Part shown: positions 1 to 54,352 of the stretch, one piece after another | Numbering within the stretch: position 1 is the first letter of the stretch | Layout of the letters: each line of letters opens with the position of its first letter | NCBI RefSeq assembly: GCF_022690685.1 | Contig: NZ_JALCYY010000035.1 | Location: 1 to 54,352 of the forward strand | Length of the DNA stretch: 54,352 nt | Direction: 5' to 3' | From: Anaeromyxobacter terrae | Lineage (GTDB): Bacteria > Myxococcota > Myxococcia > Myxococcales > Anaeromyxobacteraceae | The notes under the pieces: generated by a model | What the model saw: the letters and a program-made list of their open reading frames with translations, nothing else | What the model was told of the DNA's origin: nothing | Database searches by the model: none | Translations under genes and position numbers: made by a program

Positions 1-102
1 TGCATTGCGGTCCGTGGGTCGGGGCGGTGCCTACCGCGTCCAGTGGCCCGCCTGCGGGCGCGAGGTCCCGCCACGTGGGGCGGCGCGCTGCGGGCGGGGT
101 GG
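1..102. repeat. 102-bp dispersed repeat, copy 1 (may extend left of window)
   Basis: Bases 1-102 are identical to bases 16717-16818 in the same orientation. The match begins at the window edge, so the left boundary of this copy is unknown. It is GC-rich with short complementary stretches (CCGCC and GGCGG around 70-85), but it encodes no recognisable protein. In both copies it is followed shortly by GTCGGG/GTCGAG-type hexamers, so the 102 bp plus hexamer tract looks like one compound element. No transposase lies beside either copy. Confidence 0.85.
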
Positions 103-128
103 GTGGAGGGCTCGGCGTCGGTCGTTGA

Positions 129-282
<154 letters not shown>

Positions 283-304
283 CGTGGCCCCCTTCCTCCC
301 CGCC

Positions 305-1813
305 CTACCTCCTCGCCCGCTCGACGTGGATCGGCGCGTGGAAGACGGCGCGGAAGAGCGGCGCCTCGCGGGCGACGTCCCATAGCTCGAGATCGACCGG
401 CGCGCGCGTCCGCGCGAGCACGTTCACGACGCCGTTCTTCCGGGTCGCGCGGACGGAGACGACCGGCTGGTGGTGGCTCCGGTCGAGCGCGTCCGCGATG
501 CGGAGCAGGGCGACGAGGCGCCGGACGAGCCGGAACTCGCCCAGGGGGAGGTCCTCGAGGTCGGGGCGGTGGCGCTCGGGCGGGCTGCGGCGGTGATAGC
601 GCGCGACGAGCGCGACGAGGAGCCGCTCGCGGTCGGAGAAGCCGGGGATGTCGGCGCTGGAGACGAGGTAGAAGGTGTGCTTGTGGTGGCGGGTCGGCGA
701 GACGGCGTGACCGACGTCGTGGAGGATCGCCGCCGCCTCGAGCAGCCCGCGCGCGCTCGCCGGGAGCCCGTGGAGGTCGGCGAGCTGGTCGAAGAGGTCG
801 AGCGCGAGGCGCGCCGTCTGGCGCGCGTGCCCCTCGTCGAAGTTGAACCGGCGCCCGAACGCGAGCGCCGCCGCGGCGCGGGAGGCCTGGGCGGCCGCGA
901 CCGCCGCCGGCGACCGCCGCGCGAGGTCGAGGAGGATGCCGTTCCGGAGCCCCGTGTCGACCGCGACGATCGACTCGAGGCCGAGGTGGCGCATCGCCGC
1001 CTCGAGGATCACGGCGCCCGCGACGATGATCTCCGCGCGCCTCGGCTCGAACTGCCTGCGTCGCTGCGCGACGGACTCATCGGCGAGCTCCTCGACGGCG
1101 CGCTTCACGTTCCGGAGCGTCATGCGCCGGCCCTCGCCGTGCGCCGCGACGATGGCGTTGATCGTCCCGGACGATCCGAGGGCCACGTTGCCGTGCGGCA
1201 GCCGTCGCGGCACGGAGTCGCGGAACGCCTCGTCGGCGAAGCTGCGCATCGCCGCGAGTCGCTGGGACGACACCTTGCCCGCCGACCCGAAGATCTCCGT
1301 GAGCCTCACCGCGCCGAGGCCGACGCTGTAGAGCTCCTTCGCCTCCTCGCCCACGGCGGTCGCGACCTCGGTCGAGCCGCCGCCGATGTCGATGACGAGC
1401 CCCCGCGCGCGCGGAGACCGGCCGTTCAGCACGCCGCGGCAGATGAGGCGGGCCTCCTCGCGCCCGGAGACGACCTCGAGGTCGAGCCCGGTCTCGCGCT
1501 TCACGCGCTTCACGAGCTCGTCGCGGTTCCGCGCCTCGCGCACGGCGCTCGTCGCCACGGCGCGCACGGTGGCGTGGTAGCGGCGGCAGAGGGTCGCGTA
1601 CCGGCGCAGCGTCGCGAGGAGCCGGTCGGCGACCTCGCGCGACATGGAGCCGGTCGCGAACACCCCCTCGCCCGGGCGGACGGGGTCGCGCTCCTGGTGG
1701 AGGGTCTCGAGCGATCCGTCCGGGAGCGGGCGCGCGATCTCGAGGCGCACCGCGTTCGTCCCCACGTCGATCGCGGCGATGATGCGCGGCTGTCCCTCGT
1801 GGTCGTGCGCCAA
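305..1813 (-). CDS. ppx: Ppx/GppA family exopolyphosphatase with C-terminal HD domain
   Basis: Predicted cytoplasmic exopolyphosphatase / guanosine pentaphosphate phosphohydrolase of 502 residues, a normal length for the two-part Ppx/GppA family. The N-terminal ASKHA ATPase-like fold shows the first phosphate motif (IDVGTNAVRLEIA, about 15-27) and the second (VIDIGGGSTEV, about 140-150). A GSSG loop follows near 213. The C-terminal part carries an HD metal site (HDVGH at 365-369). The start is a TTG preceded by GGGAGG. The first start candidate downstream would cut into the first phosphate motif. Ppx versus GppA specificity cannot be decided from sequence. The gene stands alone, divergent from the DUF2249 gene, and ends 22 bases from the hexanucleotide tract. 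Confidence 0.9.
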   Translation of the reverse strand: MAHDHEGQPRIIAAIDVGTNAVRLEIARPLPDGSLETLHQERDPVRPGEGVFATGSMSREVADRLLATLRRYATLCRRYHATVRAVATSAVREARNRDELVKRVKRETGLDLEVVSGREEARLICRGVLNGRSPRARGLVIDIGGGSTEVATAVGEEAKELYSVGLGAVRLTEIFGSAGKVSSQRLAAMRSFADEAFRDSVPRRLPHGNVALGSSGTINAIVAAHGEGRRMTLRNVKRAVEELADESVAQRRRQFEPRRAEIIVAGAVILEAAMRHLGLESIVAVDTGLRNGILLDLARRSPAAVAAAQASRAAAALAFGRRFNFDEGHARQTARLALDLFDQLADLHGLPASARGLLEAAAILHDVGHAVSPTRHHKHTFYLVSSADIPGFSDRERLLVALVARYHRRSPPERHRPDLEDLPLGEFRLVRRLVALLRIADALDRSHHQPVVSVRATRKNGVVNVLARTRAPVDLELWDVAREAPLFRAVFHAPIHVERARR

Positions 1814-2094
1814 TCCGCCTCCCAGTGACCGAGTCTATTCGCGCGCGCGGACCCGCGGAACGGCCTCGGTCCGGTGAAGCTCGGGCGCGTTCCAGTCCGG
1901 AACGGCGTGGAACACCAAAGGGTGCCGATCGCGGCCCGGGCGCGCCGGTGCAAGGGTGGACGCGCTCGCAGGGAATCGCTGGGGGGCAGCGGGGCGGGCG
2001 GCCCGAGGCGGCGTCGCTGCGGCGCGCTGCCCGCGGAGGCATGGGAGGTGCAACCCCCGCGCTCGACACCCCATCCCCGGAGGAGCCTCTCCCG

Positions 2095-2337
2095 ATGACC
2101 GCATCGCCTCGTGAGCTCGACCTTCGCAAGCTGCCGCCGGAGCTGCGGCATGGCCTCGTGTTCCAGACGTTCGACGCGCTCGGGCCAGGGGAGGCGCTCG
2201 TGCTCGTGAACGACCACGACCCGGCGCCGCTCCTGCAGCAGTTCAGGTTCGTGCGGCCCGGTCAGGCCGAGTCCGAGTACCTCGAGCGCGGCCCGGTCGA
2301 CTGGCGCGTCCGCATCGCGAGGAGAGCGAGTCCCTGA
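2095..2337 (+). CDS. DUF2249 domain protein
   Basis: Small 80-residue protein matching the DUF2249 pattern: an ELDLRKLPPELRH-type opening, then a central LVNDHDPAPLLQQF stretch and a C-terminal WRVRIAR strand. Such domains resemble the SirA/TusA fold and are found alone or fused to hemerythrin-like and other redox proteins; their biochemical role is not settled. The ATG at 2095 is chosen because GGAGGAG lies about ten bases upstream and the domain begins immediately. An upstream start at 1825 would add a low-complexity leader with no domain. The gene lies 70 bases before rubrerythrin, so a shared transcript is possible. Confidence 0.8.
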   Translation: MTASPRELDLRKLPPELRHGLVFQTFDALGPGEALVLVNDHDPAPLLQQFRFVRPGQAESEYLERGPVDWRVRIARRASP

Positions 2338-2407
2338 GCCGTGTCCTGGCTCGGGAGCTGCGCCGCGTCGTAGAACGCTCCTTCACCTGTCCAGGGAAGG
2401 AGTCCCG

Positions 2408-2908
2408 ATGCCGAGCACCGTGGAGAACCTGAAGGTCGCCTTCGCTGGCGAGAGCCAGGCGAACCGGAAGTACCTCGCGTTCGCGATGAAGGCCGAGAGG
2501 GAGGGCTACCCGCAGATCGCGAGGCTCTTCCGCGCCGCGGCGGACGCAGAGACGGTCCACGCGCTCGCCCACCTCCAGAACATGGGCGGCGTGGGCTCGA
2601 CCCTCGAGAACCTGAAGGAGGCGCTCGCCGGCGAGACGTACGAGTTCACGGAGATGTACCCACCGATGGTCGCGCAGGCGGCCGCCGAGGGCCACAAGGC
2701 GAGGACGATGCTCGACTGGGCGAACCGGGTCGAGAGCGTCCACGCGAACCTCTTCGGGCAGGCGCTCGCGGCGCTCCAGTCCGGGCAGGACCTGTCGAGG
2801 ATGGACGTCTACGTGTGCCCCGCCTGCGGTGACGTCGAGTTCGGCGTCCCGCCGGAGAAGTGCCCGGTGTGCGGCGCGGCGGGCGCGAAGTACCAGAAGG
2901 TCGCGTAG
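2408..2908 (+). CDS. rbr: Rubrerythrin
   Basis: Rubrerythrin of 166 residues, a cytoplasmic non-haem iron peroxidase that reduces hydrogen peroxide in anaerobes and microaerophiles. Residues 1-130 form the ferritin-like four-helix bundle with the expected carboxylate/histidine ligands (Glu15, Glu48, His51, Glu76, Glu110). The C-terminus has a rubredoxin-like knuckle pair, CPAC at 137-140 and CPVC at 152-155, binding a single iron. The ATG is preceded by AAGGAG at good spacing. It is followed by a strong hairpin shared with the convergent YceI gene. Its presence fits an oxygen-sensitive lifestyle. Confidence 0.95.
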   Translation: MPSTVENLKVAFAGESQANRKYLAFAMKAEREGYPQIARLFRAAADAETVHALAHLQNMGGVGSTLENLKEALAGETYEFTEMYPPMVAQAAAEGHKARTMLDWANRVESVHANLFGQALAALQSGQDLSRMDVYVCPACGDVEFGVPPEKCPVCGAAGAKYQKVA

Positions 2909-2921
2909 CCCGGAGACGGCT

Positions 2922-2953
2922 CGGGCCGGCCCCGCGGTCGCGGAGCCGGCCCG
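2922..2953. terminator. Bidirectional terminator-like hairpin
   Basis: A nine-base perfect arm CGGGCCGGC (2922-2930) pairs with GCCGGCCCG (2945-2953). Inside it a second five-base stem, CCGCG/CGCGG (2932-2943), can form. It lies between the convergent rubrerythrin and YceI genes, the expected place for a shared terminator. There is no clear U-tract on either side, which is common in very GC-rich genomes. Confidence 0.55.
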
Positions 2954-2975
2954 GGTGAAGGCGCGCCAGCCGTCG

Positions 2976-3575
2976 TCACCTGGAGGCGGTCTTCGGGGCG
3001 TCCTTCACGAGCTCGACGTCGAGCGTGATGGCGATCTCGTCGCCGACCGCCGGGCCGGCCTCGACGAGCTTGTTCCAGACGAGGCCGTAGTCCTTGCGGC
3101 TGATCTTCGTGGCCGCCGAGAACGCGCGGCGCGTCTCGCCGAACATGCCCTTCACCTCGGGCGAGGTCGTCACGTCGAGCGTGACGGGCTTCGTGACGCC
3201 GTGGAGGGTGAGGTCGCCCGCGACCTTCAGCTTGCCCTTGCCCGCCTTCGTGACCTTGGCCGACTTGAAGGTGATGGCCGGGTACTTCGCCGTGTCGAGG
3301 AAGTCGGGCGACTTGAGGTGCGCGTCGCGGTCGGCGACGCGGGTGTCGATGCTGTTCGCGTCGATCGTCACCTCGACGGTCGACTTCGCCGGATCCGCGT
3401 CGTCGAGCTGCGCGACACCCGTGTACTTCGTGAACTCGCCGCGGACCGTCGAGATGACGAGGTGCTTCACGGCGAAGCCGACCTGGGAGTGAGACGCGTC
3501 GACGTTCCAGGCGGCCGGCGCGGCGAGCGCGAGCATGGGGGCGACGGCGACGAGCGAGGCGAGGAGCTTCTTCAT
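2976..3575 (-). CDS. YceI family periplasmic lipid-binding protein
   Basis: Secreted YceI-like protein of 199 residues. A signal peptide occupies roughly residues 1-18 (MKKLLASLVAVAPMLALA). The mature part has the YceI lipocalin-like barrel pattern, opening with a WNVDASHSQVGFAVKHL strand. It then shows the VRGEFTKYTGVAQLDD, TFKSAKV and GDLTLHGVTKPVTLDV segments typical of the family. Family members bind isoprenoid quinones or other amphiphiles in the periplasm; the ligand here is unknown. The ATG at 3575 has GGAAG upstream and begins the signal peptide. Longer in-frame extensions upstream lack any domain and are rejected. Confidence 0.9.
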   Translation of the reverse strand: MKKLLASLVAVAPMLALAAPAAWNVDASHSQVGFAVKHLVISTVRGEFTKYTGVAQLDDADPAKSTVEVTIDANSIDTRVADRDAHLKSPDFLDTAKYPAITFKSAKVTKAGKGKLKVAGDLTLHGVTKPVTLDVTTSPEVKGMFGETRRAFSAATKISRKDYGLVWNKLVEAGPAVGDEIAITLDVELVKDAPKTASR

Positions 3576-4092
3576 GTTCGGTCTTCCTTCGGGGAGAGCG
3601 TGGGGTGCTGCGGCGGCCGGGATCTCCCTGGGGCGATCGTCTCCCGGACGTGCGCCCCGTGCCGCTCGGTACGGGCGTAGTCTTGGCGCCGTTCCCCGAG
3701 TGGCGCAATCTGCCGCTCTGCATAGCTGTGTTCCTGAATCAGCAACAATGGCCGACGCGCCCGGCCGCCCGGGCGAGCGTCGCGGCGGGTTCAGCGGCCG
3801 CGGCCACGCGGGCGACCGGCAGCGACCGAACGCTCGGAGCGATCGGGCGAGCGTCGCGGCGCGCGGCTGTCCACGCCAATCGGTGTGCCAGGGACGCGCA
3901 CGGGGTTTCGCCTCACCGCGATGCGGGCACACCCTTCGTCCGAGCCCGACAACCCTCGCGCCCACTCGCAGGTGAGCGTAGGCCGCGGCGTATCGTGGGG
4001 TGACCGGTCGAGGCGTGCGCGACGAGAGGCTGGGGCCCCGTGCCCGCCCGTCGCCGCGCGACGCGACCCGGCCGGCGTGGAAGGAGGAGGCC
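3576..4092. other. Intergenic region between divergent genes
   Basis: About 517 bases separate the divergent YceI and Cache-domain genes. The stretch near 3700-3750 is locally less GC-rich and is the likeliest promoter zone, but no convincing -35/-10 pair, operator palindrome or RNA gene was recognised. Confidence 0.4.
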
Positions 4093-4935
4093 ATGCTCGA
4101 GGCATCGAGACGCGCATTCGGGATCTTCTCGCTGGCGCTGGCGCTGGCGAGCGGCATCGCACGCGCCGCACCCCCGCCGGCACGCGAGGAGGCTGCGGCC
4201 TTCAAGGTGGACGCGAAGGTCGGGCTCGCGGCGCTCGTCGCCATCGTGGACGGCCACATGCAGAAGATGGCCGACTCGCTCCAGGTGCTCGCGCTGTCCG
4301 AGCAGACGCGCTCCGCCGACTGGGGCACCATCGAGCGGCAGCTCGGCGAGGTCGGCAAGGGGAACGCCGCCGCGCTCAACTGGTTCGCGCTGCCGGACGG
4401 GTCGTACTGGAGCGTCCAGAACGGCCGCGAGAAGGGCAACCTCTCCTCGCGGGCCTACTTTCCGAAGGCCCTCGCGGGGAAGACGGTGGTCGGCGACCTC
4501 GTCGTCAGCAAGGCGACGGGCAAGGGCGTCGTCATCGTCGCCGTGCCGGTGAAGGGCCGCGACGGCTCCGTGGTCGGCGTCCTCGGCGCGTCGATCTACC
4601 TCGACAAGCTGAGCGCCCGGATCCGCGAGGAGATGAACCTCGGCGACGACCTCATCTTCTACACCTTCGACGCGACGCCGCTCCTCGCGATCGTCTGGGA
4701 CCCCATGCTCGTCTTCACGAACCCGAAGCTGCTCGGGCCGGAGGTCGACAAGGCCTTCACGGAGATGCTGTCGAAGAACGAGGGCGTGGTGCGGTACACG
4801 TTCCGTGAGAAGCAGCGGACGGTCGTGTTCCGCAAGTCCGCCGTGACCGGGTGGTGGTACGCCTTCGGCCTCGTCCAGGCGCCGCAGAGCGCCAGCACCG
4901 CGACGCCGGTGGGGGGGATGGGCGCGAGGCGGTGA
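4093..4935 (+). CDS. Secreted Cache-like (PDC sensor) domain protein
   Basis: Protein of 280 residues with an N-terminal signal peptide (about 1-25, ending near GIARA). The remainder resembles extracellular PDC/Cache sensor domains. It has a long N-terminal helix (VDAKVGLAALVAIVDGHMQKMA), then a sheet region with an SSRAYFPKALAGKTVVGDLVV segment and a VPVKGRDGSVVGVLGASI core. That order is typical of ligand-binding domains of chemoreceptors and histidine kinases. There is no transmembrane helix or signalling domain after it, so this is a stand-alone periplasmic sensor. The ATG at 4093 follows AAGGAGGAGG, a very strong ribosome site. Ligand unknown. Confidence 0.75.
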   Translation: MLEASRRAFGIFSLALALASGIARAAPPPAREEAAAFKVDAKVGLAALVAIVDGHMQKMADSLQVLALSEQTRSADWGTIERQLGEVGKGNAAALNWFALPDGSYWSVQNGREKGNLSSRAYFPKALAGKTVVGDLVVSKATGKGVVIVAVPVKGRDGSVVGVLGASIYLDKLSARIREEMNLGDDLIFYTFDATPLLAIVWDPMLVFTNPKLLGPEVDKAFTEMLSKNEGVVRYTFREKQRTVVFRKSAVTGWWYAFGLVQAPQSASTATPVGGMGARR

Positions 4936-4977
4936 CGGCGCCAGTACCTCGACCTTCGGACCCGACCTCGCGCCGCA

Positions 4978-5835
4978 TCACCCCTTGATGAACGTGCCCG
5001 CGCGGAGCTCCGCGAGCGCCTCGGCGATCTCCTCGCGCGTGTTCATGACGAAGGGGCCGTAGCGGGCGTACGGCTCGTGGAGCGGCTGCGCCGACAGGAG
5101 CAGGAAGCGCGCCGGCGCGCCGGCGGCGTGGACGCGGACGACGTCGCCGTCCTCCAGGATGGCGAGCAGCGGGGCCCGGATGGCCGGGGCGCGCGACGGC
5201 ACCGCGCCGCCCACGCTCACCTCTCCCTGGAAGACGTAGAGGATCGCGGTGTGGCCGCGCGGCACCGGCTGCTCGAAGCTCCGGCCGGCGGGGAGCGCGA
5301 CGTCGAGGTACGTCGGTCCGGCGAAGATCTCGCGCACCGCGCCTGCGACGCCGTCCACCTCGCCCGCCACCACGCGGACGCGGGCGCCGTCGGGGCGCAC
5401 GACGTCGGGGATGGCGCTCGCGGGGACGTCCTGGTAGCGCGGCCGGGTCATCTTGAGCTTCGCGGGGAGGTTCACCCAGATCTGGAAGCCGTCGAGCCGG
5501 CGCGGCCCGACCTTCGGCATCTCCTCGTGCAGGATGCCGCTCCCCGCGGTCATCCACTGCACGTCGCCGGCGCCGATGACGCCCGAGTTCCCGAGGCTGT
5601 CGCGGTGGGCCACGCTGCCGTCGAGCATGTAGGTGATGGTCTCGATGCCCCGGTGCGGGTGCATCGGGAACCCCGCGATGTAGTCGTTCGCGTCCTCGGA
5701 TCCGAAGTGGTCGAAGAGGAAGAACGGGTCGAGGTGGTCGAGCCGCTCGGTGGCGATGCTGCGCCTGAGCCGCACCCCGGCGCCGTCGCTCGCCGCGATG
5801 GGGGTCACCACGTCCTTCAGGCCTCGTTCGATCAT
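4978..5835 (-). CDS. Pirin family protein
   Basis: Cupin-fold pirin of 285 residues. The canonical metal ligands are present in the N-terminal cupin: His59 and His61 in PMHPHRG, His103 and Glu105 in ILHEE. A second C-terminal cupin follows, ending with FVMNTREEIAEAL. Bacterial pirins include quercetinase-like dioxygenases and regulators of central metabolism; which applies is not visible. The ATG at 5835 has AGGAGG eight bases upstream. A perfect 16-base palindrome lies 70 bases before the start and may be an operator. The gene is convergent with the Cache-domain gene. Confidence 0.9.
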   Translation of the reverse strand: MIERGLKDVVTPIAASDGAGVRLRRSIATERLDHLDPFFLFDHFGSEDANDYIAGFPMHPHRGIETITYMLDGSVAHRDSLGNSGVIGAGDVQWMTAGSGILHEEMPKVGPRRLDGFQIWVNLPAKLKMTRPRYQDVPASAIPDVVRPDGARVRVVAGEVDGVAGAVREIFAGPTYLDVALPAGRSFEQPVPRGHTAILYVFQGEVSVGGAVPSRAPAIRAPLLAILEDGDVVRVHAAGAPARFLLLSAQPLHEPYARYGPFVMNTREEIAEALAELRAGTFIKG

Positions 5836-5904
5836 CCGCGTCCTCCTGGTGAGGAGGGATAACGGCGGCGGGGAACGGGACCACGGCCGCTCCCGCACCA
5901 CTCC

Positions 5905-5920
5905 GTTCCGCCGGCGGAAC
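5905..5920. promoter_or_regulatory. Perfect 16-bp palindrome upstream of the pirin gene
   Basis: GTTCCGCCGGCGGAAC is a perfect inverted repeat with no spacer, located 70 bases upstream of the pirin start codon. The size and position fit a dimeric repressor operator. No regulator gene is adjacent, so its owner is unknown. Confidence 0.4.
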
Positions 5921-6007
5921 GACCTATCCGGCGCGTCCGGATTCGACAACCTCTTCACGTCCGCAAGAAGCGCACCGCCGTCCATGACGCCTCGCTCGGC
6001 CGGCGGC

Positions 6008-7075
6008 TCACGCCGGTCGGGCGCCCGTGACCCGCGCCCCGGCGCCGAGGAGGAACAGGCCCGCGACGCCGAGCGAGACGCACGCGCCGACGAGGACCGA
6101 CACGACCCCGCCCGTCGCGGCGAGGGATGGCACGACGAGGAGGAACCGCTCCAACCAGAGCCCGACGAGGATCGCCCCGGCCCCGGCCGCGAGCGTCGCG
6201 CGCCGCCGCTTCAGGCGCTCGGAGAAGAGCAGCCAGAACGGCCACGCGAACACCGCCACGAGCACGAGGACGCTGACGGGCCCGAACGGCCCGCGGGAGC
6301 GGCGGAGCAGCGCCGCGGACTCCTCCGGGACGTTGCCGTACCAGGTCGGCAGGAACAGCGCCCAGAGCAGGTAGCTCCACACCACGATGAACGCGAAGAG
6401 GAGCTTCCCGAGATCGTGCCGCAGGTCGGGACCCGCGACGTCCCGCCCGACGGCGACGAGCGCCACCCACGCCAGGCCCGAGAGGAAGGCGCCGAGGAAG
6501 TAGTAGGCGGGGAGGACCGTGTACGGCGGCGCCTCGGAGAGCTCCATGACGAGGTCGAACGCCCAGAACGAGAGCCCCACCGCGTACGCCAGGACGTACG
6601 CCACGCTCGCGGCGCGGAGGCGCGGTCCGCTCGTGTCGCCTGCGCGGCCCAGGGCGACGACGCGCCACCCGAGCGCGAAGACCAGCGCGGCGGCGACGAG
6701 CAGCCGCGCTCCGAGGAACGCGAGCCGCCCCGCGGACGCCTCGCCGGTCCAGGGGATGAACGTGCGGGCGCCGAGGACCAGCAGCACGAGGAGGGCCAGG
6801 GCGGCGGGGAAGAAGCCTGCCGCCGCGTCCGCGATGGGCAGGATCGGTCGCGCCCAGCCGCCGTGCGTCACGCGCACCGCCGCGCCGAGCGCCACCGCGC
6901 CGGCTGCGAGGCCCGCGAAGAAGAGCCAGCTCGCGTCGAGCGCCGCGAAGGCGGCGGTGGCGTGCCCCGAGAGCGCTCCCGCGACGAACCCGGCGGCGCC
7001 CACGGCGACGAGCGCCACGGCGAGCCTGGAGAGCGGCCGGCCGGCGGCGGCCGGCCCACTGCCGAGCGGGGTCAT
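6008..7075 (-). CDS. actF: Alternative Complex III subunit ActF (NrfD-like quinone-binding membrane subunit)
   Basis: Integral membrane protein of 355 residues with about ten hydrophobic segments and few soluble loops, as in NrfD/PsrC-type subunits. It is the last gene of the actABCDEF set. In Alternative Complex III, ActC and ActF are paralogous quinol-side membrane subunits, with ActF the shorter. Characteristic stretches are the LYxLWALFLPTWYGN-like region after the central helices and the IVGLWLERFLLVVP-like helix (here GLWLERFLLVVPSL), equivalent to the MWLERFNIVV helix of ActC. The ATG overlaps the actE stop by four bases, implying translational coupling. No oxidase genes follow; the next gene is pirin. 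Confidence 0.9.
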   Translation of the reverse strand: MTPLGSGPAAAGRPLSRLAVALVAVGAAGFVAGALSGHATAAFAALDASWLFFAGLAAGAVALGAAVRVTHGGWARPILPIADAAAGFFPAALALLVLLVLGARTFIPWTGEASAGRLAFLGARLLVAAALVFALGWRVVALGRAGDTSGPRLRAASVAYVLAYAVGLSFWAFDLVMELSEAPPYTVLPAYYFLGAFLSGLAWVALVAVGRDVAGPDLRHDLGKLLFAFIVVWSYLLWALFLPTWYGNVPEESAALLRRSRGPFGPVSVLVLVAVFAWPFWLLFSERLKRRRATLAAGAGAILVGLWLERFLLVVPSLAATGGVVSVLVGACVSLGVAGLFLLGAGARVTGARPA

Positions 7076-7623
7076 GGCGTTCCTCCGCCGCCCGGCGGCG
7101 CCTCTGGCGGGAGCGGCGGCACGGTGACGACCGGGGCCACCCGCTGGATCTCGCGCACCCAGTTGACGAGGTCCCACCGGTCCTGGACGGTGAGCCCTTC
7201 GCGCGCGGGCGGCATCGCCTTCCCGCCGTAGCTCACCGTCCCCCAGACGAACCCGTCGGAGCGCTCGCGGACCTTGACGTAGGCGAGGTCCGGCGCGGGC
7301 GGGAAGAGCCGCGACACCGGCCCGCCTCCGCGCCCGTCCTTGCCGTGGCACGGAGAGCACCGGGCGGCGAAGAGCGCCTGGCCACGCGCGAGGGAGCGCG
7401 GCGTCGCCGGCACCGGGTCCTTCAGGTCCTCGGTGTCGTCGCGGCTCTCGTAGCGCGGCCCGGCGCCGAGCGGCACCGAGCGGTCCGGCTGCGGCCGCGG
7501 CGCCTCCTCCGGCCGGATCGACGGCTGGTACCACATGTCCGTGCGCCAGTCGTTCCTGCACCCGAAAGCCGCGGCGGCGGCCGCGAGCAGCGCGAGCGCC
7601 GGGATCCGTGCGCTACGCGACAT
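7072..7623 (-). CDS. actE: Alternative Complex III subunit ActE (monoheme cytochrome c lipoprotein)
   Basis: Periplasmic c-type cytochrome of 183 residues. A hydrophobic signal ends in a lipobox-like AFGC with Cys22 as the likely lipidation site. One haem motif, CSPCH at 89-93, and a later YGGKAMPP with Met137 as probable sixth ligand give a class I cytochrome fold. It carries electrons from the ActB/ActA centres toward a soluble acceptor. The start at 7623 is preferred to 7644 because GGAGGAGG lies directly upstream of it; it overlaps the actD end by 11 bases. It overlaps actF by four bases downstream. Confidence 0.9.
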   Translation of the reverse strand: MSRSARIPALALLAAAAAAFGCRNDWRTDMWYQPSIRPEEAPRPQPDRSVPLGAGPRYESRDDTEDLKDPVPATPRSLARGQALFAARCSPCHGKDGRGGGPVSRLFPPAPDLAYVKVRERSDGFVWGTVSYGGKAMPPAREGLTVQDRWDLVNWVREIQRVAPVVTVPPLPPEAPPGGGGTP

Positions 7624-8113
7624 CGCGGACCTCCTCCGCCCCACTCTCGCGCAGGATCCGTCCGGCGCCGGAGGCGTCGCCCGCCGACGCGACGACCGCG
7701 ATGCGATCCCCGGTCGCGCCCAGCCGGGCCGCGGTCGCCTGGCGCCGCGCGCCGAGGGCGGCGCCTGCGACGACCGCCGCGAGGTTCGTGAGCGAGCCGA
7801 CGAGGACCGTCACCTCGAAGACGACGATCACGAACGGCGGGACGGAGACGATCGGCTTGCCGCCGGTCACGAGGGGCCATGCGACGGACGTCCCGACCGT
7901 GAGGAGCACGCCCGCGAGGAGCCCGAGGAGCGCCCCCGAGAACGTCACCGCGCCGAGGCCGCTCCGCGGCTTGCCGAGCGCGGCGATCACCTCGGGGAAC
8001 GGCGCGGGCATGGCGGTCTCGACCTCGAAGTGCGCGGCGCGGAGCGCGCGCACCGCGCGAGCGGCGCCGCCCGGCTCCGCGAACATCCCGAGCACGCGGC
8101 CCTCAACGGCCAT
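7613..8113 (-). CDS. actD: Alternative Complex III subunit ActD (DUF3341)
   Basis: Membrane protein of 166 residues of the DUF3341/ActD type: an N-terminal soluble ferredoxin-like alpha/beta part (LGMFAEPGGAARAVRAL) followed by two transmembrane hairpin helices, around residues 52-80 and 90-118, and a short soluble tail. ActD is a non-cofactor subunit that packs beside the NrfD-like ActC/ActF pair. The start ATG lies 11 bases inside the end of actC, and the gene end overlaps actE, so this part of the operon is tightly coupled. Its gene position between actC and actE matches the usual order. Confidence 0.9.
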   Translation of the reverse strand: MAVEGRVLGMFAEPGGAARAVRALRAAHFEVETAMPAPFPEVIAALGKPRSGLGAVTFSGALLGLLAGVLLTVGTSVAWPLVTGGKPIVSVPPFVIVVFEVTVLVGSLTNLAAVVAGAALGARRQATAARLGATGDRIAVVASAGDASGAGRILRESGAEEVRDVA

Positions 8114-9439
8114 GGGTCGCCTCCTCGGCGCCGGCGGGCGCGTGCGCGGCCTCCTCCTTCAGCTCGGCGATCGAGACCGGCGGCACGAGCTTCAAGCCGA
8201 CGAGGAACAGGAAGAAGAACCAGCCGAACGCGCCGGCGGTGACCGCCCACTCGACCCAGGTCGGCACGTAAACGCGCCAGTCGAACGGCAGCCGGTCGTG
8301 CGAGAGCGACGTCACCACGATGTTGAACCGCTCGAGCCACATCCCGACCGTGATCGCGACGCAGATCCCGAAGAGCACGGCGGTCCGGCGGCGCACGGCC
8401 GGGATGATCAGCAGGACGGGGCCGACGCAGTTGCAGAGCACCATCGTCCAGAACACCGGCGCGTAGGGGCCGGTCATCCGGTAGAGGAACGTGCTGCGCT
8501 CCGGGTCGCCTGCGGGCTCCTGGAGCGCGAGCAGGATCTCGGTCGCGTACGAGTAGGTGACGACGAGCCCGGTCAGCACGATGAGGCGAGCGAGCATGTC
8601 CAGGTGGTGCGGTGTGATGAGCGCCTCGAGGCGGAACGCGCGGCGGAGGGGGACGAGGATGAGGATCACCATCGCCACGCCGGAGAGGATCGCGCCGGCC
8701 ACGAAGTAGGGCGGGAACAGCGTCGAGTGCCAGCCCGGGAGCACGGACACGGCGAAGTCCCACGACACGACGCTGTGGACCGAGACGACGAGCGGCGTGG
8801 CGAAGGCGGCGAAGAAGAGGTACGCGCGCGTGTAGTGGCGCCACTGCTCGTCCGTGCCGCGCCACCCGAACGCGAGCACCGCGTAGAGCCGCCGCCGCCA
8901 CCCCGTCGCGCGCTCGCGGAGCGCGGCCGCGTCGGGCGCCACGCCGACGAGGAGGAACACCGTCGAGACGATGAGGTACGTGGAGATCGCGAACACGTCC
9001 CAGATGAGCGGCGAGCGGAAGTTCACCCAGAGCTCGCGCTGGTTCGGGTACGGGAAGAGCCAGTACGCGAACCACGGCCGCCCGAGGTGCAGGATCGGGT
9101 AGAGCCCCGCCGTCATCACGGCGAAGACGGTCATCATCTCCGCGACGCGGTAGACCGCGGTCCGGAACCGCGCCCGGAACAGGAAGAGGATCGCGCTGAT
9201 GAGCGTGCCGGAGTGGGCGATGCCGACCCAGAACACGAAGTCCGTGATCAGGTTCCCCCACATCCCGGGGCGCTGGAGGCCCGTCCAGTGGAGTCCGGTC
9301 CGGACGATGAGCGAGTAGGACCACGCTCCGAACGCGGCGACGCCGCCGGCGAGGGCGAGGCCGATCCAGTACGCGGGGCCGGGGCGGCCGTGCGTCGCGC
9401 GGACGGTGTCCTCGATCGAGCGGAAGGACTCCGTGGCGC

Positions 9440-9443
<4 letters not shown>
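8103..9443 (-). CDS. actC: Alternative Complex III subunit ActC (NrfD family)
   Basis: Polytopic membrane protein of 446 residues, NrfD/PsrC family, with about ten helices. It holds the quinol-oxidation site of Alternative Complex III beside the iron-sulphur domain of ActB. Family-like stretches include WGNLITDFVFWVGIAHSGT near the first helices and MWLERFNIVVTSL near the end. The GTG start at 9443 shares four bases with the actB stop (GTGA overlap), which fixes the start. The C-terminus after the last helix is a short charged, cytoplasmic tail rich in Glu and Ala. Confidence 0.93.
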
Positions 9444-12340
<2,897 letters not shown>

Positions 12341-12346
12341 GGCTCC

Positions 12347-12892
12347 TCACTTGTGGCAGGTGACGCACTCGGTGAGCCGGGCGCGTCCCTCGGGCTTCTC
12401 CCGCTGCTTCTCGTGGTGGCACCCGAGGCACCAGCCCATGGTGAGCGGCGTCACCTGGCTCAGGACGTCCATCTTCTCCACCTCGCCATGGCACTCCTGG
12501 CAGCGCACGCCGGCGAGGACGTGCCGCTCGTGGGTGAAGTGGACGTGGTCGGGGACGCGGTACACGCGGATCCACTCGATGGCGGTGCCGTTCGCCAGGA
12601 TCTCGACGAGGGGCTTCAGCTCCGCGGTGACCTGCGGGTGCTCGGGGTCCTCCTTCACGAACTTGTGGCATCCCTGGCAGCGCGCCATCGACGGGATGCC
12701 GGCGACGGGGGCGCGCTCCGCGTAGACGTGGCACGAGGTGCAGCCGATCCCGAGCTCGCCGGCGTGGATCCGGTGGCTGAAGGCGATCGGCTGTCGCGGG
12801 CCGGACGCGGCCGCGGCACACAGGAGCGCGAGCGCGCCCCCGGCTGCGGCGAGCGCGCCGGAATGCGGGGACCGCACGCGCCTCACGCTCAC
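12347..12892 (-). CDS. actA: Alternative Complex III subunit ActA (pentaheme cytochrome c)
   Basis: Protein of 181 residues with an N-terminal hydrophobic signal/anchor (about 11-30) and exactly five CxxCH haem motifs starting at Cys51, 72, 131, 155 and 176. Five haems is the canonical count for ActA. Numerous free histidines (HRIH, HVHFTHERH) supply bis-His ligation. ActA is the multihaem electron relay of the complex in the periplasm. The gene starts four bases after the cupredoxin gene and ends six bases before actB, so it belongs to the same operon as the preceding copper protein and outer-membrane barrel. Confidence 0.95.
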   Translation of the reverse strand: MSVRRVRSPHSGALAAAGGALALLCAAAASGPRQPIAFSHRIHAGELGIGCTSCHVYAERAPVAGIPSMARCQGCHKFVKEDPEHPQVTAELKPLVEILANGTAIEWIRVYRVPDHVHFTHERHVLAGVRCQECHGEVEKMDVLSQVTPLTMGWCLGCHHEKQREKPEGRARLTECVTCHK

Positions 12893-12896
12893 CTCC

Positions 12897-13487
12897 TCAT
12901 CGCTTGAGCGAGAAGCTCTCCGTCACCGTCTTCCCGGCGGCGACCGTCACGCTCTTCTCCGGCGCCTTCAGATGCGAGTTCCACACCTCGAGCTTGTACG
13001 TGCCGGGGGGCACGTCCTTGATCGTGAAGCTCCCCTTGGCGTCGACCGCGGCGGCGTACGGGTTCTGGTTCACGAAGACGTACCCGAGCATCTCCGGGTG
13101 AATGCTGCAGAGCTGCGAGTACGCGCCCTCCTTCGTGAACGTGTGCGTCCGCAGCTCGTTCTGCTTGAACGTGCCGAGGTTGTACGGATCCACGTCCGGC
13201 GAGTAGACGTTGTGCGCCACGTTGTCGTGGTTCAGGAACTTCACCGTGTCGCCCTTCGTGATCACGAGGACGTGGGGGATGAACGCGAGGCCCTTCTGGT
13301 CCATCGCCTCGCTCTTCGGCGCGAATGTCCCGGGTGCCTGCTTCACGTACACGACGGTCTCGGCGAGGTACTTCGGCGGCGTGGCCTCGACCTTGCCGGT
13401 GATGGTGCCGTTCTGCGCGAGCGCGGGGATGGCCGCGGCGGCGCAGAGCGCGACGGCGATGCTTCGAACGATGCCACGGTGGGTCAT
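12897..13487 (-). CDS. Periplasmic cupredoxin-like protein with carboxypeptidase-regulatory-like tail
   Basis: Secreted protein of 196 residues, signal peptide about 1-24 (ending ALAQ). The middle is a plastocyanin-like fold with plausible type 1 copper ligands His92, Cys127, His130 and Met133; the CSIHPEM spacing is the usual C-x2-H-x2-M loop. Residues about 150-196 form a short beta-sandwich like carboxypeptidase regulatory repeats (VPPGTYKLEVW). It could act as a soluble electron carrier for Alternative Complex III or as a copper/electron link to the outer-membrane barrel encoded just upstream. AAGGAGG precedes the ATG. Function is inferred from fold and position. Confidence 0.8.
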   Translation of the reverse strand: MTHRGIVRSIAVALCAAAAIPALAQNGTITGKVEATPPKYLAETVVYVKQAPGTFAPKSEAMDQKGLAFIPHVLVITKGDTVKFLNHDNVAHNVYSPDVDPYNLGTFKQNELRTHTFTKEGAYSQLCSIHPEMLGYVFVNQNPYAAAVDAKGSFTIKDVPPGTYKLEVWNSHLKAPEKSVTVAAGKTVTESFSLKR

Positions 13488-13528
13488 GGACGCCTCCTTG
13501 CGCGGTGACCTTCGCGTCGCCATGCGGC

Positions 13529-14956
13529 TCACATGGCCCACGCGATGAACAGCGCGATCGACTCGAACTCGCTCATGCGGCTCGTCGCCGTGGACGTGTC
13601 ACGCGGCGCCACCACGAAGCCGCCCCAGTCGGCGTTCCCGCCGCTCCACGGGAGCAGCCCCCCGGTCGCGTCGCCCGGGAAGCCGTCCGTCGTCTCGATG
13701 TTCGCGACGAGGATCGCCTTCACGTTCGCCCGGAGCAGGAAGGCGATGCCCGGCATCACGTGGAGATCGGCGACGTCCGCGCCGTCCGACGGGCGGAGCC
13801 CGATCCGCTCCACGCGGACCGCCGGCACCATCCACGGGTAGAGCACGTAGCTCAGCTCCGCCCACTCGACGTCCGTGTGCACCGAGGCGAGTCCCGCGGT
13901 CCCGCGGTCGTGCTTCTGGTCGTAGCCGCCGAGGTCGAGCTCGAGCGAGGCGAGCTGGGCGCGGACGGCGCCACCGACGGTGAAGGAGCTGTCGCCGGTA
14001 GCGGTGTCCGTTGCGCCCGGCGTCGGGAAGTACTCGCGCGAGTGGTAGACGAAGGCGTCCACCGTCACCGCGTCCTCGGCCCACGGCTTCATGGCGTCCT
14101 TCGGGCCCTGGGCGCCCTCGCCGTCGAGCCGCAGCCCGCCGAGCTTGTAGCCGGCGTGCGCGTACCAGTTCTCGCTGTTGAACCGAGTTCCGAAGGTGTT
14201 CTTCCCGGTGCTCACACCCGCCGAGTAGTCGGCCTGGCCGGCGACGACGCCGGTCACCTCGAGGCCGTTGTAGTCGTCGACGAGGGTGAAGGGGTCGGTC
14301 GAGAGCCCGTAGATCGCGGTGACCGGCACGGTCGTGACGCGGGCGTCGCCCAGGTAGGACGAGTGCGGGCCGAAGCTCGTGAGCGTGGGGAAGCCCCTCC
14401 CCACGACCAGGTTCACGAGGTGCTTCGGGCCGACGAGGTCGTTCAGGAGCACCTGGGCGTGCTCCACGTCCGCGCCGCTCGACGACAGCGTCAGCTCTCC
14501 CCACAGGGTGACCGTGTCGTCGAGCGCGGCGCCTGCCCACAGGTGCCCCTCTGCCACGAGATCGTCGAGGACGAACTGCGCGTCGTTGTTCGCCCGCGGG
14601 ACGCTCGCGCCCTTGTCCGGGTAGTAGAGCGCCTGACCGTTCACGCCGATCGCGAGCGGGACGGACGCGGGGATCCACGAAGGCCACACCGACTTCGGGA
14701 AGGTCTTCTTGTTCGCCTCCTGACCCATCACGAGGGTCCCCTGCTTCACGTAGTCGCTGTCGACGCCGGGGAAGCGATAGCCATTCCGCCGGAACGCCTC
14801 GCCGAAGGGCGTGAGGCGCGGGTAGACCGAGTGGCAGGTGAGGCAGCTCGTCTCGTACTTGCGCGCGAAGGCCGGGATGCCGGCGGCACGCGACGGGGCG
14901 GAGGCGATGGCTGCGAGGAAGGAGAGCTGCAGCGCGAAGCAGACCCGGAGCTTCAT
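13529..14956 (-). CDS. Outer-membrane beta-barrel with N-terminal monoheme motif
   Basis: Protein of 475 residues with a signal peptide (about 1-25). One haem motif, CLTCH at 38-42, lies inside a FARKYETSCLTCHSVYPRL-type segment with a following FGEAFRRNGYRFPG. The rest is porin-like: alternating hydrophobic and polar strands, many Gly/Asp turns, and a C-terminal aromatic-rich strand (SIALFIAWAM). This motif-plus-barrel architecture is known as an uncharacterised family in iron- and sulphur-metabolising bacteria. It is the first gene of the operon leading into the cupredoxin and act genes. An electron-conduit or substrate-channel role at the outer membrane is inference; a single haem cannot by itself span the membrane. 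Confidence 0.75.
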   Translation of the reverse strand: MKLRVCFALQLSFLAAIASAPSRAAGIPAFARKYETSCLTCHSVYPRLTPFGEAFRRNGYRFPGVDSDYVKQGTLVMGQEANKKTFPKSVWPSWIPASVPLAIGVNGQALYYPDKGASVPRANNDAQFVLDDLVAEGHLWAGAALDDTVTLWGELTLSSSGADVEHAQVLLNDLVGPKHLVNLVVGRGFPTLTSFGPHSSYLGDARVTTVPVTAIYGLSTDPFTLVDDYNGLEVTGVVAGQADYSAGVSTGKNTFGTRFNSENWYAHAGYKLGGLRLDGEGAQGPKDAMKPWAEDAVTVDAFVYHSREYFPTPGATDTATGDSSFTVGGAVRAQLASLELDLGGYDQKHDRGTAGLASVHTDVEWAELSYVLYPWMVPAVRVERIGLRPSDGADVADLHVMPGIAFLLRANVKAILVANIETTDGFPGDATGGLLPWSGGNADWGGFVVAPRDTSTATSRMSEFESIALFIAWAM

Positions 14957-15520
14957 GGCGCCCTCTCGTCGGACGCGCCGCACGCTCGAGCTCACCGCCG
15001 AGCGGTGCGACGTCGGAGCCGCGGGATCGAGGCAGACGACGACGGGTGCACCGTATGTGAATGGCGCGCCCGCGAGACGACCTCGTGAGGGGGCGCCCCC
15101 GTTGAACGCCGCCCTGGGTGCCGGGCGCCACCACGCCCGAGGCCTTCCGAGGGACGGGTTCCCTCCGGCGGGGCGCGCGAAGCGGCGCGGGTCACGGCGG
15201 ATCCCTGGCGCACCGAGAAGCGCGCGAGCGATGCGAGGGCCTGGTCGGGGACCCACGCCCGCGCGAGCTCGTTGCGGGTCGCTCCCATGCCTCGGCAACG
15301 AGTGGGAGGGGGATCCCGCGCACGGCACCCGAGGCACGACCGGCGTGCTTCCCGCGTGGTCGCCACGAGGGCGGCCTGCCGTCCGCGGCGACCGCCTGTG
15401 GTCGAGTCTTGTCACGCGTCCGGGCGATCGCGTTCGCCGGCGTCGGCCTCAGATTCCTGCGACCGGGGAGACCGCGGCACGAGCGTCGAGCCCTCGAGTC
15501 CCCCGGAGAAGGAGGATGAG
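14957..15520. other. Divergent intergenic region upstream of the act operon
   Basis: About 564 bases lie between the barrel gene and the small secreted protein at 15521. It should hold promoters for both. No clear sigma-70 or sigma-54 promoter, FNR-type site, repeat or RNA gene was seen. Short in-frame stretches on both strands here lack ribosome sites and domains. Confidence 0.4.
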
Positions 15521-15889
15521 ATGAGGCGAAGGAGATGGCTCACGGTGCCGGGCCTCGGGATGGCGGGACTGCTCGTGGCGCTTCCGGCGTATGCGAACGG
15601 GGCGAACGCGCCCGCGCGCGCGGGAGCCGTGAAGAAGCTCGACCGCGCCCGCGGCGAGATCAAGCTCGCGGGTTCGGGCGGAACGCTCAAGGTGACCGAG
15701 GACACGCAGATCCTGAAGGACGGTCAGCGCGGGACGTTCTCGGACGTGCGGGAGGGCGACGAGGTCCGGGCGAGCTACTCGGGGTCGGGCGACACGGAGG
15801 CGGTGAAGAAGCTCGAGGTCACGACCGGCCCTGACGCCCCGCTGCCGGGTTCAGTCACGGACCAGGCCTGGTATCTCCAGGGAGGATGA
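15521..15889 (+). CDS. Small secreted DUF5666-like protein
   Basis: Protein of 122 residues with a signal peptide (about 1-26, ending AYANG). The mature part is a single small beta-barrel-like domain: repeated short strands, a VKKLDRARGEIKLAG opening, a TEDTQILKDGQ strand and a FSDVREGDEVRASY segment. This looks like the OB-like DUF5666 group, of unknown function. The same DxREGDExRA signature occurs in the lipoprotein at 26837-27217, so the window holds two relatives. GGAGGATGAG precedes the ATG. Confidence 0.65.
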   Translation: MRRRRWLTVPGLGMAGLLVALPAYANGANAPARAGAVKKLDRARGEIKLAGSGGTLKVTEDTQILKDGQRGTFSDVREGDEVRASYSGSGDTEAVKKLEVTTGPDAPLPGSVTDQAWYLQGG

Positions 15890-16103
15890 GCCGGGGAGGA
15901 CGGCGCGGACGATGCGCGACTCACGCGCTCTGCGGCCCGCCCTGCCGCTCCGCGCCGTCCACGGGGCTGCCCTCCTGCCGGAAACGCTCCGCCGGGGCAA
16001 CGCGCGCTTCGATTCAAACCCTCCGCTCCTCGCGTCGGCGTTATGGGAGTCCGGGCAACGTCGCGCGCGAGGGACGCGCGCGAGCGCCAGGAGGAGTGCG
16101 TTC

Positions 16104-16463
16104 ATGATTTCAGAGGAGATCCGCGCAGCGCTGACGCAGGAGAGCTCGGCCGCCTTCGTGACGCAGGGGCCGAAGGGGCCGCACCTCGTCGCGACGTGGA
16201 ACAGCTACCTCCGTGTGCTCGACGACGACACCATCGCGTTCCCGGCTGGCGGATACCGGCGGACCGAGGAGAACGTCCGGAGCGGCAGCGAGGTGCAGAT
16301 GATCGTCGGGGCCAAGAATCCGAAGGGGGTCGGCTTCCGCCTCTCCGGCCGCGCGGAGTTTCAGGTGGGCACGCCTGTCCACGAGCTGCTGAAGCGGGAC
16401 TTCCCGTGGTGCCGCGCCGCCGTGCTGCTGCGCGTCACGCAGGCGGAGAAGGTGCTCGGCTAG
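16104..16463 (+). CDS. Pyridoxamine 5'-phosphate oxidase-fold flavoprotein
   Basis: Protein of 119 residues with the split-barrel PNPOx-like fold: an AAFVTQGPKGPHLVATW opening pair of strands, an IAFPAGGYRRTEENVR segment that normally contacts FMN phosphate, and a GFRLSGRAEF strand. Such short members bind FMN or F420 and reduce or sense small molecules; the substrate is not predictable. The ATG at 16104 has AGGAGG about ten bases upstream. It stands alone between a small secreted protein and the repeat-rich gap. Confidence 0.8.
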   Translation: MISEEIRAALTQESSAAFVTQGPKGPHLVATWNSYLRVLDDDTIAFPAGGYRRTEENVRSGSEVQMIVGAKNPKGVGFRLSGRAEFQVGTPVHELLKRDFPWCRAAVLLRVTQAEKVLG

Positions 16464-16966
16464 CGCCTCCGGCCCTCGCCTCCAGCACACCTGGCGGTCG
16501 GGGTCGGGGTCGAGGGCGAGGGTGGGGTCGCTCGGGGCCGCATCGCCGCGGTCGAGGTCACCTTGGCGCGCCGCCGGGACGGGACCTCACGTCCTCGGCG
16601 GGCCACGATGGACGGGGACAAGGTACGGGGGGCGGTGCCGTCCGCCAGACGCCGCCGGCAACGCGGGGCTGCGGGCGGGGGCTGCACGTGGGCGACGTCG
16701 CCTAGGCCGACCGCGTTGCATTGCGGTCCGTGGGTCGGGGCGGTGCCTACCGCGTCCAGTGGCCCGCCTGCGGGCGCGAGGTCCCGCCACGTGGGGCGGC
16801 GCGCTGCGGGCGGGGTGGTGATGGGCTCGGGCTCGGGCTCGGGCCTCGGGCCTCGGTCGAGGTCGGGGTCGAGGTCGAGTGGGGCCCGGGGTCGCGGTGG
16901 CCCGCGTCCCAGGGGGCGCTCACGGCGTGATGGGGAGCCCGGCGAGCCGCCGGGCTCCGGCCCGCG
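16464..16966. other. Repeat-bearing intergenic region
   Basis: This 503-base gap between convergent genes holds no convincing gene. It contains a short GTCGGGGTC stretch near 16498-16515 and the second copy of the 102-bp repeat (16717-16818). After that come a few GGGCTC units (about 16823-16845) and four GGTCGR units (16855-16879). The structure parallels the start of the window, with a much shorter hexamer tract. Confidence 0.7.
16717..16818. repeat. 102-bp dispersed repeat, copy 2
   Basis: Identical over 102 bases to positions 1-102, same orientation, 16.7 kb away. It diverges abruptly after 16818. Base 16716 (t) is the first flanking base on the left, but the other copy is cut by the window edge, so the true left end may lie further out. 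It is followed within 40 bases by four GGTCGG/GGTCGA units, against about 24 at the first copy. Confidence 0.85.
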
Positions 16967-17368
16967 CTACGCCATCGCCGCCATCGTGCTGCATGCCTCG
17001 GCGCACGAGCGGCACGCGTCGGCGCAAGCCTTCATCTGCGCGTCGCCCGCGAACTCCTCGCAGGACTCCTCGCACGCCTTGCAGATCTCGGCGCACGTCG
17101 CGCACTGGTGGAGGTGGAACACGGACTCGCGCGACAGGAGCGCGGCGCTCATGCGGCAGCTCTCCGCGCAGTCCATGAGGAGCTTCACGTGATCGGCCGC
17201 CGCGTGCTTGCCGCCCTTCTTCAGGCAGTGCGCGAGCGTCTGCTCGCACACGCTGAAGCACGACAGGCACTCCTGGATGCACCGCCGCATCTGCTCGTCC
17301 ATGTGGCTGAAGTGCGGCGTGGCCTGGAAGGTCGCCTGGAAGCCCTGCTGCCCGCTGACGGTGGCCAT
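16967..17368 (-). CDS. Cysteine-rich four-helix-bundle copper-storage protein (Csp/DUF326)
   Basis: Protein of 133 residues with 16 cysteines spaced along predicted helices, for example CIQECLSCFSVC near the start and CADACRSCAEAC near the end. This is the DUF326/Csp pattern, in which four helices line their core with Cys thiolates that hold many Cu(I) ions. No signal peptide is obvious, which would make it a cytosolic Csp3-like form. The next gene on the same strand, upstream, is Cu/Zn superoxide dismutase, supporting a copper-handling role. Stored copper might supply the cupredoxin or the dismutase; that link is inference. Confidence 0.85.
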   Translation of the reverse strand: MATVSGQQGFQATFQATPHFSHMDEQMRRCIQECLSCFSVCEQTLAHCLKKGGKHAAADHVKLLMDCAESCRMSAALLSRESVFHLHQCATCAEICKACEESCEEFAGDAQMKACADACRSCAEACSTMAAMA

Positions 17369-17465
17369 GTCTCCCTCCCCTGGATTGAGCGCTTCGGAGG
17401 GAACATTGGGGGTGCCGCCCCGTGGAACAAGCCGGGCGGAGCGCGAGCTGCCAGGCGTCGGCCTC

Positions 17466-17981
17466 CTATTGCTTCTCGATGACGCCGCAGGCGATGCGCG
17501 CGCCAGAGTTGCCCGCCGGATCCGTCTTCTCGTCGTCGGGGTCGGCGTGGACGACCAGGGCCGTGCCGTCCGGCCCGAACAGCGAGCCCTCGCCCGCGCC
17601 CAGGGTCGCGCCCTTCGCGGTGAAGGTCGCCTTCGCCTTGCCGTCCTTCCCCACCGACAGGTTCGGCAGGTCGCCCGCGTGCACGCCCTCGGGGTTGTGG
17701 ACGCCGTGCTTCTTGCCGAACGGGTTGAAGTGGCCGCCGGCCGACTTGAAGTCGGGCGGCTCGCACTTCGCCGCTCCGTGAATGTGGATGCCGTGCTTCC
17801 CCGGCGGGAGGCCGGCCACCGCCACCTCGACCTTCACGCCCCCCGCGGCGGGCGTGAACGTGGCCGTGCCAACCTCCTTGCCGTCGGCGCTCTTCAGGAC
17901 TGCCTTCGCGGACGGATCCGCGGCAGTGACGAGGAGTGGAACGGCCAGGGCCAGGGACAGGGAGAGGAAGCGAGTGGTCAT
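17466..17981 (-). CDS. sodC: Cu/Zn superoxide dismutase, periplasmic
   Basis: Secreted Cu/Zn superoxide dismutase of 171 residues, signal peptide about 1-20. All metal ligands are in place: copper His66, His68, His84 and His145; zinc His84 (bridging), His92, His101 and Asp104. The conserved disulphide pair is Cys73 and Cys165. It converts superoxide to peroxide and oxygen in the periplasm, complementing the cytoplasmic rubrerythrin. It precedes the copper-storage gene by 97 bases on the same strand, so co-transcription is possible. It is divergent from the acyl-CoA dehydrogenase operon. Confidence 0.95.
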   Translation of the reverse strand: MTTRFLSLSLALAVPLLVTAADPSAKAVLKSADGKEVGTATFTPAAGGVKVEVAVAGLPPGKHGIHIHGAAKCEPPDFKSAGGHFNPFGKKHGVHNPEGVHAGDLPNLSVGKDGKAKATFTAKGATLGAGEGSLFGPDGTALVVHADPDDEKTDPAGNSGARIACGVIEKQ

Positions 17982-18184
17982 GCGGGGACAGCTACGGTCG
18001 CCGAGCTGCCCCGGCTCGGACCGGAAGGGGCGCCCATTTGCGGGCAGTGCACGCGTCAGCTCTGCGGTCCGATGCTCACGCGGGAACGCTGCCATGCATG
18101 ACGAGGCGTGGCGGGCAGTCGCGAGCGCGGCGTAGCGTCGCGGGCGCGGCGGACTGTCGCGGCGTCCGATGATCGCGAACAATT

Positions 18185-18196
18185 GATTGAGCAATC
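18185..18196. promoter_or_regulatory. GATTG-AG-CAATC inverted repeat in divergent promoter region
   Basis: A short AT-rich inverted repeat, GATTG at 18185-18189 and CAATC at 18192-18196, sits in the 351-base gap between sodC and the acyl-CoA dehydrogenase gene, 137 bases before the latter. It lies just upstream of the candidate promoter at 18221. It could be an operator for a TetR-type fatty-acid regulator, but no such gene is in the window. Confidence 0.3.
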
Positions 18197-18220
18197 GCGC
18201 CCGTCTTCAGGCCACACGCA

Positions 18221-18249
18221 TTGCAAATCGGGCCCGTTCCTCTGCTACT
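18221..18249 (+). promoter_or_regulatory. Candidate sigma-70-like promoter for the acyl-CoA dehydrogenase operon
   Basis: TTGCAA (18221-18226) and GCTACT (18244-18249) are separated by 17 bases, about 85 bases before the ATG at 18333. The -35 box is close to consensus and the -10 box is weak. The local drop in GC content supports a promoter here, but the assignment is by eye only. Confidence 0.3.
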
Positions 18250-18332
18250 GTCCGCCGCACGCCGCTCGGACATCGGCCTCCCGATCCCCTCACAGTGCGC
18301 TCGCACGCGCACCCGCCCGCGAGGAACATCCC

Positions 18333-20558
18333 ATGGCGACGCCCGCCCTGAAGGCTCATCCCGACACCCTCCGCACCCTGCCGGGAGACGACGTGCGGCA
18401 GCTCATGTGGCGGTTCGCGGAGCGGTACGACCTGCAGATGCTGGTCCAGTCCACGCGCGGAGTGGCGCGCGGCCCGGTCGCGCGGCTCGTGGCGGAAGGC
18501 GGGCGGAACGAGCACGAGTGGACCGCGCGGAAGAATGAGCTCCTCGCCCACTACGACGCGTCGGGCATCACCGCGGCGTTCATGGAGCCGGAGGAGGGCG
18601 GCTTCATCGCCGGCCCGAAGAACCTCGCCCTCGCGCTCGCCGCGTTCGAGCTCGCCTGGGTCGACGCGGGCGCCGCGACCGGCGCCCTCGCCGGCTTCCT
18701 GGGCCTCTCGCCGATCCACGAGCGCGGCACGCCGGAGCAGGCGCGCCACTACATGAGCCTCGCCGCGCCGGCGAGGCCGGGCGAGGACCGCCGGCCCTGG
18801 CGCGCCGCGTTCGCGCTCACCGAGCCCATCCCGTACGTCGGCGTCGACACCGGCATGCTCTCCGGCAAGGTGAGCGTGGCGGAGTGGAAGGACGGCGAGG
18901 AGCCCGTCCTCCGGGTCGAGAAGCGCGGGCGGTTCATCACGAACATGGGGTTCGCGAACTTCGTCACCGCCGCGGTGGACACCGCCGATCCGCGCATCAA
19001 GTCCTCCTGCCTCGTCATCCTCGAGGAGACGGATCCAGGGACCTTCGACCGCGGCACGCCCACGAAGAAGCTCGTCCACCAGCTCTCCTCCACGAGCGAT
19101 CCCATCTTCAGCCTGCGCGTCCCCGCGAGCCGCATCGTGGGCGGGTACACCGTGAAGGACGGCGTCATCGTCCCCAACTTCGACCACTCCGAGGTGATCG
19201 AGGCGGTGTTCCGGCGCACGCGCGTGACCGTCGGCGTCATGACCTCCGCGAAGCTGCTCAGCGCGATCGAGCCGGTCATCCGCTACCAGCGCGGGCGGTT
19301 CCGCGGCGCCGAGCAGGCCGCGCCCGGCTCGGTGCGCTACGAGCTCGGCATCCAGCAGCGCGAGGACGCGCTGCACCGGCTCGTCGAGGTCTGGGCGGCG
19401 GGGGAGGCGGGCGCGTCGCTCGGCTTCGCGACGGCGCGGCTCTTCGACGAGCTCGATCCGCTCGAGAAGAAGAAGGACGCCGCGCTCGCGGCGCAGGGCG
19501 TCTCCGGGATGAAGGCCACCCTCAAGTGGCTGAAGGCGCTCGAGCAGAAGGGGCTCGAGCTGCTGGAGCTCGAGGCGCACCCGCGCGGCGAGAAGCAGGA
19601 GGCGCGCATCGCCGAGCTCCGCGCCGACGAGCTCGTCCGGTTCGCGCTCCTCGACGCGCAGGCGAACGTCCTCTGCCCCGCGACGAAGCTCTGGAACACG
19701 GGGGTCGGCGCGAGCGTGATGCGCGAGGCGGTCTCGCTCATGGGCGGCTACGGCATCACCGAGGACTGCCCCGGCTTCCTCGGGCAGAAGTGGATGGACG
19801 CCCAGCTCGAGGCCACGTACGAGGGGCCCGAGGCCGTCCAGCGCCGCCAGCTCTCGGTGACGATGGCGAACCCGCTGTTCCTCGCGCAGATGAAGGCGTG
19901 GGTCCGCGAGCTGCGCCACGTCTCGGGCGCGCACGCGGGCACGGGGGCCTGCGCGCTCGCGTCGGCGATGGAGCTGTGGCTCTGGACGTACCGGCACCTC
20001 GAGCGATCGACCGACGCGGACGGCGCGAGGCTCGTCCAGTCGCCGCGGCAGGGCGTGACGTTCAAGCTCGCCGACGCGCTCGGCTGGCTCATGGCCGCGC
20101 GCAGCCAGATCCTCGACGCGGTCGTGCTCGCCGAGGACGGCGCGCCGGTGCTCGGCGAGGCGCACGCGGGCACGGCCCGCTTCTTCGCGGACCTCTGCCA
20201 CGTCCAGGCGGCGCGCGCCGCGGGCGAGGTGGGGCGCATCTGCGCCGAGCTCGTCCACGGCTACAACCGTCACCCGTCCTGGGACGCGGAGGGGCGTGCG
20301 GCGTGCTGGTCGGCGAGCGACGCCGAGGCGCTCGAGGGGATCATCCCCGGCCTCGCGGGCTGCTCCGCCGACGAGATCGCCGAGGGCGGGCTCCCGGACA
20401 AGGAAGGTCCCTGCGCGTCCTGCCAGGGCATCAGCGACTTCCGGACGCTGCGCGTGAAGATCGACGGCTGCCTGACGGGCGCGATGCTCGCGAAGGACCG
20501 CGCGGCGGAGGCGCTCTCGAAGGTGATGATCCCCGAGGCGCTCGACTACCCGCAGTAG
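18333..20558 (+). CDS. Acyl-CoA dehydrogenase, long form with Cys-containing C-terminal extension
   Basis: FAD-dependent acyl-CoA dehydrogenase of 741 residues, far longer than the usual 380-600. The family core is visible, with the flavin/helical region ending in LMGGYGITEDCPGFLG and then ATYEGPEAVQRR. Glu497 in that YEGP corresponds to the catalytic base of the family's YEGT motif. Beyond it lie about 240 residues, and the last 70 carry Cys at a GC, a CASC pair and a DGC, a possible metal or disulphide site. It is the first gene of an operon with an ETF-quinone oxidoreductase-like protein and EtfB/EtfA, so electrons from acyl-CoA oxidation likely go to quinone. Substrate unknown. The ATG at 18333 follows GAGGAA. 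Confidence 0.85.
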   Translation: MATPALKAHPDTLRTLPGDDVRQLMWRFAERYDLQMLVQSTRGVARGPVARLVAEGGRNEHEWTARKNELLAHYDASGITAAFMEPEEGGFIAGPKNLALALAAFELAWVDAGAATGALAGFLGLSPIHERGTPEQARHYMSLAAPARPGEDRRPWRAAFALTEPIPYVGVDTGMLSGKVSVAEWKDGEEPVLRVEKRGRFITNMGFANFVTAAVDTADPRIKSSCLVILEETDPGTFDRGTPTKKLVHQLSSTSDPIFSLRVPASRIVGGYTVKDGVIVPNFDHSEVIEAVFRRTRVTVGVMTSAKLLSAIEPVIRYQRGRFRGAEQAAPGSVRYELGIQQREDALHRLVEVWAAGEAGASLGFATARLFDELDPLEKKKDAALAAQGVSGMKATLKWLKALEQKGLELLELEAHPRGEKQEARIAELRADELVRFALLDAQANVLCPATKLWNTGVGASVMREAVSLMGGYGITEDCPGFLGQKWMDAQLEATYEGPEAVQRRQLSVTMANPLFLAQMKAWVRELRHVSGAHAGTGACALASAMELWLWTYRHLERSTDADGARLVQSPRQGVTFKLADALGWLMAARSQILDAVVLAEDGAPVLGEAHAGTARFFADLCHVQAARAAGEVGRICAELVHGYNRHPSWDAEGRAACWSASDAEALEGIIPGLAGCSADEIAEGGLPDKEGPCASCQGISDFRTLRVKIDGCLTGAMLAKDRAAEALSKVMIPEALDYPQ

Positions 20559-20580
20559 CTTTCGCTCGCAGGAGACGCCC

Positions 20581-22443
20581 TTGGAGCCCCTCGGGACGAA
20601 CGAGCAGCCGGAGCGCCAGACGATGTCCGTGGACATCGCCTGCGTCGGCTTCGGGCCGGCGACGGCCGGCTTCCTCGCCACCCTGTCGCGCCGCCTCGCC
20701 GCGGCCGACCGTCCGCCGCTCGAGAGCGCCGCGGCGCCGGGCCTGCCGCTGCAGGTGGTCTGCTACGAGCGCGCCGACGACCTCGGCTTCGGCGTCTCGG
20801 GCGTCGTGACCCGCGCCCGCGGCCTGCGCGCCGCGTTCCCGGACCTCGACGCCTCGCAGATCCCCATGGCGGCGACGGTGAAGGACGAGCGCGTCCTCTA
20901 CCTCCTCGATCCTCTCGGTGCGAGCCGCCGCTCGGCCACGCTGCGCGCTGCGGACCGGACCCTGCGCGCGTTGCGCGGCGTGCTGCCGTTCGCCGACGAC
21001 GCGGTCGAGCTCCCCTGGACGCCCGAGTTCCTGCACAAGCACGACGGCCTCGTCCTCTCCATGGGCCAGCTCATGCAGTGGATGAGCGCGCAGGTGCTCG
21101 CGTCCGGCGCGGTGCAGCTCTGGCCGGGGACGCCCGTCGCCCAGGCGCTCGTCGAGGGCGGCAAGGTGCAGGGCGTCCGGCTCGTCGACCAGGGTGTCGA
21201 TCGCCAGGGCCGCCCCGACGCCGGGTACCTGCCGGGCATGGACGTCCGGGCCGCCCTCACGGTCGTCGGCGACGGGCCGGTCGGCGCGGTCGGGCGGCAG
21301 CTCGACGCGGAGCTGGGCATGCCCGCCGGGCACGCGCGGCGCGAGTGGGCGGTCGGCATGAAGTTCGTCGTCGACCTCCCGGAGGACACGCGCCTCGAGC
21401 CGGGCACCGTGCTCCACACGCTCGGGTTCCCGGAGCCGGAGATCTTCGGGTTCCTGTACGTCCACCCGGACCGTGTCGCGTCGGTCGGGATCTTCGTCCC
21501 GAGCTGGTTCGAGTCGCCGGCGCGCACGAGCTACCGGTACCTGCAGCACTACGTCCAGCACCCCGCGATCTGGCGGCACCTCGCGGGCGCGCGCCTCCGC
21601 TCCTGGGGCGCGAAGTCGCTCCTCGAGTCCGGACGCCGCGGCGAGCCCTTCCTCGCGGGCGATGGCTTCGCGCGGATCGGCGAGGGCTCCGGCTCGACGA
21701 ACGTGCTCACGTCCTCGGGCGTGGACGAGGCCTTCACGACCGGCGTCCAGCTCGCGGAGGGCGTCATCGCGCTCCTCGAGGCGGGGAGGCCGCTCACGAA
21801 GGAGGGGCTCGAGGAGGCCTACGTCGCCCGGCGCCGCGCGAGCTGGGTCGAGGCGGAGGCGCGCGTCGCGGAGAAGGCGCGCGACGGCTTCCAGCGCGGG
21901 GTCGTGCCCGGCCTCGTCGGGATGGTGCTCGCGGGGCTCACGCGCGGCAGGGTCGCGCTCGGGCACGAGCCGCCTCACCCGGCGGACGCGGTCGGGACGC
22001 TGGAGGCGTTCTACGCCGGCCGGATCCCGGCGGAGGAGATCGCGCGGCTGCGGGCGGAGTGCGAGGCGAGGGGCGTGCCGCTGCACGACGCGCTCATGGA
22101 TCGCGCGGGCTGGCCGGCCGTGCCGCTCGACGGGAAGCTCCTCGTGTCGCAGCAGGACGCGCTCCTCATGGGCGGCAAGGTCCAGGCGCCGGCGGGCTAC
22201 GCCGATCACGTCACGTTCCTGTCCGCCGAGCGGTGCCGCGCCTGCGGCAAGCGCGTGTGCGTCGAGATCTGCTCGGCCGAGGCGCTCCGGCCGGGCGCCG
22301 AGGGGGTCCCGAGCTTCGACCGCGAGAAGTGCGTCCACTGCGGCGCGTGCCTGTGGAGCTGCACCGGGCGCGTGGACGGCGGCGACGAGGTGAACCTCCA
22401 GCTCCGCGCCGGGACGGGCGGGCTTCACTCAGCGGAGAACTGA
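20581..22443 (+). CDS. ETF-quinone oxidoreductase-like flavoprotein with ferredoxin tail
   Basis: Flavoprotein of 620 residues. An N-terminal Rossmann dinucleotide motif (VGFGPATAGF) marks FAD binding. The body resembles FixC/geranylgeranyl-reductase-like oxidoreductases and shows a late FAD-binding GDGFARIGEGSGS segment. The C-terminal 80 residues hold two Cys groups, CRACGKRVCVEIC and CVHCGACLWSC, enough for one or two 4Fe-4S clusters; the second matches the ETF-QO cluster loop. It probably takes electrons from EtfAB and passes them to quinone. Start uncertain: TTG at 20581 has AGGAG six bases upstream; ATG at 20623 with a weaker GGAG would shorten it by 14 residues. It is 22 bases after the dehydrogenase. 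Confidence 0.82.
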   Translation: MEPLGTNEQPERQTMSVDIACVGFGPATAGFLATLSRRLAAADRPPLESAAAPGLPLQVVCYERADDLGFGVSGVVTRARGLRAAFPDLDASQIPMAATVKDERVLYLLDPLGASRRSATLRAADRTLRALRGVLPFADDAVELPWTPEFLHKHDGLVLSMGQLMQWMSAQVLASGAVQLWPGTPVAQALVEGGKVQGVRLVDQGVDRQGRPDAGYLPGMDVRAALTVVGDGPVGAVGRQLDAELGMPAGHARREWAVGMKFVVDLPEDTRLEPGTVLHTLGFPEPEIFGFLYVHPDRVASVGIFVPSWFESPARTSYRYLQHYVQHPAIWRHLAGARLRSWGAKSLLESGRRGEPFLAGDGFARIGEGSGSTNVLTSSGVDEAFTTGVQLAEGVIALLEAGRPLTKEGLEEAYVARRRASWVEAEARVAEKARDGFQRGVVPGLVGMVLAGLTRGRVALGHEPPHPADAVGTLEAFYAGRIPAEEIARLRAECEARGVPLHDALMDRAGWPAVPLDGKLLVSQQDALLMGGKVQAPAGYADHVTFLSAERCRACGKRVCVEICSAEALRPGAEGVPSFDREKCVHCGACLWSCTGRVDGGDEVNLQLRAGTGGLHSAEN

Positions 22444-22494
22444 TCGCCAACCCGCCCGCCGGCCTCGCCGGAGGGCGCGCCCTACGAGGAGCTC

Positions 22495-23307
22495 ATGAGC
22501 ACCGGATACCAGATCGTCGTCCTCGGGAGCGTCGTCCCCGACCCGCTCCAGACCCTCGAGCCCGCGCAGACACCGCAGGGCCCGGGCCTCAAGAACGAGC
22601 TCATGCTGCCGCACGTGCTCGACCCCTGGGCGGCCCACGCGCTGTACGAGGCGGCGAACCTCGCGGCGAGGACGCCGGGCTCGAAGGTGACGCTCGTCTC
22701 GCTCGGCCCGAAGGCGAAGCTCCAGCAGGTCATGATGGCGGTCGGCCAGAAGGTCCCGTTCGAGCTCGTCGCGCTCGACGGCCCCGCCGGCGGCTTCACG
22801 GATCCGCACGAGGTCGCGGCGAGGCTCGCGGAGACCGTGAAGGCGCTCCCCGGCCTCGATCGCTCCCGGCTGCTCCTGTTCGGCGGGTGGGAGTCCGCGT
22901 CGCGCGGTGCGGGCGTCACCCTCCAGCTCGTCGGCGAGCGGCTCGAGATCGCCGACCAGTTCCAGGGAGTCGACAGGCTCACGCCAGGCGAGGGCGGCTC
23001 GTTCGAGGTGCTCGAGCGCGTGGAGGGCGGGAAGCACCAGGTGTCGCGCTGCGCCGGCGCGCCCGCCGTGCTGGGCTGGGCGACCGGCGAGCTGGGCGAG
23101 CCGAAGAACAACCCGCAGATCGGCATGGCCAACATGCGCGGCGTCATGCCGGCCCTGCAGAAGGCCGCGCCCGCGCCGGTGGGCACGGGCGGGGTCGAGT
23201 TCCTCTCGGTCGCGGTGCCGAGGGCGCAGCGCGAGACGCGCATCGTGAAGGACATGAGCCCCGACGACGTCGCGCGCGAGCTCGTCGAGTGGATCGGCCA
23301 GGACTAG
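22495..23307 (+). CDS. etfB: Electron transfer flavoprotein subunit beta
   Basis: EtfB-type protein of 270 residues with the alpha/beta ETF fold: an IVVLGSVVPDP opening, an alternating helix-strand core (KVTLVSLGPKAKLQQVMMA), and a C-terminal part that normally clasps the alpha subunit. EtfB binds AMP and, with EtfA, a single transferable FAD. It follows the quinone oxidoreductase-like gene by 51 bases and precedes etfA by 17, an operon arrangement. The sequence is divergent from housekeeping EtfB, fitting a dedicated partner of the adjacent dehydrogenase. Confidence 0.88.
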   Translation: MSTGYQIVVLGSVVPDPLQTLEPAQTPQGPGLKNELMLPHVLDPWAAHALYEAANLAARTPGSKVTLVSLGPKAKLQQVMMAVGQKVPFELVALDGPAGGFTDPHEVAARLAETVKALPGLDRSRLLLFGGWESASRGAGVTLQLVGERLEIADQFQGVDRLTPGEGGSFEVLERVEGGKHQVSRCAGAPAVLGWATGELGEPKNNPQIGMANMRGVMPALQKAAPAPVGTGGVEFLSVAVPRAQRETRIVKDMSPDDVARELVEWIGQD

Positions 23308-23324
23308 CGCGAGGGATCCCGACC

Positions 23325-24344
23325 ATGGACACCGTCCTCCTCCTCACCCATACCGAGGCCGATGGCGGCCTCCCGCGCGCCGCGCTCGAGGCGCTCTCCG
23401 CGGCGCGCGCCGTCGGCGGGCCGCTCGTCGTCGGCCTGTTCGGCGGCTCCGTCGAAAGGGCCGTCGCCGCGCTCGGCGGCGCCGGCGCCACGAAGGTGCT
23501 CGCCGTCGAGGGACCCGCGTTCGCCGACCCGCGCTACGGCACCGACGCCGCGGCTGCCGCGGCGCTCGCGAAGGCCTCCGGCGCGAGCGTCGTCCTGGCG
23601 CCTGCGACGAGCCGCATGGCGCGCGTCGCGGCCGGGGTCGCGCAGCGGCTCGGCGGGCGCGTGGACACCCACGTGACCCAGGTCGCCGCCGACGGCGGCG
23701 TGGCCGTCACCCGCTGGTTCTACAAGCAGCGCATCGAGGCGAGGCTCCGGCGCAAGGAGCGCCCGTGGGTGCTGCTCGTCGATCCGGGCGCATATCCGCC
23801 GGCGAGCCTCGAGGGCGGCGCCGCCCCGGCGGTCGAGCGGCTCGCGCTCGCCGCCGACGGCCTGACGCGGACGGAGGTCCTGGGGCTCCGGGCGCCGTCG
23901 TCGGGTGAGCAGACGATCCGCCCGGACGCGAAGCTCCTCTTCGTCGCCGGCGCGGGCTGGACGAAGAAGCAGGCGTCCGGGAAGCCCGAGCCGGAGCGGG
24001 CCGAGCAGCTCATCCTCGGGCTGCTCCGGGCCGCCGGCGCCTCGCTCGGCTCGTCGAAGTCGCTCGTGGATCAGGCGGGGGAGGGGCAGAAGGTGTTCGA
24101 GTTCATGACGCACCTGAACCAGGTCGGCCAGACCGGCTCCACCCCTCGCCATCCGAAGGGGCTCGCGACCTGCTGCCACGGCGAGGAGCCGCACGTCGTC
24201 GGCTGGCGCTTCATCCGCGAGCGGCGCGCGGTGAACCTGGACGCGGGCTGCGGGTGGGCGCGCGGCAAGGCGGACGTGCTGTACGTGGCGGACGCGTTCG
24301 CGGTGATGGAGAAGGTGAACGCGCTCCTCGCCGAGAAGGGGTAG
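23325..24344 (+). CDS. etfA: Electron transfer flavoprotein subunit alpha (divergent)
   Basis: EtfA of 339 residues. Domain I is alpha/beta (LLLTHTEADGGLPRAALEAL). Domain II should bind FAD and shows a VGQTGSTPRHPKG segment in place of the usual VGQTG-x-VxPxLYIA stretch. The normal SGAIQH loop is replaced by CCHGEEPHVVGW, and the end (ADVLYVADAFAVMEKVNALL) matches the family's D-LF tail. The missing canonical loop means FAD contacts differ from textbook EtfA. It is the last gene of the four-gene electron-transfer operon. The ATG at 23325 lies 17 bases after etfB, preceded by GAGGGA. Confidence 0.85.
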   Translation: MDTVLLLTHTEADGGLPRAALEALSAARAVGGPLVVGLFGGSVERAVAALGGAGATKVLAVEGPAFADPRYGTDAAAAAALAKASGASVVLAPATSRMARVAAGVAQRLGGRVDTHVTQVAADGGVAVTRWFYKQRIEARLRRKERPWVLLVDPGAYPPASLEGGAAPAVERLALAADGLTRTEVLGLRAPSSGEQTIRPDAKLLFVAGAGWTKKQASGKPEPERAEQLILGLLRAAGASLGSSKSLVDQAGEGQKVFEFMTHLNQVGQTGSTPRHPKGLATCCHGEEPHVVGWRFIRERRAVNLDAGCGWARGKADVLYVADAFAVMEKVNALLAEKG

Positions 24345-24460
24345 CGCCCGCCGACCGTGGCCCGTCGGCCTCCGTCCGCCGCCAACCGAGCGCTCGCGTC
24401 CGGGCTCGCGGCCGGCAAGGCTTTGCCGCCACCGCCCGGACGGTGTATGGCTACGCCCGC

Positions 24461-25240
24461 ATGAAGACGCTCACCGAGCTCAGCGGATCCCTGATTCGAA
24501 CGGCGGCGGCCGCGGTCGCCCAGGCCAAGCGGTCGCTCCCGGCGGAGGAGAAGCCCGCCGCCCCCGTCGCCGCAGCGGTCGAGGCGCCGTCCCCGGTCGC
24601 CCCGGAGGGCGCCGCTGCCGCCGAGGCGTCCGGCGAGGCGTCGAGCGTCGCGCCCGACGCCGCGGAGCCCGCACCCGTCGAGGCGGCGGAGGCCGCGCCC
24701 CCGGCGCCGGCCGAGGCGCCGAAGCCGGCCGCCGAGGGAGAGAGCGAGGCGGTCAAGGCCGCGCTCGACGCCGCGGTCGCGACGGCCACGGGCCTCTCGG
24801 GCGATCGGCTCGCGATGCTGCGCGCCGCGGTCGAGGTGGTGGGGCGTCGCGCCGAGGACGTGCGGCTCGTCCGCGTGTTCGGCGCCGAGGAGCCGGTCCC
24901 GGGCGCGAAGACGAGCGGCGGCCACCAGTACCTCGTGGACTTCTTCCCGCAGAGCATGAAGCAGACCGTCAGCTCGCCCCGCGAGGAGCGCGGGGGCCGC
25001 GGTGGCCGTGGCGGGCGCGGTGGCCCCGGCGGCGGACGGGGAGGCGGCGGCGGTGGTCGCGGCGGTGGCGGCGGCGGCACCAAGGCCGGCGCGACGGGCG
25101 GCTTCTCGATGGACTCGCTCCGCGAGGATCGCAAGAACGAGCGCGGCGGCCGCGGGCGGCCGGGCGGCGGCGGCCGGAGGCCGGGCAGCGGCGGTGGCGG
25201 CGCCGGCGGCGGTCGTCCGGGCGGTGCCCCGAAGAAGTAG
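24461..25240 (+). CDS. Ala/Pro-rich protein with Arg-Gly-Gly-rich C-terminus
   Basis: Protein of 259 residues in three parts. Residues about 1-28 are a short amphipathic helix. Residues about 30-95 are an Ala/Pro/Glu-rich disordered linker. Residues about 98-165 form a compact predicted folded segment (LSGDRLAMLRAAVEVVGRRAEDVRLVRVF). The last 90 residues are Gly/Arg repeats (RGGRGG, GGGRGGGG) like eukaryotic RGG boxes, ending in GGAPKK. I recognise no family; RNA or nucleic-acid binding is suggested by composition only. It lies 29 bases before the RIO kinase gene on the same strand. The ATG at 24461 is chosen as the first Met with a non-random N-terminus. Confidence 0.6.
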   Translation: MKTLTELSGSLIRTAAAAVAQAKRSLPAEEKPAAPVAAAVEAPSPVAPEGAAAAEASGEASSVAPDAAEPAPVEAAEAAPPAPAEAPKPAAEGESEAVKAALDAAVATATGLSGDRLAMLRAAVEVVGRRAEDVRLVRVFGAEEPVPGAKTSGGHQYLVDFFPQSMKQTVSSPREERGGRGGRGGRGGPGGGRGGGGGGRGGGGGGTKAGATGGFSMDSLREDRKNERGGRGRPGGGGRRPGSGGGGAGGGRPGGAPKK

Positions 25241-25269
25241 CCTCGCGCAAGGACTCACCCGACCCGAGC

Positions 25270-26817
25270 ATGCACGATCCCCTCGCACCGCTCCTGGCGG
25301 ACGGCGTCATCGAAGAGGTCTGCGCGCGCCTCAAGAGCGGCAAGGAGGCGGACCTCTGGCTCGTCCGCCACGGCGGCGAGGTCGTCGCCGCGAAGGTCTA
25401 CAAGGCGCGCGAGGCGCGGAGCTTCCGGAACAACGCCGGCTACAAGGAAGGGCGCCAGGTCCGCGACTCGCGCATGCAGCGCGCGATGGACCGGGGCAGC
25501 CGCTTCGGGCAGGCCGCCGCCGAGGAGGCGTGGAAGGCGAAGGAGGCGGACGCGCTCCACGCGCTGCACGCCGCCGGCGTCCGTGTCCCCAGGCCGGTGA
25601 TGTTCTACGAGGGCGTGCTCCTCATGGAGCTCGTCGTCGATGCGAACGGCCACCCCGCGCCGCGCCTCGTGGACGCGCACGTCGCGCCGGAGGAGGCCGC
25701 GGCGCTCTACGCCGACCTGCGCAGCCAGATCGTCCGGATGCTCGGCTGCGACCTCATCCACGGCGATCTCTCGCCGTACAACATCCTCCTCGGCTGGAAC
25801 GGCCCGGTGGTGATCGACTTCCCCCAGGTGGTCGGCGCCGCGCACAACAGCCAGGCGGAGTCGTTCTTCCAGCGCGACCTCGAGAACGTTCGCCGCTTCT
25901 TCGCGGCCATCGATCCCGCGGTCCGCGACGCCTCCGGCGACGGCCGCGAGATCTGGCGCGCTTACGTCCGGCGCGAGCTCTCCCCGGACTTCGTCCCGAG
26001 CGGGCGGCCCCCGGAGCCGCCGCGACAGGGAGGCGAGGGGACCCGCGGCCAGGGCCACGGCCGCGGTCACGGAGAGCGTCACCCGCAGCGCTCGCCGGAG
26101 CAGAGCGCGCGGCGCGATCGCGGCTGGCAGGAGCGGCGCGAGCGGCCGCCGCAGACGGCGCAGCACGAGGCGCGCGCGCACGCGGAGCCGCGCGAGCGCC
26201 ATGACGCGCCCGGGGCGCATCCGCATCCGTCCGCGTCGCGCCCGGAAGGTCAGCACCAGTCCGGTCCGCGGCAGGCGTACCAGTCCGGTCCGCGGCAGGC
26301 ACAGCAGCCCGGTCCGCGGCAGGCGCAGCAGCCCGGTCCGCGGCAGGCGCACCAGTCCGGTCCGCGGCAGGCGCAGCAGCCCGGTCCGCGGCAGGCGCAG
26401 CAGCCTGGCCCGCGGCAGGCGCAGCAGCCCGGCCCGCGGCAGGCGCAGCAGCCCGGCCCGCGGCAGGCGCAGCAGCCCGGCCCGCGCCAGTCGCAGCAGT
26501 CGGGTCCGCGGCAGGCGCAGCAGTCCGGTCCACGGCAGGCACAGCAGTCCGGTCCACGGCAGGCACAGCAGTCGGGTCCGCGGCAGGCGCAGCAGTCGGG
26601 TCCGCGCCAGTCGCAGCAGCCCGGCCGCGGCGGCCCTGATCGTCGCCGCAACGCTCCGGCGCCGGAGGTGATCCGGGTGAGCCGGCCACTGCTCGGGCCC
26701 GGGGGTACGCCGGCGCCGACGCAGGGCAGGCCCGCCGGCGCTCCTCCCGCGCACGGCCCACCGCGCGCGGACGGGCCGCGACACCACGACCATCGCCGGC
26801 ACGGCCGGCGCGGTTAG
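25270..26817 (+). CDS. RIO-type serine/threonine kinase with repetitive C-terminal tail
   Basis: Protein of 515 residues. Residues about 1-240 form a RIO1/RIO-like kinase: Lys42 in VVAAKVYK, catalytic loop HGDLSPYNILL with Asp166, and metal-binding Asp183 in VVIDFPQ. RIO kinases lack the usual activation loop and in eukaryotes and archaea act in small-subunit ribosome maturation; in bacteria their target is mostly unknown. Residues about 245-515 are Arg/Gln/Pro/Gly-rich and disordered, including fifteen 8-residue repeats (328-447) of the form AQQ(P/S)GPRQ. It is preceded by an RGG-rich protein 29 bases away. A further Pro/Gly-rich end closes the protein. Confidence 0.85.
   Translation: MHDPLAPLLADGVIEEVCARLKSGKEADLWLVRHGGEVVAAKVYKAREARSFRNNAGYKEGRQVRDSRMQRAMDRGSRFGQAAAEEAWKAKEADALHALHAAGVRVPRPVMFYEGVLLMELVVDANGHPAPRLVDAHVAPEEAAALYADLRSQIVRMLGCDLIHGDLSPYNILLGWNGPVVIDFPQVVGAAHNSQAESFFQRDLENVRRFFAAIDPAVRDASGDGREIWRAYVRRELSPDFVPSGRPPEPPRQGGEGTRGQGHGRGHGERHPQRSPEQSARRDRGWQERRERPPQTAQHEARAHAEPRERHDAPGAHPHPSASRPEGQHQSGPRQAYQSGPRQAQQPGPRQAQQPGPRQAHQSGPRQAQQPGPRQAQQPGPRQAQQPGPRQAQQPGPRQAQQPGPRQSQQSGPRQAQQSGPRQAQQSGPRQAQQSGPRQAQQSGPRQSQQPGRGGPDRRRNAPAPEVIRVSRPLLGPGGTPAPTQGRPAGAPPAHGPPRADGPRHHDHRRHGRRG
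26251..26610 (+). repeat. In-frame 24-bp tandem repeats (15 units) within the RIO kinase tail
   Basis: Fifteen consecutive 24-base units, followed by a degenerate sixteenth, encode Q-x-S/P-G-P-R-Q-A octapeptides. Units differ mainly at third codon positions and at Ser/Pro, Ala/Ser, Gln/His and Gln/Tyr. The reading frame is preserved throughout, so this is a coding repeat that may vary in copy number between strains. Confidence 0.95.
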
Positions 26818-26820
26818 CCC

Positions 26821-26851
26821 CCGGAGCGGCGGCGCGTCAGCGCCGCTTCGG
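26821..26851. terminator. Terminator-like hairpin between convergent genes
   Basis: AGCGGCG (26825-26831) pairs with CGCCGCT (26841-26847), extendable outward to CCGGAGC/GCTTCGG with one mismatch. It straddles the 19-base gap between the RIO kinase stop and the end of the convergent lipoprotein gene, overlapping the latter. A shared bidirectional terminator is the simplest reading. Confidence 0.4.
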
Positions 26852-27217
26852 CTTCGCCTGGATCTCGATCGCCACGGGCGTGCTCTTGTCGAAGTCGAAG
26901 CGCGCGCGGATCTCGTCTCCCTCGCGCAGGTCCGACAGCTTGGCCGGCCGGTCGTCCAGCGTGACGCGGGTCTCCTCCGCCACGTGCAGCTCGGCGGCGG
27001 GCGCGCCCTCGCGCGCGATGGTGACGCTGCGGCCCATCCCGAGGAGCCCGTCGCCCACCGACTTCACGGTGCCCTTCACCTCGAACGGATGCTCGCTCGC
27101 GATGGGCGAGCGGGCGGCCGCCGGGGTGGCCGGCTGCTGAGTCTCCCGGGCAGACGTGGCGCAGCCCGCGAGCCCTGCGATCGCGACGAGTGCCGACACG
27201 AAGAGTGACAGTCGCAT
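26837..27217 (-). CDS. Small lipoprotein with DUF5666-like domain
   Basis: Protein of 126 residues. The signal peptide ends in a clear lipobox, GLAGC (Cys about 19), so the mature protein is a lipoprotein. A 25-residue Ala/Pro/Thr linker follows. The domain then shows a VKGTVKSVG strand, a MGRSVTIAREG strand and a KLSDLREGDEIRARF segment. The last resembles the FSDVREGDEVRASY segment of the secreted protein at 15521-15889, making the two likely distant paralogues. Function unknown. GGGAGGGAG precedes the ATG. It lies 73 bases downstream of kdpE on the same strand, and may be read through from kdp. Confidence 0.65.
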   Translation of the reverse strand: MRLSLFVSALVAIAGLAGCATSARETQQPATPAAARSPIASEHPFEVKGTVKSVGDGLLGMGRSVTIAREGAPAAELHVAEETRVTLDDRPAKLSDLREGDEIRARFDFDKSTPVAIEIQAKPKRR

Positions 27218-27290
27218 GAGCTTCTCCCTCCCTGGAGAGAAGGTGGCCTCGCGCTCGGCGGGCGGCCACCGGCGCACGGGCGGCGGCGGC

Positions 27291-27992
27291 TCAGGCGCTC
27301 TCGACCCGGTCGCGCAGGCGGTAGCCGACGCCCGGCTCGGTGACGAGCAGGCGCGGCCGGGCGGGGTCCGCCTCGACCTTCTTGCGCAGCTCCGCCATGT
27401 GCACGCGGACGTAGTGCGCCTCCGTCGCGTTGGGCCCCCAGACCTCCCGCAGGATCTGACGGTGCGTGAGGACCCTGCCGGCGTGGCGCGCGAGCAGGGC
27501 GAGGAGCCGGTACTCGGTGGGCGTGAGCCGCACCTCCCGGCCCTCGACCGTCACCTCGCGCCGGGAGAGGTCCACGCGGAGCGGTCCCGTCTCGAGGACG
27601 ACCGGCTGCTCGGGGCTCGCCTGGGCGTGGCGCTGGGCGACGCGGAGCCTCGCCAGGAGCTCGTTCACCCCGAAGGGCTTCGTGAGGTAGTCGTCGGCGC
27701 CCGCGTCGAGCGCGTTCACCTTGTCCTCCTCGCGTCCGCGCGCGGAGAGGACGATGATCGGCGCCTTCGTCCACTCGCGCAGGCGCCGCGCCAGGTCCAC
27801 GCCGTCGCCGTCCGGGAGCGTCAGGTCGAGGAGGTAGATGTCCGGGTTGTGGCCCGTGGCGAGCTGCTCGGCCTCGCGCACCGACTCGGCCTCGAGGAGC
27901 CGGTAGCCGCGGGAGGTGAGGGCGGCGCGGAGGAACCGGCGCACCTGCGCCTCGTCGTCGACCACGAGCACGAGCGGTCCGGTCGCGGTCAT
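27291..27992 (-). CDS. kdpE: Potassium-responsive response regulator KdpE
   Basis: OmpR/PhoB-type regulator of 233 residues. The receiver has Asp12, Asp13, phosphoacceptor Asp56 and Lys105. The C-terminal winged helix begins near residue 130 and includes LTPTEYRLLALLARH and the recognition helix region HYVRVHMAELRKKVE. It is the partner of KdpD and activates kdp transcription under potassium limitation. It overlaps kdpD by four bases and is the last gene of the operon. In this arrangement kdpDE follow kdpFABC, unlike plasmid or split loci. A target site candidate is described at 35626-35664. Confidence 0.93.
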   Translation of the reverse strand: MTATGPLVLVVDDEAQVRRFLRAALTSRGYRLLEAESVREAEQLATGHNPDIYLLDLTLPDGDGVDLARRLREWTKAPIIVLSARGREEDKVNALDAGADDYLTKPFGVNELLARLRVAQRHAQASPEQPVVLETGPLRVDLSRREVTVEGREVRLTPTEYRLLALLARHAGRVLTHRQILREVWGPNATEAHYVRVHMAELRKKVEADPARPRLLVTEPGVGYRLRDRVESA

Positions 27993-30694
27993 GCGCCGCT
28001 GCCTCCCGCCGGCTCGGCGGGTCGCGGCCGATCGGCCGGCAGCGGCAGCGGCAGCGTGAGGCGGAAGACGGCGCCGCCTCCGGGCCGGTTCGCGGCGACG
28101 AGCCGGCCCCCGTGCGCCTGGGCGATGGCGCGGGCGATGGGCAGGCCCAGGCCGACGCCGCGGACGCCGGCGTGCGCGCCGCGGTGGAACCGGTCGAAGA
28201 TCCGCTCCTCCTCGCCTGCCGGGATGCCCGGGCCCCGGTCCGCCACGTCCACGACGAGGGTGCCCCCCTCGCGCCGCGCGAGGATCTCCAGCTCCGAGCC
28301 GGGCGGGGTGTACTTCGCGGCGTTCTCGAGGAGGTTCACGAAGAGCTGCTCGACGAGGACGGGGTCGAGGGAGACGAGCGGGAGGTCGTCCGGCAGCGAG
28401 GTCGCGACGCGCCTCCCCGCGAGCCGGCGCTCGAGCCGGGTGAGCGCCCCACCGACGACCTCGACGAGCGGCACCCACTCGCGCTTCGGCTCCACCGCGC
28501 CGGAGTCGAGCCGGGTCATGTCGAGCAGGTTCGCGACGAGCCTCTCGAGCCGCTCGGCCTCCTCGCAGATCGCGTCGGCGAGGTCCCGGCGCGTGGCGGG
28601 ATCGAGCGCCGGGTCGGCGCGCAGCGTGGAGGCGGCGCCCGTGATCACGGCGAGCGGCGTCCGGAGATCGTGCGACACCGCGGAGAGCAGCCCGCTGCGG
28701 AGCTGCTCGGTCTTCGCGCGGAGCTCGGCCTGGCGCGCCTCCGCGGCGAGCCGCACGCGATCGAGGGCGAGCGCCGCCTGCCGCCCGAGCGCCTCGAGCA
28801 GCGTGCGCTGCTCGGCCCCGAGCCCGCGCTCGCCCTCGGTCCGCAGGGCGAGCACGGCGAGGACGTCGCCCCACGCGCGGACGGGCGCGCAGCTCACGGC
28901 CTCGCCGGGGAGCGTGTCGGTCCCGCGCCCCGCGGCCTGACCGTGCTCCGCGACCCACTGCGCGACGGCGCGCTCGGAGGGGCTGAGCGTCGCGCCGCGC
29001 GGCGAAGCCGCCAGGGCGGCGAGGTCCTCGTCGCCGCGTACGCGCAGGAACACCACCTCCGCGTCGAACGCCTCCGCGACCGCCTTCACGCACACCGCCG
29101 CCACCCCCTCGTCGTCGAGGGCCGCCCCGAGCTCACGGCTGAACCCGTAGAGCGCCGAGGTCCGCCGCTCGCGCCCCATCGACGCCCGCTGTTGCTCGCG
29201 CAGGCGCAGCGTGAGGGTGCCGATCACGACGCTCACGCCGAGCATCATGACGAACGTGAGGAGATACCGCGCGTCGGACACGCCCAGCGTGAACGACGGC
29301 GGCACGAAGAAGTAGTCGTACGAGACCACCGCCAGCATCGCCGCCAGGATGGAGGCGCGGCGCCCGGTGGTCAGCGCCGCGATCATGACCCCGAGCAGGA
29401 ACAGCATCTCGACGTCGGGCACGCTGAGCAGCGCCCGGACGGCGGCGGCGACGGCCGTGGTCAGCGCGATGACGGCGGCCGCCCGCAGGTACTCCGCGCC
29501 GCGGGCGCGCCCTCTCCTGGGCACCGCCCTGTGCTCCTGGCCCTCCTCGACCCCGCCCGACAGCACGTTCACCTCGATGTCGCCGCTGCCCCGGATGATC
29601 TCGTCCACGAGGGAGCCGCGCAGGCGGTCGCGCCAGCGGGGATGGCGGGGCTTGCCGAGCACGATCCGCGTGACGTTCCGCCGGCGCGCGAAGTCGAGGA
29701 TCGCCTCCGGGACGCGCAGGCCCGTGAGCCGGATCACCTCGGCGCCGAGCGACTCGGCGAGGCGGAGGTGGGACTCGAGCCGCTCCCGGTCATCGTCGCC
29801 GAGCGGCGGCTGTCCGCTCGCCTGCACGGACGCGGCGACCCACGGCGCGCGCAGGCCCGCCGCGATCCGGCGCGCCGCGCGCACGAGGCGCGCCGAGTCG
29901 GGCGCGGGGCCGACGCACACGAGCACCCGCTCCGCGGTGGGCCACGGCACGTCCACGCCGTGCTCCGCCCGGTACGCGAGGACGTCGGAGTCCACGCGCT
30001 CCGCCATGCGGCGCAGGGCGAGCTCGCGGAGCGCGAGCAGGTTCCCGCGCTGGAAGAAGTGTTCGCGGGCTCGCTCCGCCTGCTCGGGCAGGTACACCTT
30101 CCCCTCGCGCAGGCGCTGCAGGAGCTCCTCCGGCGCGATGTCCACGATCTCCACCTCGTCCGCGCGCTCCAGGATCGAGTCGGGGACGGTCTCGCGCACC
30201 TGGATGTGCGTGATCTGCTCCACCACGTCGTTCAGGCTCTCGACGTGCTGGACGTTCAGGGTCGTGTAGACCTCGACGCCGGCCTCGAGCAGCTCGACCA
30301 CGTCCTGCCAGCGCTTCGGATGGCGCGAGCCGGGGGCGTTCGTGTGGGCGAGCTCGTCGAGGAGGAGGATGTGGGGACGTCGGGCGAGCGCGGCGTCGAG
30401 GTCGAACTCCTCGAGCACCCGGCCGCGATACGGCAGGGGCCGGCGCGGCAGCACCTCCAGCCCGAGCATCAGGCCCGCGGTGTCGTAGCGACCGTGCGTC
30501 TCGATCGCGCCGACCACCACGTCGACGCCCTCGGCCACGAGGTCGCGCGCGACCTGGAGCATCCGGTACGTCTTCCCCACCCCGGGCGCGAAGCCGAAGA
30601 AGATCTTGAAGCGGGTGCGCGCCTCGCGCTGGGCCTCGGCCGTCACGCGCGCGAGGAGCGCGTCCGGATCCGGCCGCCCCGGCTGCTGCGTCAT
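27989..30694 (-). CDS. kdpD: Sensor histidine kinase KdpD
   Basis: Protein of 901 residues. The N-terminal KdpD domain carries a Walker A (FAPGVGKT, Lys41) and a following Walker B-like LLLDELAHTNAPGSRH. A universal-stress-protein-like domain (about 245-365) precedes four transmembrane helices (about 395-500). A GAF-like segment leads to the histidine kinase core: His675 in SHDLRTPLA, N-box NLLENAAKY and a DRGPGI G1 box. It phosphorylates KdpE. The start at 30694 has GGAG at eight bases and leaves a 34-base gap to kdpC; an alternative at 30748 would overlap kdpC and lacks a ribosome site. Confidence 0.95.
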   Translation of the reverse strand: MTQQPGRPDPDALLARVTAEAQREARTRFKIFFGFAPGVGKTYRMLQVARDLVAEGVDVVVGAIETHGRYDTAGLMLGLEVLPRRPLPYRGRVLEEFDLDAALARRPHILLLDELAHTNAPGSRHPKRWQDVVELLEAGVEVYTTLNVQHVESLNDVVEQITHIQVRETVPDSILERADEVEIVDIAPEELLQRLREGKVYLPEQAERAREHFFQRGNLLALRELALRRMAERVDSDVLAYRAEHGVDVPWPTAERVLVCVGPAPDSARLVRAARRIAAGLRAPWVAASVQASGQPPLGDDDRERLESHLRLAESLGAEVIRLTGLRVPEAILDFARRRNVTRIVLGKPRHPRWRDRLRGSLVDEIIRGSGDIEVNVLSGGVEEGQEHRAVPRRGRARGAEYLRAAAVIALTTAVAAAVRALLSVPDVEMLFLLGVMIAALTTGRRASILAAMLAVVSYDYFFVPPSFTLGVSDARYLLTFVMMLGVSVVIGTLTLRLREQQRASMGRERRTSALYGFSRELGAALDDEGVAAVCVKAVAEAFDAEVVFLRVRGDEDLAALAASPRGATLSPSERAVAQWVAEHGQAAGRGTDTLPGEAVSCAPVRAWGDVLAVLALRTEGERGLGAEQRTLLEALGRQAALALDRVRLAAEARQAELRAKTEQLRSGLLSAVSHDLRTPLAVITGAASTLRADPALDPATRRDLADAICEEAERLERLVANLLDMTRLDSGAVEPKREWVPLVEVVGGALTRLERRLAGRRVATSLPDDLPLVSLDPVLVEQLFVNLLENAAKYTPPGSELEILARREGGTLVVDVADRGPGIPAGEEERIFDRFHRGAHAGVRGVGLGLPIARAIAQAHGGRLVAANRPGGGAVFRLTLPLPLPADRPRPAEPAGGSGA

Positions 30695-30728
30695 GGCCGC
30701 GCTCCAGTCACCTCCCGAAGCCAAGCCA

Positions 30729-31295
30729 TCACCGGTCGAGCCCGTCAAGCGCCAGGTTGAGCGCGAGGACGTTCACCCGCGGAGCCCCGAAGAGCCCGAG
30801 GAACGGCCGCTCGACGTGCGCCTCGACGAGCGCGCGCACCCGCTCGGGCGGCATGCCGCGCGCGCGCGCGACGCGGGGCACCTGGTAGAGCGCCGCCGCC
30901 GGCGACAGGTGCGGGTCGAGGCCGCTGCCGGACGCGGTCACGAGGTCCACCGGGATGGGCGCGTCGTTGCCGGGATCGGCCGCCCGGAGCACCTCGATCC
31001 GGGCGCGAACGGCGGCGGCGAGCGCCGGGCTCGAGGGACCGAGGTTCGATCCGGCCGACGCGCGGCCGTCGAACGGGACGGGCGTCGTCGCGGAGGGTCG
31101 TCCCCAGAAGTAGCGCGTCGAGGCGAAGGGCTGCCCCACGAGCGCCGAACCCGCGGCGCGATCGCCGGCGCTGACGACGCTGCCGTTCGCCTGCGCCGGG
31201 AACACGAGCTGCGCGATCCCGGTCACGACGGCCGGGTAGACCCCGCCGAGGAGGAGGGTGAACGCGGCGAGCAGCACGGCGACGGCGCGGATCAC
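30729..31295 (-). CDS. kdpC: K+-transporting ATPase subunit KdpC
   Basis: Single-pass membrane protein of 188 residues. One N-terminal helix (about 3-27) ends in a VYPAVVTGIAQLVFP segment typical of the family. The periplasmic part contains the conserved GSALVGQPF, YFWGRPSAT and SGSGLDPHLSP stretches. KdpC couples the KdpA channel-like subunit to the KdpB ATPase. The GTG start at 31295 has GAGGTG upstream and lies eight bases after kdpB. The usual length is about 190 residues, so the gene is intact. Confidence 0.95.
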   Translation of the reverse strand: MIRAVAVLLAAFTLLLGGVYPAVVTGIAQLVFPAQANGSVVSAGDRAAGSALVGQPFASTRYFWGRPSATTPVPFDGRASAGSNLGPSSPALAAAVRARIEVLRAADPGNDAPIPVDLVTASGSGLDPHLSPAAALYQVPRVARARGMPPERVRALVEAHVERPFLGLFGAPRVNVLALNLALDGLDR

Positions 31296-31303
31296 GGGCA
31301 CCT

Positions 31304-33388
31304 CTAGACCAGGCGGAGCGCGGCGAGCGCGAGGTCGATGAGCTTGATGCCCGCGAAGGGCAGGGCGAGGCCGCCCACTCCATAGAGCAGCGCGTGCCGC
31401 GCGAGGATGGTGCTCGCCGGGGCCGGGCGATAGGCGATCCCTCGGAGCGCCAGCGGGATGAGCGCGACGATCACGAGCGCGTTGAAGATCACCGCCGACA
31501 GGATGGCGCTCGCGGGCGAGTGGAGCCGCATGACGTCGAGCGCGCCGAGGACCGGATAGGTCGCGCCGAACGCCGCGGGGATGATGGCGAAGTACTTGGC
31601 CACGTCGTTCGCGATGCTGAAGGTCGTGAGCGCGCCGCGGGTCATGAGGAGCTGCTTCCCGATCTCCACGATCTGGATGAGCTTCGTGGGGTTCGAGTCT
31701 AGGTCGACCATGTTGCCGGCCTCCTTCGCCGCCTGCGTGCCGGTGTGCATGGCCACGGCGACGTCGGCCTGGGCGAGGGCGGGCGCGTCGTTCGTGCCGT
31801 CGCCGGTCATGGCCACGAGGTGGCCCTTCGCCTGCCACGCGCGGATGTGCGCGAGCTTCATCTCCGGCGTGGCCTCGGCGAGGAACTCGTCGACGCCGGC
31901 CTCGGCGGCGATCGAGGCTGCGGTGAGCGCGTTGTCGCCGGTGACCATGACGGTGCGGATCCCCATTCGCCGCAGCTCGGCGAACTTCTCCTTGATCCCG
32001 CCCTTCACGACGTCCTTCAGCTCGACGACGCCGAGCGCGCGGTCCCCCTCGGCGACCACGAGCGGGGTCGCCCCGCCGCGCGCCACGCCCTCCGCGATGA
32101 GGCGCACCTCGTCGGGGACCCGCCCCCCCTCGGCCGCGACGAAGCGCGCGATCGCGTCCTGCGCTCCCTTGCGCACGCGGCGGCCGCCGAGATCGACGCC
32201 GCTCATGCGCGTCTGGGCGGCGAACGGGACGAACACCGCGCCCGACTCGAGCGTCCGTCCGCGCAGGCCGTGCCGCTCCTTCGCGAGCACCACGATGCTG
32301 CGCCCCTCCGGCGTCTCGTCCGCCAGCGACGCGAGCTGCGCCGCGTCCGCGAGCGCGCGCTCGGTGACGCCGTCCGCGGGGAGGAACGCCGCGGCCTGCC
32401 GGTTCCCGAGCGTGATCGTCCCCGTCTTGTCGAGGAGGAGCACGTCGACGTCGCCGGCCGCCTCGACGGCGCGGCCCGACGTGGCGATCACGTTCGCCCG
32501 GATCATCCGGTCCATCCCGGCGATCCCGATCGCGGACAGCAGGGCGCCGATCGTCGTGGGGATGAGGCACACGAGGAGCGCGACGAGGACGGTGAGCCCC
32601 ACCGGCGCGCCCGCGCCGGCCGCGCGGACGGCGTGGACGGAGAACGGGAGCAGCGTGGCGGTCGCGAGGAGGAACACCAGGGTCAGCGCGGCGAGCAGGA
32701 TGTCGAGCGCGATCTCGTTGGGAGTCTTCTGGCGCTTCGCGCCCTCCACGAGCCCGATCATCCGGTCCAGGAAGGACTGGCCCGGCTCGGCGGTGATGCG
32801 GACCACGAGCCAGTCCGAGAGGACGCGCGTGCCCCCCGTGACGGCGCTCCGGTCCCCGCCGCTCTCGCGGATGACGGGGGCGCTCTCGCCGGTGATGGCA
32901 CTCTCGTCCACCGAGGCGATCCCCTCGACCACCTCGCCGTCGCCAGGCACGATCTGGCCGGCCTCGATCCAGACCACGTCGCCCCGGCGCAGCCGCGCGG
33001 CGGGGACGTCCTCCCGCGGCGCGTCGCGGGAGGGCGCCGAGAGCCGCGTCGCGACCACCTCGCGGCGGGCGCGGCGGAGCGTGTCCGCCTGGGCCTTCCC
33101 GCGCCCCTCCGCGACCGCCTCGGCGAAGTTCGCGAACAGCACCGTGAACCAGAGCCAGGCCGCGACGGCGAGGATGAAGCCCGCGGGCGCGTCGCCCCGC
33201 CCGGTCACGACCGCGTGCAGGAAGAGCGCGGTCGTGAAGGCGCTCCCGACCTCCACCGTGAACATCACCGGGTTGCGGACCATGAGGCGCGGGTCGAGCT
33301 TCCGCAGCGCGTCGAGGGTGGCGGTCCGGACGACGGCGCCGGGGAGGAGCGGCTGGGCGTGCGCGGAGGGGTGGGCGAGGGCGTCCAT
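31304..33388 (-). CDS. kdpB: K+-transporting P-type ATPase subunit KdpB
   Basis: P-type ATPase of 694 residues, full family length. The phosphorylated residue is Asp320 in [10 protein letters not shown]. Other motifs are TGES (actuator; in EITGESAPV), a [10 protein letters not shown] hinge motif and SVDESAITG. The transmembrane part is as expected for a P1A ATPase. It hydrolyses ATP to drive K+ passed from KdpA. kdpA lies three bases upstream and kdpC eight bases downstream, so translation is probably coupled. No missing catalytic residue was seen. Confidence 0.97.
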
Positions 33389-33391
33389 GGC

Positions 33392-35137
33392 TCACCTTGC
33401 GTGGAGCTGGAGGTGCTCGACGACCGGCCCGAGCGCGAGCGCGGGCAGGAACGTGAGGGCGCCCACGAGGAGGACGGTCGCCACGAGGAGGCCTGCGAAC
33501 AGCGGACCGTGGGTGGGGAGGGTCCCCGCGCTCGGGGGGGCGGCGCGCTTCCGCGCGAGCCCGCCCGCGATGGCGAGGACCGGGACCAGCACGCCGTAGC
33601 GCCCCACGAGCATCGCGACGTTCGTCGCGCGCCTCCAGAACGGGCCGTCCGCCGTCAGGCCTCCGAAGGCGGAGCCGTTGTTGTTCGCCGTCGAGGAGAA
33701 GGCGTAGAGGATCTCGCTGAACCCGTGCGGCCCGGGGTTCCCGGCCGCCGCCGCGGCGGCGGGCACGAGACAGGCGAGCGCGGTTCCGCCGAGGACCACC
33801 GCGGACGGGAGGAGGATGGCGACGCTCGCCAGCTTGATCTCTCGCGCCTCGATCTTCTTGCCCAGGTACTCGGGGGTGCGGCCGACCATGAGCCCGGAGA
33901 CGAAGACCGCCACGATGACGAACAGGAGCATGCCGTAGAGCCCGGAGCCGACGCCGCCGAACACGATCTCGCCGAGCTGCATGAGCCACATGGGCCACAG
34001 GCCGCCGAGCGGGGTCAGGCTGTCGTGCTGCGCGTCGACCGAGCCGTTCGACGCGGCCGTCGTGGCCGCCGCCCAGATCCCCGCGTCCACCGGTCCGAGG
34101 CGCGCCTCCTTGCCCTCCATGTTCCCGCCCGCCTGGAGCGGCCCGGGCCGCTGGTCCACCCCGAGCGCCGCGAGGGCCGGGTTTCCGGCCTGCTCGGCCG
34201 CGACCGTCGCGATCGTGAGCGGGACGAGGATCGCGAGCATCGCGGCGTACACGGTCCAGCCCTGCCGGCGGTCCCCGACCCATCCGCCGAAGGTGAAGCA
34301 CAGCGCCGCCGGGACGAGGAGGATGGCGAGCGCCTCGGCGAGGTTCGTGAGCGGCGTCGGGTTCTCGTAGGGGTGCGCGGAGTTCGCGGCGTAGTACCCG
34401 CCCCCGTTCGTCCCGAGCTGCTTGATGGCCACCTGCGACGCGACCGGGCCGACCGGCACCACCTGCTCGGTCACGGGCCGTCCGCTCGCGTCGCGCGCCG
34501 GCTCGCGGAGCGGCCAGCGTCCCTCGCCACCGAACGACTGGACCACCCCCAGCCCGGCGAGCAGCAGCGCGAGGGCCATCGAGAGCGGCAGCAGCACGTG
34601 GAGCGTGCCCCGCGTCAGGTCCACCCAGAAGCTGCCGAGCGCGCCCTTCGAGCGTTGCCCGAGCCCGCGTGCGAGCGCGGCGAGCACCGCCAGGCCGGTC
34701 GCCGCGGAGAGGAAGTTCTGGACGGCGAGCCCCGCCATCTGGACGAGCGGGCTCAGCGTGGACTCTCCGGCGTAGGCCTGCCAGTCGGTGTTCGTGACGA
34801 AGCTCACCGCGGTGTTGATCGCGACGCCGCCCGGGACGGCGGCGAGCCGCCCCGGGTTGAGCGGCAGGGCCGGCTGGAGCCGCTGGAGCGCGTACAGCAG
34901 CAGGAGCCCCGCGGCGTTGAAGACCAGCACGGACGCCGCGTAGCGGCGCCAGCTCATCTCCTCCGCGGGGTCCACGCCGGCGACCCGGTAGAGCGCGCGC
35001 TCGAGGGGCCCGAGCACGCGTCCCACGAGCGGCGCCTCGCCGGCCAGCGCCCGGGCGATGAAGCCACCCAGCGGGACGGCGAGCGCGGTGAGCGCCGCGA
35101 AGAAGACGGCGATCTCGGCGTACGCCGCCGCGGTCAC
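33392..35137 (-). CDS. kdpA: K+-transporting ATPase subunit KdpA
   Basis: Channel-like membrane subunit of 581 residues with the four MPM-type pore segments: VTNTDWQAYAGE, GTNGGGYYAANSAHP, SSTANNNGSAFGG and a fourth near the C-terminal helices. These form the K+ selectivity path. The GTG start at 35137 overlaps the stop of kdpF by four bases, which both fixes the start and confirms KdpF. KdpA selects K+ from outside and hands it to KdpB. The length is normal for the family. Confidence 0.96.
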   Translation of the reverse strand: MTAAAYAEIAVFFAALTALAVPLGGFIARALAGEAPLVGRVLGPLERALYRVAGVDPAEEMSWRRYAASVLVFNAAGLLLLYALQRLQPALPLNPGRLAAVPGGVAINTAVSFVTNTDWQAYAGESTLSPLVQMAGLAVQNFLSAATGLAVLAALARGLGQRSKGALGSFWVDLTRGTLHVLLPLSMALALLLAGLGVVQSFGGEGRWPLREPARDASGRPVTEQVVPVGPVASQVAIKQLGTNGGGYYAANSAHPYENPTPLTNLAEALAILLVPAALCFTFGGWVGDRRQGWTVYAAMLAILVPLTIATVAAEQAGNPALAALGVDQRPGPLQAGGNMEGKEARLGPVDAGIWAAATTAASNGSVDAQHDSLTPLGGLWPMWLMQLGEIVFGGVGSGLYGMLLFVIVAVFVSGLMVGRTPEYLGKKIEAREIKLASVAILLPSAVVLGGTALACLVPAAAAAAGNPGPHGFSEILYAFSSTANNNGSAFGGLTADGPFWRRATNVAMLVGRYGVLVPVLAIAGGLARKRAAPPSAGTLPTHGPLFAGLLVATVLLVGALTFLPALALGPVVEHLQLHAR

Positions 35138-35226
35138 GAGAGCTTCTCCGGGAAGAGGAGCGCGAACACGAGGTACGCGGCGAGGCCGAGCGCCAGCGCG
35201 CCGGCGATCACGGTCAAGGGCGTCAT
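35134..35226 (-). CDS. kdpF: K+-transporting ATPase small subunit KdpF
   Basis: A 30-residue membrane peptide, too short for routine gene finders. It reads MTPLTVIAGALALGL, then AAYLVFALLFPEKLS: one transmembrane helix with a FPE(K) end, the classic KdpF pattern. KdpF stabilises the KdpABC complex. The start ATG overlaps the stop of the preceding 88-residue gene by four bases, and its stop overlaps the kdpA GTG by four bases. Those two couplings and the position strongly support it as a real gene. Confidence 0.9.
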   Translation of the reverse strand: MTPLTVIAGALALGLAAYLVFALLFPEKLS

Positions 35227-35489
35227 GGCGAGCTCATCCTCCGGGCGCGCGCGAAGGTGCGCACCTCGAGCCAGAGCTCCCGGCCGGTGACCAGCACGCA
35301 CGCGGTCGCGAAGCCCACGGTCCCGGCGCCGAAGCGGCCGAGGCGTGCGAGCTCGCCGATCACCGGGATGAGGTTCACCGCGAGCAGCATGGCCATGAGC
35401 GCCAGGTCGCCGCGCTCGGGGACGGACGCAGGCGCCATGATCTCGCGCGGGGCGACCACCAGTCGAAGCGGGTTGGGGCGTGAAGTCAT
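35223..35489 (-). CDS. Small membrane protein at the head of the kdp operon
   Basis: Protein of 88 residues with a short cytoplasmic N-terminus and two hydrophobic segments (about 28-46 and 54-70), followed by a basic tail (VRTFARARRMSSP). No family recognised. It is the first gene of the kdp operon, with GAGGAGG before its ATG, and its stop overlaps kdpF by four bases. That coupling implies it is made together with the Kdp complex. It could be an accessory or regulatory subunit; that is inference from position alone. Confidence 0.65.
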   Translation of the reverse strand: MTSRPNPLRLVVAPREIMAPASVPERGDLALMAMLLAVNLIPVIGELARLGRFGAGTVGFATACVLVTGRELWLEVRTFARARRMSSP

Positions 35490-35625
35490 GACCCTTTCCT
35501 CCTCACCCCCGACTGTACGGGCCGGGAGGTCAGCGCCGGGTCAAGCCTGGCCGCTGCGCCGTCAGCGGCGCATCAACGAGCGCTGCAGCAGCCGGCGGAG
35601 CTCGCGCTCGACCGGAGTCGAGCAT

Positions 35626-35664
35626 CTTGACGCCGCCTTGATGTCCGCGTGCGCAGTCTTGATG
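35626..35664 (+). promoter_or_regulatory. Phased CTTGA(T/C)G direct repeats, candidate KdpE operator
   Basis: CTTGACG at 35626 and CTTGATG at 35637 and 35658 have starts 11 and 21 bases apart, so they lie on one face of the helix. Related elements on the opposite strand occur at 35540-35545 (CTTGAC) and about 35571 (TTGATG). The array lies between the divergent kdp operon and the KimA-like permease. OmpR-family regulators such as KdpE bind direct repeats, so this is a plausible shared operator. The rest of the 210-base gap shows no riboswitch-like fold. Confidence 0.4.
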
Positions 35665-35699
35665 CCGGGTCGAGGTCCCGCTCGCGAAGCTCTTCCTTC

Positions 35700-37763
35700 A
35701 TGGCGCAACCCCCTCTAGAGCCCCTCCGCCCCGGGGCCGAACCGGCCCCGGGGCCGGGCGAGCCAACCCCTTCCCGGGCGGCGAGCCCCTCGACCCTCGG
35801 CGGCCGGCTGGGGCGCCTTCTGTTCGGCGCGCCCCGCGACGTCCAGGACCCGCGCACCCACCACGGCATCTCGCTCGTCGCGCTCCTCGCCTGGGTGGGC
35901 CTCGGGGCCGATGGGCTCTCGTCGTCCGCCTACGGTCCCGACGAGGCGTTCCGGGCGCTCGGCCACCACACCTCCCTCGCCGTCGCCCTCGCGCTCGCCA
36001 CCGGGCTCACCGTCCTCGTCATCTCGGTCGCGTACGGCCAGATCATCAAGCGCTTCCCGTTCGGCGGCGGCGGGTACGTGGTCGCGACCGAGCTGCTCGG
36101 GCCGCGGGTCGGGGTCGTGTCCGGGGCCGCGCTGCTCGTCGACTACGTGCTCACGATCTCCGTGTCGGTCGCCTCGAGCGGGGACGCGATCTGGAGCTTC
36201 CTCTCCGGGAGCTCCAGCCCGTGGAAGCTGCCCGCGGAGGTCGCCGCCATCGCGCTGCTCGTCGTCCTCAACCTGCGCGGCGTGAAGGAGTCGGTCTCGT
36301 TCCTCGCCCCGATCTTCGTGCTCTTCCTCGTCACCCACGCGGTCCTGATCGTCGGCGGCGTGGGCTCGCACGTCACCGAGGTGCCGCGCGTCGCGGGCGA
36401 GGTCTCTCGAGGCCTCCGCGCCGGCGTCGCCGAGCTCGGCGCGGTGGGCCTCTTCGCGGTCTTCCTCCGCGCCTACTCGATGGGCGCCGGGACGTACACC
36501 GGCATCGAGGCCGTCTCGAACGGCATCCAGATCATGCGCGAGCCGAAGGTCGCGACGGCGCGGCGGACCATGACGTACATGGCCGTCTCGCTCGCGGTCA
36601 CGGCCGCCGGGATCCTCGTCTGCTATCTGCTCTTCCGCGCGGCGCCCGAGCCGGGCAAGACCATGAACGCCGTGCTCCTCGAGCGGTTCGCGGGCGGCTT
36701 CAGGCCCGGCGGCGTCGCGATCGGCCACGGGTTCGTGGTCGCCACGCTGCTCGCCGAGGCCGCGCTGCTCGTGGTGGCCGCGCAGGCCGGGTTCATCGAC
36801 GGCCCGCGCGTGATGGCGAACATGGCCACGGACTCGTGGCTGCCCCATCGGTTCGCCCAGCTCTCCGACCGGCTCACGACGCAGAACGGCGTGCTGCTCA
36901 TGGGCGCAGCGTCGCTCGCGACGCTCTACTACACGCGCGGCGACATCACCCGGCTCGTCACGATGTACGCGATCAACGTGTTCGTGACGTTCTCGCTCTC
37001 GCAGCTCGCCATGCTGCGCTACTGGCGCCGCACCCGGACGGCGGGCCGCAGGCGCGGGCTCGCCATCCACGGGGTCGCCTTCGCGCTCTGCGCGGCGATC
37101 CTCGCCGGCACGATCTACGAGAAGGGCGAGCAGGGCGGCTGGATCACCATCGCCGTTACCGGGCTCGTCATCGGGCTCTGCTTCGTGATCCGGCGACACT
37201 ACCGCGCGGTGCAGGACAGCCTGAAGCGGCTCGACGCGATCCTCGAGGTCCTGCCGCCGGTGCCGGGTGGTCCGCGGCCGGCGGTGGACCCGCGCGCGCC
37301 CACCGCAGTGCTCCTCGTCGGGGGCTACAGCGGCCTGGGCGTGCACGCGCTACTCACCGTGCAGCGCACGTTCCCGAACTACTTCCGGAACTTCGTCTTC
37401 ATCTCGGTGGGGGTCGTGGACTCCGCCGCGATGAAGGGGATCGAGGAGGTCGATCGCGTGCGAGCGCGGACGCAGGCGGCCCTCGAGCAGTACGTGGAGC
37501 TCGCGCACCGGCTGAAGCTCGCCGCCGACTACCGCATGGACCTCGGGACCGAGGCGGTCGACGTCGGGGAGCGGCTCTGCGCGGCCGTTGCCCAGGAGTT
37601 CCCGCGCGCGGTGTTCTTCGCCGGCAAGCTCGTCTTCCAGAAGGAGCGCTGGTACCAGAGGCTGCTCCACAACGAGACCGCGTACCAGCTCCAGCGCCGG
37701 CTGCAGTTCCGCGGGCTCTCCGCGATGGTGATGCCGGTGCGGGTGCTCGCCGAGGCGGGGTGA
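35700..37763 (+). CDS. APC-superfamily permease, KimA-like potassium transporter
   Basis: Membrane protein of 687 residues with about 12 helices and a C-terminal soluble domain of roughly 150 residues. Near the first helix is GLGADGLSSSAYGPDE, which resembles the KimA/YdaO-type K+/H+ symporters of the APC superfamily rather than classical amino-acid permeases. The C-terminal domain (TAVLLVGGYSGLGVHALL and following) is a Rossmann-like regulatory fold. Divergence from kdp supports potassium as substrate. Start uncertain: ATG at 35700 has a weak ribosome site; a GTG at 35649 would add 17 Arg/Ser-rich residues. Confidence 0.78.
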   Translation: MAQPPLEPLRPGAEPAPGPGEPTPSRAASPSTLGGRLGRLLFGAPRDVQDPRTHHGISLVALLAWVGLGADGLSSSAYGPDEAFRALGHHTSLAVALALATGLTVLVISVAYGQIIKRFPFGGGGYVVATELLGPRVGVVSGAALLVDYVLTISVSVASSGDAIWSFLSGSSSPWKLPAEVAAIALLVVLNLRGVKESVSFLAPIFVLFLVTHAVLIVGGVGSHVTEVPRVAGEVSRGLRAGVAELGAVGLFAVFLRAYSMGAGTYTGIEAVSNGIQIMREPKVATARRTMTYMAVSLAVTAAGILVCYLLFRAAPEPGKTMNAVLLERFAGGFRPGGVAIGHGFVVATLLAEAALLVVAAQAGFIDGPRVMANMATDSWLPHRFAQLSDRLTTQNGVLLMGAASLATLYYTRGDITRLVTMYAINVFVTFSLSQLAMLRYWRRTRTAGRRRGLAIHGVAFALCAAILAGTIYEKGEQGGWITIAVTGLVIGLCFVIRRHYRAVQDSLKRLDAILEVLPPVPGGPRPAVDPRAPTAVLLVGGYSGLGVHALLTVQRTFPNYFRNFVFISVGVVDSAAMKGIEEVDRVRARTQAALEQYVELAHRLKLAADYRMDLGTEAVDVGERLCAAVAQEFPRAVFFAGKLVFQKERWYQRLLHNETAYQLQRRLQFRGLSAMVMPVRVLAEAG

Positions 37764-37776
37764 GGCCCGCTCCGCT

Positions 37777-38361
37777 TCAGGTGGTCGCCGGGAGCCCGCC
37801 CGGCGGCACCCGGTGCGCGGGCGAGCGGCCCCAGGCCCGCAGGCGAATGCCCAGCGCGAGGAGGAGCGCCCCGAACATCAGGGCGTAGGCGCCGATCCAG
37901 AGCGCGAGCGCGACCGCCCCGGCCGCAGGCGCGGCGAAAAGCAGGACGCCGAAGGCGACGGACAGCGCCCCCGAGAGCGCGAGCAGCCACTCGCCGCGGA
38001 TGCGCTTGCGCAGGCGGACGGCCGCGACGATCTGCGCGACCCCGGTGACCACGGCCCAGCTCGCCACGATGAAGACCAGCGCGAGGGCGCCGATGCGGGG
38101 CCAGCCGAGCGTGACGGCGCCGGCGAGGATGCTCAGGATCCCCTCGAAGGCGAGCGATCCCCAGCGCGGCTCGCCGCGCGGGCGGCGCAGGGCGAGCGCG
38201 AGGAGGATCGCCCCGTTCACGATCGCGTACCCGCCGAACAGCAGCACGAGGGCGAAGAAGCTCGCCTGTGGAGCGACGAAGGTCAGGAGGCCGAACACGA
38301 TCGCGGCGACGCCGCGGAGCGCGAGGGCCCACCACCGGTCCGCCAGCAAGAGGTACGTCAT
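37777..38361 (-). CDS. HdeD/DUF308 family membrane protein
   Basis: Six-helix membrane protein of 194 residues. It is built from repeated helix pairs of the DUF308 type: WWALALRGVAAIVFGLLTF near the start, then FEGILSILAGAVTLGWPRIG and LALSGALSVAFGVLLFAAP. HdeD-like proteins are linked with acid or stress responses in enterics; their molecular activity is unknown. It is convergent with the KimA-like gene, only 13 bases apart. The end is a Pro/Gly-rich tail. Confidence 0.85.
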   Translation of the reverse strand: MTYLLLADRWWALALRGVAAIVFGLLTFVAPQASFFALVLLFGGYAIVNGAILLALALRRPRGEPRWGSLAFEGILSILAGAVTLGWPRIGALALVFIVASWAVVTGVAQIVAAVRLRKRIRGEWLLALSGALSVAFGVLLFAAPAAGAVALALWIGAYALMFGALLLALGIRLRAWGRSPAHRVPPGGLPATT

Positions 38362-38554
38362 TGGCCGCCCTCCTCTCGACGAGGCGGAGGCGCCCAGGGC
38401 ACGCGCCCTGCCGGCGTCGCGCCAGCCTCGCGTGAGTCTTCTTCCGATACCCGGAGCGTGGTGATGGCCGCGGGGTCGCGCAATGCGGCAAAAGCCCCGA
38501 CGCAGCGATGCGCGCGGCCAGCCGCGCGCATCTCGGAGCGGTCGGGGGGCGCGG

Positions 38555-38917
38555 CTACGAGCGCGGGAGGGTGACGCGCCGGATCGTCTCGACGAGCCGC
38601 TCGATCGCGAACGGCTTCTGGAGCACGTGCTGGACGTCGATCCCGAGCGGCGCCTGGCCCGTCATCACGACGACCGGGATCTCCGCGAGGCGCGGGTTCC
38701 GCTTCTGCAGGTCGCGGAACTGCCAGCCGCTCATGGTGGGCATGCCGAGATCGAGCACGATGGCGACGGGGCAGAGGCCGGTGTCGAGCTGCGCCAGCGC
38801 CTCGGCGCCGTCGCTCGCGAGATCGACCGAGTACCCCTCGTGCGAGAGCCGGTGCGCGAGGGCGTCCCGGAGATCCTGATCGTCGTCCACCACGAGCACG
38901 CGCTGCCGCATCCGCAT
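38555..38917 (-). CDS. Single-domain response regulator (CheY-like)
   Basis: Receiver-only protein of 120 residues. Acidic pocket Asp11-13, phosphoacceptor Asp56, switch Thr86 and Lys101 (QKPF) are all present, so it should be phosphorylatable. There is no output domain and no kinase next to it, making it an orphan; myxobacteria have many of these. The ATG at 38917 begins MRMRQRV, directly before the first receiver strand. The upstream 47 in-frame codons show no domain. Confidence 0.85.
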   Translation of the reverse strand: MRMRQRVLVVDDDQDLRDALAHRLSHEGYSVDLASDGAEALAQLDTGLCPVAIVLDLGMPTMSGWQFRDLQKRNPRLAEIPVVVMTGQAPLGIDVQHVLQKPFAIERLVETIRRVTLPRS

Positions 38918-39185
38918 GCGGCCCGTTTGCCACGGTCCCGCGCCGCAGGCAATTTCGGGCAGGCGAGCGATCGCGTGGCGCGCGCCGAGCGGAGCGAGAC
39001 CCCATCTCGCAACGCGCGAGGGCGCGCTCCGCGAAAGCGTCGCCCCGGCGCCTTCCACCGCGCCGAGCCCACCCCTTCGCCGCGTCGACTCCGCAATCGA
39101 TGCGACGGCGTCTCGGCGCGGACGGCCGCGTCCCTTGTGTAGGTGCGGCGATCCGCCGGGGTCGGCGCGACCGCGGGCGCTCGAC

Positions 39186-41330
39186 TCAACGCGCCGCGCG
39201 CTGCTGCGCCTGGATGGCGGTGAGGGCGATCGTGAAGACGATGTCCTCGACGAGGCAGCCGCGGCTGAGGTCGTTCACCGGCTTCGCGAGCCCCTGCAGC
39301 ATCGGGCCGATGCTCACCACGTTGGCGCTGCGCTGGACGGCCTTGTAGGTGACGTTGCCGGTGTTGAGGTCGGGGAACACGAACACGGTGGCCTGACCCG
39401 CCACCTCCGACTTCGGCGCCTTCTGGCGCCCCACGGCGGGGACGATGGCGGCGTCGTACTGGAGGGGCCCGTCGATCGGCAGGTCCGGTCGCTGGGCGCG
39501 CGCGAGCTCGGTCGCGCGCTTGACCTTCTCGACGTCGGCGCCCGCGCCGCTCGTCCCGGTGGAGTAGGAGAGCATGGCCACGCGCGGCTCGATCCCGAAG
39601 GCGCGCGCGGAGTCGGCGCTCTGGATGGCGATGTCGGCGAGCTGCTCGGCGGTGGGGTTCGGGTTCACCGCGCAGTCGCCGAAGACGAGCACCTGCTCGG
39701 GCAGGCACATGAAGAAGACGCTCGAGACGAGCTCGCAGCCGGGCACCGTCCGGACGATCTGCAGCGCCGGGCGGATGGTGTGCGCGGTCGTGTGGAGGGC
39801 GCCGGAGACGAGGCCGTCCGCCTCGTCGAGCGCCATCATCATCGTCCCGACCATGATGCTGTCGCCGAGCTCGCCGGCGGCGGCCTCCGGCGTCATCCCC
39901 TTGCTCCGGCGGCGATCGACGAGCGGCCCCACGTAGCGCGGCGCGGCCTTCACCGGGTCGACGATCTCGAGGGACGGGGGCAGCGTCACGCCCTGCTTCC
40001 GCGCGACGTCGCGGACCTCGTCGGGGTTGCCGAGGAGCACGCAGCGCGCGATCCCGCGCTCCTGCACGATCGATGCGGCCGCGATGGTGCGCGGCTCGGT
40101 CCCCTCGGGGAGCACGATGCGCTTGTTCGCCGCGCGCGCCGACTCGACGAGCCGGTGGCGGAAGGCGGGCGGTGAGAGCCGCCGCTTGCGCTGCGTGCGG
40201 ACGACCCCCGAGAGCCACTCTCCGTCGATCCGGTCGGCGACGGCGTTCATGACCCGCTCCACCCGCTCCTCGTCGTCCGGGGGGATCTGCAGGTTCATCG
40301 CGGCGACGGCGCTCGCGGCGGCGTAGCTGCCGTCCTTCACCGCGAGCACGGGGAGGCCGGTCGCGAGCGCCCGCTCGCACATGGCGAAGACGTGCTCCTC
40401 CGGCTCGACGCCGCCGGTGAGGAGGAGCCCCGCGAGCGGCATGCCGTTCAGCACGGCGAGGGAGGCGGCCACGACGATGTCGCTGCGGTCGCCGGGGGTG
40501 ATGATGAGCGTCCCGGGCCGGAACACCTTGATGGAGCCGGGGACGCTCATCGCGCACAGCGCCACGCTGCGGATGCGCCGGTGCGCGTGGTCGCCCGCGC
40601 GGAGCACCTTCGCGCCGAGGGCCTCGGCGAGGTCCTTCACGCGGGGCGCGGCGAGGTCGCCGCGGGACGGGACGATCGCGATCGGCCGGAGCTTCTCGGC
40701 GCGCAGCGCGTTCGCGTAGGCCTCGAGCTCGGCCGCCGGCACGTCCTCCCCCTCGACGGCGGCGTCGATCCAGTGCGTGCGACCCTCGCCCGCGCGGGAA
40801 GCGCCCTCGGCGGTGCTCCCCGTGACGCGGTTCAGGACGCAGTCGACGGCGCCCGCGTCCACGTCGGCGCCGAGGCCGCGCGCGGCGATGGCCACCGCGT
40901 TGGCGAGCTCGGCCGGCGTCTCGCCGCGCGGCGATCCCACGACGACGAGCTCCGCGTCGAGCGCCTTCAGCATGAGTCCGTTGACGCGCGTCGAGTAGAC
41001 CATGCCCGGCTCGGGCGCCATGCCCTCGACGACCAGCACGTCCGAGCCCTCGGCGGCGCGGGCGCAGAGCGCCACGACGCGCTCCATGAGCGTCTGGTCG
41101 TCGCCGGTCGCGAGCAGCTCCTCCGCGTCGGCGCGGGCGATCGGCTCGGGCGGGTCGAGCTGCGCGCCGAGCCGGACGAGCCCCGCCGCGCGGTTCTCGC
41201 CGCGGGCGGCGATCGGCTTGGCGAAGGCGACACGGACGCCGAGCCGGTCGAGCGCGCGGACGAGGCCAATGCAGACGGTGGTGACGCCGACCTGGCGGCC
41301 GGCGGGGGCGACGAGGAGGGTGCGGGGCAT
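39186..41330 (-). CDS. pta: Phosphate acetyltransferase
   Basis: Enzyme of 714 residues, the long three-domain Pta type. Residues about 1-220 form a P-loop-like domain related to dethiobiotin synthetase (VAPAGRQVGVTTV near the start). A DRTGG domain lies in the middle. The catalytic PTA domain occupies about 390-714 and includes IVLPEGTEPRT, VSGALHTTAHTIRPALQ and YSTGTSGAGADVEKV. It interconverts acetyl-CoA and acetyl phosphate. It follows ackA by 23 bases, forming an ackA-pta operon for substrate-level ATP formation or acetate uptake. AGGA precedes the ATG. Confidence 0.95.
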   Translation of the reverse strand: MPRTLLVAPAGRQVGVTTVCIGLVRALDRLGVRVAFAKPIAARGENRAAGLVRLGAQLDPPEPIARADAEELLATGDDQTLMERVVALCARAAEGSDVLVVEGMAPEPGMVYSTRVNGLMLKALDAELVVVGSPRGETPAELANAVAIAARGLGADVDAGAVDCVLNRVTGSTAEGASRAGEGRTHWIDAAVEGEDVPAAELEAYANALRAEKLRPIAIVPSRGDLAAPRVKDLAEALGAKVLRAGDHAHRRIRSVALCAMSVPGSIKVFRPGTLIITPGDRSDIVVAASLAVLNGMPLAGLLLTGGVEPEEHVFAMCERALATGLPVLAVKDGSYAAASAVAAMNLQIPPDDEERVERVMNAVADRIDGEWLSGVVRTQRKRRLSPPAFRHRLVESARAANKRIVLPEGTEPRTIAAASIVQERGIARCVLLGNPDEVRDVARKQGVTLPPSLEIVDPVKAAPRYVGPLVDRRRSKGMTPEAAAGELGDSIMVGTMMMALDEADGLVSGALHTTAHTIRPALQIVRTVPGCELVSSVFFMCLPEQVLVFGDCAVNPNPTAEQLADIAIQSADSARAFGIEPRVAMLSYSTGTSGAGADVEKVKRATELARAQRPDLPIDGPLQYDAAIVPAVGRQKAPKSEVAGQATVFVFPDLNTGNVTYKAVQRSANVVSIGPMLQGLAKPVNDLSRGCLVEDIVFTIALTAIQAQQRAAR

Positions 41331-41353
41331 AGGGTCCTGAGGAGGGGAGCGGG

Positions 41354-42550
41354 TCAGGCGGCGCAGCGGCTGGCGCCGACGATCTGGGCGGTGTCCATGG
41401 CGATCATGAGCTCCTCGTTCGTGGGCACCACGATGACCCGCGGACCGCCGGGCCGCGTGATGACGCCCCGGTTGCCCTTGCCGTGGACGGCGTTCAGCTC
41501 GGGGTCGAGGACGACCCCGAGGAAGCCGAGGAGCTCGACGACCTTCGCGCGCACGAGGGTGGCGTTCTCGCCGATGCCGCCCGTGAAGACGAGGGCGTCG
41601 AGCCGCCCGAGCGAGACCACCATCCCCGCGGCCGCCTTCGCGACCGAGTAGCAGAACTTCTCGATGGCGAGCGCGGCGCGCTCGTGCCCGCTCGACGCCG
41701 CGTCCTGCAGCGTCCGCATGTCGTTCGAGAGGCCGGAGATGCCGAGGAGGCCGGAGCGCTTGTTGAGCTGGTCCATCACGTGATCGGCGCCGCGGTGCAG
41801 GGCCTTCTTCATGTGCGCGATGATCGACGGGTCGATCGACCCGGAGCGCGTGCCCATCACCACGCCGTCGAGCGGCGTGAGCCCCATGGTCGTGTCGACG
41901 CTCTTCCCGTCGCGGACCGCCGCGAGCGAGCAGCCGTTGCCGAGGTGGGCGGTGACGAGGCAGTGGTCGTCCGGCGGCAGGTCGAGGAGCCGCGCCGTCT
42001 GCTCCGAGACGTAGCGGTGGCTCGTGCCGTGGAAGCCGTAGCGCCGCACCTCGTGCCGCTCGAACCACTCGTACGGCACCGCGTACAGGTAGGCGCGCGG
42101 CGGCATCGTCTGGTGGAAGGCGGTGTCGAACACCGCCACCTGCGGCAGCTCGGGGAAGAGCTCCTGGGAGATCTCGATGCCGCGCAGGTTGGGCGGGTTG
42201 TGCAGCGGGCCGAGCGGGATGCACTCGCGGATCTTCGCCACCACCTCCTCGGTGATCGGCATCGAGCCGGAGAAGCGGGCGCCGCCGTGCACGACGCGGT
42301 GGCCGACGCCGGCGAGCCCCTCGGCGAGCCCGACTCCGCGGAGCAGCTCGACCACCGCGCGCAGCGCCGTGTCGTGGTCGGCGTGGTGCAGGTCGCGGGT
42401 GTGCTTGTGGCCCTCGAGCTTCCAGTCGAGCGAGGCGTGCGCCGAGTCGAGGCGCTGGGCGATCCCGGAGATCCGCTCCAGGCCGGAGGTCGAGTCGATG
42501 ACGGCGAACTTCGCCGACGAGCTGCCGCAGTTCAGGACGAGGATGTTCAA
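41354..42550 (-). CDS. ackA: Acetate kinase
   Basis: Acetate kinase of 398 residues, the normal length. N-terminal ILVLNCGSSSAKF and the VVHGG, FDTAFHQTMP, YGFHGTSHRYV, AHLGNGCSLAA and FTGGIGENA motifs are all intact. It makes ATP from acetyl phosphate. The start is a TTG, with GGAGG six bases upstream; the family N-terminus begins right there, so the rare start codon is well supported. An FNR-like box lies 285 bases upstream, hinting at induction when oxygen is low. pta follows in the same operon. Confidence 0.96.
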   Translation of the reverse strand: MNILVLNCGSSSAKFAVIDSTSGLERISGIAQRLDSAHASLDWKLEGHKHTRDLHHADHDTALRAVVELLRGVGLAEGLAGVGHRVVHGGARFSGSMPITEEVVAKIRECIPLGPLHNPPNLRGIEISQELFPELPQVAVFDTAFHQTMPPRAYLYAVPYEWFERHEVRRYGFHGTSHRYVSEQTARLLDLPPDDHCLVTAHLGNGCSLAAVRDGKSVDTTMGLTPLDGVVMGTRSGSIDPSIIAHMKKALHRGADHVMDQLNKRSGLLGISGLSNDMRTLQDAASSGHERAALAIEKFCYSVAKAAAGMVVSLGRLDALVFTGGIGENATLVRAKVVELLGFLGVVLDPELNAVHGKGNRGVITRPGGPRVIVVPTNEELMIAMDTAQIVGASRCAA

Positions 42551-42900
42551 GGGCAGCCTCCGCGGTACGGGATCCACGAGCCGACACCGGCTCGGCCGCG
42601 CCCCGCACGAGGGACGCGACGAGGATGGACGACATTGATCCGGGACCCGTAAGCCTCGCGGACGACTCGATGGCTTCGGACTCACACGATTCGCACATCG
42701 CGATCGACGCGCGCAAGAGGTCGTTCCCGGATTTTCCGCATCCCTCGCGCGGACGACGCATTGCGTCGCCCCGCAATCGGGCGACCCGAGGGATTGGGGA
42801 CGCGGAGGGGGCGCCGCCTCGCCTGCGCGACCGATTGATCGCAATCAATCGCGGAGCGCCCGCGCGGTCGCGCCTCGCTCCTCCGGAGGAGCGCCTCGCC
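42551..42900. other. Intergenic region upstream of ackA
   Basis: About 350 bases between ackA and the end of the upstream same-strand DUF4870 gene. It holds the FNR-like box at 42835-42848 and a lone TTGAT half-site near 42635. No gene or RNA gene is apparent. Open frames crossing it lack ribosome sites. Confidence 0.5.
42835..42848. promoter_or_regulatory. FNR/CRP-type operator (TTGAT-N4-ATCAA)
   Basis: TTGATCGCAATCAA matches the FNR consensus at all ten fixed positions, and the symmetry extends one pair further outward (CGATTGAT / ATCAATCG). The site lies about 285 bases before the ackA start codon and past the end of the DUF4870 gene, so ackA-pta is the likely target. No clear -10 box was seen at the expected distance. 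Confidence 0.6.
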
Positions 42901-43308
42901 CTACCAGAGCCAGGTGCCGGCGACGGGGTACGGTTCGCGCCGATCGAGGTACCGGAGCCCCTTCACGCAGCGCACGATGAGCCAGACGGCGACGAACGCG
43001 AGCAGCACGAGCCCGACGCCGGCGAGGGAGAGGAGCACGCCCAGGAACGCGTAGAGGAGGCCGATCCAGAACGTCCGGATCTGCAGCCGGAAGTGCGTCC
43101 GCAGGCCCTCGGGCGCGTCGCCCTGGTACACGTACGCGATCACCACGCCGATGAGCGAGGTCACGCCCACGACGAGCGAGGCGAGGTACAGGACGTACAC
43201 GAGCTTCGCCATGGACTCCGCCTTCGCGATCTGCTGGGCCGACGCGGCGGGTGCGGCGGTGCTGGGCGTGGGCTCCATCGACGCCTCCGGGCTGGACGAG
43301 GTGGACAT
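42901..43308 (-). CDS. DUF4870-like membrane protein
   Basis: Membrane protein of 135 residues. An Ala/Pro-rich cytoplasmic N-terminus of about 30 residues precedes three hydrophobic segments. The pattern matches DUF4870, including the YVYQGDAPEGLRTHFRLQIRTFWIGLL stretch, in which the H-F-R-x-Q signature lies between helices one and two. Function is unknown. An alternative start ten residues downstream (MEPTPS) is possible. It is divergent from the secreted protein gene at 43445. Confidence 0.8.
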   Translation of the reverse strand: MSTSSSPEASMEPTPSTAAPAASAQQIAKAESMAKLVYVLYLASLVVGVTSLIGVVIAYVYQGDAPEGLRTHFRLQIRTFWIGLLYAFLGVLLSLAGVGLVLLAFVAVWLIVRCVKGLRYLDRREPYPVAGTWLW

Positions 43309-43444
43309 GCCCGGATGTTAGCGGTTCCGCGCCGCCTGTCGCCCGCCCATTCGTTCGAAAGGGTGAGGCGCGCCCGTGGAGGCAGTAGAGTCGCCCGCGA
43401 CCGCCGTCGACCCCGCCCCAGCCCTCCTCGCACCGGGACTCTTC

Positions 43445-43957
43445 ATGAAGCTCGCCGTCTCCCTGCTGTGCCTGCTCGCGCTCCCCTCGCTCCCGCTCGC
43501 GGCGCCACCGGCAGGGGATCCCTTCGCGGGCGTGCGGTTCCTGCTCGGCGACTGGGTCGCGAGCAGGGGCAGCGGCAAGCCCGGTGAGCAGACGGCGGGG
43601 AGCTTCTCGTTCTCGCTCGGCCTCGACGGTCACGTCGCCGTCCGGCACGCGCGCGCCAAGTTCGCGCCGCGACCGGGAGCGAAGCAGGGCGCCAAGCACG
43701 AGGACCTGATGGTCCTCTCCCCCGCACCGTCCGGGCTCCGCGCCACCTACTGGGACGACGAGGGTCACGTCATCGAGTACGGCGTGCGGGCGGAGCCGGG
43801 CAGGGCGATCTTCGAGTCGTCCGAGGCGGCGCCCGGCCCGCGGTTCAAGCTCGTCTACGAGCAGAGGGGCGGGGACGTCGTGGAGGTCACCTTCTTCATC
43901 GCCCCGCCCGGCGGGGACTACCAGAAGTACCTCGGCGGCCTGGCGCACCGTAAGTGA
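43445..43957 (+). CDS. Secreted protein of unknown function, lipocalin-like
   Basis: Protein of 170 residues with a signal peptide (MKLAVSLLCLLALPSLPLAAP). The mature part begins DPFAGVRFLLGDWVASRG, a pattern seen in small beta-barrel, DUF1579- or heme-nitrobindin-like proteins where a leading FLLGxW tryptophan packs the barrel. Repeated strands follow (FSLGLDGHVAVRHARA, YWDDEGHVIEYGV). I recognise no exact family. ATG at 43445 is preferred because it begins the signal peptide. It is convergent with the DAHP synthase gene; the hairpin array lies between them. Confidence 0.65.
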   Translation: MKLAVSLLCLLALPSLPLAAPPAGDPFAGVRFLLGDWVASRGSGKPGEQTAGSFSFSLGLDGHVAVRHARAKFAPRPGAKQGAKHEDLMVLSPAPSGLRATYWDDEGHVIEYGVRAEPGRAIFESSEAAPGPRFKLVYEQRGGDVVEVTFFIAPPGGDYQKYLGGLAHRK

Positions 43958-43971
43958 TGCGCTGATCTCAC

Positions 43972-44206
43972 GGGGGCTGCGCCCCCGCCCCGCCGACGGC
44001 TGGCCCGCCGTCGTCGGGGCCCCACCCCTGTTCGGCGGGGCCCGTGAACGGTCGCGCCCGCTGCGCGGGTTCGCGACCGTTCCCCGCCGGGAGGGACTGC
44101 GTCCCTCCCCGTCGCTTCGCGACGGGGCCCCTCCCTGCGGGCTGCGCCCCGGCGTCGTGCCGGGGGACGCCGACGGCCCGGACCGGCGGGCTCGCGAATC
44201 GCGAGC
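43972..44206. repeat. Array of perfect hairpins (REP-like palindrome cluster)
   Basis: At least seven inverted repeats follow one another: GGGGGC-TGC-GCCCCC (43972-43986); an 11-bp arm pair GAACGGTCGCG/CGCGACCGTTC enclosing a CCCGC-TGC-GCGGG hairpin (44046-44082); GGGAGGGAC-TGC-GTCCCTCCC (44089-44109); CCCCGTCGC-TTC-GCGACGGGG (44107-44127); GGGC-TGC-GCCC (44139-44149); GGCGTC/GACGCC (44151-44171); GCTCGCG-AAT-CGCGAGC (44190-44206). Most have three-base loops. The array fills the gap between two convergent genes. A bidirectional terminator, a REP/BIME-type element or a degraded mobile element are all possible. Confidence 0.8.
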
Positions 44207-44211
44207 GGCCG

Positions 44212-45633
44212 CTACGTCGCGGTGGCGCGCTTCGCGGCAGCCGGCGCTCCCGCCTGACGGCGCTCGTCCACCACGTCGCGCAGGAGCGCGCGGGCCTCGC
44301 GCAGCGCCTCGACCGTCCCGTCCCAGCCGAGGCAGGGGTCCGTCACCGAGCACCCGTACCTGAGCTGCGCGAGATCCGCCGACATCGGCTGGCTGCCGGT
44401 CTCGAGGAAGCTCTCCATCATGACGCCCACGATGGAGCGGTTCCCCTGGCGGATCTGGCTCGCGACGTCGCGCATCACGAGCGGCTGGAGCTCCGGCTTC
44501 TTCCAGGAGTTCGCGTGCGAGCAGTCGATGACGAGCGTCTGCGGGAGACCGGCCTTCGCGAGCGCCTGCTCGGCGATCGCGACCGAGACGCTGTCGAAGT
44601 TCGGCCGGCCGCCGCCGCCGCGCAGGACGAGGTGGCCGTACCGGTTGCCACGGGTGCGGATGACCGACGAGCGCCCCTGGTCGTTGATGCCCAGGAAAGC
44701 GTGGGGCCGCGCCGCCGAGAGGATCGCGTTCACCGCGCCCTCGACCTCGCCGTCGGTGCCGTTCTTGAAGCCGATGGGCGTCGAGAGCCCGGACGCGAGG
44801 TTCCGGTGCGTCTGCGACTCGCTCGTCCGCGCGCCGATCGCCGTCCAGGTGATGAGGTCGCCGCGGTAGTGGGGCGCGATCGGATCGAGCGCCTCGGTCC
44901 CGGTGGGCAGCCCGAGCTCCGCCACCTCGAGCAGGAAGCGCCGCGCCAGCTCCATGCCCTCCTTCACCTGGAAGGAGTCGTTCATCCGCGGATCGTTCGT
45001 GAGCCCCTCCCAGCCGACGGAGGTGCGCGGCTTCTCGAAGTACACGCGCATGACGAGGTAGAGCGTGTCGGAGACCTCGTCCGCGAGCTCGCGCAGGCGC
45101 CGCGCGTAGTCGAGCCCGGCGGCGGTGTCGTGGATCGAGCAAGGGCCCACCACCACGGCGAGCCGCGGATCGCGCCGGTCGAGGATCGCCTCCACCGTCC
45201 GGCGCCCCTCGGCGACGGTCCGGGCGGCCTGCTCCGACACCGGGATCCGCAGCTTCACCTCCTCGGGCGGCAGCATCGCGTCGAACGCGGCGACGTGCAG
45301 GTTCTCGAGGACCGGAGGGCCGCGGTGCCCCGCCGAGGCGAGCTCCACGCGGACGAAGCCCGCGATCATGTCGCGATAGAGCGTCTCGACGAGCTCGGGC
45401 TCGATGCCCTCCTCGAGGGCGAGCGAGCGCACGTTCCGTACGACCTGCTCCTCGCGCGCGGGGTCCTTCACGCCGTCGGCGGCGCTCTTGAAGCGCGCCG
45501 CCTGGAGCGCGTAGCCGCGGCGCTCGGCGAGGAGCGCGACGATGCGTCGGTCGACATCGTCGATGGACGCGCGCACGTCGCGCAGGGTCATGCAGTCCGG
45601 CAGCGAGCTTCCAGGTTTCTGATCGTCGTTCAC
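44212..45633 (-). CDS. Chorismate mutase-DAHP synthase fusion
   Basis: Bifunctional-looking protein of 473 residues. Residues about 15-95 are an AroQ-type chorismate mutase (LRDVRASIDDVDRRIVALLAERR, with YALQAARFK and a C-terminal helix). Residues about 110-460 are a class I DAHP synthase of the AroFGH type: GPCSIHD near 160, YFEKPRTSVGWEG, GFKNGTDG, VIDCSHANSWK and a C-terminal GVMMESFLETGSQ. It condenses phosphoenolpyruvate with erythrose 4-phosphate; the mutase domain may act as a prephenate or chorismate sensor. The start is a GTG with GAGGG upstream. Better known mutase-DAHP synthase fusions use the other class I subtype. Confidence 0.9.
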   Translation of the reverse strand: MNDDQKPGSSLPDCMTLRDVRASIDDVDRRIVALLAERRGYALQAARFKSAADGVKDPAREEQVVRNVRSLALEEGIEPELVETLYRDMIAGFVRVELASAGHRGPPVLENLHVAAFDAMLPPEEVKLRIPVSEQAARTVAEGRRTVEAILDRRDPRLAVVVGPCSIHDTAAGLDYARRLRELADEVSDTLYLVMRVYFEKPRTSVGWEGLTNDPRMNDSFQVKEGMELARRFLLEVAELGLPTGTEALDPIAPHYRGDLITWTAIGARTSESQTHRNLASGLSTPIGFKNGTDGEVEGAVNAILSAARPHAFLGINDQGRSSVIRTRGNRYGHLVLRGGGGRPNFDSVSVAIAEQALAKAGLPQTLVIDCSHANSWKKPELQPLVMRDVASQIRQGNRSIVGVMMESFLETGSQPMSADLAQLRYGCSVTDPCLGWDGTVEALREARALLRDVVDERRQAGAPAAAKRATAT

Positions 45634-45954
45634 GGTGAACCCTCGGGCGGAGGAGGTGGCCGTCAGGGAGGCGGACGGCGTGAGGCGTGAGCTGGGAAGC
45701 GAAGCGTCCCCCCCGTCCAGGCCCGAGCGATCTCGATGGTGCTGGAGGGTCCTTCGCTACGCGTAGGAGCCCACCCAGCGCCCAGGCCGGGGCGGGGGGC
45801 TGCTAAATCGATACGCGCTCACGAACCGAAGGATCACGAAGCCACCATATCCGGCCGCGTCGCGTTGCACAACCACCGGGCGGTGGGGGCGCCCCCCCAG
45901 CGCTCGATCGCGCACCGATCCCAGGCCGGCGAGGGCGCGCCCGGGCGGCGGCGG
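45634..45954. other. Intergenic region upstream of the DAHP synthase gene
   Basis: About 321 bases. It presumably carries the promoter for the DAHP synthase gene, and the BON-domain gene ends at its right side. A short CCACC/GGTGG stem is present near 45880-45893. I saw no leader peptide, attenuator or clear promoter box. Confidence 0.35.
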
Positions 45955-46692
45955 TCAGGGCGGCCGCACCGCGATCCCGTTCGCCACTCCCTCCACGCCG
46001 AAGACGAACCACGCGTCCAGCTCCGCCATCTCGCGCTGCTCGGCCGACGCGACGGATCCACCCAACGTCACGATCGCCCGCCGCGTGGTCACCGCCACCT
46101 GGGAGCCGTCGACCAGCGGGTCCTTGTCGAGCGCGAGGTGGACCGCGTCCGTGATCTCGTCGTCCCCGTCGCGCTCGGGGGGAGCGACCTCGAGCCCGTT
46201 CACCACGTCGCGCGTCCCCGGGATCCACCAGGCGAGGACGCCGGCGAGCCGCTTGTGACCGAGGCTCGGCACCTCGCCCGCGAGCGTCACGATGCCGCCC
46301 TCGACGCTCCCGTCGATCGCGGGGCGCGGGCCCGCGGCCCCTCCGCTCATCGGCGGAGCGCCGGACGAGATGCGGACCGCGCAGCCGTTGAACACGGGCT
46401 CGGAGCCGAGGGCGTCGCGCAGGTGGTCGCGGATCTCCGCGTCGCTCATGTGGCGCGCCGGCGCCACCCGCAGGCGGTCGACGATGTGGTGGATCCCGGG
46501 GAGGGAGGCCGCGCGCGAGAGCGCGAGCTTCTTCGCGCCGGCGTCCGCGACCTCGCCCTCCATCACGAGGACCCCGCGCTCGAGCGCGAGCGCGATGGGG
46601 TGCCGGAGCAGATCGACGCCTGGCACGGACGCGAGGGCTACCCGGACGGCGCCGAGCCCGTCCCCCGCTTCCCCGCTCTCGTGGCTTCTCAC
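45955..46692 (-). CDS. BON-domain protein (three repeats)
   Basis: Protein of 245 residues made of three BON-type alpha/beta repeats at about 15-75, 85-168 and 180-243. Each shows the hydrophobic GxVxLxGxV strand pair followed by a helix and a VxxGxxxVxN/D strand (for example GIVTLAGEVPS and AIVTLGGSVAS). BON domains bind membranes or potassium/osmotic-stress partners in proteins such as OsmY and Kbp. There is no signal peptide, so this copy appears cytoplasmic, like Kbp. The ATG has a normal context; function is otherwise unknown. Confidence 0.8.
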   Translation of the reverse strand: MRSHESGEAGDGLGAVRVALASVPGVDLLRHPIALALERGVLVMEGEVADAGAKKLALSRAASLPGIHHIVDRLRVAPARHMSDAEIRDHLRDALGSEPVFNGCAVRISSGAPPMSGGAAGPRPAIDGSVEGGIVTLAGEVPSLGHKRLAGVLAWWIPGTRDVVNGLEVAPPERDGDDEITDAVHLALDKDPLVDGSQVAVTTRRAIVTLGGSVASAEQREMAELDAWFVFGVEGVANGIAVRPP

Positions 46693-46880
46693 CGCCGCTC
46701 CCCGCGCCTCGCCTGCGGCCCTCGCCGAGGCGGCGTGCGCGAGTCGATGCTACGCCCGGCGGCGGCGAGCGGAGCGCACGAGACGGGGCGCTCCCGAGGG
46801 CTTCCCCCGCGTGGCCGCCCCGCCGCCCGACTCCGGCGTCGCTCCGCCGGATGGGTCGGCTGGCGTCCGCGCCTCGTCGC

Positions 46881-47165
46881 TCAGCGGCCGCACGAGCAGG
46901 AGGCCACCTGGACGCGTTCGACCTTCTGCGCGGCGGGCGCGGTCGCCTCGCGCGAGGTGCCGTAGTTCGCGTCATCGCCCGAACTCGCGAGGGACAGCCG
47001 TCCGTCCGGCCGCGGCAGCTCGACTCCGAACGAGGCGCGGGGCATGTCCCCGTAGCTCGCGTCGTCGCGAGAGCCCGCGTGCGGAGGGAACACGTCGGAG
47101 GCGGCTGCGGGGACGGCGAGGGAGAGCGTGAGCGCGGCGAGGGCAGTGAGGATGCGGAGCTTCAT
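46881..47165 (-). CDS. Small secreted protein with Cys-x-Cys tail
   Basis: Protein of 94 residues with a signal peptide (about 1-22, ending AAASD). The mature part carries a repeated acidic motif, DDASYGDMP and DDANYGTS, about 30 residues apart, and ends in ASCSCGR. The terminal CSC could bind metal or form a disulphide. No family recognised. The ATG at 47165 begins the signal peptide and follows AAAGAGACC; a longer start is unlikely. It stands between the BON gene and the RND exporter, same strand. Confidence 0.6.
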   Translation of the reverse strand: MKLRILTALAALTLSLAVPAAASDVFPPHAGSRDDASYGDMPRASFGVELPRPDGRLSLASSGDDANYGTSREATAPAAQKVERVQVASCSCGR

Positions 47166-47327
47166 GATGGGGTCTCTTTCGTGAGGGCGCGCGAGCGCGC
47201 GCATTGGGTGTGGCCTGGACGGATTGCAGCGCGCGTGCCGCGCTCCGCCGTCGCCGGGAAGCGCGGCTCCGCCAGCGAATGCCGCTGTCGACGCGCGCGC
47301 GGAGGGCGCCGGAGCCCGCCGGCGCGG

Positions 47328-49643
47328 TCACAGCGTGATCGGGCCGGTCACGTCTCGAGGGCGGACGGGCGGCGGTGCCTCGCGGCGCACGATCCAGAGC
47401 GCCGCCGGCAGCGCGGTGAAGTCGGCGAGCATGGCGAGGAGGAACGCGCCCGCCGTGACCATCCCGAACTGCCGGAGCGGCGGGAAGCTCGACAGGGCGA
47501 GCGCGAGGAAGCCCGCGGCGTCGATGAGCGTCGCGAAGACGATGGCGCGGCCGGAGACGCCGAGCGTGTGGCGGAGCGCGCCGTCGAGCCCGCCCGTCCC
47601 CTCGCCCTCGTTGAGATGGTGGAAGAAGTGGATCTGGTCGTTCTCGGTGGTCCCGAGCACGGTCGTGGCGACGAGGATCGTCGCGACGTTGAGGGACGCG
47701 CCCGCGAGGCGCATCGCGAGGAACGTGACGAGGATGGCGAACACCGACGGGATCATCGCCATGAGCCGCGCCGAGGCCGACCGGAACACCACGAGGAAGG
47801 CGGCGAAGATGAGCGCGGCGGTGATCGCGAAGCTCTCGGTGAGCGTCGGCACGAGGCTCGCCCCGACCTTCCCGGCGAGGATCGACTCCCCGACGACCCG
47901 GAGCTCCGCGCCGCGCAGCGCGGGCGCCTCCGCGACGGTCCGGCCCCACGCCTCGCGCGCCGCGCCGGTGAGCGCCGCCACGCCGGGCCCGTCGCCGCGC
48001 TCGAACACCACGGTGAGCTGCGCGTTCGCGAGGGTCCCGACGTCGACGAAGCCGCGGAGCTCGGGCCCGGCGAGGAGGAGCTGCTCGAGATCCGCGACCG
48101 CCGCGGCGAACGCCGCCGGATCTTCCGGGAGCGACTCGCCCTCGCCCGCAGCGTAGCGACGCAGCCGCAGGATCGAGGTCGGCCCGACCACCGACGAGAC
48201 GCCGGGGATCGCCTCCACCCGCCGGGTGAACCGGTCGAGCGACCGGAGCACCTCCGGATCGGTGACGGCACCGGCCGGCGTGTGCACCCACAGGCGCGCG
48301 ACGTTCAGCCCCCCGACGTGCCGCCGGAAGAACACCATGTCCCGGTGGACGGGCGAGGCCGGATCCACGTACTCGAGCACGTCGAGCCCGACCCCCATCG
48401 GCGCGAGCCGGCCCGGGAGGCCGAGCAGGGCCACGAGCCCGGCCGCGGCGAGGCCGAGCGCTCCGGCGACGAGCGGCCAGCGCCACCGCCAGGTGAACCC
48501 CGGGAGCGCCGCCGAGAGCCGGTCGTACAGGCGCGCGCGGATCTCGACCGTCTGCCGGGTCGGCGTCCGCAGCGCGCGCTGGAGGGCTGGGAAGAGCGTG
48601 AAGACCACCCCCCACGCGATCGCGAGCCCGGTCGCGGTCCAGATCCCCATCTCGCGCACCGGCCGGATGCGGGACACGGCGAGCGCCGCGAAGCCGAGCA
48701 CGGCGGCGGCGCTCGAGGCGGTCACCGGCAGGAGCTTGTTCGCGAGCGCGGCGAGCTGGTGTCGGTCCGCCGGAACTCCCTCGGGCGCGTCCACGAACCG
48801 CGAGTGGAGGTACACGAGCGAGGCGAGCGTCGTCACGAGGACGGTGAGCGGCACGAGGGTCGAGACGATCGTGAACGGGAATCCGAGGAGCCGCCCCGCG
48901 GCGGTCGCGAGGGCCACCGCCGCGGCGAGGGTCAGCAGGATGGCGACGAGCGCGCGCACCGAGCGGTAGAGGAAGAGCGCGACCGCGACGACGAGCAGCC
49001 CGAACGCGGGGAACTGACGCCGGGAGGCCTCGCGCGACTCGCGCTCGATGAAGGCGTCGACGTAGGGTCCGCCCACGCGGCGCACGCCCGTGATCGCGTC
49101 GCCGCGCGCCCCCTCCACGGCCGCGTCGATGCGGGCGAGGGCGGCGTCGCGCGCGGCGGGCGTCGCCGCCTCGAACGTCACCGCGAGGCCGAGGAAGCGA
49201 TCGCCGACGAGCCCCTGCCGCCGGAAGAAGCCCGTCCCGCTCGCGAACCGGCGCAGCGCCTCGGCCGCCGCGGGATCGTGGGCCGGAGCAGGGCCTGGGC
49301 GCGCCCGCGCGAACGCGTCGAGGATCGAGACGGGCGTCGTGCCCGGCAGCGCCCGGAGGGCGTCCTCCACGGCGGCCACCTGCCCGAGCGTGCGCGGGCG
49401 GAACGGCTCGTCCGCCTCGAGGAGCAGCATGAGCGTCGGGCGCTCGGGGAAGATGCGCTGGAGCTCGCGGGTGGCGACGAAGTCCGGATCGGAGGGGACG
49501 ACGAGCCGGTCGATCGCGCCCTCCGACGGGATCCCCGCGGCGAGCCAGGCGGCGGCGGGGACGCCGAGCGCGTACAGCAGGAGGATCGGGACGCGGAGCG
49601 CCACGATCGCGCCGAAGACGCGCTCGATCCGCGAGCGGGGCAT
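47328..49643 (-). CDS. RND/MMPL superfamily exporter
   Basis: Membrane protein of 771 residues with the RND two-fold pattern. One helix near residue 15, a large periplasmic loop (about 40-210) and five to six helices (about 215-390) form the first half. The second half repeats this, with a loop from about 430 to 600 and helices to the end. The half-length size and lack of a fused second copy place it with HAE3/MMPL-type lipid or hopanoid exporters rather than tripartite drug pumps. No adaptor or outer-membrane channel gene is adjacent. Substrate unknown. The ATG at 49643 has a strong hydrophobic start. Confidence 0.85.
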   Translation of the reverse strand: MPRSRIERVFGAIVALRVPILLLYALGVPAAAWLAAGIPSEGAIDRLVVPSDPDFVATRELQRIFPERPTLMLLLEADEPFRPRTLGQVAAVEDALRALPGTTPVSILDAFARARPGPAPAHDPAAAEALRRFASGTGFFRRQGLVGDRFLGLAVTFEAATPAARDAALARIDAAVEGARGDAITGVRRVGGPYVDAFIERESREASRRQFPAFGLLVVAVALFLYRSVRALVAILLTLAAAVALATAAGRLLGFPFTIVSTLVPLTVLVTTLASLVYLHSRFVDAPEGVPADRHQLAALANKLLPVTASSAAAVLGFAALAVSRIRPVREMGIWTATGLAIAWGVVFTLFPALQRALRTPTRQTVEIRARLYDRLSAALPGFTWRWRWPLVAGALGLAAAGLVALLGLPGRLAPMGVGLDVLEYVDPASPVHRDMVFFRRHVGGLNVARLWVHTPAGAVTDPEVLRSLDRFTRRVEAIPGVSSVVGPTSILRLRRYAAGEGESLPEDPAAFAAAVADLEQLLLAGPELRGFVDVGTLANAQLTVVFERGDGPGVAALTGAAREAWGRTVAEAPALRGAELRVVGESILAGKVGASLVPTLTESFAITAALIFAAFLVVFRSASARLMAMIPSVFAILVTFLAMRLAGASLNVATILVATTVLGTTENDQIHFFHHLNEGEGTGGLDGALRHTLGVSGRAIVFATLIDAAGFLALALSSFPPLRQFGMVTAGAFLLAMLADFTALPAALWIVRREAPPPVRPRDVTGPITL

Positions 49644-49809
49644 CCGCGGGAGCCTAGCACCGCGCCCCCCCGGGCCGCGGGTCCCGTCCCGGTCGCGCCG
49701 CGGCGAGGGGCCGCGTGTGCGGAAGCGGACACCCTGGGTGTCGCGACCCCACCGGGCTCGCCTCGCTCATGACGTTCCGGAAAGAGGGCCGCGCGCTTAC
49801 CGTGCCGGG

Positions 49810-50634
49810 GTGCGCGCCGTCTCGCTCGCGATCCTCCTCGGCCTCGCGCTCGCCGGATGCGCGCAGGCGCTCCGGAGACCCGCGCCGCTCCCGCCGACGC
49901 CCGGCGGGGCAGGGGCGGCGACGGACGCGGCGAGGCTGCTCGCCGAGGCGGACGCGGCCTTCGCGCGCAGGCCCGATCCTGCCGCGGTACGCCGGGCCGA
50001 GGCGCTCTACCGCGAGGCCGCGCAGGCGAACCCGGGCGCGGTCGAGGGGTACTACGGCGCGGTGCGCGCCGAGATCTGGCTCGCCGAGCACGAGCGCTCC
50101 GCCGAGGAGCGCGCGCGGCTCGCGAAGTCCGCGGTCGACCTCGGCCAGCTCTGCGAGGCGCGCGCGCCGGACGACGCCCGCTGCGCGTACGCCCTCGCGC
50201 TCGCTCTCGGCATCCAGGCGCGCGAGCGGAGGAGCACGGCCGCCGAGGGGCTGAAGCTCATGGTGGAGCGGCTCCGCCGCGCCGCCGCCCGGGATCCGAT
50301 GCTCGACGACGCGGGGCCCGAGCGCGTGCTGGCGCTGCTGCTCCTGCGGGCGCCGGGGTGGCCGCTCGGGCCGGGTGATCCCGAGGCGGGGCTCGCGGAG
50401 GCGAGGAAGGCCGCCGAGCGCGCCCCGGAGTTCCCGCCGAACCCGCTCGCGCTCGCGGAGGCGCTCGCCGCGAGCGGCGACCCCGAGGCGGGCCGCGCCG
50501 CCGCGGAAGCGGCGCTCTCGCTCGCGGAGAAGCGCGCGGCGTCGGGGGACCCCGACGCGCCGGAGTGGGTCGCGGAGGCGCGGCGGCTGCTCGCCGGGGC
50601 GGCGCAGGCGCCTGCGTCGCGGGAGACCCCGTAG
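49810..50634 (+). CDS. TPR-like lipoprotein
   Basis: Protein of 274 residues. A GTG start opens a signal peptide ending in a lipobox, ALAGC (Cys about 16), so it is probably lipidated. After a Pro-rich linker the rest is alpha-helical, Ala/Glu/Arg-rich, with tetratricopeptide-like repeats (AEALYREAAQANPGAVEGYY; a second near PNPLALAEALAASGD). Such lipoproteins scaffold envelope complexes. No ribosome site is obvious before the GTG, but the lipobox fixes the start within a few codons. It is divergent from the RND exporter. Confidence 0.7.
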   Translation: MRAVSLAILLGLALAGCAQALRRPAPLPPTPGGAGAATDAARLLAEADAAFARRPDPAAVRRAEALYREAAQANPGAVEGYYGAVRAEIWLAEHERSAEERARLAKSAVDLGQLCEARAPDDARCAYALALALGIQARERRSTAAEGLKLMVERLRRAAARDPMLDDAGPERVLALLLLRAPGWPLGPGDPEAGLAEARKAAERAPEFPPNPLALAEALAASGDPEAGRAAAEAALSLAEKRAASGDPDAPEWVAEARRLLAGAAQAPASRETP

Positions 50635-50687
50635 CGACCTCCGCGCCACGAAATATCGGCGGAGCCCACGCGTAGCGTCGTGAACCG

Positions 50688-50909
50688 ATGCTCACCTTCC
50701 TCGCCTGGCTCGTGCTGCTCGTCGTGTGCTGGCCGCTCGCGCTCGCCGCGCTGCTCCTCTATCCGCTCGTCTGGATCCTGGTGCTGCCGTTCCGGATCCT
50801 CGGCGTCGCGGTGGACGGCGTGCTCGCGCTCCTCGGGGCGGTCCTGATGTTCCCCGCGCGGCTGCTGCGCGGCCCACGCGCGTTCCGCCGCGACCCCGCC
50901 CGCGGCTGA
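50688..50909 (+). CDS. Small membrane protein
   Basis: Protein of 73 residues with two to three hydrophobic segments (residues about 3-30 and 37-57) and a basic tail (ARLLRGPRAFRRDPARG). No family recognised. It starts 53 bases after the TPR-like lipoprotein stop on the same strand and may be co-transcribed. The upstream sequence is less GC-rich (AAATATCGGCGGAG), with a fair GGAG ribosome site farther than ideal. Confidence 0.55.
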   Translation: MLTFLAWLVLLVVCWPLALAALLLYPLVWILVLPFRILGVAVDGVLALLGAVLMFPARLLRGPRAFRRDPARG

Positions 50910-51000
50910 CCGCGCGAGATCCCGACACCGATCGCCGGGCGAAGCCCTCGCCCGACGCCAGCGCCAGCGAGGCCGCCAGGCGATGGCGCAGCGGGACCGC

Positions 51001-51117
51001 TCAGAAGCTCAAGAAGAGCATCGCGCTCCCGAGGAGCGCGACGAGCGCAGCGAGGACCAGCGCGTAGTCGGACCCATGCTCGCGCCAGGCGTTCCGCACG
51101 ACGGATGCGAAGGGCAT
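51001..51117 (-). CDS. 38-residue single-helix membrane peptide
   Basis: A very short gene read leftwards: MPFASVVRNAWREHGSDY then a helix of about 20 hydrophobic residues ending SAMLFLSF. A GGAGG ribosome site sits about five bases before the ATG, which is good support for translation. It resembles no family I know. It faces away from the NrfD operon, with an FNR-like site about 100 bases upstream that might control both directions. Confidence 0.5.
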   Translation of the reverse strand: MPFASVVRNAWREHGSDYALVLAALVALLGSAMLFLSF

Positions 51118-51210
51118 CGTGGCCTCCGTTCCTGCCGCGGGAGATTTCGCGGTCAGTGCGAGTGAGCGCCTGCTGCGCGACCCTGTCCATGCCTCGAAGG
51201 CGTGCGACCA

Positions 51211-51224
51211 TTGACGGCTATCAA
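51211..51224. promoter_or_regulatory. FNR/CRP-type site upstream of the second NrfD operon
   Basis: TTGACGGCTATCAA matches TTGAT-N4-ATCAA with one mismatch. It lies between the divergent 38-residue peptide and the small repeat protein that opens the tetraheme/NrfD operon, 173 bases before the latter. The surrounding region is less GC-rich, with a TAGCTAAT stretch near 51330 as a possible -10 region. Confidence 0.45.
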
Positions 51225-51383
51225 TTGAGACCTGCGCTCAAACGCGCACCCCGCTCCTTCGAGACCGTCGTGAATTCGGTCGGATGCGTCGTCGAGAAAA
51301 GGCCTGAAAGCCTGGGTTCGCGGGCAGATAGCTAATTCGGGGCACATTGCGGCGGGGTGCGGGACTGTGGTTGCCTTCGATTC

Positions 51384-51680
51384 GTGACGCAATTTTGGGC
51401 TGCGACATTTTCGTCGTTGCGCAAGGTCTTCGCGGTCGAGCGCCTCGGGCCGCCGGCTCCCGCGCTCGCCCCGCGCCGCCGACGCGGCCTCCTGCGAACG
51501 CTCCTCGCGCCCGAGCCGCTCCAGCGGGACCCCGAGGCGTCGCCGCGCGCGCGGCGTGGCTGGCTCCGGCTCCTCTTCGCCGCCGAGCCGCTCGGGCGCG
51601 CGCCCGAGCCGCCGCCGCGCGCGCGTCGCGCCCGCTGGATGCGCTGGCTGTTCGGTCTCGAGCCGCTCGACCCGCCGTAG
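51384..51680 (+). CDS. Small protein with four imperfect LF-x-x-EPL repeats
   Basis: Basic protein of about 98 residues built from four imperfect copies of an R-x-L-F-x-x-E-P-L unit: SLRKVFAVERL, LLRTLLAPEPL, WLRLLFAAEPL and WMRWLFGLEPL. They are separated by Pro/Arg-rich linkers (PRARR). The helical units look amphipathic. I recognise no named family. It is 12 bases before the tetraheme cytochrome gene, so it is probably part of that complex. The start is uncertain: GTG at 51384 is used, but GTG at 51357 or TTG at 51417 are possible and none has a good ribosome site. Confidence 0.6.
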   Translation: MTQFWAATFSSLRKVFAVERLGPPAPALAPRRRRGLLRTLLAPEPLQRDPEASPRARRGWLRLLFAAEPLGRAPEPPPRARRARWMRWLFGLEPLDPP

Positions 51681-51692
51681 CGAGGAGGCGCA

Positions 51693-52154
51693 ATGGAATC
51701 CGCCCGACACGTCTTCCGCGTCCTGTTCCTGCTCCTCGTGGTCGTCGTGATCTTCTCGGTCGGCCGGACCTTCCTCGTGCCGAAGTCGTACGGCGCTTAC
51801 GGCCCCTATCGCTTCGACAACGTCGCGGAGCAGGCCGCGATCCGGCCGCCGCAGCACGGAGGCTCGGCGTCTTGCGGCGCGTGCCACGCGGAGCGTCTGA
51901 AGGCGGTCGCCGCCGGCGCGCACCGCAGGGTGGGCTGCGAGGTGTGCCACGCGCCGCTCGCGAGGCACGTCCAGGACGGCGCCAGGATCGCGGCGATGCC
52001 GGTGGACCGGTCGTTCACGCTCTGTGCGCGGTGCCACCGCCGCATCGAAGGCCGCCCCGCCGCGTTCCCGCAGATCGTCCTCGCCCAGCACCAGGGCGGC
52101 GTCGAGGGGACCGCCTGCATCGACTGCCACGCGCCGCACTCCCCGAAGCTCTGA
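51693..52154 (+). CDS. Membrane-anchored tetraheme cytochrome c
   Basis: Protein of 153 residues. An N-terminal anchor helix (about 7-28) is followed by a periplasmic domain with four CxxCH motifs at Cys61, 82, 111 and 142. Extra histidines can complete bis-His ligation. It is probably the electron-exit subunit of the NrfD complex encoded by the next two genes. The gene order, cytochrome then ferredoxin then NrfD, resembles the CbcSTU-type menaquinol oxidoreductases described in Geobacter; that comparison is from memory. GAGGAGG precedes the ATG. Confidence 0.9.
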   Translation: MESARHVFRVLFLLLVVVVIFSVGRTFLVPKSYGAYGPYRFDNVAEQAAIRPPQHGGSASCGACHAERLKAVAAGAHRRVGCEVCHAPLARHVQDGARIAAMPVDRSFTLCARCHRRIEGRPAAFPQIVLAQHQGGVEGTACIDCHAPHSPKL

Positions 52155-52166
52155 CAGGAGGCCACG

Positions 52167-52961
52167 ATGGACGAGACCCAGAGCGACGCCCCCGCACCCG
52201 CTCCGCAGCCGGCGCCGGAGCCCGTCGGCCGCCGGGAGTTCCTCTCGAACGCGCTCCGCCTCGGCGGCGGGGTGCTCGTGTTCCTCGCCGGCGCTCCCGC
52301 GCTCGGAGAGGGCCCCGTGGCGGAGGGCTACGACTGGACGCAGCACCGCTACGCCTACCTCATCGACACCGAGAAGTGCATCGGCTGCGGCTCCTGCGTC
52401 CGCGCGTGCAAGGCCGAGAACGGCGTCCCCGACGGCTTCTTCCGGACGTGGGTGGAGCGCTACGTCGTCTCGCCCGAGGCCTCGCACGTGGACTCGCCGA
52501 AGGGCGGGCTCGACGGGTTCCCCCCGATCCAGACGCCGTTCACGCCGACCAAGTCGTTCTTCGTCCCGAAGATGTGCAACCACTGCAAGGAGACGCCCTG
52601 CGTCCAGGTCTGCCCGGTCGGCGCCTCGTACCGCACGCAGGACGGCCTCGTGCTCGTGGACGCGGAGCGCTGCATCGGCTGCGGGTACTGCGTCCAGGCG
52701 TGCCCCTACGGCAGCCGGTTCCTGTCGCCGACGACGCACACCGCAGAGAAGTGCACCTGGTGCTACCACCGCGTCACGAAGGGCCTGAAGCCCGCCTGCG
52801 TCGAGGTCTGCCCGACCGGCACGCGCCAGTTCGGGGACATGCGCCGCGAGGACGATCCGGTCCGGCTCGCGATCGCGCACGGCCGCGTGAGCGTGCTGCA
52901 GCCGCACCTGCTCACGGAGCCGCAGTGCTTCTACCTCGGCCTCGACAAGGAGGTGCGGTGA
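52167..52961 (+). CDS. Tat-exported 4Fe-4S ferredoxin subunit (NrfC/PsrB-like)
   Basis: Periplasmic iron-sulphur protein of 264 residues. A twin-arginine motif (GRREFLSNA, 21-29) heads the signal. Four cysteine groups follow: CIGCGSC from Cys71, CNHCKETPCVQVC, CIGCGYCVQAC and CTWC with PACVEVC, enough for four 4Fe-4S clusters. It relays electrons from the NrfD quinone site to the tetraheme cytochrome. It begins 12 bases after the cytochrome and its stop overlaps the ATG of the NrfD gene. Confidence 0.92.
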   Translation: MDETQSDAPAPAPQPAPEPVGRREFLSNALRLGGGVLVFLAGAPALGEGPVAEGYDWTQHRYAYLIDTEKCIGCGSCVRACKAENGVPDGFFRTWVERYVVSPEASHVDSPKGGLDGFPPIQTPFTPTKSFFVPKMCNHCKETPCVQVCPVGASYRTQDGLVLVDAERCIGCGYCVQACPYGSRFLSPTTHTAEKCTWCYHRVTKGLKPACVEVCPTGTRQFGDMRREDDPVRLAIAHGRVSVLQPHLLTEPQCFYLGLDKEVR

Positions 52962-54172
52962 TGCCGGAGATCAGCGGCTACGCGTTCCCGAACGACGTGC
53001 ACGTCCACTGGAGCCTGATGATCGTGATGTACCCGTACATCACCGGCTTCGTGGCGGGAGCGTTCATCGTCACCGCCCTCTACCACCTCTTCGGCAAGAA
53101 GGAGTTCGAGCCGGTGGCGCGGCTCGCGCTCGCGACCTCCTTCTGCTTCATGGCCATCGCGACCTTCCCCCTGAACCTCCACCTCGGCCACGCCGAGCGC
53201 GCGTTCAACGTCGTCGTGACGCCGCACTTCTCCTCGGCGATGGCGGGCTTCGGCCTGCTCTACTCCGGGTACTTCGTCATCCTGCTGCTCGAGGTCTGGT
53301 TCGTGTACCGGCGCGAGATCATCGAGACCGCGCGCCGGAGCCGCGGCGTGAAGCGCGTGTTCTACGCCGCCCTCGCGCTCGGCACCTACGACACCTCGCC
53401 CGAGGCGCTCGAGATCGATCACCGCGCGGTGAAGCTCCTCTCCGCGTTCGGCCTGCCCGCGGCGTGCATGCTGCACGGCTACGTCGGCTTCATCTTCGGC
53501 GGGATCAAGGCGAACCCGTGGTGGTCGACGCCGCTCATGCCGGTCATCTTCCTGCTCTCGGCGGCGGTGTCCGGGATCGCGCTGCTCGTGCTCCTCTACC
53601 AGGTGACCGCCAAGCTCGGGCGGCGCCCGATCGAGCGGGAGACGGTGCAGGCGATGGCGCGCTGGCTCTGGTTCTTCCTCATCCTCACCGTCACCCTCGA
53701 GCTGCTCGAGATCGTGCTGCTCGCCTACGAGAACTCCGACGCCTGGCACATCATCTCGCAGCTCCTCACCACGCGGCTCGAGTTCTCCTTCATCTCCGTC
53801 CAGATGATCGGCGGGAGCCTCGTCCCGTTCATCCTCCTCGCGATCGTGGTGACGATGAACGCGTACCTGCACGACCGGGTGCGGAACACGCTCGCCTCGG
53901 TCGCCTCGCTGCTCCTCCTCGTGCAGGTGTTCTCGATGCGCTGGAACGTCGTCATCGGCGGGCAGCTGCTCTCGAAGTCGTTCCGCGGCCTGCGCTCCGG
54001 CTACCAGCCGTCGCTCTTCGGCCGGGAGGGGGTCATCGTCGCGATCGCGCTGTTCGTCCTGCCGTTCGTGCTCCTGTGGGTGTTCGACCGGGTGCTGCCC
54101 ATCGAGCCCGCGGCCGCGCCGAGCGACCCGAGGCACGAGCCCGCGGCGGAGCCCGCGCGCCGCACGGCCTGA
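52961..54172 (+). CDS. NrfD/PsrC family quinol-oxidising membrane subunit
   Basis: Membrane protein of 403 residues with about ten helices of the NrfD family. The opening NDVHVHWSLMIVMYPYITGFVAGAF is typical of the Cbc/Psr subgroup. It binds the quinone on the periplasmic side and passes electrons to the ferredoxin. The ATG overlaps the preceding stop (TGATG); a GTG one codon earlier is possible. It closes the complex; a further gene starts 58 bases downstream, so the operon may continue. Confidence 0.92.
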   Translation: MPEISGYAFPNDVHVHWSLMIVMYPYITGFVAGAFIVTALYHLFGKKEFEPVARLALATSFCFMAIATFPLNLHLGHAERAFNVVVTPHFSSAMAGFGLLYSGYFVILLLEVWFVYRREIIETARRSRGVKRVFYAALALGTYDTSPEALEIDHRAVKLLSAFGLPAACMLHGYVGFIFGGIKANPWWSTPLMPVIFLLSAAVSGIALLVLLYQVTAKLGRRPIERETVQAMARWLWFFLILTVTLELLEIVLLAYENSDAWHIISQLLTTRLEFSFISVQMIGGSLVPFILLAIVVTMNAYLHDRVRNTLASVASLLLLVQVFSMRWNVVIGGQLLSKSFRGLRSGYQPSLFGREGVIVAIALFVLPFVLLWVFDRVLPIEPAAAPSDPRHEPAAEPARRTA

Positions 54173-54229
54173 CGCGCGCGAGGCCGCCGGGACGGGCCCG
54201 GCGGTCCTCGCTCGACCGGGGAGGCGCCC

Positions 54230-54352
54230 GTGACGGATCGGCTGGCGGAGCTCGAGGCGAGGCACGCGGCGACGGAGGAGCGGCTCCGTCGGCTGGAGCA
54301 GCGCCTCGCGGCCCTGGAGGGCGCGCCGGCGGAGGCGCGGGCGCGCGCCGCC
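54230..54352 (+). CDS. Partial coiled-coil protein, runs off the window
   Basis: Only the first 41 codons are in the window. A GTG start follows GGGGAGG at good spacing. The peptide is charged and heptad-like (RLAELEARHAATEERLRR and onwards), a coiled coil. It may belong to the NrfD operon. No function can be assigned from the part present. Confidence 0.55.
   Translation, partial: MTDRLAELEARHAATEERLRRLEQRLAALEGAPAEARARAA

Follow-up and report, generated by a model that had tools for sequence, protein, structure and literature searches.

The window, which is the whole stretch of 54,352 nucleotides that was analyzed, contains two adjacent genes on the + strand that encode an RGG-tailed protein and a RIO kinase and are separated by an intergenic gap of 29 nt (Table 1). 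Both open reading frames lie where a preliminary description had placed them, and what it had said of each gene was borne out: the Gly/Arg tail of the first contains seven RGG triplets, including a head-to-tail run of four (an RGG-motif protein being defined by at least three clustered triplets), and the second encodes a clear RIO domain followed by a tail with exactly 15 (S/P)GPRQ octapeptides. Both genes are considered real on the basis of their homologues, the purifying selection acting on them and their codon structure.

Directly upstream (18333-24344) are genes for acyl-CoA dehydrogenase-like and FAD/ferredoxin-like proteins, as read from the sequence, and then two ETF subunits identified by Pfam; A. 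soli alone shares this neighborhood. Genes resembling kdpE-kdpD and kdpCBA (27291-35137, also from sequence reading only) are convergent with the RIO gene, and a hexanucleotide tandem array (GGTCGG, 25.8 copies, 92% matches) is located near the start of the window (129-282).

Table 1. Features of the RGG-RIO locus (positions in the window).
Feature	Position	Strand	Details
Conserved promoter-like block	24421..24460	+	CTTTGCCG, a spacer of about 17-18 nt and GTGTATGGCTAC; ATG follows after 6-9 nt
RGG protein, 259 aa	24461..25240	+	Strand-helix N-terminus, variable Ala/Pro linker, folded core, RGG tail
Conserved N-terminal element MKTLTELSG...	24461..24541	+	Predicted strand 3-8, helix 9-25; pLDDT 90-94
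Conserved folded core, about residues 93-168	24737..24964	+	Helix-helix-strand-hairpin; pLDDT about 92-95
First RGG stretch	24983..25079	+	Sequence; tail dN/dS 0.05-0.19
GGFSMDSLREDRKNER, invariant motif within the Gly/Arg tail	25097..25144	+	Alignment, 22 sequences
PA4780-like RIO1 kinase, 515 aa	25270..26817	+	NF041645 1.5e-87, 293 bits; PF01163 2e-37
RIO kinase domain, residues 1-245	25270..26004	+	GKEA, AAKVYK, HGDLSPYN, IDFPQ; alignment to human RIO1
24-bp tandem array, 15 octapeptides (Q/H/Y)Q(S/P)GPRQ(A/S)	26253..26631	+	15.8 copies, 91% matches
PEVIRVSR, conserved short motif near the RIO tail C-terminus	26662..26685	+	P.V.[RYH]V.[RK] pattern

The RGG-tailed protein family

The RGG protein is a member of a previously undescribed Myxococcota family, in which a small alpha/beta head is joined to a selected RGG tail with a fixed FSM(D/E)S-DR helix motif. 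No family for it was found in Pfam, NCBIfam or PHROGs, and no member was present in the plasmid collection. Homologues were identified in 34 of 195 Myxococcota genomes, representing at least six families, and a scan of GTDB contigs returned only Myxococcota-type genomes, although more distant relatives may have been missed because the scan was seeded with two short motifs. Members from other classes, while distant, have kept the N-terminus, the linker, the core and the motif-bearing tail. A second, shorter copy that does not have the full tail was observed in one genome (G011, contig C3, 172978-173364).

In the family alignment, columns M1, T3-E6, S8 and G9 of the N-terminal element were invariant, the core aligned around VRLVRVFG...QYLVD, and the linker was variable, being either acidic or Ala/Pro. 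The tail motif took the form FSM(D/E)S...DR (G-x-FSM(D/E)S-x4-DR type), with G213, F215-M217, D223 and R224 of the window protein invariant in the 22 sequences. Confidence in the AlphaFold model was high for the N-terminus and core (pLDDT 90-95) and low for the linker and most of the tail. The dN/dS of the core was 0.035 relative to the closest relative, and between Anaeromyxobacter relatives that of the tail was 0.05-0.19 versus about 0.5 for the linker; by these ratios the tail is under purifying selection and the linker is relaxed. Five DNA matches to (RGG)3 were found in the genome, and the sole run in a plausible coding frame is that of the RGG gene, the frames at the other three places looking non-coding; the number of (RGG)2 matches (251 versus 93 in the control) was uninformative.

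Foldseek searches with the head produced no credible PDB or viral fold match. The best PDB-sequence profile match, WAVE1 (E 0.009, profile positions 159-211), was treated as compositional, and a suspected likeness to the Jag_N/KhpB domain was dropped as it had no Pfam support. A DNA- or nucleoid-directed action in place of one on RNA, in which the head would bind DNA like a winged helix and the basic tails would bind it too, is in our judgment highly improbable. Very weak fold hints point in that direction (among them matches to a Rok DNA-binding domain at Z 2.4 and, at Z 2.2-2.9, to chains of Pol III/TFIIIC), as does the position of the RGG gene in another Myxococcota family, where it and a B12-dependent (class II) ribonucleotide reductase gene, identified from sequence, are divergently oriented at all seven loci compared (L124 8101-12598 and its equivalents in L125, L127, L129 and L141-L143). 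However, such Z values do not rise above noise, and the order of strand and helix in the head is unlike that of a standard winged helix.

The RIO kinase and its basic tail

By sequence, the kinase carries an intact RIO1-type catalytic domain. Its catalytic, metal and ATP residues (H164-S168, N171, D183, Q186 and K42) were invariant in 35 sequences, and its score of 129 bits (2e-37) passed the gathering cut-off of 22 bits for the RIO superfamily (PF01163). The AlphaFold model had a pLDDT of > 90 across most of the domain, and its best match in Foldseek was human RIO1 on a late pre-40S particle. Against the PA4780 family profile (NF041645) the kinase scored 293.3 bits, below the curated cut-off of 350, which was passed in only seven of the 195 Myxococcota genomes. 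It was likewise placed outside the clade (100/99, starred in the tree) formed by the proteobacterial and the cut-off-passing Myxococcota sequences, with the deep rooting of that tree unsure because one outgroup branch is very long.

In the 54 Myxococcota RIO kinases examined, the tails were all 83-603 aa in length with a net charge of +14 to +32; six proteobacterial tails were 35-44 aa, with a net charge of -13 to 0. The dN/dS of the tail (0.33-0.62) indicates fast drift. In place of regular octapeptides, the closest relative carries at the same position a Q/P/G/R tail that is irregular but similarly long, and as judged from this comparison the 15 octapeptides are a recent lineage-specific expansion. 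Tails of different lineages have undergone independent tandem expansions of unrelated units, including HAQGNQPRPQ, GGPRSNEPRASNG and PERGQPQGGDRR (e.g. L128_4, L135_7 and L110_5). Near the tail end, a P-x-V-x-(R/Y/H)-V-x-(R/K) motif was identified in 36 of the 54 Myxococcota tails versus a mean of 0.02 after shuffling, a count that overstates independence since the sequences are related. MAFFT aligned this motif across at least four families, with the remainder of the tail unalignable, and it was absent from the PA4780-clade Myxococcota sequences. In an AlphaFold model of the kinase built with 35 homologues, nothing indicated that the motif docks onto the kinase (motif pLDDT about 39-41).

Distribution, transcription and relationship of the two genes

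The preliminary description had suggested that the pair may form an RNA- or ribosome-related module and had named co-occurrence across Myxococcota as a test. Within Anaeromyxobacter a real operon is supported, but co-occurrence fails at the phylum level: among the 195 genomes sampled, 24 had both genes, 10 the RGG gene only, 93 the RIO gene only and 68 neither (Fisher p = 0.18), and the two genes are thus distributed independently. RIO was present in all 17 RGG-positive genomes of Anaeromyxobacteraceae and missing in 7 of the 11 RGG-positive genomes of another family (f7). Single absences are weak evidence since some genomes are incomplete; one RGG-only genome was rated 100% complete. Adjacency was observed in only five genomes, all Anaeromyxobacter, such that co-occurrence with linkage did not extend across genera, and in A. 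oryzae (G006) both genes are present about 416 kb apart. The neighbors of the RIO gene differ from genus to genus. The two genes are real but do not form a phylum-wide module, and as they are mostly apart in related bacteria the pair is not a general two-part system.

These data bear on whether the two proteins are a dedicated kinase and substrate, the kinase phosphorylating the RGG protein (for instance at the Ser of FSMDS) and so switching its RNA binding or condensation. The tandem operon in five genomes, the conserved Ser in FSM(D/E)S and the presence of RIO in every RGG-positive Anaeromyxobacteraceae genome would all fit such a relationship. However, ten genomes have the RGG protein without a detectable RIO, and several of these that were checked keep the FSM motif; moreover, the RGG gene is missing from most RIO genomes and adjacency is limited to one genus. 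Since the motifs of head and tail are conserved where RIO is absent, it is doubtful that the RGG protein is mainly a kinase substrate. We consider this explanation unlikely, and a strict kinase-substrate pair is disfavored by the persistence of the RGG family and its motif in genomes without RIO.

The two genes are 7-29 nt apart in the five linked genomes, which show three flanking arrangements. Upstream of the RGG gene in Anaeromyxobacteraceae, the alignment revealed a conserved CTT..CG followed by (G)TGTATGG(C/A)T.CG that ends just before the ATG. This block does not appear to be coding, given that its spacing to the ATG varies out of frame, and it probably specifies a leaderless mRNA; a scan for the sigma-70 consensus found nothing within it. 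The GTG in GTGTATGG was rejected as an upstream start, the frame not being kept in relatives. GTGTATGGCTAC, PEVIRVxR and GFSM-DR each occurred once in the genome, pointing to neither a common regulon nor a second carrier. In nine of ten cases, unlinked RIO genes of Anaeromyxobacteraceae had TTGACC about 37-55 nt upstream, and none of the five linked RIO genes had it within 150 nt. The short gap, the retention of the pair in three flanking contexts and the kinase without a TTGACC promoter argue for a true operon in Anaeromyxobacter, in which the two genes are probably read as one transcript. The simplest reading is loss of the kinase's own promoter once its gene had come to lie downstream of the RGG gene, or else the two events may have occurred in the opposite order, the tree being weakly resolved.

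Alternatively, the adjacency could be neutral or due to chance, with a transcript that came to be shared after a rearrangement, no functional relation, and tails that arose by drift in a high-GC genome. The independent distribution of the two genes, the different genus-level neighbors of RIO everywhere, the RIO tail dN/dS of up to 0.6 and the independent repeat expansions are consistent with this possibility. We nevertheless regard it as rather doubtful, as the pair has stayed together while its flanks changed (three contexts) and kinase genes in the linked position have no promoter of their own. In addition, conservation of the RGG tail and of the two linear motifs implies that the tails are not mere drift.

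On balance, we lean slightly toward the view that the two genes evolve independently in Myxococcota, use a common promoter in Anaeromyxobacter alone and have RNA or ribonucleoprotein roles. In such a scheme the RGG tail would bind RNA or ribonucleoprotein and the head or FSM motif would dock a partner, while the kinase, driven by ATP, would work like Rio1 in association with RNP or the ribosome, its basic tail holding it close to RNA; co-transcription would merely coordinate the dosage of both proteins. The RNA binding, condensate formation and ribosome-related function that the preliminary description suggested for the tailed proteins are plausible from composition and family. Against an RNA reading, fold searches found no recognizable RNA-binding fold in the RGG head, and basic low-complexity tails can bind DNA or acidic proteins too. 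A more elaborate proposal is in our estimate quite unlikely: a Myxococcota-specific protein of RNA or ribosome granules, with a novel head and an RGG-FSM-RGG tail, would work together with a long-tailed bacterial RIO1 kinase in dormancy or the assembly of ribosomes, the two being the bacterial equivalent of the Rio1 pathway and having become an operon in Anaeromyxobacter.

In eukaryotes and archaea, Rio1 acts in 40S/30S maturation, and the RIO relatives there are essential ribosome-assembly factors. To our knowledge bacterial RIO kinases have hardly been studied, and the literature searched established no ribosomal role for them. The long basic tails of Myxococcota RIO kinases with their conserved end motif offer a concrete handle on whether bacterial RIO kinases act on ribosomes or RNA, and the undescribed RGG-tailed family with its fixed in-tail motif a handle on whether bacterial RGG proteins act on either. 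The operon that joins them appears real and is modestly interesting.

Comparison with known systems

The window RGG protein resembles RGG/RG-tailed RNA-binding proteins in having clustered RGG triplets in a disordered tail. It differs from them in that its head is no known RNA-binding domain, its tail holds an invariant helical FSM(D/E)S-DR motif and its family was found in Myxococcota only in the present searches. The kinase aligns with the PA4780 family over the whole RIO domain and is about 43-50% identical to proteobacterial relatives, but its tail is 270 aa and basic versus about 40 aa and mostly acidic in that family. With RIO1 (human RIOK1 and Archaeoglobus Rio1) it shares the GKEA loop, the catalytic HGDLSxYN, the metal-binding IDxxQ, the RDxxNVxxFF ending and the fold, while representing a bacterial branch with about 25-28% identity and a different tail.
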